Source: Candidatus Geocrenenecus dongiae
GTDB lineage: Archaea > Thermoproteota > Nitrososphaeria_A > Caldarchaeales > Wolframiiraptoraceae
DNA: 33,356 nucleotides
Assembly (NCBI GenBank): GCA_023267855.1
Contig: JALNLN010000017.1
Span: 1 to 33,356 of the forward strand
Direction: 5' to 3'
The stretch's first letter is position 1; each line of letters begins with the position of its first letter. The notes below the pieces were generated by a model, which saw only the letters and a list, made by a program, of their open reading frames with translations, had not been told where the DNA came from and searched no databases. Below are positions 1 through 33,356 of the stretch, one piece after another. The position numbers were made by a program, and so were the translations under genes.

Positions 1-2
1 AG

Positions 3-497
3 AAGATAAAGGGTAAACGATCTTTTTCAGAAGTTATAAATTATCTTATCGCATCTAACGTATCGTTAAGAGTTGAAAAGATTCTATCCCTCTCGAACTA
101 CTTTACAGGACGTGAAGATGAAATGCTGGAATCTCTAAAAGATAAAATAGAAGATATAGGGATAAGTAGGTTAACAGAGTACGAGCTAATGGTTGGAGCA
201 TTTTACCTATGGAAGAAGTATGGGAATGCAAGAGAACTCGCATGGCTTGATGAAGTTTTAAAATGGCTAACAATATACGAAGTCGATGAAGAAGTCATAA
301 AACTTGCTTCTAAGATAAAATCGGAAGCACTACTAAATGGAGAAAGAGAAACAATCTATGATATCGATTTACTGATAGCGGTTTCAGGGAAAAGTGGTTC
401 AGCCCTGCTCACTCTGGATAAAAATCAGTTTAAGCTAAAGAATTATCTGGAGAACATAGGAATAACAATACTTTCATATACTAATTCTCAATTCTAG
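3..497 (+). CDS. VapB-like antitoxin segment continuous with a PIN (VapC-like) toxin lacking its first catalytic Asp; 5' partial
   Basis: The reading frame is open from the left edge, so the true start is outside the window; the first internal ATG is at 123. The first ~16 visible residues contain KGKRSFSEVINYLI, the pattern of archaeal VapB antitoxins of the DUF217 type. It is followed by a short helix and then, without a stop, by a PIN-domain-like body: TEYELMVGA (acidic motif 2), IYDIDLLIAV (motif 3) and TLDKNQF (motif 4). The usual VapC N-terminus, with a D-T/A-S motif near residue 5, is absent, so about 40 residues of toxin seem to be missing. This looks like an in-frame deletion joining antitoxin to toxin, which probably leaves an inactive nuclease. 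Alternatively, a PIN gene starting at 123 could be read alone, but it would still lack motif 1. The family call is fairly sure; the fusion interpretation is inference. Confidence 0.6.
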   Translation, partial: KIKGKRSFSEVINYLIASNVSLRVEKILSLSNYFTGREDEMLESLKDKIEDIGISRLTEYELMVGAFYLWKKYGNARELAWLDEVLKWLTIYEVDEEVIKLASKIKSEALLNGERETIYDIDLLIAVSGKSGSALLTLDKNQFKLKNYLENIGITILSYTNSQF

Positions 498-571
498 TTA
501 AGTTATTTTTGGTGATCAGTCATGGTGTTCAGAAACTACTACGTTTAGATAAAAGCGATATATGTTTGAAG

Positions 572-1159
572 TTATATTTTTTCTTCTAGTTTCTTAAATT
601 TCTGGAACCATCTTTCATTAGTCGAGATCTGTCGTGAGTATTCAGCAGCTCTAATAACTGCCTTCACGAACTTCCAGAACTCTGTACTTTGAAGATACAG
701 TTCGTCTACTCCTCTTCTATGGAATATTTGGGTGACGACGTATCTATATTTCTCAAGTCTAACTCCTCTAGGCATAGCGTATCCATAAATTCCGTATCCT
801 ATGACTGGGGATCCTTCAGCTTCTAAATCTATGTAGGTTTCAGTCCAGAACTTTACATCATCTACATCTTTCCACTCAATCAACCTACTACCCAAGAGGA
901 ATCCATTACCAAGTATCTTGACTATTGATATTTTATCATATCTGATAGCTAATAATATGAGAGCGATACCTAGAGCTACGGCCACACCAACAATGATGGG
1001 AAAATACTTAGCAGAATCTTCAAGAATTAGTGGCGTAAGTATCAAAACTCCTGGGAAGAGTAGTAATATAAGCATCAAGAACACAATCACCATTAGATAG
1101 TAGAATATCAATGTCTGCCTATTTTTCAAGCGACCGCCTCTAAAATAGATCTTAATCAT
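572..1159 (-). CDS. Small membrane protein with two N-terminal transmembrane helices and a cytoplasmic C-terminal domain
   Basis: A basic N-terminus (KIYFRGGRLKNRQ) is followed by two strongly hydrophobic segments at roughly residues 17-45 and 52-73. A soluble part of about 120 residues then runs from ILGNGFLLGSRLIEWKDVDDVKF to a charged helix at the end. Two membrane helices followed by a beta-rich segment with an I-x-W-x-D-V pattern resemble bacterial PH-like (YdbS/bPH) membrane proteins, but the match is loose and I do not assign a function. The ATG at 1159 is preferred; an in-frame TTG lies immediately upstream at 1162. A weak TATA-like element (CTTTATC, around 1185-1192 on the minus strand) would put transcription start at about 1163, implying a leaderless mRNA. 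The gene is monocistronic as far as can be seen. Confidence 0.65.
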   Translation of the reverse strand: MIKIYFRGGRLKNRQTLIFYYLMVIVFLMLILLLFPGVLILTPLILEDSAKYFPIIVGVAVALGIALILLAIRYDKISIVKILGNGFLLGSRLIEWKDVDDVKFWTETYIDLEAEGSPVIGYGIYGYAMPRGVRLEKYRYVVTQIFHRRGVDELYLQSTEFWKFVKAVIRAAEYSRQISTNERWFQKFKKLEEKI

Positions 1160-1353
1160 CAAAGTAGAATTCTATAATACATTCAGATAAAGCTTACCGA
1201 GAATTGATTTAATATCATTTCCCTTAACATTTAGTAGATTGAGCGTCAAGGCCTGCTTTTATATACTTCTTAAGTAAGTTTTTGTTGAATAAATTCTTTC
1301 AATTGCTTAAAAATACTAAGAATGGTTGTTTTATTTCTTAGAGATTCTGAAGA

Positions 1354-2376
1354 TTATCCCTTTAATGTTTTATCAAGTTCCCTCAAGTCTTCGTGTACGA
1401 ATCTACCTCCATGCGCAATTAGAACTTCATCGAAATATACATCAGGGTTATAGAGACCTACATCTGTATGAGATCTTGCTTTTCCAATACGTCCTCTGAA
1501 TTTTAAGCTTTGAGAGCCAAAACCGAATTCTATTCCCGCATAAAGTCTTTCATCTTCAAGAGGTACCCCGATCAATCTTGCTTTTGGATGAAAACCCCAT
1601 GAGGCATGTGCTACATAATACATTTTTTCATCTTCCATACTTCTTAACCAGTTTTCAAATATTTTTGCTTCTACACCTCCTTCGATTTCAATTATTCTTC
1701 CTTCTTTGATACGTAATTTTACAGGATTTTTAAGAACACCTAACTCTGTTGGAGGCCATATGAAAGTGTCCGCTATTATAGTACCTTCAATACTATCTTC
1801 GATAGGTGCCCACGATATCTGTCCTCCTAATGTTTTGTAAACATGCTTTTCTCTAAGAATTCCATCATTATGAAAAACGGGTCTAGCCGGATCATTTTCA
1901 AATCTTAAATCTGTTCCACTACTGCTCTTTATGTGAACTTCTTTTGCATCTTTAGTAATCTTCGCTAGCCGATCTCCTAATTCACACATTCTTAAATAAT
2001 CAACTCTTCCAATAAGTCTAATCATCATGTCTGGATTCATACCTGTTAACTCGAGAATCCTAGCTCCTGCTTTAAGTGCTTCATTATACGCATTCGTATG
2101 GAGTATATACATCAATGGTAGACTAATAACTACATCACTAGACTTCATTGCTTCAGCAACATGTTTAGGTGGTTCTACATTTACTTCTTCTCTTGTCTCA
2201 TATATCATGATGGAAGGTTCTGCATTTAAAGAATATGCTGCAGATGCCAACATTTTTAGCATCTCCCAATCTACAACTGTATCAGCTAAGATCAAGATAT
2301 TTTCACCAGACTTAATTAGAGCAAGATCTCGGACTGTTTTTAAAGCTGAGTTATAGAGCTCCATAAACATACTCAT
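1354..2376 (-). CDS. M29-type aminopeptidase / NicX-like metalloenzyme family protein
   Basis: The 340 residues match the layout of the thermophilic aminopeptidase T (M29) superfamily, which also contains 2,5-dihydroxypyridine dioxygenase (NicX). Putative metal ligands lie in the second half: Glu193 (SWAPIEDS), His257 (AHASWGF), Glu283 (GIEFGFG), and His303 and Asp305 (RSHTDVG), with a conserved GGRFVH near the end. The first half is a Rossmann-like region starting SGENILILADT. The start ATG at 2376 has AAGGTGG about 10 nt upstream and a TATA box at 2411-2420. It is divergent from the AroM-family gene, and both sit at the far end of the Dpp/DUF1177 operon, which suggests a shared pathway: hydrolysis of an imported peptide-like compound, or ring-opening chemistry as in NicX. 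The superfamily call is confident; peptidase versus ring-cleavage activity is not decided by the sequence. Confidence 0.8.
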   Translation of the reverse strand: MSMFMELYNSALKTVRDLALIKSGENILILADTVVDWEMLKMLASAAYSLNAEPSIMIYETREEVNVEPPKHVAEAMKSSDVVISLPLMYILHTNAYNEALKAGARILELTGMNPDMMIRLIGRVDYLRMCELGDRLAKITKDAKEVHIKSSSGTDLRFENDPARPVFHNDGILREKHVYKTLGGQISWAPIEDSIEGTIIADTFIWPPTELGVLKNPVKLRIKEGRIIEIEGGVEAKIFENWLRSMEDEKMYYVAHASWGFHPKARLIGVPLEDERLYAGIEFGFGSQSLKFRGRIGKARSHTDVGLYNPDVYFDEVLIAHGGRFVHEDLRELDKTLKG

Positions 2377-2410
2377 GATTATTATACCACCTTATGTTTT
2401 GGGTAACGAT

Positions 2411-2420
2411 CTTATATAAA
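2411..2420 (-). promoter_or_regulatory. TATA box for the M29-like gene
   Basis: TTTATATAAG on the minus strand, centred about 40 nt upstream of the ATG at 2376. It predicts a transcription start near 2390 and a leader of about 14 nt containing AAGGTGG. The AT-rich block just to the right (2440-2475) probably carries the divergent promoter of the AroM-family gene. Confidence 0.55.
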
Positions 2421-2501
2421 TATTTTTAAAGAATATCTTCTTCATTAAGAAATAAAAAGAAATAAAATAATAGGATGATTATTTAGAATGCAGAATAGGT
2501 T

Positions 2502-3182
2502 ATGTTGAATCGTATTGGTATGTTAACGATTGGACAATCTCCAAGAGAAGATATTATGAATGATCTTTCAAAAATTCTACCGAGCAGTATAGAAATAATA
2601 GAGGTAGGCGCTTTAGACGACTTCAAAAGTAAGAAAGAAGTAATGGAATGCCTAACACCTGAACCAGGTGAAGTAGTTTATATTTCAAGATTAAGAGATG
2701 GATCAGAGGTAAGAGTATCTAAAGAAAAACTTATACCTCTTATGAAATCGAAGATTAAATATCTAGATTCACAGAAAGTTGATGTAATAATCATATTGTG
2801 TTCTGGAGAATTCCCTGAATTTGAAGCTACTACTGCTATAGTGTATCCCGATAAAATACTTAAAGGAGTTGCTTCAAGTATTTATTATAATGGAGAAGTT
2901 GCTGTACTTATACCATCTTCTGAACAGATAGATTATGCGTATGATAAATGGTCAAAATATTTTCATAAATTAAAGATTATATCTATCTCACCGTATTCGT
3001 CGGATATCAGAGATTTCACCATAGTTGGAGAGAAGATAAGAAGTAAAGATATCAGGTTTGTTATAATGGATTGTATGGGTTATAGTTTCATGCATAAACA
3101 TATTTTACGGAATTCAGCTCCTCTAGCCAAGGTAATTACTACTAGAGGGATTGTAGGTAAAATTATCTTAGAAATGTTCTAA
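2502..3182 (+). CDS. AroM family protein
   Basis: The N-terminus reads RIGMLTIGQSPREDI, the hallmark of the AroM family (G-x-L-T-I-G-Q-S-P-R), and the length (226 residues) is normal for it. A second conserved patch, IIILCSGEFPEF, carries a cysteine in the position where Asp/Glu/hydantoin racemases have a catalytic one; AroM proteins are distant relatives of that fold. VIMDCMGY near residue 190 supplies a second Cys, as expected for a two-Cys racemase-like site. The biochemical activity of AroM is not established as far as I know. The start ATG has no clear SD, fitting a short leader. The gene is transcribed divergently from the M29-like gene and converges on dppC. Its position beside DUF1177, DUF917 and a racemase-like gene suggests it works on the same imported substrate. 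Confidence 0.85.
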   Translation: MLNRIGMLTIGQSPREDIMNDLSKILPSSIEIIEVGALDDFKSKKEVMECLTPEPGEVVYISRLRDGSEVRVSKEKLIPLMKSKIKYLDSQKVDVIIILCSGEFPEFEATTAIVYPDKILKGVASSIYYNGEVAVLIPSSEQIDYAYDKWSKYFHKLKIISISPYSSDIRDFTIVGEKIRSKDIRFVIMDCMGYSFMHKHILRNSAPLAKVITTRGIVGKIILEMF

Positions 3183-3230
3183 GACAGTTCCCTTCATTAA
3201 AGCTTTTCAAAACAATTTGTTGAAGAATCG

Positions 3231-4118
3231 TTATCTTTTTCTTAAACGTGGATTTAAATATTCTACTAATCCATCTCCTAATAAGTTAAGTCCTATTACT
3301 ATTATGGATAGCATTAAACCTGGGAAAACGGCCATCCACCACGCATTCATTAAATACTGTTGAGCTGTATTCAACATTAAACCTAAGCTAGGTACATTTG
3401 GATCAGCTATGCCTAGAAACCCTAATCCAGCTTCTATCAATATGGCAGCATTAATTTGTAGAATTATGTAGGGTATAACCGCTGGCATCGCATTTGGTAG
3501 TATTTCACTAAAGATTATCTTCATATCAGATAATCCTATTGCTTTAGCAGCTTCTATAAAAGGTCTCTCTTTTATTGAGAGGAACTCAGCTCGAACCATT
3601 CTTGCTATCCCAGGCCAACTAACCACCCCTATAGCTAAGATTATATTTTGGAAATTTTGACCAAATATTGCGACAATGACTAAAGCTAGTAAGAATTGAG
3701 GTAGAATTAAAGTCATATCTGTTATTCTCATTAGAAAATCTTCTATTATACCTCTATAATAACCTGCTAAGACACCTATCAATGTTCCAATTATGACGGC
3801 TATCGAAACAGAGCTCAATCCTACTATAAGCGATGTTCTTATACCATAGATAACGTTACTATAGATGTCTCGACCTAAATCATCCGTTCCGAAAAGATAG
3901 TGATTATTGGGAATTGTAAATGGTTTACCAACAAGCGTTTTAAGTGGAGGATGCCATGTTATGAAGGGTGCAGTTATAGCCATTATAGTAATAATGGAAA
4001 TAATTATCAATCCTGCGAAAATACGGGAATTCATCTGAGTAAGAATTATCTTCTTGATTGGGAATTGAAGATAACCAGATTTTAAAAGAAAATTCTTCTT
4101 AATTTTTTCATTCTTCAT
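3231..4118 (-). CDS. dppC: Oligo/dipeptide-type ABC transporter permease, DppC-like
   Basis: An inner-membrane permease of the Opp/Dpp class. A short cytoplasmic N-terminus is followed by a first membrane helix (FAGLIIISIITIMAITAPF), a loop with the DppC-typical FGTDDLGRDIYS, and a five-helix BPD_transp_1 core. The EAA cytoplasmic loop is seen as FIEAAKAIGLSDMKIIFSEILPN, which docks on the ATPases. The end, LLGDGLVEYLNPRLRKR, is the usual DppC C-terminus. The ATG at 4118 is chosen because GAGGTGA lies 5 nt upstream; a GTG at 4127 is an in-frame alternative that would overlap dppB by 4 nt. This is the last gene of the operon that starts at 11919. Its substrate is set by the binding protein and is unknown. 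Confidence 0.92.
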   Translation of the reverse strand: MKNEKIKKNFLLKSGYLQFPIKKIILTQMNSRIFAGLIIISIITIMAITAPFITWHPPLKTLVGKPFTIPNNHYLFGTDDLGRDIYSNVIYGIRTSLIVGLSSVSIAVIIGTLIGVLAGYYRGIIEDFLMRITDMTLILPQFLLALVIVAIFGQNFQNIILAIGVVSWPGIARMVRAEFLSIKERPFIEAAKAIGLSDMKIIFSEILPNAMPAVIPYIILQINAAILIEAGLGFLGIADPNVPSLGLMLNTAQQYLMNAWWMAVFPGLMLSIIVIGLNLLGDGLVEYLNPRLRKR

Positions 4119-4123
4119 ACATG

Positions 4124-4130
4124 TCACCTC
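4124..4130 (-). promoter_or_regulatory. Shine-Dalgarno GAGGTGA deciding the dppC start, overlapping the dppB stop
   Basis: GAGGTGA on the minus strand ends 5 nt before the ATG at 4118. Its last three bases are the TGA stop of dppB, a layout that favours translational coupling between the two permease subunits. Confidence 0.7.
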
Positions 4131-5092
4131 ACACGAATTCTTGGATCCAGTAATCCGTAAAGTAGATCTACAATTAGATTTGCGATAATGATGATTATTG
4201 AACCATATATGAATATTCCAAGTATAACTGGGTAATCTCTAAGCCTAATCGAGTCGTATAACAACGAGCCCATTCCAGGCCATGCGAAGACCGTTTCTGT
4301 TAAAATTGCTCCTACAAGTAGAACACCGGTGTTGAACCCTATATAAGTTACAACAGGTATTAGAGCATTTCTAAGAGCATGTCTGAATATTACTCTACTT
4401 TCCGGCAATCCTTTTGAACGAGCTGTCACTATATAATCTTGGGTAAGTGCCTCCAATACGCTTCCTCTTGTAATCTTTGTCGTGTAAGCTAAGTTGAAGA
4501 TTGCTAATGTCATAACCGGTAAAACTAGATGATATATCACGTCTAGAACATAATCTATTCCTTGATAACTTCTTCCAACCGTAACCATTCCACCTAATGG
4601 GAAGATTCCCAGTCTAACAGCGAAAACTATGAGTATAATTTGTCCTAACCAGAAGTAGGGTATTGAGATACCAAATAATGAGAGTGTGGAGAGTGAAATG
4701 TCAAGAACACCTTTTCGTGCAGCAGCAATAGTCCCTATCATTATTCCAATTAAAGCTGAGAAGAACATTGCAGTTAAAACTAATAGGAGAGTAGCAGGTA
4801 TACGGTCAACTATCAATTTAGCTACTGGCTCAGACCTGAGATAAGAATATCCTAAATCACCTTTTAACACATTTGAGAGATATATTATAAAACGTTCGTG
4901 AAGAGGTTTATCAAGTCCCAATCTTGCTCGTGCAGTTTTTATAAATTCTTCATCTCCAACTTCTCCTACCAGGATAAATGTAGGGTCTCCTGGAGCCATG
5001 TGTACGAGTATAAAGGTTATTATTATAACTGCAAATATCATCGGTATATATTGTAATAACTTTTTAATTATGAAAGGTATGAGAGAAGACAT
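4124..5092 (-). CDS. dppB: Oligo/dipeptide-type ABC transporter permease, DppB-like
   Basis: A 322-residue permease of the DppB/OppB class. A hydrophobic first helix (YIPMIFAVIIITFILVHMAPGDP) includes the family's conserved H-x-x-P-G-D-P. Next come an extracytoplasmic loop with LGLDKPLHERF and a five-to-six-helix core. The EAA loop reads YIVTARSKGLPESRVIFRHALRN and the C-terminus LLYGLLDPRIRVR. The start has a perfect ribosome site, GGAGGTG at 5101-5107, 8 nt upstream. The coding end overlaps the dppC ribosome site. It pairs with DppC to form the membrane channel of the transporter. Confidence 0.93.
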   Translation of the reverse strand: MSSLIPFIIKKLLQYIPMIFAVIIITFILVHMAPGDPTFILVGEVGDEEFIKTARARLGLDKPLHERFIIYLSNVLKGDLGYSYLRSEPVAKLIVDRIPATLLLVLTAMFFSALIGIMIGTIAAARKGVLDISLSTLSLFGISIPYFWLGQIILIVFAVRLGIFPLGGMVTVGRSYQGIDYVLDVIYHLVLPVMTLAIFNLAYTTKITRGSVLEALTQDYIVTARSKGLPESRVIFRHALRNALIPVVTYIGFNTGVLLVGAILTETVFAWPGMGSLLYDSIRLRDYPVILGIFIYGSIIIIIANLIVDLLYGLLDPRIRVR

Positions 5093-5100
5093 TTTATTTA

Positions 5101-5107
5101 CACCTCC
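5101..5107 (-). promoter_or_regulatory. Shine-Dalgarno GGAGGTG for dppB
   Basis: GGAGGTG on the minus strand, 8 nt before the ATG at 5092, in the 70-nt gap after dppF. It is a full-length match to the archaeal anti-SD and fixes the dppB start. Confidence 0.75.
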
Positions 5108-5162
5108 TATTTTTAAGATATTTTTCTCGATAAAAAGTCTTTTCTTAAACTAAATTGTAAAG

Positions 5163-6155
5163 CTAATATTGTGCATATAGAAAACAGGAAACAAGTCTAT
5201 CTTCAACTTGGAAGTATTGTGGAACTTCTACCTTACATCTCTCCATAACGTAAGGGCATCTAGGATGGAAATGACAGCCAGGAGGTGGATTTATTAGAGA
5301 AGGCGGTTCTCCACTTATAGGTATACGTTTCTTTGTTCTTGCAATTTCTGGATCTGGTATCGGAACTGCTGAGATAAGCATTCTCGTATAAGGATGAAGA
5401 GGAGATTTAATTATGCTATCTGTCTCACCAAATTCAACCATTCTTCCTGAATACATTACTAGAGTATCTTTACACATGCTCTTAATCAATGCGATGTCGT
5501 GGGAGATGATTATGTATATCATGTCCTCTCCACGTTCTCTATATATGTTTAAAAGCAGGTTGATTATCTGTCCTCTAACAGATACATCAAGAGCAGATAC
5601 GGGTTCATCAGCTATTAAGAGCTTAGGATTGAGAGCAATTGCTCTAGCTATACATACTCTCTGTCTCTGCCCTCCACTAAGTTCATGAGGGTATCTATCA
5701 AGAAATAATTCTGGAGGAGATAAACCAACTTTCTCCAATAAATCTAGTACTCTATCATAGATTTCTTCATTGCTTAAAGACGTATGTAGTTTAAACACCT
5801 GTGTAAGTATCTGCTTTACTTTCTTTCTAGGATTTAGAGAAGCCATAGGATCTTGGAATATCATCTGCATTTTCGGTCTAAGTTTTCTCAACTCATGCTT
5901 ATCTAAGTCGAAGATGTTCTTGTTATCAAAATAGACAGATCCCGATGTTGGTTCTATAAGCCGTAGTATTACACGTGCTAAAGTAGTTTTACCTGATCCG
6001 CTTTCACCCACTATACCTAAGGTTCCCCCTCTTCTGATGCTGAAACTTATGTTATCAACAGCTTTAACATATTTCTGAGACTTGATGAGAAAGCTTTTAC
6101 TTACTGGAAAATACTTTTTAACATTTACAACTTTCAGAAAGAAATTTTTCTCCAT
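5163..6155 (-). CDS. dppF: Oligo/dipeptide ABC transporter ATPase, DppF-like
   Basis: A cytoplasmic ATPase of about 330 residues. Walker A is GESGSGKT (about residues 50-57), followed by the Q-loop region (IFQDPMASLNPR), signature LSGGQRQR, Walker B LLIADEPVSALD and the H-loop IIISHD. The C-terminal oligopeptide-transporter extension holds INPPPGCHFHPRCPYVMERC, whose cysteines match those reported to bind an Fe-S cluster in some DppD/F proteins. The ATG at 6155 is chosen over an in-frame ATG at 6179 because GGAGTGA sits 5 nt upstream and this avoids overlap with dppD. It forms a heterodimer with DppD. Confidence 0.93.
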   Translation of the reverse strand: MEKNFFLKVVNVKKYFPVSKSFLIKSQKYVKAVDNISFSIRRGGTLGIVGESGSGKTTLARVILRLIEPTSGSVYFDNKNIFDLDKHELRKLRPKMQMIFQDPMASLNPRKKVKQILTQVFKLHTSLSNEEIYDRVLDLLEKVGLSPPELFLDRYPHELSGGQRQRVCIARAIALNPKLLIADEPVSALDVSVRGQIINLLLNIYRERGEDMIYIIISHDIALIKSMCKDTLVMYSGRMVEFGETDSIIKSPLHPYTRMLISAVPIPDPEIARTKKRIPISGEPPSLINPPPGCHFHPRCPYVMERCKVEVPQYFQVEDRLVSCFLYAQY

Positions 6156-6160
6156 AAAAA

Positions 6161-6167
6161 TCACTCC
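6161..6167 (-). promoter_or_regulatory. Shine-Dalgarno GGAGTGA deciding the dppF start, overlapping the dppD stop
   Basis: GGAGTGA on the minus strand lies 5 nt before the ATG at 6155, and its terminal TGA is the dppD stop codon (6161-6163). The same stop-inside-SD design recurs at the dppB/dppC junction. Confidence 0.65.
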
Positions 6168-7126
6168 ATAAGCCAGCATGCAACATATCTATTCTTATCA
6201 AAATTTACTAATGGGGGTTCTTCTTGTCTACATTTTTCAAACATATAAGGGCATCGTGGATGAAACCTACATCCAGAAGGTGGATTGATTAGGTCTGGTA
6301 TACTTCCTCCTATAATGGATATCTTACTCTCCGATTCCTTAATTGTTGGAACAGCGTCAAGTAAGCCTACAGTATAAGGGTGTTTTGGATCTCGGTACAG
6401 ATTATAAACATCTGCTAACTCTACTATTTTACCAGCATACATTATTGCAACTTTATCGCAAGTCTCAGCTACTATTCCTAAATCATGGGTAACAAGAATT
6501 AAAGCTATTTTTAATTCTTGGATTAAATTTCTCAATAATTCTAAAACTTCTGCTTGAACAGTAACATCTAACGCTGTAGTAGGTTCGTCAGCTATTAGAA
6601 GTTCTGGATTGCAAGAAATAGCTATTGAGATCATGACCCTCTGCTTCATACCTCCACTTAATTGATGGGGATAACGTGATGCTACATTTTCTGCATCTGG
6701 AATTTTTAGCTTCTTTAATAACTCTAATACTTTTTCTTTAGCTTCTTTTAATGAACAATTTTGATGATATACTATGCTCTCCGCTATTTGATCACCAACC
6801 TTCATTACTGGATTGAGATAAGTCATAGGGTCTTGGAAAACCACACCTATCCTCCGCCCTCTTATTCTTCTCAGTTCTTTTTCAGAAAGTTTTGTCAAGT
6901 CCACTTTTTCTGGATACAACCAAATACTTCCACCTAAAATTCGTGCATTATCTGGAAGCAGCCTCGGTATCGATAGAGCTAGAGTGGTCTTACCGCTTCC
7001 AGATTCTCCAACAATAGCTAATGCTTCTCCTCTACTAATTTCTAATGAAACATTGTCTACAGCTTTGACTAAGCCTTGTGAAGTATTATAGTAAACGATT
7101 AAATTAGATATCTCGATTAGTTTCAA
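6161..7126 (-). CDS. dppD: Oligo/dipeptide ABC transporter ATPase, DppD-like
   Basis: A cytoplasmic ATPase of 321 residues with Walker A GESGSGKT (40-47), Q-loop VVFQDPMTYLNP, signature LSGGMKQR, Walker B LLIADEPTTALD and switch ILVTHD. The C-terminal segment GCRFHPRCPYMFEKCRQEEPP is the cysteine-bearing Opp/Dpp extension. LSGGMKQR is typical of DppD, whereas LSGGQRQR is typical of DppF, which supports the assignment of the pair. The start is a TTG at 7126 (next codons KLIEISNLI), preceded by AGGGG. The 97-nt gap upstream contains TTAAAAAG, which might be an internal promoter, but this is weak. It energises the DppBC channel. Confidence 0.92.
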   Translation of the reverse strand: MKLIEISNLIVYYNTSQGLVKAVDNVSLEISRGEALAIVGESGSGKTTLALSIPRLLPDNARILGGSIWLYPEKVDLTKLSEKELRRIRGRRIGVVFQDPMTYLNPVMKVGDQIAESIVYHQNCSLKEAKEKVLELLKKLKIPDAENVASRYPHQLSGGMKQRVMISIAISCNPELLIADEPTTALDVTVQAEVLELLRNLIQELKIALILVTHDLGIVAETCDKVAIMYAGKIVELADVYNLYRDPKHPYTVGLLDAVPTIKESESKISIIGGSIPDLINPPSGCRFHPRCPYMFEKCRQEEPPLVNFDKNRYVACWLME

Positions 7127-7223
7127 TGATGGCCCCTAAGTTTATGTTGATGTAGATTGTTAATAAAGCTTTTTAAGATAGCCACGCTAGAATATTTGTT
7201 CATTCTTTAAAGTATTTGGAGGC

Positions 7224-8309
7224 CTACTTGTAAAACATTGCGATCTCTTTATTGACTATTCTCTCTACTTCCTTCAGTAATTCAATATCTTTAACACCTG
7301 CACCTAATGGTATTTTTTCCTTCGGAATCGCCATTAATAGTATTTCATCACCTCTACGAATTTCTGCAGATGAAACAGGTAGACTCGTCTTAATATTTAG
7401 GGTGACTATTAAGTCCGGGAAAGTGGCAAGTCTTCTATTCTTCGAATCTTCAAGTGTTATATATTCATTCCAGAAAGTTATTTCATATCTATCTAATTTA
7501 CCGTTTATTATAATCCTACCTATATCATACCCACCCTTACTTTCAAGTAAAACATGATCCACTACCCCTTTATCAATAATCTTTCCATACGTTAACTTGA
7601 GAATTTCTTCACATATCTTCTCAACGTCATTTTTATACTTCTGAAATATTTTACCTACTTCTATCGCATTGGTTAAAGCACCTACAGCTGCATTCTTCTT
7701 AATGAATTCAGGTGCTACAGGATTTCTAGCAACTGCTATCATACCTCCAGCTTGAACTGAAGCTTCTCTTATTATCTTATCAACTTTTTGTATTGAACCT
7801 GTTGCAATTACTTCAATATATCTGTTAAGATTTTTGCTTCCTCCCACAGCTGTTTGGATAGATACATAGTCTGCTACTTTATGAAGACCCATAGAGCCCA
7901 TTACACCTGTAGGATGTGCCCGCCCATCTGCAGGTGCATCAATAACCGGTATATCGAATACGGCGGCAGGTATCCATCCATTAACAGTTGATAGTCCACC
8001 ATTTTCAGAAGTTATAAAACCTGATATAGAGATATTCGTTACATCTAGAAGTAGTTGAACAGACCTAATGATGTGGCTTGGAAGTACGTATCTTTCATGA
8101 GCAGAAGGAGCTCCAACGATGGAGGAAGTAACGATATAGCTGTCTTCATTTTTTAACACATCATCTATACCAAGAATTATAACGTCACCCAATTCTATAG
8201 CAAGCTTAGCATATCTTAATCCTGTATTTAGGTCTCCTCCTCCACCTCCTCCATAAAAAGCTCCACCTAAAACTGCTGCTTCAGCAATCGATTCATCTAC
8301 TTTAATCAT
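7224..8309 (-). CDS. DUF917 / S-methyl-thiohydantoin desulfurase-like domain protein
   Basis: The 361 residues fit a full-length DUF917 protein. The N-terminus has the glycine run GGGGGGD at 20-26, then SENGG (101-105) and DAPADGRAHPTG (124-135), all family hallmarks, followed by a smaller C-terminal beta-rich domain ending IPLGAGVKDIELL. The family is named for S-methyl-thiohydantoin desulfurase and is often encoded with hydantoinases and hydantoin racemases; the chemistry of most members is unproven. Here it follows a racemase-like gene by 5 nt and precedes the ATPases, so it is cotranscribed with a transporter. I infer a role in opening or modifying a hydantoin-like imported compound. Confidence 0.85.
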   Translation of the reverse strand: MIKVDESIAEAAVLGGAFYGGGGGGDLNTGLRYAKLAIELGDVIILGIDDVLKNEDSYIVTSSIVGAPSAHERYVLPSHIIRSVQLLLDVTNISISGFITSENGGLSTVNGWIPAAVFDIPVIDAPADGRAHPTGVMGSMGLHKVADYVSIQTAVGGSKNLNRYIEVIATGSIQKVDKIIREASVQAGGMIAVARNPVAPEFIKKNAAVGALTNAIEVGKIFQKYKNDVEKICEEILKLTYGKIIDKGVVDHVLLESKGGYDIGRIIINGKLDRYEITFWNEYITLEDSKNRRLATFPDLIVTLNIKTSLPVSSAEIRRGDEILLMAIPKEKIPLGAGVKDIELLKEVERIVNKEIAMFYK

Positions 8310-8314
8310 ATCTA

Positions 8315-8971
8315 TTACTCATTCTTCTGTTTTAATATACTTATTGCAGCGGATCCTGCAGCTATAACGGGATCTATGATTGGTATAGATGTTATTTCTT
8401 TGGCTATTTTCTTAAAACCGATCGTTGTGAAACCAGTACAAGCTAGCACTATGACTTCAACATCATATTTTAATAATCTTCTTAATGCATTTATAGATTC
8501 AATTCTCCCTTCCTCACTCATCAAATCAACTACATTTCTAACGTTTTCCGGACGTTCTTCTGCAATCAAGTGAGGTCCTAGAATTTTTCTAATTATCTTA
8601 GGAACTTCTTCGGTAATCTTTATAACACCTACTCTTTCTCCATATGCTAAGGCTAGGGATGCTGAGGCTGAACCTGCTCCAATAATAGGTATCTTGAAAA
8701 TCCTTCTTGCTTCAGCGACCGCAGGATCTCCTGCGCAACTTATAATGACGGCGTTAACATTCATATCTTGAAATTCTTTTATTAGTTTTAAAATTTTATG
8801 TTTAGCTAATTCTTCACTTTTAAGATCATATATTCCTTCAGGCTGATCTTCGATACATTTTGTTATCACCTTTAATTCTGGGAATGTTTTTTCAATTATT
8901 TTTCCATGTAGATTTAGTTTTTCTTCATCATCTATAGTTAAAACTCTTATAAGTCCTATGGTATATGTCAA
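8315..8971 (-). CDS. Asp/Glu/hydantoin racemase superfamily protein
   Basis: It has the two-cysteine racemase plan: VIISCAGDP (Cys about residue 79) and IVLACTGFT (Cys about 178), each in a beta-strand-turn context. It opens IGLIRVLTIDD and includes CIEDQPEGIYD, typical of hydantoin-racemase relatives. The length of 218 residues is normal. The start is uncertain: I prefer the TTG at 8971, because GAGGTG lies 6 nt upstream and homologues begin just before IGLIRV. A GTG at 8995 would overlap the DUF1177 gene by 14 nt, and another GTG lies at 8980. The gene sits between the DUF1177 and DUF917 genes in one transcript. The likely reaction is racemisation of an amino acid, or of the 5-position of a hydantoin-like ring; the substrate is not evident. 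Confidence 0.82.
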   Translation of the reverse strand: MTYTIGLIRVLTIDDEEKLNLHGKIIEKTFPELKVITKCIEDQPEGIYDLKSEELAKHKILKLIKEFQDMNVNAVIISCAGDPAVAEARRIFKIPIIGAGSASASLALAYGERVGVIKITEEVPKIIRKILGPHLIAEERPENVRNVVDLMSEEGRIESINALRRLLKYDVEVIVLACTGFTTIGFKKIAKEITSIPIIDPVIAAGSAAISILKQKNE

Positions 8972-8981
8972 GATCTGCACC

Positions 8982-9929
8982 TCATTCAGGAGCACCTTTT
9001 TTCATAATATCTCTAAGAGAACCGTGAATTGCTAAAATAGTTTTCCATTCTTCTTCATCATAAAATCTGACCCTACCTCTACTAAACTGCTTAGCAACTT
9101 CTACAACAAACCTTGTAGCATTTTCTAAACTAATGATGTTTGTTGCTCCAGTCGCTGAGCCCGGCACAACCATTCTCGTAGTTATAGCAACTCCTACAAC
9201 AGGCGCTCTCGTATATAGCCAAGGTTGCATCATACTATTCAGGTGATAAACATTGGTTGAGTATGGTAATATGTCTTGCATTGTTATAGGAACTATGACG
9301 GGCGGCTCTCCAGTTACTTTAATGTATATGTCTATAAGTTCTTCACTAACTTTGAGTATCCATCCTTCCTTAACGGTAGGAGTTATTGCAAAACCTGTAT
9401 GATTAATTACTAAATTTGCTTTGGTTGCATCAACTGAGAGAATTGCATCCATATCAGCTGATACTTCTTTTTTTAGAAGAGTAAAAATATCGATAGGAGT
9501 ATCCATCATCGGTGCTGGCTTATGAGGTCTCGTTGGAGCGTTGGGACATATGTGTGTCGTTATTTTTATGTCACCTAAGATTACTTCCTCCCTGTTCTTC
9601 ATCTCAGCAATCTTATATGCAGCCGCTAAAGCTACTATTGCACCGTCGGCATCTGAAACAAGTCCAATCTCGCTCGGTCTAGCACCTATCCCACCTAACC
9701 TTCCAACTATACCTAGAGTCTGGTAGGTGCCTCCAGAAATTTTCCCACTAGCTCCAGGAATAGTAATAGTTATAAAATCTGTAGAACTTTTTTCACTTTT
9801 AATGGTTTCAACATCTACTATAATATCTTTAAAACCCTGATCTATGAAGAATCTCCTTATTTTCTCACCACTAACATTGGGATTATCTAGTATGTCTATA
9901 ATTTGCAAGACGTGTTTAAGAGTTGACAT
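8982..9929 (-). CDS. DUF1177 family protein
   Basis: The 315 residues match a family of unknown function. Recognisable blocks are TITIPGASGK, GRLGGIGARPSEIGLVSDAD, ICPNAPTRPHKPAPMMDTP, GFAITPTVKEGWILKVS and YHLNSMMQPWLYTRAPV. It has no signal peptide or membrane helix, so it is cytosolic. His and Asp residues in THICPNAPTRPHKP might be metal or substrate ligands, but this is a guess. The start ATG has GAGGT about 9 nt upstream. It lies 67 nt after the binding protein and is the first cytoplasmic gene of the operon. As I recall, DUF1177 genes also occur next to AroM genes and peptide transporters in bacteria, which agrees with the neighbourhood here. Confidence 0.83.
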   Translation of the reverse strand: MSTLKHVLQIIDILDNPNVSGEKIRRFFIDQGFKDIIVDVETIKSEKSSTDFITITIPGASGKISGGTYQTLGIVGRLGGIGARPSEIGLVSDADGAIVALAAAYKIAEMKNREEVILGDIKITTHICPNAPTRPHKPAPMMDTPIDIFTLLKKEVSADMDAILSVDATKANLVINHTGFAITPTVKEGWILKVSEELIDIYIKVTGEPPVIVPITMQDILPYSTNVYHLNSMMQPWLYTRAPVVGVAITTRMVVPGSATGATNIISLENATRFVVEVAKQFSRGRVRFYDEEEWKTILAIHGSLRDIMKKGAPE

Positions 9930-9996
9930 AGATCTTTACCTCTATTTCTAGATTCAGAATATAAATAAAAATTGATAAAGTTTAAAATGAAGATTT

Positions 9997-11919
9997 TTAT
10001 GTTTTGGTTTTTCGCACTCTTTGAATGGCGTAGGTGATGGAGCCAACGGCAATTATGACCGCGACAGCTACGATCGCGTAAACCCATTCAGGAATTACTG
10101 GAACTTCTACCGGTTTTACAGTTGGCGTCGTCATCACGACAGTTGTTACCTCAGGTCTAGTCATAGTAGTTACAATTGTTGTACCTGGCTGAACTATAGT
10201 AGTCACTTCAGTTTTCTCAACAGTGATAACCTCAGTTCTTATAGGCGCCTTAACCCAATAGATCTTCTCTAGATTGAGGTAACCTGTACCCATCCCATGC
10301 TCCCATGCTCCAGGATCAAGTTCATCGGTGAAATCAAGATTAACAGCAGCTATAAATGTTCTTGAACATGTCCATACGGCTGGCTGATCTTCTACTAAGA
10401 TCTTCAAAGCCTCTCTTACAAGCTCAGCTTCTTTCTCTTTATCGATTTCGAATTCAGCCTTAAAGATTAGTTCATTAAACTTTGGATTATTATAACCCAT
10501 AGCATTCGACCATGAAGCTCTAACGATCCCTCTTTCAGTATAGTATCTAATGAAAAATGTTGGACCTGGACCGTGAACGAAGGGGAAGATACTCATATCG
10601 AAGTCCCAGTTCTTAAATACTCTTTCATGCCATGCTGCGGTATCTAATGCTACTATTTCAACAGCTATACCTACTTGTGCTAGGAAATCTCTTATCAGTT
10701 CTGCTTCTTTAAGATAGAATGGATAAGAAACAGAATCTATCATTAGCCTTAACTTAAACCTTATGCCATCTGGACCGCGTGGATAGCCTGCTTCATCTAA
10801 TAGTCTTTCCGCGAGTGCAGGATCGTATGCAGGCTGATTTATACCTGGATTATATCGAGCTACTGCTGGAGCGCTAGATACAACCGTATCTAAAGCTTCA
10901 ACTCTGTTAAAGTATACTACTTCAGCTATCTTCTTACGATCTATCGCTGCAGCTATAGCTTTTCTAACTTTTACATCTTTTAATGGGGCTGGTCCATGTG
11001 GATGTAGATTGAATCCTACGACATCTAGAGAACCTCCAGGACTGGGGAAGAACCATACTCTCTTTCCAACTAATTGTCCGAGACCTATCTTCTCTTGTAA
11101 GCTTACAGCATCAGACATTGCTAAACCATAAGTCCATATAAAGTCGATTTCACCTTTCTCAAATGCTAGTGTTAATGCTGGAGAAGTCTTTATTATCTTG
11201 AAGATTATTCTATCTAAGTATGGTAAACCTTTCTTCCAGTAGTTTTCATTTCTTTCTAAGACTATGTATTCGCCTTTCTTCCATTCTTTGAATTTGAATG
11301 GTCCTGTACCAATTGGTTTAGTATTATATGGGTTATTAGCAATATCGGTACCTTCATATAAATGCTTTGGACTAATATTTATTCCAGAGCCGCCGAAGTA
11401 GCCTGGATAGAATGCAGGAGCCCATGTAGTATTAAATCTAAATATCACAGTATAGTCGTCAGGTGTCTCAACGGCTTTTACATATGTTTTCATCATATAG
11501 GCTACAAAACTATTAAATACTGGTGCAACCTGCTCATAAGTGAATTTTACGTCTGCAGATGTAAATGGTTTACCATCATGCCATGTTGCATTTCTAACTA
11601 GATGAAAGATAATAGTCATACCACCATCAGGTTCTTTAATCACTTCCCAAGATTCTGCTAATTCAGGTTTCCATTCTAACGTCTCAGGATCAAAACTGAC
11701 CAAAGAATTACCTATTTGACGGACTACTTGATAAAATACCCAAGTTGGGGGTCCGCTTAAAGCTAGATGAGGTGGCTCGGAACTTAATCCAATTATAAGT
11801 GTTCCACCATGTCTTGGCTGAGCTTCTAATACTGGTAGATTAGAAACAATTATTAACATTACTGATAGAATTATCGATACAAACACAAGCTTAATTTTCT
11901 TATTCATCTCAATCCACAT
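9997..11919 (-). CDS. Peptide/nickel-type ABC transporter substrate-binding protein with C-terminal membrane anchor
   Basis: A 640-residue extracellular solute-binding protein of family 5. A signal-like hydrophobic N-terminus (IKLVFVSIILSVMLIIVSNLP) ends near LEAQPRHGG. The body has family hallmarks: GTLIIGLSSEP, PELAESWEV, FHLVRNATWHDGKPFTSADVKFTYE, GTGPFKFKEW, VRKAIAAAIDRK and AERLLDEAGYPRG. The last ~70 residues are a Thr/Val-rich stalk and one membrane helix (about 610-630) followed by RKTKT, the usual archaeal way to tether a binding protein outside the cell. An in-frame ATG at 11907 is an alternative start. It heads the operon behind a good TATA box, so it is probably the most highly expressed gene. 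Its ligand would define the pathway of the DUF1177, racemase and DUF917 genes. Confidence 0.92.
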   Translation of the reverse strand: MWIEMNKKIKLVFVSIILSVMLIIVSNLPVLEAQPRHGGTLIIGLSSEPPHLALSGPPTWVFYQVVRQIGNSLVSFDPETLEWKPELAESWEVIKEPDGGMTIIFHLVRNATWHDGKPFTSADVKFTYEQVAPVFNSFVAYMMKTYVKAVETPDDYTVIFRFNTTWAPAFYPGYFGGSGINISPKHLYEGTDIANNPYNTKPIGTGPFKFKEWKKGEYIVLERNENYWKKGLPYLDRIIFKIIKTSPALTLAFEKGEIDFIWTYGLAMSDAVSLQEKIGLGQLVGKRVWFFPSPGGSLDVVGFNLHPHGPAPLKDVKVRKAIAAAIDRKKIAEVVYFNRVEALDTVVSSAPAVARYNPGINQPAYDPALAERLLDEAGYPRGPDGIRFKLRLMIDSVSYPFYLKEAELIRDFLAQVGIAVEIVALDTAAWHERVFKNWDFDMSIFPFVHGPGPTFFIRYYTERGIVRASWSNAMGYNNPKFNELIFKAEFEIDKEKEAELVREALKILVEDQPAVWTCSRTFIAAVNLDFTDELDPGAWEHGMGTGYLNLEKIYWVKAPIRTEVITVEKTEVTTIVQPGTTIVTTMTRPEVTTVVMTTPTVKPVEVPVIPEWVYAIVAVAVIIAVGSITYAIQRVRKTKT

Positions 11920-11940
11920 TTTCTATCAATTCACTAACTT

Positions 11941-11950
11941 TATTTAAGCC
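11941..11950 (-). promoter_or_regulatory. TATA box of the Dpp/DUF1177/DUF917 operon
   Basis: GGCTTAAATA on the minus strand, centred about 26 nt upstream of the ATG at 11919, so the mRNA should be leaderless or nearly so. It is the best promoter candidate for the eight-gene unit ending at 3231. Confidence 0.6.
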
Positions 11951-12274
11951 TTTCTGTTAACTATTAATAGAGAAAACTATTACAACAAAATATATTTATA
12001 CTCCACGACTTGTGCAACTTGGCTAATCCTACGCCGAATTTCACGCGACCGTCAACAGTTATTCTAAAATATTCGGCTTTGTTCTCAATAAAGATGTAAC
12101 GTTAGTTGGAAGATAAAAGGGTTGCTATAGCAGAATTGGTCAAATGTATCATTGGATCTAAATTTTAGTTAATGATGATTTACTAGAATTAGTATGAGAA
12201 AGATAAGTAAATCTAATCTTCCAGACCTCGTCGCTACGGAACGTAATTACTGTGTAGTTGAGAATGTTTGATTG
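11951..12274. other. Non-coding spacer between the operon promoter and the PLP decarboxylase end
   Basis: About 320 nt without a convincing gene. It includes a locally CG-richer patch (about 12025-12055) in otherwise AT-rich DNA. I looked for tRNA-like arms and inverted repeats and saw none that hold up. Confidence 0.4.
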
Positions 12275-13777
12275 TTATACTCCTTTTTTGAATAACTGGA
12301 TTACTATGTAGTTTACTAGTAGTTCTGTTATAGCTGGAGGTAGAGAATTGAATACTTGGTTTATTAAAGCCATTTCTTTAGGTAAACCTTTGTCTAGATT
12401 GAATGCTTCGAGAAGCTTCGGCCCATATATTTCTAGAAGTTTTTCTGCTTCTTTGAGTAGTTTGCTGAGCATTGGTATATCTATTTCTTCTGGAGTAACT
12501 AAGCTCATTATCAAACCTAAGCTTTCCACTAATCCTTCAACATCTGTTGGAGGGATCTTTAGTAGCTCGGAAGTACCCTCTTCCAAGTCTTTCAACATTT
12601 CATCAACAAGTTTTTCGTGGATAGGTGTGATTGTAAGATGTATGCTTGGAGGGACACCCATCTCCGGTACACCTTTCTGAGCTAGAAAATACCACCCCCT
12701 CCTAATCATATAGTCAGATAATCTGAATAAGTTGATGTTATCAGATGTAAATGCTATTATGACTGTTGGGTCTCCCATTATCTTGTAACCTATATCTCTC
12801 AATTTACTGGATACTTTATTTCTAGTGGTGATGATTTTCTTGGCTAGCTCTAAGTATCCTTTCTCTCCAAGCATATGGAGAACAGCCCATGTCGCTGCCA
12901 ATGGTCCTTCAGATCTAGAAGACAGGACCGCAGGGTTTACGATCGGGTAACCAGGCCACTTCAAGTTTACGTATTGGGAGAACATCTTGTAGAATTCTTT
13001 CCTAAACAAGATTACCGAAGCTCCAATAAGAGAATAGGCATACTTATGTGGATCTAGAGAGATTGATGAAACACCTTCAATTCTGAAATCGAATTCTGGT
13101 ATGTTTTCTCCCAATTTCTTCATGAATGGTAAGATAAATCCACCTACACATGCATCTACATGTAGCCAGACGTTCTTTTCTAAAGCTATCTCAGCCAGCT
13201 CACTGATCGGGTCAATTGTTCCGAAAGGCCAGTTGGGCGCTGACCCTACGATCATTGCTGTATTCTCAGTTAAGGCTTCGTTGATTGAGTCTACATCCGC
13301 CCTATACGTCTCGGTATCTATTTTAACTCTTTTAACTTTTAGACCCATGTACTCAGCAGCTTTATCGTAGCATGGATGAGCTGTAATAGGCATAACTATC
13401 TCAGGAATAGTTATGAACCCTTTATCGAGTATGAATTTATCTCTAGCAGCTTTGACAGCTAAGAAGACGCTCTCCGTACCTCCGAAAGTATATGTTCCAA
13501 CCACATCTCCATCTCCATGCATCAAGGATGCCGCTATATCTACTATGTCTTTCTCCATTCTAATAGCACTTGGAAATTCAGTGAAGTCTAACATGTTTTT
13601 ATCCATAAACATCTTGAAAGCATCGTATGCTACCTTCTTCAATTCATCTAACCCCGTCTCGAAAGCTATAGTAAACAATCTCCCACTAAGAGGGTCTGCA
13701 TCATCTATAGAGTACTCTCTCAATTTCTGGAATACCTCATCTCTTGTAAGAGGTTCAATAGGTAGCTTCTTTCTCAT
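12275..13777 (-). CDS. PLP-dependent decarboxylase / sphingosine-1-phosphate lyase-like enzyme with helical C-terminal extension
   Basis: A fold-type I PLP enzyme of the group II decarboxylase/S1P lyase family. Visible motifs are MHGDGDVVGTYTFGGTES (phosphate-binding and substrate loop), TAHPCYDKAAEYMGL (His stacking on PLP), HVDACVGG (Asp for the pyridine nitrogen, about 208) and SLDPHKYAYSLIGAS (Schiff-base Lys, about 245). The core ends near residue 400. About 90 further residues, mainly amphipathic helix, run to LFKKGV. The ATG at 13777 is preferred over an in-frame TTG at 13816, because the TTG lies inside or next to the TATA box and homologues start at MRKKLP. It could act on an aromatic or acidic amino acid, like archaeal MfnA, or on a phosphorylated long-chain amine; the sequence does not decide. 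Confidence 0.82.
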   Translation of the reverse strand: MRKKLPIEPLTRDEVFQKLREYSIDDADPLSGRLFTIAFETGLDELKKVAYDAFKMFMDKNMLDFTEFPSAIRMEKDIVDIAASLMHGDGDVVGTYTFGGTESVFLAVKAARDKFILDKGFITIPEIVMPITAHPCYDKAAEYMGLKVKRVKIDTETYRADVDSINEALTENTAMIVGSAPNWPFGTIDPISELAEIALEKNVWLHVDACVGGFILPFMKKLGENIPEFDFRIEGVSSISLDPHKYAYSLIGASVILFRKEFYKMFSQYVNLKWPGYPIVNPAVLSSRSEGPLAATWAVLHMLGEKGYLELAKKIITTRNKVSSKLRDIGYKIMGDPTVIIAFTSDNINLFRLSDYMIRRGWYFLAQKGVPEMGVPPSIHLTITPIHEKLVDEMLKDLEEGTSELLKIPPTDVEGLVESLGLIMSLVTPEEIDIPMLSKLLKEAEKLLEIYGPKLLEAFNLDKGLPKEMALINQVFNSLPPAITELLVNYIVIQLFKKGV

Positions 13778-13816
13778 ATAACTTAAATATTTTAGGTGAA
13801 TCTTAAGTTTTTCCAA

Positions 13817-13828
13817 AAAATATATTAA
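13817..13828 (-). promoter_or_regulatory. TATA box for the PLP decarboxylase gene
   Basis: TTAATATATTTT on the minus strand. Transcription would start near 13796, giving a leader of about 19 nt before the ATG at 13777. This argues against the upstream TTG start. Confidence 0.5.
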
Positions 13829-14140
13829 CAGAATTTCTGAATCCGTTTTAAGATTCTTCAGCTTTGCTGAATAATGTTGTAACTCAAAGATTAAAGAAGA
13901 GTAAAATTAATGCTGAATTGTATCACGTGAAACCAGTACGGAATGTGGCCGAAATTAATATTGAACTTAACTTTCAGGCAATAACCATGTGGATGAAGAA
14001 TGTGAAAAGTTGTAAAACATGAGTTTTGTTTTACTGGAAGCGACTTTATATGAAAGTTATATTGTATCCGAGTATAGTCTTATTCTTTTCAAGAGTCTAA
14101 AGAGATAAATGTTTAATTAGGTCTCATGATTTAGAATTAC
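13829..14140. other. Divergent intergenic region
   Basis: About 310 nt between two divergent genes. There is a possible TATA element, GTTTAATTAG at 14111-14120, for the arrestin-like gene. No further gene, repeat or structured RNA is evident. Confidence 0.4.
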
Positions 14141-14149
14141 GGAGCGCTC

Positions 14150-14740
14150 ATGTCTTTCTTGAAAAAGCTAGCTGAGAAAGTTACGCCTCCGAGAGTTAGC
14201 GTGAAGTTAAGTCTCAGCGAGAGTGTCTTTTTCCTCGGTGGAAATGTTAAGGGAGAGTTGCTTGTATCTTCTGACGAAGATTTTGATGCAGAAGAGATCA
14301 GGTGCGAGATGCAGTGCGTTGAGTCAGCGAAAGTTCTAAAACGATTCTACGATCCAGGTCTGAAGAGAGAGGTTGTCAGAGAGGTTTGGGAATCTGCGAC
14401 ACTCCACTCCGCCAGAGTTAGTCTCAGCGGACCAATCCGTATCTCAAAAGGTTTTTCAGAGAAATTTCCTTTCAGCATCTTGATCCCAATAACATTAAAG
14501 CCGACGTCAAAAAGTATGGATAGAAATGTTTCATGGACCATTAAGGGCGTCGTAGCGGTTAAGGGTAGACCAGACGCCGTCAGCCCCACTCTGGAGATAC
14601 AAGTTGCCCAACCCACAGCTCCACCTATTGTAAAAGAGATAATCCGTGAAGTAGTAATGGTCCCATGTAAGTACTGCGGCACCCTCTTTCCACAGACAGA
14701 TACGGTGTGCCCAAACTGCGGTGCCAAAAGAACTATGTAA
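14150..14740 (+). CDS. Arrestin-like (Spo0M/Vps26-fold) domain protein with C-terminal zinc ribbon
   Basis: Residues 1-155 form an all-beta domain with arrestin-N features: VKLSLSESVFFLGGNVKGELLV, an EEIRCEMQCVES strand pair, the FPFSILIPITLKPT segment and VSWTIKGVVAV. This is the plan of Spo0M and arrestin/Vps26 relatives. After a proline-rich linker and a short helix, residues 173-190 form a zinc ribbon (C-x2-C, C-x2-C: Cys173, 176, 187, 190). There is no signal peptide or membrane segment. The start ATG has GGAG 5 nt upstream. It converges on the SPFH operon with only ~95 nt between stops. Zinc ribbons of the same type also end the SPFH protein, so the two may share partners. The fold call is good; the link to the operon is inference. 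Confidence 0.75.
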   Translation: MSFLKKLAEKVTPPRVSVKLSLSESVFFLGGNVKGELLVSSDEDFDAEEIRCEMQCVESAKVLKRFYDPGLKREVVREVWESATLHSARVSLSGPIRISKGFSEKFPFSILIPITLKPTSKSMDRNVSWTIKGVVAVKGRPDAVSPTLEIQVAQPTAPPIVKEIIREVVMVPCKYCGTLFPQTDTVCPNCGAKRTM

Positions 14741-14835
14741 TCATTCTTCATCAACGCATGTAATTAATGGAAACTTAAAGTCGGATAATGTTCTTTCTAT
14801 AGATTGATGTATCCACCAGCCTATATCCGTATATC

Positions 14836-15867
14836 TTATTGAGCTATCTTCTCTCCACAGTTTGGACAGAACTTGGCTCCTACTTGAACTTCGCTTCCAC
14901 ATTTTAAACATCTGTTAGATGCTTGGAGTGGGCTTCCACAGTTTATACAGAACTTTGCTCCCATAGGATTGATTGTCCCACATTTTTGGCAAGAAGGTCC
15001 AGAAGCTTGGAGTTGTGTTCCACAATTGCTACAGAATTTCGCCGTCTGCGGATTCTGAAAACCACATTTTGGGCAGAATATCATCGTCTGAGCTTGGGCG
15101 GCTTGAGGCTGGAATAGTGGTGGAATTATAGCTATGCCTGCTCCCATAGCAGCTCCAGAACTCTTCGATAGGCTTTCGGCAGCTTTTTGAATAGTCTCCA
15201 TTCTTAAAACTTCCGGTGCCTGGACACCTGTTCTGAGGTAGAAGATTCTATCCCTCCACTCGGGCGTCGTATCTATTCCCTCAAATTTTACGTCGATGAG
15301 CTCGAGTCCTATCTTCTTAAATGCATCGTAAAGAAGGTTCTTGGCTAGGAAGCTTGTCTCATCGAGCTTACCATATACCTCGATTAACGAGTATTGGCTT
15401 AGCGCGTCAATTAACCTCTCATTAAGGTATCCTCTCAAGAACTCTTGCAGCTTATCGGTCGTGTAGACCCCTTGACCACCCACAACTTCATTCACGAATA
15501 AGTTTGGATCTTCAATCCTGAACCAGAAGCTACCATAAAATTTGAGGGGTGCGAGTTCTCTAGTTTGACTCTGAGCACCAAATCTTCCCTGGAACTGTTT
15601 GAGGGAGACGAATACTACGGTCGCTCTGAATGGAATCTTATCGAAGCCGGATATTATGGACAGGGCTCTCGTGAGTAGCGGAAGGTTCACTGTTGTGAGA
15701 ACGTGTCTCCCAGCTCTGAAGACGTCATAAGCCTTACCATCTCTGAAGAAGACGGCCGCTTCATATTCATGGACTATCAGGTTATCTCCCCAGCTAATCT
15801 CCTCCGATGGATATCTCCAGACTATCTCTCCCTCCCTTGCCCCGATCCACTCAATTACCTTCGGCAT
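14836..15867 (-). CDS. SPFH-domain (YdjI / virion-core-like) protein with three C-terminal zinc ribbons
   Basis: The N-terminal ~240 residues match the SPFH-like YdjI family, sometimes labelled virion core protein: MPKVIEWIGAREGEIVWRYP, an EYEAAVFFRDGKAYDVFRAGRHVL strand set, TTVNLPLLTRAL, then the helical YLNERLIDALSQYSLIEV and FEGIDTTPEWRDRIF. An Ala/Gly/Gln-rich linker leads to three tandem zinc ribbons, each C-x2-C-x(11)-C-x2-C (FCPKCG..FCSNCG, SCQKCG..FCINCG, RCLKCG..FCPNCG). There is no membrane helix, so it would be peripheral. The ATG at 15867 is preferred, since family members begin MPKVIEW; an in-frame TTG lies at 15894. It is the last gene of the operon. In Bacillus the homologue YdjI works with PspA (YdjF) and the membrane proteins YdjG/YdjH. 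Confidence 0.88.
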   Translation of the reverse strand: MPKVIEWIGAREGEIVWRYPSEEISWGDNLIVHEYEAAVFFRDGKAYDVFRAGRHVLTTVNLPLLTRALSIISGFDKIPFRATVVFVSLKQFQGRFGAQSQTRELAPLKFYGSFWFRIEDPNLFVNEVVGGQGVYTTDKLQEFLRGYLNERLIDALSQYSLIEVYGKLDETSFLAKNLLYDAFKKIGLELIDVKFEGIDTTPEWRDRIFYLRTGVQAPEVLRMETIQKAAESLSKSSGAAMGAGIAIIPPLFQPQAAQAQTMIFCPKCGFQNPQTAKFCSNCGTQLQASGPSCQKCGTINPMGAKFCINCGSPLQASNRCLKCGSEVQVGAKFCPNCGEKIAQ

Positions 15868-15927
15868 TAAACCATCAACCTTGAATCTGATCAAATAATC
15901 TAATTAAGTGCTTTTAAACGTTTCTTA

Positions 15928-16461
15928 TCATTCGCTTAGCCCTCTAAGTATTTCTGTCCTTCGATCGATTATTTCTTCAAGTCTTCTCACACTTGTTAAA
16001 AGTTCTTCTACAGATTTCAGTAGATCTTCACGGGCTTCCAGTTTCTCGAATTTTCCAGCTAGCTCTTTCATATTCCTCGATTCCTCGATTAACATTAGAT
16101 CATGTTCAAGAATCTTGTCCAGTTTATCCTCTTTAACCTTCACTGCGTCAAATAATCCCGCATAGCCGGCTGGAGCTTTCTCTATCCTTACGATAATTCT
16201 ATCAAGTCTTGATAAGAATACTTCAAACTTTGGGACGTCTCTATCCTCTATCTTACCTAATTGAGCTAATTCAGTAAGCTTCATTCTAATAATGTCCTTG
16301 ACTTCCTTAAGCCTATTGGTTGCCTCCATTCTGACAAGCCTGTCGCTCTCTCTCCTAATCTCTTTCTCCTTATAACCCCTGTACCCTGGGATATAGCTTA
16401 GGATCTTTTCTGTAAGCGTCATTTCCTTCTTAACATTATCTAAATGTTTTCCTTTACTCAT
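15928..16461 (-). CDS. Short helical, coiled-coil-prone protein encoded upstream of the SPFH gene
   Basis: 177 residues, almost wholly charged amphipathic helix. A distinctive N-terminal patch, LSYIPGYRGYKEKEIRRESDRLVR, is followed by a long helix (LKEVKDIIRMKLTELA), a break with KFEVFLSRLDRIIVRIEKAPAGYAGLFDAVKVKEDKL, and a C-terminal coiled coil (EKLEAREDLLKSVEELLTSVRRL). There are no membrane segments or cysteines. The ATG at 16461 overlaps the preceding stop as ATGA and has a GGTGGAGAT ribosome site upstream; the GTG at 16476 is less likely. I recall short helical proteins with a PGYRGYKEKE patch next to SPFH genes in bacteria, but could not verify this. It occupies the place of PspA in the Bacillus operon, though it is shorter and not recognisably PspA. 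Confidence 0.7.
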   Translation of the reverse strand: MSKGKHLDNVKKEMTLTEKILSYIPGYRGYKEKEIRRESDRLVRMEATNRLKEVKDIIRMKLTELAQLGKIEDRDVPKFEVFLSRLDRIIVRIEKAPAGYAGLFDAVKVKEDKLDKILEHDLMLIEESRNMKELAGKFEKLEAREDLLKSVEELLTSVRRLEEIIDRRTEILRGLSE

Positions 16462-16781
16462 TTTCCAGATCTCCACCTAGCGATTAAACCTAATATGGCT
16501 ATCACTATAATAGCTACACCCACGATGATTACTGGATTGAACACAGTGTAGAGTGTAGAGACTAGGAACACTGCTAGCATCAGTGTCCCCCATATCGAGT
16601 AGTAGAGAGAGCTTCTCCTAGAGGCGATGCCGTAAATCAGAGTGTATGCACCTAATGGTCCGAAAATCCAAGATGGTATGTTAAAGATATTAAATTCTAA
16701 GATCCCGCTTCCATAAATTATTAATGCTAATCCAATTGACAAAGCTAAAACTATCAATGCTCCCGCTCCGTAACTAACCAT
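16458..16781 (-). CDS. Small integral membrane protein, three to four helices
   Basis: 107 residues with hydrophobic segments near 5-25 (AGALIVLALSIGLALIIYGSG), 36-50 (IFGPLGAYTLIYGIA), 58-78 (YYSIWGTLMLAVFLVSTLYTV) and 81-100 (PVIIVGVAIIVIAILGLIA), ending RWRSGK. No motif identifies a family. Its stop overlaps the start of the helical protein (ATGA), and it lies 36 nt after a zinc-ribbon membrane protein, so it is cotranscribed and translationally coupled. It is plausibly a membrane subunit of the same assembly. Confidence 0.7.
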   Translation of the reverse strand: MVSYGAGALIVLALSIGLALIIYGSGILEFNIFNIPSWIFGPLGAYTLIYGIASRRSSLYYSIWGTLMLAVFLVSTLYTVFNPVIIVGVAIIVIAILGLIARWRSGK

Positions 16782-16817
16782 CGAACTATTCCATGTCAGA
16801 TGCCTAATAAGTCTTTC

Positions 16818-17750
16818 TTATTGAAAGATCTTCCTCATATACGAAAAGATTGGTTTAGATTCTTCTCCAACCATTTTCAGCTCTGAGGATAATATCTTCT
16901 TCGTTAAACTTCTTCTAAGTAATGGTGTTGAGGAAGCGGCCGCTGGAATTATTGAAAATATGAATGGTAGTGGGCTTCCAAAGATTGATGAGATTGGTAG
17001 ACCGACCAAGAATGGTATAGCTAGAAGTAGACTACTAATAGCTATCTGTAGGGTCCGCGTTTGAATCTTGATAGGATACTCTGCGATAATTATCTTCCCA
17101 TCTACACCATCGATATACGAAGAATATCTAACACCATCGTATACATACTCTAGTTGGTAAATTGGGTAGTGGACTAGCCCTCGGAAAGCAACTTTCATCT
17201 CCTCAGTCTTCACCTCGCTAATGTTACTGCACTGCCGTCTTAACTCATTAAGCAACATATTTCGTAGAAGGTTTTCCGCATATCTTCTCGCATCTTCTTC
17301 GCTGAATTCAGGTTGATGATAATTCCCCATACTCATAATCTCTTTCCTGAAGAACCTTCTACCTCTAACTGGAAAAGGATATTCCATCAAAATATTCTTA
17401 AAATTTCGGGATGCTACGATCCCTATGTAGCGACCTTCCTCAGCCCTCGTCCATCCAGCGCTACCACACTGACCCACAGCTCTACCATAAAGATAGTAAA
17501 AGTACACTGGAATGTAGTGGAGCTGTCTCATCCTTAGAGATGATGAAGATGTTATGTCAGATGGGATTCCAAATTGCCTTCTAAGAAAATCCAGTAAAAT
17601 GGTGTATGGATCCATATCCATTAATGGGAAGTAGTAATGGTCTTCCTCAACACGTTCTCCGAAAACTAGACCACAGTAGGGACATGTAAACGTTTTTACA
17701 CTCTCAGGGAATTGGAACCTCGCACCGCAATCGGGGCATACTACCTCCAT
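16818..17750 (-). CDS. N-terminal zinc-ribbon protein with C-terminal transmembrane pair (YdjG/YdjH-like architecture)
   Basis: 310 residues. A zinc ribbon with Cys5, Cys8, Cys23 and Cys26 (VCPDCGARF..TCPYCGLVFG) is followed by a soluble middle with PLMDMDPYTILLDFLRRQFGIPSD, an aromatic YIPVYFYYLYGRAV strand and FRGLVHYPIYQLEYVYDGVRYSSYIDGVDGKI. Two hydrophobic helices lie near 232-278, then a short basic tail. The GLVHYPIYQLEYVYDG segment resembles the IPLWEV/YPxYxxxY repeats of zinc-ribbon membrane proteins such as Bacillus YdjG. The start ATG overlaps the upstream stop by 10 nt. It shares its layout with the next gene and is probably an ancient paralogue. Confidence 0.7.
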   Translation of the reverse strand: MEVVCPDCGARFQFPESVKTFTCPYCGLVFGERVEEDHYYFPLMDMDPYTILLDFLRRQFGIPSDITSSSSLRMRQLHYIPVYFYYLYGRAVGQCGSAGWTRAEEGRYIGIVASRNFKNILMEYPFPVRGRRFFRKEIMSMGNYHQPEFSEEDARRYAENLLRNMLLNELRRQCSNISEVKTEEMKVAFRGLVHYPIYQLEYVYDGVRYSSYIDGVDGKIIIAEYPIKIQTRTLQIAISSLLLAIPFLVGLPISSIFGSPLPFIFSIIPAAASSTPLLRRSLTKKILSSELKMVGEESKPIFSYMRKIFQ

Positions 17751-18718
17751 GATTTCTCAACCCTTACATCTGAAATGAATTTTTTCGCAAATCGGTACCC
17801 GAGAAATGTAATGAAGAAGAAGAGTAGTATTAAGATGGAAGTATAGTCTGAGCCATTATACGATGCTGTTGAGAAAATTATGCCTATAAGCATCCCTCCT
17901 ACGACTGAGGAAATCATCCCGGCGAGGTAGAGAAACCGTCTTCCCACAGTCATCGGCTCAGCGAAGATAAGGCTTGAACCACTCCAGCCCTCATGATAAG
18001 CAAAGTAGAGGCTCCCCCTATACTCATATATCACCTCCCAGAGTGGGAGCAGAACGAGCTTCGGCTTCTCCATATTCAAGATCTCCGCCTTGAAGAACTT
18101 TATCTCATCCGCCATGTCCTCCCACTTCTTCCTTATAAAATCTACAGCATCTTCCCGAATCATAATCGCGGCTTCATCTCTGTCAAACTCTATGTTGAGG
18201 AAGTTTAGCTTATTCGACCTCCACCAGCCCTCATCTAGATCTCGGATTCCCACGGTCTCAGCCTTATGTTTGAAATATGCATTTATCAATTCACCAACCC
18301 CAACATTCTTCATCTGCCTCCTACCAACCACGTGCATATCTAAAGCTCTTGAAAATTTCTCTTTCTTCTTAATGATCTTCACATGCTTACCATTATGCTC
18401 CTTTTTTGTATATATGACCACACCCTCGACTTCAACTCGTGAGATCCAGTAGGGGATGTACCATCCTTGAATAGACTTGATCCTTATTTTCTCAGCTATT
18501 TTCCTGAGATCGATATCCCCTCTAACCCTCCTCCAAAACTCCTCTATGATTTTACCCTCATCTACGCTGGGAACAACATAGATATCGTCTCTACTGATGA
18601 CTCTGCTCACAGAGTTAAGCCCACCACAGTATTTACAGATAGACACTATATCTTCGGGGCTCACATTCAAGCTTGAACCGCAAACCTCACACTTAAATCG
18701 AATAACCTCTTCAGACAT
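17741..18718 (-). CDS. N-terminal zinc-ribbon protein with C-terminal transmembrane pair, first gene of the SPFH operon
   Basis: 325 residues with a zinc ribbon at Cys10, Cys13, Cys28 and Cys31 (KCEVCGSSLN..ICKYCGG). The soluble middle contains GWYIPYWISRVEVEGVVIYTKKE and KPKLVLLPLWEVIYEYRGSLYFAYHEG. Two to three membrane helices lie at about 262-310 before a short basic end. The W-x-I-P-Y-W and LPLWEVIYEYRG patches are of the kind seen in zinc-ribbon membrane proteins beside SPFH genes. The ATG at 18718 follows a TATA box by about 25 nt. It heads the five-gene minus-strand unit ending at 14836. I infer a membrane receptor for the SPFH protein; no experiment on an archaeal version is known to me. 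Confidence 0.72.
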   Translation of the reverse strand: MSEEVIRFKCEVCGSSLNVSPEDIVSICKYCGGLNSVSRVISRDDIYVVPSVDEGKIIEEFWRRVRGDIDLRKIAEKIRIKSIQGWYIPYWISRVEVEGVVIYTKKEHNGKHVKIIKKKEKFSRALDMHVVGRRQMKNVGVGELINAYFKHKAETVGIRDLDEGWWRSNKLNFLNIEFDRDEAAIMIREDAVDFIRKKWEDMADEIKFFKAEILNMEKPKLVLLPLWEVIYEYRGSLYFAYHEGWSGSSLIFAEPMTVGRRFLYLAGMISSVVGGMLIGIIFSTASYNGSDYTSILILLFFFITFLGYRFAKKFISDVRVEKSWR

Positions 18719-18744
18719 GCTCTAGTATGCATAATTGTTCTGAG

Positions 18745-18756
18745 CAGTATATATGA
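18745..18756 (-). promoter_or_regulatory. TATA box of the SPFH/zinc-ribbon operon
   Basis: GTCATATATACT on the minus strand, about 30 nt upstream of the ATG at 18718. It predicts a leader of only a few nucleotides. No other promoter-like element is obvious inside the operon, where genes overlap or are separated by at most ~60 nt. Confidence 0.55.
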
Positions 18757-19035
18757 CTTCTAAGAATGCTCACCGAGAATCTGCAATAACGACCACATTA
18801 CCTGCTACACACTCTCAGCATTCTGCAAAGCTCTAGAGCATTATACTAGCCCATCAACCAAGAATAATAATGATGCAGCTGGAGACATGCCATTGTCATA
18901 AGATAAACATCCACGTCGAGATAGAACTCCTTTCTATAAACTAAATTCAATCCATATTGTAGGTATGCTGGAGAGAAACTATGGGGAGCGTTGGTAGTGT
19001 GAAAACTTTTAAAGTCGCTGCCTCGAAAATAATCT

Positions 19036-19485
19036 GTGCTCAGACAACTTAACATGAAATTTTTCATCCTAGCTCTGATAGCCGTAGCGATACTCTCCGT
19101 CTTCATCCTCTTCCTTCCGGGTGGAGAAAAATTTGAAATATCACCCTCATTGGATGAAGAATTCCGGCTAAAAGTAGGCGAGAAAGCCTTGGTAAGAGGT
19201 GTCGAGTTGGTCTTAGTAATCAATAAAGTCATTGAAGATAGTAGATGCCCGATAAATGTTTACTGCTTTTGGTCTGGAAAAGTAACAGTAGAAATATCGG
19301 TAGCTAAGAGAGGTCGGTATGTTGAGACAGTAAACTTGACAATGCCTGGAGCTGAGAAAAGAGAGTTAGACTGCTACACTATCATATTAACGGACGTCAA
19401 GCCTCAGAGAGAATACCCTGACAGACTAGAAATCCCTCAATCAAGCTATGAGATTACTCTAAAAATTTCGCAAAAAACATGCTAG
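19036..19485 (+). CDS. Secreted or membrane-anchored small domain protein with SRCP...CFWSG motif
   Basis: 149 residues. One N-terminal hydrophobic helix (MKFFILALIAVAILSVFILFLPGG) acts as signal or anchor. The rest is an all-beta domain with IEDSRCPINVYCFWSGKVTVEI, a pattern widespread in small bacterial and archaeal exported proteins (usually D-S-R-C-P-x(3)-C-x-W-A/S-G); the two cysteines could form a disulfide. DCYTIILTDVKPQREYP near the end is also typical. No function is known to me for this family. The GTG at 19036 sits where transcription should start after the TATA element CTTTTAAAG (19006-19014); the ATG at 19054 is an equally good alternative. It is divergent from the SPFH operon. 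Confidence 0.7.
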   Translation: MLRQLNMKFFILALIAVAILSVFILFLPGGEKFEISPSLDEEFRLKVGEKALVRGVELVLVINKVIEDSRCPINVYCFWSGKVTVEISVAKRGRYVETVNLTMPGAEKRELDCYTIILTDVKPQREYPDRLEIPQSSYEITLKISQKTC

Positions 19486-19557
19486 AAAAATTGTAAGAAA
19501 TCTAATCGTCATATCTATTAATTCTTCGGGAAATAGCTTTAAGCACTTTCTCTTGTA

Positions 19558-19608
19558 ATGAAAGTGTCAGAAGAAGCTAGGAAGTTATTGAGGTCTACGA
19601 GACAATGA
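19558..19608 (+). pseudogene. Remnant of an antitoxin-like gene start
   Basis: ATG followed by 15 codons reading KVSEEARKLLRSTRQ and then TGA. Reading on in the same frame gives YRDGEHTYSEK before the next stop. Together these resemble the N-terminus of a ribbon-helix-helix VapB-type antitoxin (VSEE..LR..K.DGETYSDV), interrupted by stops. It lies just upstream of the HEPN/MNT pair. The short match makes this tentative; it could also be chance. Confidence 0.3.
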
Positions 19609-19675
19609 TATAGAGATGGTGAACATACTTATTCTGAAAAATAGTTATATGACCTTTCGTAAAATTATGGTTTGT

Positions 19676-19682
19676 GGAGGTG
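19676..19682 (+). promoter_or_regulatory. Shine-Dalgarno GGAGGTG for the HEPN gene
   Basis: A full GGAGGTG lies 11 nt before the TTG at 19694, the only plausible start in frame. A TATA-like AGTTATATGA (19643-19652) lies about 30 nt further upstream. Confidence 0.6.
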
Positions 19683-19693
19683 TTTGACGTCTT

Positions 19694-20095
19694 TTGAATA
19701 ATATCAGGAGGGAGGCTAAAGATTGGTTTGACGGCGCTGTGGTAGATCTCGAGGAAGCACGTTCAGCATTATTAAATAGCAGAGTTAATTGGGCTTTATT
19801 TGCAGCTCATCAAGCTGTTGAGAAAGCTCTAAAAGCAGCTTTCATGGTTCTCAAGAGAGATAGACCTCCAAAGACTCATGATCTAGTTAGATTGCTCGGT
19901 GAGTTGGGCTTGGAATTATCTGAAGATTTGAAGATCGGGATATCTGAGCTTTCTCCATATTATGTCTTAGCGAGGTACCCGAATGCTGGATTGGAAAGAC
20001 CGTGGGAGAGCATTGATAAAGCTTTAGCTGAGAGACTTGTAACTGTGGCCGAAGATGTGGTGAGAATAGTTGGTAGAATCACAGGTCTTGGATAA
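19694..20095 (+). CDS. HEPN domain protein of a HEPN/MNT toxin-antitoxin-type pair
   Basis: 133 residues, all helical. The HEPN pattern is clear: REAKDWFDGAVVDLEEARSALLNS, then WALFAAHQAVEKALKAAF, then PPKTHDLVRLLGELG, and YYVLARYPNAG in the third helix. This is the archaeal COG2250-like branch. The R-x(4-6)-H ribonuclease motif of toxic HEPN proteins is not visible after RYPNAG, so catalytic activity is doubtful. The start is a TTG with GGAGGTG upstream. It overlaps the nucleotidyltransferase gene by 26 nt, which indicates coupled expression. Such pairs act as toxin-antitoxin systems in some bacteria; in archaea the role is mostly untested. Confidence 0.88.
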   Translation: MNNIRREAKDWFDGAVVDLEEARSALLNSRVNWALFAAHQAVEKALKAAFMVLKRDRPPKTHDLVRLLGELGLELSEDLKIGISELSPYYVLARYPNAGLERPWESIDKALAERLVTVAEDVVRIVGRITGLG

Positions 20096-20417
20096 GCTGG
20101 AGATTCCAGAAGGAATTAAGAAAATTCTTAGAGACTTTATTGTAAAAGCTAAGGAGAGTTTAGGAGATGTGGAGATATATCTTTTCGGAAGTTATGCTAG
20201 AGGTGATTGGCTACGTGACAGCGATATAGACCTAATAATCATATCAACATTATTCAAGGACCTTGACATGGGCAAGAGATATAGAATTGTAAGAGAACTC
20301 TTACCTACAGAAATATCCGTAGAACTACTCCTCTATACACCAGAAGAATTCGAAAGAATAAAGAAGAAAAGCATAATCCTACAAGACGTGATAGAATATT
20401 GGATCAAATTGCTATGA
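20070..20417 (+). CDS. MNT-type minimal nucleotidyltransferase, partner of the HEPN protein
   Basis: 115 residues with the polymerase-beta-like motif LFGSYARGDWLRDSDIDLII: G40-S41 and the paired aspartates D52 and D54. A third acidic position is probably the Glu in ISVELLLY. The first ~30 residues are a helix and the end is a short helical tail. TTG at 20070 is supported by GGTGA 7 nt upstream, inside the HEPN gene; a TTG at 20088 is an alternative. In studied pairs the MNT protein AMPylates the HEPN partner and so neutralises it. The active-site set looks complete here. Confidence 0.9.
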   Translation: MVESQVLDKLEIPEGIKKILRDFIVKAKESLGDVEIYLFGSYARGDWLRDSDIDLIIISTLFKDLDMGKRYRIVRELLPTEISVELLLYTPEEFERIKKKSIILQDVIEYWIKLL

Positions 20418-20607
20418 AAAATATCTACTAGGAAGAATCTTCATGATACCTAACTTCCAGTTAATAATATTTCCCGTATTCTTTGCATTCTCCTTTTTCT
20501 TTACCCAGAAATAATGGATCTCATAAAAATCTGAGAAATAAAATTATTCTTAAAGCTTAACAATTAATCAAAACTAAAACATTGAAGATTGAACATGTAG
20601 TCTAAAC

Positions 20608-21012
20608 TTATATGAAGATTGTTCTTATATTCATTTTCTCAGCTACCTGCTTCTGTAACTGGTCGCTCGTTAAAAGTCTACCCCATCTTAATGCTTGGGA
20701 TAGGTATAGTGAATCATAGAAGGTTACATTATGTGTTAGCGCTATCTCAAAAGCTTTATCGATATAGTTCTCTTCTCTTTCCATGATGATAACTTTTGCA
20801 TCTACAAGTTTCTCAAGAGATCTATATATTTCGATGGCTAGCTCCCTATCTATTATTCTTCTAACTGCATGGTGTCTCCATATAGCGTTTAAAACTTCTT
20901 TCTTCGCATGATCAAGAGTTACAACTCCCTGATAGAGATATTTCTCTACTAAATGCCAGCCTTCTTCTCTTAGCATATACTTGACTAAAGACGATGCATC
21001 AATAACTATCAC
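20608..21012 (-). CDS. vapC: VapC-type PIN-domain ribonuclease toxin
   Basis: 134 residues with the four acidic PIN positions intact: Asp5 (MIVIDASSLVKYM), Glu39 (AKKEVLNAIW), Asp100 (TFYDSLYLSQAL) and Asp117 (LTSDQLQ). The length is typical. The gene overlaps the antitoxin by 14 nt on the same strand. VapC toxins cleave specific RNAs, often tRNA or rRNA, when freed from VapB. The pair seems functional, unlike the fused frame at the left edge of the window. Confidence 0.93.
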   Translation of the reverse strand: MIVIDASSLVKYMLREEGWHLVEKYLYQGVVTLDHAKKEVLNAIWRHHAVRRIIDRELAIEIYRSLEKLVDAKVIIMEREENYIDKAFEIALTHNVTFYDSLYLSQALRWGRLLTSDQLQKQVAEKMNIRTIFI

Positions 21013-21229
21013 GATCCTCCCTCACATAACACGTAACCGAGCCTTTAGGCATCTCAGGTAATTTCTCAATAACTTTCCTCACTTCTTCTAACACTCTGAT
21101 CTTATACATTTCGTTAACTCTAGATTCAATAAATCTTCTAACTTCCTCATTCCAATCAATAACATCTTTCAACAATTCCATTTTTTCTTTCAATTTTTTA
21201 GGAATCCGTATAGAGAATACATCACTCAT
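20999..21229 (-). CDS. vapB: VapB-type antitoxin
   Basis: 76 residues. The N-terminus SDVFSIRIPKKLKEKMELLKD has the ribbon (SIRIP) followed by a helix, as in ribbon-helix-helix DNA-binding antitoxins. The middle, WNEEVRRFIESRVNEM, is the second helix, and the C-terminus, KLPEMPKGSVTCYVREDRDSY, would wrap the toxin. The ATG at 21229 stands 5 nt from a 17-bp palindrome that is the likely autoregulatory operator, and about 27 nt from a TATA box, which implies a leaderless mRNA. Confidence 0.88.
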   Translation of the reverse strand: MSDVFSIRIPKKLKEKMELLKDVIDWNEEVRRFIESRVNEMYKIRVLEEVRKVIEKLPEMPKGSVTCYVREDRDSY

Positions 21230-21234
21230 ACATT

Positions 21235-21261
21235 GTATACAACTTGTATACTATTTAAATA
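21235..21261 (-). promoter_or_regulatory. vapBC promoter with 17-bp perfect palindromic operator
   Basis: The TATA box TATTTAAATA (21252-21261) directly abuts GTATACAA-C-TTGTATAC (21235-21251, plus-strand reading), a perfect 8-bp inverted repeat with a 1-nt centre. It ends 5 nt before the vapB ATG, so bound VapB(C) would block the transcription start. This is the expected autoregulation layout. Confidence 0.7.
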
Positions 21262-21394
21262 TTTCCTTAAAAAATACCAGGCACACTCAAAGATAAACAT
21301 ATCCATCAATTTTCCCACATACTCTTTTTTCTTTTTAAGGTCCAAGATAAACTGAGGATTTTAGTACAATGGAAGTGTTCTGAAAATGCTATAT

Positions 21395-22612
21395 CTATAG
21401 GTTTTTCCCGAGTTCAAATATTCTCCTTTCCTCAAATATTAGAGGTAAGTTATGTTTTGTTAATTCTTTAATGAATGGTTGAGGATTAAGCTGCTCAGGA
21501 AAGAGTAATCCTCTATCTCTTAACTCTTTTCTAAGTAGAAGGATAACTCCTATAGCTGCAGGTAAACCAACAAGATATGAAGTACCGTTAACCCCTAATC
21601 TGCTATACGCTTCTTCATGTGAAATGTATGTGAAGATCTTCTGTGATAAGAATGCATCATTTTTTCTTCCTTTGACTTCTACCTCGATGCCTGCGTATCC
21701 TTGAATATTTACTAAATCTATTGGTTGAGGTAAAACCTCGACGACTACGTCGAAAGGTGATACCTGTACTCCCTTAACGTTAATCTTCTCTCTAGAGAGT
21801 AGCTTCATCTTCCATAGAGCTCTAATGATCTCTGCAGATAATCGATCATAATTATACCAGAACGATATTCTTCTTGCTTTCTTTGGAAGGAATACTGAGA
21901 GGGTCCAGACTTCTGGATGTTCTTTTAGATAGATCTTCTTAACATTTACTGGATCTGGGAAGACATGCTCTTGGCAAATGCTTAGAGGTTCGGCCTTCTT
22001 GAATACTCCATCTTCATAGTATACAGCTGGAGCGATACTTGACAATAATAATTCTTCTCTACTCCATAACGGTGCGATGACAAACCTATCATCTTTAACC
22101 GTATCTGCATCTCTTATCGTCACCTCATCTACTTCATCGAAATTCTCTACCAAGTATCTTGCAAAGATATTTGAGAGACCAGGATCTTCACCTAACCCCA
22201 GTATCCCAGTTAACTCATTTCTTCTCCATTCAGAATCTCTTTGCAGATGTAGCTCAATCATTTCCTTGAATTTAGAGCCTCCCTCTATCCATAATTCTTC
22301 TCCGCCAGTTAGGCTGATAAAGTTGCATCCATACTTTAAGCAGTTTTCTATGAGGTCCAGATTTAGAGAATAATGTGCTGCGTTGACTAAGATATTTACA
22401 TTCTTCATTAATTTACCTAGTTGGTCTGAATCTCTCGCATCAACTTTATGTGTAGATATCTTTTCTCTCCCATATTTTTCTTCAAGATGTTTAAGATTCT
22501 TTTCAGATATATCTACTGCAATAATCTGGTCTACCAATGGATCTGAGAGGAGGGTAGAAACAATAACATGACCAACCCCTCCTACACCGACAACCATGAC
22601 GTTTCCAGACAA
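21395..22612 (-). CDS. Saccharopine dehydrogenase-like oxidoreductase (paralogue 2)
   Basis: 405 residues. The N-terminal Rossmann fold has VVGVGGVGHVIVSTLL (NAD(P)-binding glycines), an acidic residue at the end of strand 2 (IIAVDIS) and VDARD. The middle has ILGLGEDPGLSNIFARYL and EVTIRDAD, family hallmarks of Lys9/saccharopine reductase and carboxynorspermidine dehydrogenase relatives. The C-terminal part reads VEVKGRKND and GTSYLVGLPAAIGVILL. The Asp at strand 2 favours NAD over NADP. The start is TTG at 22612 with GGGGAGGAT 5 nt upstream. It lies 128 nt after a paralogue and is the last gene of the transporter run. The likely reaction is reversible reductive amination joining an amine and a keto acid or aldehyde; the substrate is unknown. 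Confidence 0.85.
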   Translation of the reverse strand: MSGNVMVVGVGGVGHVIVSTLLSDPLVDQIIAVDISEKNLKHLEEKYGREKISTHKVDARDSDQLGKLMKNVNILVNAAHYSLNLDLIENCLKYGCNFISLTGGEELWIEGGSKFKEMIELHLQRDSEWRRNELTGILGLGEDPGLSNIFARYLVENFDEVDEVTIRDADTVKDDRFVIAPLWSREELLLSSIAPAVYYEDGVFKKAEPLSICQEHVFPDPVNVKKIYLKEHPEVWTLSVFLPKKARRISFWYNYDRLSAEIIRALWKMKLLSREKINVKGVQVSPFDVVVEVLPQPIDLVNIQGYAGIEVEVKGRKNDAFLSQKIFTYISHEEAYSRLGVNGTSYLVGLPAAIGVILLLRKELRDRGLLFPEQLNPQPFIKELTKHNLPLIFEERRIFELGKNL

Positions 22613-22617
22613 AGAAC

Positions 22618-22626
22618 ATCCTCCCC
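22618..22626 (-). promoter_or_regulatory. Shine-Dalgarno GGGGAGGAT fixing the TTG start of the second dehydrogenase
   Basis: It lies 5 nt before TTG at 22612. It supports TTG over the in-frame ATG at 22597, which would cut into the first beta strand of the Rossmann fold. The AT-rich 22640-22735 gap may hold a separate promoter. Confidence 0.6.
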
Positions 22627-22740
22627 TACCTAAGCCTAACTATTAGTATCATTGATATAAATTCTTTAACATTATAAATAGAGAATAAATAAAAAATGAA
22701 AATATAAGAAAAAGACTTTCTAGAATAAATAAAGTAAGAT

Positions 22741-23898
22741 TTACCATTTTTTCTCAATTCTTTCTCCAATTATTATATTCTTGCGGCTTAGGTTTTCTAG
22801 AAACTTTTCTGTAGGGATACATGTTTCAGGTGGCTTAACCCCATAAAATTTTATCTCTTCTTTAACCATCATTTGAGCAGCGATTGATGCAGGGACCCCT
22901 GTAAGATAGCTAGAGGCCGGAGTATTCCACTCTTTCTTTGAAGTTGATAATGCATACATTGAGTAGATGATGTCTCTACCATCTTTCTTACCTATAATCT
23001 TAGTAAAGATACATGCGGCATCGTCTATTGTGTCTCTGGATGGGTCGAACATACATCTTCTCAGGATATGTGTTGTAAGGTCTTTTATAGAGATCTCTAG
23101 GTTATCTATAGTTATGTGCTGGTCAGAGAAGAATCCAAACTTCTTGAGGATGTCAATCATGTCGAAGTCGTAATTTATTTTGAAGTCTACATATCTTAAT
23201 CCTTTACCGATGTATCTGGGAATGGTTGCAAGTTCAGAATGAAGGCTGAAACAGACTTTTACTCTTCCAACTGGTTCTGGAAACTCGAACTCTTCTATCC
23301 CACTTAGTGGCGGAACCTCTTCATATCTTCCATCCCTAAAGATTACTGCGTTTCTCGTCCATTCATTCATCATGGTTTTTACAGAAAATTTGAAGGTAAT
23401 TCTCTGCGGAGGCTTTAGATCTCTATCTCCATCTCTAATCAAGACAGAGTCTACTTCATCGAGTCTATCTGAAACATATCTCACCATGATATTGCTTATG
23501 CCTGGATCTTCCCCGCAACCGATCAGTATAGATGCTTCGGCTTTTCTAGCATCTTCATCCAATTCTAGCTGCTTCAGAGTCATATAGTATAATCCACCTA
23601 GATCGATGAGTCTAGCTTTCGCGTTTATGGCCGCTTTCGTTACCTCCAAGTTATACTCGAACCATGTTGAATTGATAGTTACATCGTATTTCTTCATCTC
23701 TTCTGTGAGAAGGTCTACTCTTCTAACATCTATGTGTTTAAATGATAATCTACCATCGTTGATCGATTGAATGAGTCTAAGAGATCGGTCTTTATCTATC
23801 TCTCCTATGACGACTTCTTCTACACTATCGCTTGATAGTAGGTCTCTAACTATTACTGAACCTATCGCCCCGGCCCCTCCCAACACTAGAAACCTCAT
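22741..23898 (-). CDS. Saccharopine dehydrogenase-like oxidoreductase (paralogue 1)
   Basis: 385 residues with the same plan as the following gene: FLVLGGAGAIGSVIVRDLL (Rossmann glycines), VVIGEIDKDRS with Glu closing strand 2 (NAD preference), IDVRRVD, ILIGCGEDPGISNIMVRYV, DSVLIRDGDRDL, and a C-terminal SSYLTGVPASIAAQMM. Matching blocks with its neighbour show they are paralogues, though well diverged. It follows the ATPase gene by 32 nt, so it is in the transporter operon. By family it could be a saccharopine, carboxynorspermidine or other opine-type dehydrogenase. Coupling to a Pot-type transporter points to a polyamine or opine substrate, but that is inference. Confidence 0.85.
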   Translation of the reverse strand: MRFLVLGGAGAIGSVIVRDLLSSDSVEEVVIGEIDKDRSLRLIQSINDGRLSFKHIDVRRVDLLTEEMKKYDVTINSTWFEYNLEVTKAAINAKARLIDLGGLYYMTLKQLELDEDARKAEASILIGCGEDPGISNIMVRYVSDRLDEVDSVLIRDGDRDLKPPQRITFKFSVKTMMNEWTRNAVIFRDGRYEEVPPLSGIEEFEFPEPVGRVKVCFSLHSELATIPRYIGKGLRYVDFKINYDFDMIDILKKFGFFSDQHITIDNLEISIKDLTTHILRRCMFDPSRDTIDDAACIFTKIIGKKDGRDIIYSMYALSTSKKEWNTPASSYLTGVPASIAAQMMVKEEIKFYGVKPPETCIPTEKFLENLSRKNIIIGERIEKKW

Positions 23899-23930
23899 AC
23901 GCTTTACCCTACACCATATATGTTTTTATC

Positions 23931-24992
23931 CTAGATAGGTATTATGATGCTTGAGTTCTTTTTCCACCCTATCTCAACAATGTCTCCGAGATGGTGTAAT
24001 CTTCCCAGTTCTGCTGATCCATGTTTATGGATTACGAATGTATTGCCTTCAACATCTACTCGATACTCTATGTATGAGCCCTTGAATATTATTGATTGTA
24101 CTGTACCTCTGAACAGGTTATCTACATTGTATAGCTTGTCGCCTATCTCAACCATCTCCGGTCTAACCATCACTGCCACCCTGCCTTTTGTTAAAGACCC
24201 AGCACAGTGGATTGTTCCTAGACTTGTATCTACTAGACCGTTTTCTACAACTTCTCCTTCAATGAGATTTACGGCTTCGCCTATAAAGGATGCAACGAAC
24301 GTATTCGATGGTCTGTAATAGATCTCCAAAGGCGTACCTACTTGCTGTATCTTTCCATCTTTCATTATAGCTATCCTGTCAGACATCGTCATCGCCTCAG
24401 TCTGGTCATGTGTAACGTATATGAATGTTGTCTTAACCTTTCTCTGAATATTCTTCAACTCAACCATCATGTGCTGTCTTATCTTTAAGTCTAGTGCTCC
24501 TAACGGTTCATCAAGGAGGAGAACTTCAGGTTCAATGACGAGTGCACGAGCGAGAGCGACACGCTGCTGCTGACCGCCACTAAGCTGGTTCACTCTCCTA
24601 TATTCCAATCCTTCAAGCTTCACGATTTCTAGAATCTCTTTCACCCGCTTCTTTATTTCTTCTTTCTGAACCTTCCTCATTTTTAATCCGAAAGCTATGT
24701 TTTCGAATACATTCATGTGCGGGAATAATGCGAGATGCTGGAAGACCATTCCAATATTTCTCTTATGTGTAGGCACGTCTGTGACGTCCTCACCATATAT
24801 CCTGACTACTCCCTCGTCAGGCTCCTCTAGCCCAGCGATTATCCTTAAAGTTGTTGTTTTTCCACATCCTGAAGGACCTAATAGGGAGAAGAACTCGTTC
24901 TCCCTAATCTTTAAGTTAACATGGTCTACCGCTACAACATTTCCAAATCTTTTAACTATGTTCTCTAACTCTACAGAGAATACATCACTCAT
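23931..24992 (-). CDS. potA: Spermidine/putrescine-type ABC transporter ATPase, PotA-like
   Basis: 353-residue ATPase with Walker A GPSGCGKT (about 39-46), Q-loop MVFQHLALFPHM, signature LSGGQQQR, Walker B VLLLDEPLGALDLKIR and switch YVTHDQTEAM. A C-terminal TOBE-type domain reads ATVMVRPEMVEIGD-like (RVAVMVRPEMVEIG) and FRGTVQSIIFKGSYIEYRV. This layout is shared by PotA, FbpC and related importers; the neighbouring PotB, PotC and binding protein decide in favour of Pot. The start overlaps the potC stop as ATGA. Confidence 0.92.
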   Translation of the reverse strand: MSDVFSVELENIVKRFGNVVAVDHVNLKIRENEFFSLLGPSGCGKTTTLRIIAGLEEPDEGVVRIYGEDVTDVPTHKRNIGMVFQHLALFPHMNVFENIAFGLKMRKVQKEEIKKRVKEILEIVKLEGLEYRRVNQLSGGQQQRVALARALVIEPEVLLLDEPLGALDLKIRQHMMVELKNIQRKVKTTFIYVTHDQTEAMTMSDRIAIMKDGKIQQVGTPLEIYYRPSNTFVASFIGEAVNLIEGEVVENGLVDTSLGTIHCAGSLTKGRVAVMVRPEMVEIGDKLYNVDNLFRGTVQSIIFKGSYIEYRVDVEGNTFVIHKHGSAELGRLHHLGDIVEIGWKKNSSIIIPI

Positions 24993-25768
24993 CTCTCCAA
25001 CCTCCTTTCAACTCTTAATCTAAAAACTGCAAACAGAAAAGAGATAGATAAAGCAAAGGATGATAGGGAATTCAGTTCTGGAGAGACTCCTCCCCTAGCA
25101 GCTGAAGACCATACTACTAATGGGAGTGTTTTAAATCCTGGACCTGTGGTAAAGAGTGTTTTTATCAAGTCGTCGAAGCTAAGTGTAAATGCTAGGAGGC
25201 CTGCTGCGAGTATTGCAGGATAAAGTGTTGGTAGAGTTATTTTGAAGAAGGTCTGGAATTCGTTAGCTCCTAGTGTTCTCGCCGCTTCTTCAATTGATCT
25301 ATCGTATCCTGCCATCCTAGCCCGCATCACTATTGTAACATATGAAATGCAGAATGCTACGTGACCTATTATGACAGTCACTGGACCGAGAGGTATATTC
25401 AAGAAAATATACATTATTAGTAGGGAGAGGGCTTCCGCAATCTCTGGTATAATCACGGGTATAAGTATTAAGCTTTCCAAAATGCTTTTACCACTAAAAC
25501 TATATCTTGTAACAGCCATTGCCATCATTAATCCTAAGATTAATGAGACTATTGTTACTACAGCTCCAACCCAGAAGGAATTGAATAAGGCTTTCCAGAC
25601 TTCAGGATTGTTGATAACTTTCTCATACCATCTAAGTGAGAAATTCGTGAAAACCCCTATAGACTTAGATTCATTGAATGAGAAAACTACCATTACGATT
25701 ATTGGAGAGTAAAGGAATAGGAAAACCAAGATAGTGAAGATTTTGAGAAACAGATTAGTTCCCTTCAT
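24989..25768 (-). CDS. potC: Spermidine/putrescine-type ABC transporter permease, PotC-like
   Basis: 259-residue permease. Features are the first helix ILVFLFLYSPIIVMVVFSF followed by NESKSIGVFTNFSLRWYEKVI (the F-x-L-x-W-Y pattern typical of PotC), five further helices, and the EAA loop SIEEAARTLGANEFQTFFKITLPTL. LLAFTLSFDDLIKTLFTTGPGFKTLPL is strongly PotC-like. The start ATG shares one base with the potB stop (TAATG). It is the inner-membrane partner of PotB. Confidence 0.92.
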   Translation of the reverse strand: MKGTNLFLKIFTILVFLFLYSPIIVMVVFSFNESKSIGVFTNFSLRWYEKVINNPEVWKALFNSFWVGAVVTIVSLILGLMMAMAVTRYSFSGKSILESLILIPVIIPEIAEALSLLIMYIFLNIPLGPVTVIIGHVAFCISYVTIVMRARMAGYDRSIEEAARTLGANEFQTFFKITLPTLYPAILAAGLLAFTLSFDDLIKTLFTTGPGFKTLPLVVWSSAARGGVSPELNSLSSFALSISFLFAVFRLRVERRLER

Positions 25769-26652
25769 TAAAATGCTAGCCCCCTCTCCCCCATCTTCCT
25801 AACATAAGTTATAACCAGCGATAAGATGAAGACGATAAACAACATCGAGAGCGCTGAACCGATCCACCAATGTCTTGCACCCATAAAGAATTCGTAAATC
25901 AAGTTGCCGACCATGTAATTGTTCGGACCTCCGACTAGCTCTGGTATAACGAACTCGCCTACAGCTGGTATGAAGACCAGTAGGAACCCCGCCATTATCC
26001 CAGGCATGCTTAAGGGGAGAGTTATCTTTAAGAATGTTTTGACAGGGCTTGCTCCGAGAGTATATGCAGCTTCTAGTAAAGTCTTATCGAGTTTCTCAAG
26101 ATTCGCGTAGAGTGGCAGAACCATCATTACCAGGTAATCGTAAACCATCACTAAGATGACGGCGGTATCTGTATACATTATCCTGATAGGTGAATCAATT
26201 AACTTAAGCGAAGTTAGCAGTACATTTAAGAAACTTCTTTCATCGAGTATACTCATCATTGCATACGTTCTTAAAAGGAAGCTAACCCAGAAAGGTATGA
26301 TAAACAATATTATGAACAAGTCTTTGTACTTTTTCATTTTAAAAGAGATGTAATAGGCTACTGGATACCCTATCAGTAGACATAATATTACGGTAACGCC
26401 TGCAAAGTAAAGTGAGCGGAGGAATATCTTCATGGCCCCCGTCCAGCTTAATACTCTAAGATAATGTATTAGAGAAGGCTTAAAGACTATCTCACGTTGA
26501 ATATTAATCATGTCGAAACTATATAATCCGACTATAAAGAATGGAGCATAAAACCAGATTGCGAGAAATAGTAGTGGCGGAATAAGAAGTAATGATACCT
26601 TCACAGTTACGTTTCTTCTTATATGTTTTAGTAAAGTATCGCTGAAACCCAT
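25768..26652 (-). CDS. potB: Spermidine/putrescine-type ABC transporter permease, PotB-like
   Basis: 294-residue permease. Features are the first helix LLIPPLLFLAIWFYAPFFIVGLYSF, a core of five helices with LIGYPVAYYIS and IPFWVSFLLRTYAMMSIL (PotB hallmark), the EAA loop LLEAAYTLGASPVKTFLKITLPLSMPG, and VGEFVIPELVGGPNNYMVGNLI. It starts 31 nt after the binding-protein gene and overlaps potC by one base. Confidence 0.92.
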   Translation of the reverse strand: MGFSDTLLKHIRRNVTVKVSLLLIPPLLFLAIWFYAPFFIVGLYSFDMINIQREIVFKPSLIHYLRVLSWTGAMKIFLRSLYFAGVTVILCLLIGYPVAYYISFKMKKYKDLFIILFIIPFWVSFLLRTYAMMSILDERSFLNVLLTSLKLIDSPIRIMYTDTAVILVMVYDYLVMMVLPLYANLEKLDKTLLEAAYTLGASPVKTFLKITLPLSMPGIMAGFLLVFIPAVGEFVIPELVGGPNNYMVGNLIYEFFMGARHWWIGSALSMLFIVFILSLVITYVRKMGERGLAF

Positions 26653-26683
26653 CTGCCCTCTCTCCTAGAAAGTATTAGAAGCT

Positions 26684-27856
26684 TTATGCAGCCATCAACT
26701 CAAGCCAGTATTCTGCTCTCTTCGCTCTTTCTTCCGGCGTAAACGGTCTTGTCCAATAAAGCTTATCTAATAATTCCTCGGGGGTAAATATTACTGGATC
26801 TTTACGTAGTTCTTCTGGCACGTAATCTTTACCAGCCGGGAATGGATACTTAACAGTCATAGTACAGATAGCTGATACTACGGGGTCGAGTATGAAGTTT
26901 ATGAATGCGTGGGCCGCCTCAATATTTTTGGCTCCCTTCGGGATCACGAAGTTGTCAGCCCATGCCAGAGCTCCCTCCTCTGGAACGGTATAAGAAATAT
27001 ACTCAAGCTTTTTGGTTATTATTATCTCTCTTTCATCTGAAGCATATATTATCCCAGCTATATCTCCATTGTATGCATGGCTGATTAAGAATCTTCCAGC
27101 TTCTAGGCCTGCCATGTATTCTTCTGTTGAGGCATAACCTGCAAGATAAGGCTTCTGCTTCTTCAATAATTCTACAGCCTCTCTAAGATCTTCATCTTTA
27201 GTACTCGTCGGGTCTCTTCCAAGATATATCAGCGCCGCTCCAAATGTCTCGATACTATCTGTATGCATTGTTATCTTTCCTTTATATTTTCCGAGGTGGC
27301 GGTCAACTTCAAAGACGTCCGCCCACGCTGTAACCTCTGGTGCGACCTCCTGGTTATTCCATCCAAGACCCGTCGTCCCATAACTGTATATTACGCTGTA
27401 TTTGTTTCCAGGGTCGTAGTATGGATTCTTGAATTTTTCAGGTATATGCTTAAAGTTAGGTATCTTCTTTAAGTCTATTGGTTCTAAGACCCCCATGTTG
27501 GCTAGTTCTTGGACAACTGAATCTGATACTACTGCTAAATCATACCCGCTTGTCCCTGTCTGAAGTTTAGCAACTACTTCATCGAGTGATTCAAACGTAT
27601 CATAAACTATGCTTACACCATTTTCTTTAGCCCACCAGTCGACCAAGTTTCTATTAATGTAATACGTCCAGTTATATATGTTTAAATTCGGTTCAAGTTT
27701 AAAGGTTTGTAATTCTATCTGCTTAGAAAGGTCTTCTATTTCTTTTCTAAGAGAATCGATTTCACTTTGACGTGAAAAATATCCTCCAACTCCTCCAATC
27801 GCCAATCCTAGAACTCCGCTCACCATTATCTTTAACACATCTCTCCTACTAACCAT
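26684..27856 (-). CDS. potD: Spermidine/putrescine-type ABC transporter binding protein with Tat-like signal
   Basis: 390 residues. The N-terminus MVSRRDVLKIMVSGVLGLAIGG carries a twin-arginine motif (S-R-R-x-V-L-K) before a hydrophobic stretch, suggesting folded export by Tat. A short coiled coil follows (QSEIDSLRKEIEDLSKQIE). The mature body has NLNIYNWTYYINRNLVDWW (PotD-like), YDLAVVSDSVVQELANMGVLEPIDL, YSVIYSYGTTGLGWNN, KITMHTDSIETFGAALIYLG, EGALAWADNFVIPKGAKN and EAAHAFINFILDP, all typical of polyamine-binding family 1. It heads the operon behind a TATA box at 27881-27890. Polyamine is the default ligand guess, but the two dehydrogenases downstream leave an opine-like ligand open. Confidence 0.88.
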   Translation of the reverse strand: MVSRRDVLKIMVSGVLGLAIGGVGGYFSRQSEIDSLRKEIEDLSKQIELQTFKLEPNLNIYNWTYYINRNLVDWWAKENGVSIVYDTFESLDEVVAKLQTGTSGYDLAVVSDSVVQELANMGVLEPIDLKKIPNFKHIPEKFKNPYYDPGNKYSVIYSYGTTGLGWNNQEVAPEVTAWADVFEVDRHLGKYKGKITMHTDSIETFGAALIYLGRDPTSTKDEDLREAVELLKKQKPYLAGYASTEEYMAGLEAGRFLISHAYNGDIAGIIYASDEREIIITKKLEYISYTVPEEGALAWADNFVIPKGAKNIEAAHAFINFILDPVVSAICTMTVKYPFPAGKDYVPEELRKDPVIFTPEELLDKLYWTRPFTPEERAKRAEYWLELMAA

Positions 27857-27880
27857 CCCTATAATATTTACAGGGTAAAG

Positions 27881-27890
27881 ATATATAAAA
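27881..27890 (-). promoter_or_regulatory. TATA box of the Pot/saccharopine-dehydrogenase operon
   Basis: TTTTATATAT on the minus strand, centred about 29 nt upstream of the ATG at 27856, predicting a very short leader. Confidence 0.6.
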
Positions 27891-28400
27891 TTTTTAAGAT
27901 TAGGAGACGAGCACAGCGACTCAATAATTGTTATTTTCTCTCGAATTAGTATCTAGATTTCCTGAGAGTGAGAAGATTCATGTAGTCACGTAATGTGTGA
28001 TAAATATGATTTGACTGAGTCATGGAAAATAAAGGTTACGAGATCCTCACAGTTTTTCATAAAGCAGGCTGACACTTAAACCACTGAAGAAATCGAATAA
28101 TGAGTACCAGCTACAACATCTTCCCCTTAAGTATTCAGCAAGCATTCTCCATCATTCTTCTTTCCTCGTAGAGAAGTTTCTAGTGAACTTATACTATGTC
28201 AGAACTAAATCCTAGATTCTCGAAAACACCATCTAGATATCTGCGGTGATATACAGATCTCCAGGAATATTGTATATCTTTTCTTTCTATAGACTATCAC
28301 TCTAGGATTATTCTATGACTTGCTAACAGTTACGTGAAATATAGATGTGGATTATAAGATCGTCGTACAAGAAGCACTCAACATGTTGAAGTGATACTAG
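27891..28400. other. Long divergent intergenic region between Pot operon and aldehyde oxidoreductase
   Basis: About 510 nt without a gene I can support. No long open frame, no strong inverted repeat and no tRNA-like arms were seen. It could hold regulator sites for both divergent units or a decayed gene. Confidence 0.4.
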
Positions 28401-28402
28401 GA

Positions 28403-28414
28403 AAAAATATAAAC
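28403..28414 (+). promoter_or_regulatory. TATA box of the aldehyde oxidoreductase gene
   Basis: AAAAATATAAAC, centred about 26 nt before the ATG at 28435. Transcription would start at or just before that ATG, so the in-frame GTG at 28417 cannot be the start. Confidence 0.6.
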
Positions 28415-28434
28415 CTGTGAGTATACATAAAAAT

Positions 28435-30261
28435 ATGGTTAATATGATTGATGAAGAACTGTATTGTTATACTGGGAGGCTTCTAAGAATTAATCTAACA
28501 AGTAAGAGTTTCAGTATTGAAGAGACGAGAAGAGACTTCATCGAGAAATATATTGGAGGTAGAGGGTTAGGCATTAGATATCTACTTGAAGAAGTTTCTC
28601 CGAAGATTGATCCTCTGAGCCCTGAGAATAAGATAATCATTTCTACCGGTCCGCTTACTGGAACCATCGCCCCCCTTTCTGGAAGATACCCAATCATCAC
28701 CAAATCACCCCTAACAAATACTGTGTGTGATAGTTATAGTGGATCATACTTCGGTGTTAGGATGAAGTATTCTGGATATGATTTATTGATAGTTGAAGGT
28801 AGAGCTGATAAACCCACCTATATTGAGATTACGGAAAAGGGTGTAGAATTCCATGATGCTGTGAATTTATGGGGTTTAGGAACACTTGAGACATCGAGAC
28901 TTATTAAAGAAGAACTAGGGGATGAGAATGCTAGTGTTCTAGCTATAGGTCCAGCTGGAGAGAACCTCGTCAGATTCGCGTCCGTTGTTGATAGTGGATT
29001 ATGGGTGCATGGAAGAGGAGGGGCTGGAGCAGTATTTGGATCTAAGAATCTTAAAGCATTAGCGGTTAAGAACATTAAAGGTGACGTTAGATTGTACGAT
29101 CCAGATAAATTCAGGGAGACCGTAGTTGAGTTAACACGGAATAGAGTGAAGTCATCAGAAAACCTGTGGGCGGAGACTGATGGTACACCAATAATAGTTG
29201 ATCTTTCACATAATGCTGGAGTTCTACCAACATATGGCTTCACGTCGGGGTCGTTCGAATACCATGATAAAATTAACACGGAGAGAGTGAGGGAGGCGAC
29301 AGCTAAAAAGTATGCTTGCCCGCACTGTCCACTCGCATGTAAAAGGATACTGAAGTTCGATTCCAGACTGATTAAATCTCCAGAATACGAGACACTGGCA
29401 ATGCTCGGCTCCAACACTGGTTTAAGAAATCTTAAAGATGTTGCGGAGGCGGCTGAAGTAGCTACAGACCTTGGGATGGATACTATATCTCTTGGAGCTA
29501 CGATAGGTTTCACGATCCGCCTCTATGAGAAGAGACTGATCTCGGAGAAGGATCTCAACGGATTAAAGCCTTCTTGGAATGATGTCGAGTTCTTAATCGG
29601 GTTGAGCAGAATGATAGCGTATAGAAGAGGGTTTGGGAACCTGCTTGCTGAGGGAACGAGAAGAGCTGCTGAAAAAATTGGTGGAGAAGCTTTGAGAGAG
29701 AGGATAGATGTGAAGGGAGCTGAGATACCAGCATACGATCCTAGAGGAACATACGGCATGGCTCTTGCATATGCTACAGCGGATAGAGGAGCATGCCATC
29801 TCAGAGCTTGGGCGGTAGCATATGATGCATTCGGTGAAATGGACCCATACAGTTTCGTGGGAAAAGCCCAGCTCGTTAAAGACCTACAAGACCTGAACAG
29901 CATCAAATGGTCACTGATAATATGTGATTTCTGGCTTTCAAGTTATGAGGACATGGTCAAACTTCTAAAACCAGCCCTCGGAAGAGAATACACAGTAGAA
30001 GAGTTAAAGATAATCGGTGAGAGAATCTGGAATATTTCTAGAATATTCAATCTTAGAGAAGGCTTTAAGAGGGAAGACGATGTTCTGCCTCCAAAGATGT
30101 TTAATGAGCCTTTGAAAGGTGGAAAAACCGATGGGAAAACAGTTAACCTATACCAGTTTAATGAATCTCTCTCCGAATATTACAAACTTAGAGGATGGGA
30201 TGAAGATGGGAGACCTACGATGGAGACATTGAAGAAACTTGGAATAGACGTTAAATACTGA
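28435..30261 (+). CDS. aor: Tungsten-type aldehyde:ferredoxin oxidoreductase (AOR family)
   Basis: 608 residues, the usual AOR length. It begins YTGRLLRINLTS, then YIGGRGLGIRYLLEE, PENKIIISTGPLTGT and GRGGAGAVFGSKNLKALAVK (pterin-cofactor binding). The 4Fe-4S cluster ligands are Cys295, Cys298 and Cys302 (CPHCPLAC) and the distant Cys497 (IICDFW). DPRGTYGMALAYATADRGACHLRA, a second pterin-site patch, is present. The enzyme oxidises aldehydes to acids with ferredoxin and needs tungsten (or molybdenum). The substrate cannot be named, though members next to amino-acid genes often handle aldehydes from transamination. The start is ATG 28435 (leaderless after the TATA box). It is monocistronic and divergent from the Pot operon. 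Confidence 0.93.
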   Translation: MVNMIDEELYCYTGRLLRINLTSKSFSIEETRRDFIEKYIGGRGLGIRYLLEEVSPKIDPLSPENKIIISTGPLTGTIAPLSGRYPIITKSPLTNTVCDSYSGSYFGVRMKYSGYDLLIVEGRADKPTYIEITEKGVEFHDAVNLWGLGTLETSRLIKEELGDENASVLAIGPAGENLVRFASVVDSGLWVHGRGGAGAVFGSKNLKALAVKNIKGDVRLYDPDKFRETVVELTRNRVKSSENLWAETDGTPIIVDLSHNAGVLPTYGFTSGSFEYHDKINTERVREATAKKYACPHCPLACKRILKFDSRLIKSPEYETLAMLGSNTGLRNLKDVAEAAEVATDLGMDTISLGATIGFTIRLYEKRLISEKDLNGLKPSWNDVEFLIGLSRMIAYRRGFGNLLAEGTRRAAEKIGGEALRERIDVKGAEIPAYDPRGTYGMALAYATADRGACHLRAWAVAYDAFGEMDPYSFVGKAQLVKDLQDLNSIKWSLIICDFWLSSYEDMVKLLKPALGREYTVEELKIIGERIWNISRIFNLREGFKREDDVLPPKMFNEPLKGGKTDGKTVNLYQFNESLSEYYKLRGWDEDGRPTMETLKKLGIDVKY

Positions 30262-30402
30262 TAATATATCTTCACAAACAGATCATCCTTAAAGGTTCTA
30301 TCTGATGATCAAAGGAAGGTTATTAGAACACTACAAGAACCGTTAGAATAGGTAACGGTATCCCCGAAGTGTAGAAGAACGCTAGTGACTGGATGTAGTG
30401 GA

Positions 30403-31764
30403 TTAAACAGCTTCAACCATTTCCAGAGGTTGCTTAACATCTTTAATTATTGATGCTACTTCTTTGAATGCTTCAATATGTTTTTCAATATCTTCTGGAG
30501 AGTGTTGGACTGAAACGGTCCACTGTTCGTCTGGTCCTGTCGCCGCTGGGATAATTCCTCTATTCAACATGGAGATGAAGTATCCAAACCATTTACCGAA
30601 ATCGCATCTGAGTAGTTCACGATAGTTTCTAACATGTTCTTGATCGGTGAAGAGTATTGCTCCGCTTATACCTATAGAGCTGACCAATGCCTTTATCTTG
30701 TAGTCTGCTACTATATCTCTGTATCCGTTAGCAAGCTGTTCGCCTAACCTTCTAGCTCTATCCAACGCATCTCTAGTAAGGATCTTCTCTAGAGTTATTA
30801 TTCCTGCTTTAACTGATAAAGGGTTTGCGTTAAATGTTCCTGCATGTGAGACCTTGCCGGGTCCGAAGAGCTCCATTATCTCTCTTCTTCCACCTATGGC
30901 GGATAACGGTATTCCTCCCCCTATCGCTTTGCCTAAAGTCTTCAGGTCAGGTTTTACACCATACCTTTCTTCTGCTCCACCAAACCATTTACCGCATGTT
31001 TTCACTTCATCATATATGAGGACGGAATTATATTCATCACATAGTTTTCTCAATGTTTTCAGGAATTCTGGGTCAGGCTCTATCACGCCCATGTTCATCG
31101 CTACTGGTTCAAGTATCACTCCAGCTATCTCATCTCCATGTTTTTCGAAGAGCATATCTACGGATTCAACATCATTGAATTGAGCTACTACTGTGTATTT
31201 CGAGACTTCAGGTAACAGTCCCGGCGAGGCGGGCACAGGTATGGGATGCTTAATATGTCCAGTTTTTGAGAGATGGGGTTTAACGCTTACAAGTAGATTA
31301 TCGTTGCTTCCATGATAGCATCCTTCAAACTTCATGATCTTGCTTCTACCCGTGTACGCTCGGGCAAGCCTAACAGCATACATGGTAACCTCCATGCCAG
31401 TAGAGTTGAATCTAACCATATCTAAGTTAAATCTATTACATAAGATCTTTGCGAGCTTAACCGATTCGCTTGATTCATGTCCGAAAATTGTACCTTCTTC
31501 TAATACCTTCTTTAACTCTTCAATGAGTATGGGGTGGGAGTGACCTGCTACGAGGGCTCCGAAAGCCATGTTGAAATCTATGTACTCGTTTCCATCAACA
31601 TCCCATATCCTAGACCCTTTAGCTCTACTTACGAAGATCGGAAACGGGTCATGGACTCTATAATTACTGTGAACACCGCAAGGTGTAAAAAGCTTACTTT
31701 CTTCAAATATCTTACAGGAGGTACTATTCTTCTTTTTAAATTTTTCATACTCTAAGTTAAACAT
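30403..31764 (-). CDS. Class III aminotransferase, glutamate-1-semialdehyde aminomutase-like
   Basis: 453 residues. The N-terminus has FTPCGVHSNYRVHDPFPIF, then GSRIWDVDGNEYIDFNMAFGALVAGHSHP, FEGCYHGSND (aromatic stacking on PLP), ILEPVAMNMG, YDEVKT (Asp252) and TLGKAIGGGIPLSAIGG (Schiff-base Lys279). The layout is that of HemL. However, the loop normally reading NSGTEA is FNSTGMEV, one residue longer, and the YDEV-x-T-G-F-R motif is YDEVKTCGKWFGG. No other tetrapyrrole genes lie nearby, so I call it HemL-like and not HemL. The ATG has GGAGGTGG at 31769-31776. The substrate is perhaps an omega- or beta-amino acid, or a polyamine-derived aldehyde. Confidence 0.85.
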   Translation of the reverse strand: MFNLEYEKFKKKNSTSCKIFEESKLFTPCGVHSNYRVHDPFPIFVSRAKGSRIWDVDGNEYIDFNMAFGALVAGHSHPILIEELKKVLEEGTIFGHESSESVKLAKILCNRFNLDMVRFNSTGMEVTMYAVRLARAYTGRSKIMKFEGCYHGSNDNLLVSVKPHLSKTGHIKHPIPVPASPGLLPEVSKYTVVAQFNDVESVDMLFEKHGDEIAGVILEPVAMNMGVIEPDPEFLKTLRKLCDEYNSVLIYDEVKTCGKWFGGAEERYGVKPDLKTLGKAIGGGIPLSAIGGRREIMELFGPGKVSHAGTFNANPLSVKAGIITLEKILTRDALDRARRLGEQLANGYRDIVADYKIKALVSSIGISGAILFTDQEHVRNYRELLRCDFGKWFGYFISMLNRGIIPAATGPDEQWTVSVQHSPEDIEKHIEAFKEVASIIKDVKQPLEMVEAV

Positions 31765-31768
31765 TTAT

Positions 31769-31776
31769 CCACCTCC
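31769..31776 (-). promoter_or_regulatory. Shine-Dalgarno GGAGGTGG for the HemL-like gene
   Basis: A strong site 4 nt before the ATG at 31764. It lies in a leader of about 20 nt predicted from the TATA box at 31806-31815. Confidence 0.65.
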
Positions 31777-31805
31777 ACCAGCATAACTATATTATCTTAT
31801 CTTGG

Positions 31806-31815
31806 TTATATATTT
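31806..31815 (-). promoter_or_regulatory. TATA box for the HemL-like gene
   Basis: AAATATATAA on the minus strand. The gap of 85 nt from the OTC-like stop and the presence of both TATA and SD suggest the aminotransferase has its own promoter rather than relying on read-through. Confidence 0.5.
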
Positions 31816-31849
31816 TTGAGCAATGTTAATTAGTGGCAGAGTATTATAT

Positions 31850-32800
31850 CTATGGAATTAGTGCAGCTAATACTGCTGCCTCTGTCCATAATCTGTTTTC
31901 TGCTTGATCATATACGACGGACCATTTCCCTTCAATTACTTCTGTTGTCATTTCGTTTCCCCTGTAGGCTGGTAGGCAATGCATGAATATTGCGTCCTCC
32001 TTAGCTAGATTCATGATCTCGACCGTTACAGTAAATGGTTTGAAATCTATCTTCCTTTTCTCTTTCTCCATCTCAGGCTTACCCATGCTCCACCAAGTAT
32101 TAGCATATACTATGTCTGCTCCCTTCACGGCTTCTCTAATATCGTGAACAATCTCCAGCCTCGTACCGTTTCTTGAAGCTTTATCTTGACCAAACTTCCA
32201 TATTTCGGGTATAGGCTCATACCCTTTCGGAACAGCTATTATCAAATCTATACCGAATACAGGTGCTACGGTAATAAGTGAGTGACATACATTCCATACA
32301 TCTCCAGTGTAGACCATTCTTAATCCATCTAGTCTACCCTTCTTCTCTCTTATAGTGAGTAAATCGGCCATAGCTTGGCATGGATGCTCCTCATCTGTTA
32401 AAGCATTGATTACAGGATTCTTCATGTACCTAGCATATTCTTCAACCTCAGCCTGCTCAAAAGTTCTGATGACCAAACCATCATAATATCTATCTAGAAC
32501 GTTTGCTGTATCTATGATGGGCTCGCCTCTAGCAAGTTGTAGTTCGTCAGGTCTCATATATACTGAAAATGCTCCAAGCCTACTAGCTGCAACCTGGAAA
32601 GAGTTTCTAGTTCTAGTCGAGGGTTTCTTGAAGAGTAAGGCAATATTCCTACCTTCCAAAACTTCTCTAAGAGTTTTCCTCATACCTCCATAAAACATTG
32701 ACTTAAAATGAGAAGATAAATTCAGTAGAAACTCGAGATCCTCCCTCGTAAAATCTCTAGTAGTAATGAAGTCTCTACCCTTAAGATGGGAGAGAGTCAA
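31850..32800 (-). CDS. Ornithine carbamoyltransferase-like enzyme with altered amino-substrate residues
   Basis: 316 residues with the transcarbamylase plan. The carbamoyl-phosphate loop is KKPSTRTRNSFQVAASRLG (61-65 STRTR), followed by LQLARGEPIIDTANVLDRY, NALTDEEHPCQAMADLLTI (HPxQ at 139-142), YTGDVWNVCHSL, NTWWSMGKPEM and IFMHCLPAYRGNEM (HCLP loop), ending DQAENRLWTEAAVL. In typical ArgF the second-domain motif is T-D-x-W-x-S-M-G, with Asp contacting the ornithine alpha-amino group; here it is A-N-T-W-W-S-M-G. S-F-E-V also becomes S-F-Q-V. It may be an active OTC, a catabolic form, or act on a different amine. The start is TTG at 32800, 9 nt after the predicted transcription start. It is followed by the HemL-like gene and preceded by a deiminase-type gene. 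Confidence 0.85.
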   Translation of the reverse strand: MTLSHLKGRDFITTRDFTREDLEFLLNLSSHFKSMFYGGMRKTLREVLEGRNIALLFKKPSTRTRNSFQVAASRLGAFSVYMRPDELQLARGEPIIDTANVLDRYYDGLVIRTFEQAEVEEYARYMKNPVINALTDEEHPCQAMADLLTIREKKGRLDGLRMVYTGDVWNVCHSLITVAPVFGIDLIIAVPKGYEPIPEIWKFGQDKASRNGTRLEIVHDIREAVKGADIVYANTWWSMGKPEMEKEKRKIDFKPFTVTVEIMNLAKEDAIFMHCLPAYRGNEMTTEVIEGKWSVVYDQAENRLWTEAAVLAALIP

Positions 32801-32830
32801 GATTACTCACATAAGTTTCTAATATTTTAC

Positions 32831-32840
32831 TTTATATAAG
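32831..32840 (-). promoter_or_regulatory. TATA box for the OTC-like gene
   Basis: CTTATATAAA on the minus strand, about 35 nt upstream of the TTG at 32800. It implies a leader of ~9 nt. Confidence 0.55.
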
Positions 32841-33148
32841 CTTTTAACTTTTAACATTCCCCTACCTGTCAACAGAAGAAGTATTACATAGTTTAACTTG
32901 CATTGCTCAAAGTCTAATTGAAGCGAAGATGATAAAAGGGAGGGGGCCTGTAAAGTATGAAAATCTTTAGTGTAACGATAGATGAGAAGCTAGTAAGCTG
33001 GAAAAAGTGACGAAAAATACAGAGATATGAAACATGCTTACGAGAAATTATTTGAAGGTGAGTGAAGTACCTCTGCGAATTGCTCGACAAAGAAAGAAGA
33101 ATGCTAAAGATATCTATGGACAGCGATCTAAAATTACTCTAAGAGGTC
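32841..33148. other. Intergenic region with a possible antitoxin-like remnant
   Basis: About 308 nt without an intact gene. At 32957-33010 on the plus strand an ATG with GGGAGGGGG 10 nt upstream opens MKIFSVTIDEKLVSWKK and stops. The first half (SVTIDEKLV) resembles the ribbon of an RHH antitoxin, and a following frame reads YRDMKHAYEKLFEGE before a stop. This may be a decayed toxin-antitoxin gene. The evidence is short and weak. Confidence 0.3.
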
Positions 33149-33356
33149 TTAACCCGAAGATAATAAACGTGGAATATCTCTCGTAGCACATCTCGGTCCA
33201 CCCCCACCTGCCTCGATATGTGAGATATTAACTTCGATTAAATCTATTTTCAATTCTTTCTCAAGATATCTATTCACTTCTCTATTAAATGAGTCGACTA
33301 CAAGTTTTCCATTACCTAAATTAAGTGCGTTTATCATTGTTATCGGGCTTCCAAGT
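33149..33356 (-). CDS. C-terminus of an arginine-deiminase/amidinotransferase superfamily enzyme (partial, runs off right edge)
   Basis: The frame is open through the right edge (the upstream residues read LGSPIT before the first visible Met), so only the last ~68 residues are seen. They contain PITMINALNLGNGKLVVDSFN and then ISHIEAGGGGPRCATRDIP. The glycine run followed by a cysteine close to the C-terminus is the catalytic nucleophile motif of guanidino-group hydrolases and transferases (arginine deiminase, DDAH and amidinotransferases). Next to an OTC-like gene on the same strand, an arginine-deiminase role (arginine to citrulline) is the simplest reading. Agmatine or another guanidine substrate cannot be excluded without the N-terminal part. 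Confidence 0.7.
   Translation of the reverse strand, partial: LGSPITMINALNLGNGKLVVDSFNREVNRYLEKELKIDLIEVNISHIEAGGGGPRCATRDIPRLLSSG

Follow-up and report, generated by a model that had tools for sequence, protein, structure and literature searches.

SPFH proteins are membrane scaffolds in all domains of life. Among the described systems closest to the gene cluster discussed here is the pspA-ydjGHI operon of Bacillus subtilis (PMC8581546, PMC9239133, and PMC11237479). Its SPFH protein, YdjI, has no membrane segment, needs YdjG/YdjH to be at the membrane, and links PspA to it (PMC8581546). In a survey, YdjG is described as having two zinc ribbons and YdjH as a TPM-domain protein with no zinc ribbon (PMC11237479). 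YdjG also has a YpeB-related NTF2-like domain and a membrane segment. In archaea, the Meth_adaptin ESCRT loci include an SPFH-coiled-coil-zinc-ribbon protein (PMC10936438).

The window (the whole stretch of DNA analyzed, 33,356 nt) comes from the archaeon Candidatus Geocrenenecus dongiae. A sequence-only reading suggested that five genes at 14836-18718 constitute an archaeal counterpart of the Bacillus operon. The match to pspA-ydjGHI is partial only, and the cluster is not simply a PspA stress operon. We consider it to be, with a probability of roughly 0.6, a PspA-independent membrane-scaffold module built on a YdjI-type SPFH protein, whose task we infer below. Our chief finding concerns the short helical protein encoded in the cluster: it has no Pfam model and no significant match in the PDB and is a regular companion of the SPFH protein.

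Layout of the cluster and its SPFH and membrane proteins

The five minus-strand ORFs at 14836-18718 are borne out, and the conserved gene set reaches past them to a convergent arrestin-zinc-ribbon gene. The features are as follows (the small membrane protein is predicted to be multi-pass).

14150-14740, plus strand: P0006, arrestin-fold domain and C-terminal zinc ribbon, convergent neighbor
14836-15867, minus strand: P0001, SPFH protein (Band_7_1), three zinc ribbons at the C-terminus, membrane segment absent, likely ATG start
15928-16461, minus strand: P0002, helical protein, 177 aa
16458-16781, minus strand: P0003, small multi-pass membrane protein, 107 aa
16818-17750, minus strand: P0004, zinc ribbon at the N-terminus, alpha/beta middle domain with long strands, and C-terminal helical hairpin, 310 aa
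17741-18718, minus strand: P0005, operon gene 1, N-terminal zinc ribbon, middle domain in common with P0004, and C-terminal hydrophobic pair, 325 aa
18747-18755, minus strand: putative archaeal TATA box CATATATAC, read by eye, lying 28 nt before the operon's first start codon

The spacing of the five genes is tight and operon-like, in agreement with the compact, coupled arrangement originally proposed: genes 1 and 2 overlap by 10 nt and genes 3 and 4 by 4 nt (ATGA), while gaps of 36 nt and 33 nt separate genes 2 and 3 and genes 4 and 5, respectively, the latter measured to a TTG start. This TTG, at 15894, was the start first given for the SPFH gene. The gene itself stands, but its homologs open with MPKVIEW, which matches an ATG at 15867, and the resulting 343-aa protein is the more likely product. 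P0001 matches PF13421 (Band_7_1; 97.1 bits, E 1.4e-27) and PF01145 (77.9 bits), both above the Pfam cut-off, and on these matches is assigned to the SPFH/Band 7 superfamily. It has three zinc ribbons at its C-terminus and no hydrophobic segment, consistent with the YdjI-type protein with three ribbons that had been read from the DNA.

The proposal of two proteins with an N-terminal zinc ribbon and a C-terminal membrane pair also holds. The ribbon cysteines of P0004 (C5, C8, C23, and C26) are invariant in 47 homologs; at the C-terminus, this protein has a helical hairpin and P0005 two hydrophobic segments. P0004 and P0005 are paralogs whose likeness extends outside the ribbon. The AlphaFold2 model of P0004 (pLDDT 91.0, pTM 0.82) gave no significant match in a PDB fold search. 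Each protein combines one ribbon with a membrane pair, and the PepSY/YpeB match is weak (E 0.25); these proteins may be distant relatives of YdjG. P0003, rightly recognized as a small membrane protein, corresponds to a small membrane protein that is encoded downstream of SPFH in Bathyarchaeota. About 62 loci encode a protein of this kind, which comes in two forms whose families are related to each other (hhalign 96.9%, E 1.5e-10).

The helical protein and its companions

P0002 is confidently modeled by AlphaFold2 as a four-helix protein (pLDDT 87.7, pTM 0.84) whose longest helix has 35 residues, and its relatives share the invariant residues G26, G29, Y30, E34, R37, R44, G99, Y100, K108, L114, D121, and R168, some of them in the motifs GYKEKE and GYxGxFD. 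A Pfam search gave no family at E<=1, a PDB fold search no match with E<=0.001, and PDB sequence searches with the helical and zinc-ribbon proteins only generic coiled-coil or ribbon matches. Its clear distant homolog, over the whole length, is the LIMLP_15305 family of Leptospira (NCBIfam NF047596; E 8.6e-11), although P0002 scores 42 bits against a curated cut-off of 210 bits, a cut-off that was exceeded in none of 200 genomes of the phylum. The suggestion that the helical protein looks unrelated to PspA is upheld: PspA_IM30 and Snf7 are not among the Pfam families listed for 57 relatives, no ESCRT-III entry is found among the 50 best PDB fold matches, and the model lacks the long alpha1-alpha2 hairpin of ESCRT-III proteins. 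Pfam and fold searches thus reject P0002 as a PspA or ESCRT-III protein. Profile alignment (hhalign) against PspA_IM30 and Snf7 gave 0.5% and 1.9%, in a comparison where the PspA-Snf7 positive control failed too.

The helical and SPFH proteins form a conserved pair, usually encoded by adjacent genes. Among 108 distinct loci selected by the helical protein only, the SPFH gene is the next one downstream, in the same orientation, in 101, mostly at -4 to +50 nt, so that the linkage expected for the SPFH gene held in many genomes. In 61 related archaeal genomes, SPFH was found in 30/31 with the helical gene and in 0/30 without it, the sole exception to the latter count being one C-terminal SPFH fragment (in G001); Fisher's test gives p 1e-16, uncorrected for the kinship of the genomes. 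The module is also present in some bacteria (among them Chloroflexota and Actinomycetota), and in Chloroflexota SPFH is found in 20/23 genomes with the helical gene versus 3/128 without. Adjacency is not obligate in bacteria, because about half of the Chloroflexota that possess both genes keep them unlinked. In these 11 genomes, the helical gene has unrelated genes alongside and lies 5-7 kb from SPFH (two genomes) or farther away or on another contig (nine). Moreover, divergent helical copies occur in two Chloroflexota genomes (G265 and G357) where the SPFH domain is absent. Together with the unlinked cases, this suggests that the helical protein may also serve other functions. About half of the genomes of the archaeon's own phylum lack the module altogether, and it is therefore not essential.

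The zinc-ribbon membrane proteins and the small multi-pass membrane protein are frequent partners of the pair and, together with an arrestin-zinc-ribbon protein found in a subset, belong to the module. In 70/108 helical loci, Actinomycetota among them, a gene of the zinc-ribbon family lies on the same strand no more than 5 kb away; the family is missing near the other 38, several of which are broken by contig ends. P0006 has an Arrestin_N domain above the Pfam cut-off and is weakly similar to Spo0M and to arrestin-type proteins of the Rgp1/LDB19 kind; it differs from Spo0M and other arrestin-domain proteins by its added C-terminal zinc ribbon and by its presence only in module-bearing genomes of the 61 tested. 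Strong arrestin matches were obtained in 14/31 helical-positive and 0/30 helical-negative genomes. Some other matches of P0006 were spurious, owing to the ribbon, and the search was repeated with the ribbon removed from the query. The gene is linked to the module in several genera, and at one locus (L061) an arrestin domain is fused to a zinc-ribbon member beside the helical gene.

Comparison with the Bacillus operon and possible roles

As in B. subtilis, a soluble SPFH protein with C-terminal zinc ribbons is encoded with zinc-ribbon membrane proteins in a compact operon. However, the view that gene order and architectures match is not supported. A search of the whole genome (97.9% complete) found no PspA/IM30 (PF04012), with the control positive in nine genomes including B. 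subtilis, and TPM (PF04536) is likewise absent (control positive in eight genomes including B. subtilis). A helical protein, a small membrane protein, and an arrestin protein are present instead, in a different gene order, and the YdjG-like proteins have one zinc ribbon rather than two. The description of YdjG and YdjH as zinc-ribbon membrane proteins is correct for YdjG but not for YdjH (PMC11237479). What remains of the proposed archaeal counterpart is the YdjI-type SPFH protein and its conserved linkage with zinc-ribbon membrane proteins; "archaeal" is too narrow, given the bacterial occurrences. A mobile-element or phage origin was rejected: the module has no relatives on plasmids or viral contigs. 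No Bacillus ydj operon was found in the viral contigs or in the plasmids searched with P0001, P0004, the zinc-ribbon protein of an Actinomycetota locus (L143), and PspA. On a Paenibacillus plasmid (L164), PspA is found in a different context, with DUF350/DUF4178.

In the membrane-scaffold model that we prefer, the SPFH protein would oligomerize on the inner side of the membrane and be kept in place by the zinc-ribbon and small membrane proteins, by analogy with YdjI on YdjG/YdjH. The helical protein would bind SPFH directly and regulate or extend the scaffold, to which the arrestin protein would deliver client membrane proteins. Such a module would probably serve to order or protect membrane patches and their proteins without PspA.

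Might the helical protein instead replace PspA, polymerizing on damaged membrane after recruitment by the SPFH and zinc-ribbon proteins in a membrane-stress response? These two kinds of protein are shared with the Bacillus operon, and the genome lacks the PspA that YdjI connects to the membrane in B. subtilis (PMC8581546). This equivalence is nevertheless unlikely, in view of the Pfam and fold results for P0002 and its predicted helices, which do not form the long ESCRT-III hairpin. Five bacterial genomes hold PspA elsewhere besides the helical gene, and the present genome has two Snf7-family genes on other contigs (C9 and C25, not C36).

The latter position also bears on the idea of a module that sorts or traffics membrane proteins, in which the arrestin would be the cargo adaptor and SPFH the scaffold. 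Its outline resembles the Meth_adaptin loci, where an SPFH protein with a zinc ribbon likewise stands in archaeal operons tied to membrane work (PMC10936438), and the restriction of the arrestin gene to module-bearing genomes, its fusion to a zinc-ribbon member, and the weak Rgp1/LDB19-type matches are in keeping with it. Here, in contrast, no Vps4 or ESCRT-III gene is recognized nearby; for Vps4, this was judged from the recurrent neighbor families of the module, among which neither family is evident. With the arrestin in fewer than half of the module-positive genomes as well, we regard a sorting module as quite unlikely. Very unlikely is a regulator linked to translation or transcription, in which the ribbons bind nucleic acid or ribosomes and SPFH tethers them to the membrane. 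Weak TFIIB-type ribbon matches and a baeRF family-10 release-factor-like gene ahead of the module at L143 point that way, but the baeRF association is seen in Actinomycetota only, the operon has no DNA-binding domain, and ribbons like these commonly serve to bind proteins.

Tentatively, then, P0002 may be the first recognized member of a dedicated family of SPFH partners in archaea and bacteria, forming with the zinc-ribbon membrane, small membrane, and arrestin proteins an undescribed PspA-independent system for membrane scaffolding or client sorting. A partner protein without a Pfam model that tracks SPFH in archaeal as well as bacterial genomes provides a starting point for asking whether a second, PspA-independent SPFH system exists. 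If the arrestin link is confirmed, adaptors of the arrestin type and SPFH scaffolds would be brought together in archaea, the group in which the origins of eukaryotic membrane sorting are being looked for.

The operon and its products

The five-gene operon proposed in the sequence-only reading is real. It comprises five tightly packed minus-strand ORFs at 14836-18718, and an arrestin gene lies convergent to its SPFH gene:

17741-18718 (-): P0005, zinc-ribbon protein ending in C-terminal membrane segments
16818-17750 (-): P0004, zinc-ribbon protein ending in C-terminal membrane segments
16458-16781 (-): P0003, small membrane protein
15928-16461 (-): P0002, helical protein
14836-15867 (-): P0001, SPFH protein with three C-terminal zinc ribbons
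14150-14740 (+): P0006, arrestin domain and C-terminal zinc ribbon

Genes were called by a simple ORF rule, and the loci of relatives are MAG-based. A candidate TATA-like box, read by eye, is positioned 28 nt 5′ of the operon's first start codon. P0001 likely starts at ATG 15867 and not at TTG 15894, because its homologues start at MPKVIEW. The protein exceeds both the Band_7_1 and Band_7 Pfam cut-offs, and no hydrophobic segment was found in it. The paralogy of P0004 and P0005 extends outside the ribbon, and their relatives lack the membrane part in Bathyarchaeota and retain it in Actinomycetota. The predicted P0004 model is confident (pLDDT 91.0), with nothing significant among the 50 best PDB matches listed. 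For P0003, profile comparison identifies a Bathyarchaeota counterpart downstream of the SPFH gene (96.9% probability, E 1.5e-10), and a Thermoplasmatota locus (L139) encodes a four-segment protein with the gene order of the window.

Pfam has no match for the helical protein P0002, nor does any one family consistently cover its 57 aligned relatives. Its sole named relative, NCBIfam LIMLP_15305 (E 8.6e-11, far under the cut-off), gives matches in 89 of 200 same-phylum genomes vs 0 of 14 controls, B. subtilis among them. Two motifs, PGYxGYKEKExRRExDxLxR and GYxGxFDxVK, hold the twelve residues that are invariant across archaea and bacteria. The AlphaFold2 model is helical and confident (pLDDT 87.7, pTM 0.84), and no PDB match at E <= 0.001 appears among the 50 best listed.

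Also in the window, as judged by eye, are two overlapping genes resembling a HEPN/nucleotidyltransferase pair (19694-20417, +) and a PIN-domain-like gene preceded by a small partner gene, an arrangement reminiscent of VapBC (20608-21229, -).

Conservation of the SPFH-helical pair

The same families recur in 30 loci of same-phylum relatives. Scanning 84,980 species genomes for the helical family gave at least 491 confirmed relatives. The best 80, which were retained, come from archaea (Bathyarchaeota, Brockarchaeota, Thermofilales, Nezhaarchaeota, and one each of Sigynarchaeota, Micrarchaeota, and Thermoplasmatota) and bacteria (Chloroflexi, Acidobacteria, and Actinomycetota). The linkage with the SPFH gene anticipated from the sequence is conserved: this gene lies immediately downstream on the same strand in 101 of 108 distinct helical-protein loci. 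The seven exceptions are three loci with an intervening zinc-ribbon gene, two contig ends, an Anaerolineae copy (L144), and a decayed locus in genome G015 (L043), where truncated helical and arrestin genes abut and the intervening SPFH gene is lost.

A functional link between the SPFH and helical proteins is best supported by their co-occurrence. Across 61 related archaeal genomes, the SPFH gene is present in 30 of the 31 that carry the helical gene and in none of the 30 that lack it, save for a C-terminal fragment in one (G001). In a sample of 151 Chloroflexota genomes, the close SPFH type (E <= 1e-60, a line set after a gap in matches was seen) is present in 20/23 helical-positive vs 3/128 helical-negative genomes; at 1e-10 the counts are 22/23 vs 15/128, still a strong association. 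The P values take no account of genome relatedness. The association persists where linkage is lost, as 11 of the 20 Chloroflexota genomes with both genes carry them unlinked. Strong P0006 matches, of which the window genome has one, occur in 14/31 module-bearing genomes vs 0/30 others, and the gene adjoins the SPFH gene in several genera. In locus L061, a single gene (7720-9183, -) combines an arrestin domain with a P0004/P0005-family zinc-ribbon protein; this fusion gene immediately precedes the helical and SPFH genes.

Other neighbors vary. In L095 and comparable loci of Bathyarchaeota, an FAD-dependent oxidoreductase-like gene precedes the module (33 loci; L095, 5777-7162) and a lysyl-tRNA-synthetase-like gene follows it (27 loci), possibly through mere shared ancestry of gene order. 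A DUF2207 membrane protein lies beside the pair in Actinomycetota and some Chloroflexota (L143, L151, L150, L136, and L188; Pfam-tested in L143, L150, and L136), and L143 has a baeRF family-10 release-factor-like gene upstream. In many Chloroflexota (loci L178-L184 and L187), the helical gene sits beside an apparent FAD-binding, xanthine-dehydrogenase-type cluster, with the SPFH gene elsewhere in the genome.

Relation to the Bacillus operon and proposed working

In B. subtilis, YdjI is soluble, depends on YdjG and YdjH for its membrane localization, and recruits PspA there (PMC8581546). The window operon had been read as a counterpart of this system, with YdjG and YdjH both taken to be zinc-ribbon proteins; YdjH, however, carries a TPM domain in the published description (PMC11237479). 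Neither TPM nor PspA is present in the whole window genome (controls match in B. subtilis), and therefore the proposed match extends to YdjI and possibly YdjG only. A weak PepSY/YpeB match of the zinc-ribbon proteins (E 0.25) agrees with the YpeB-related domain reported for YdjG by Ravi et al. (PMC11237479) and is at most a lead. PspA exceeds the cut-off in 5 of 10 bacterial genomes with the helical gene, always away from it. On present evidence, the window set resembles the YdjGHI half of the operon in predicted working and falls outside the PspA operon family. Elsewhere in the window genome are two Snf7/CdvB-type genes (contig C9, 47322-47810; contig C25, 40147-40443), one exceeding the cut-off; ESCRT-III is therefore present independently of the module.

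Full-text literature searches found no description of this gene set, although subscription papers may still contain one. Conserved composition and co-occurrence are established for the module; stress protection, microdomain organization, and sorting are candidate tasks that cannot be told apart by sequence. We suggest that zinc-ribbon contacts with P0004 and P0005, together with P0003, would bring a soluble SPFH oligomer to the membrane. The helical protein would bind the SPFH assembly, and the arrestin, where present, may supply clients to it.
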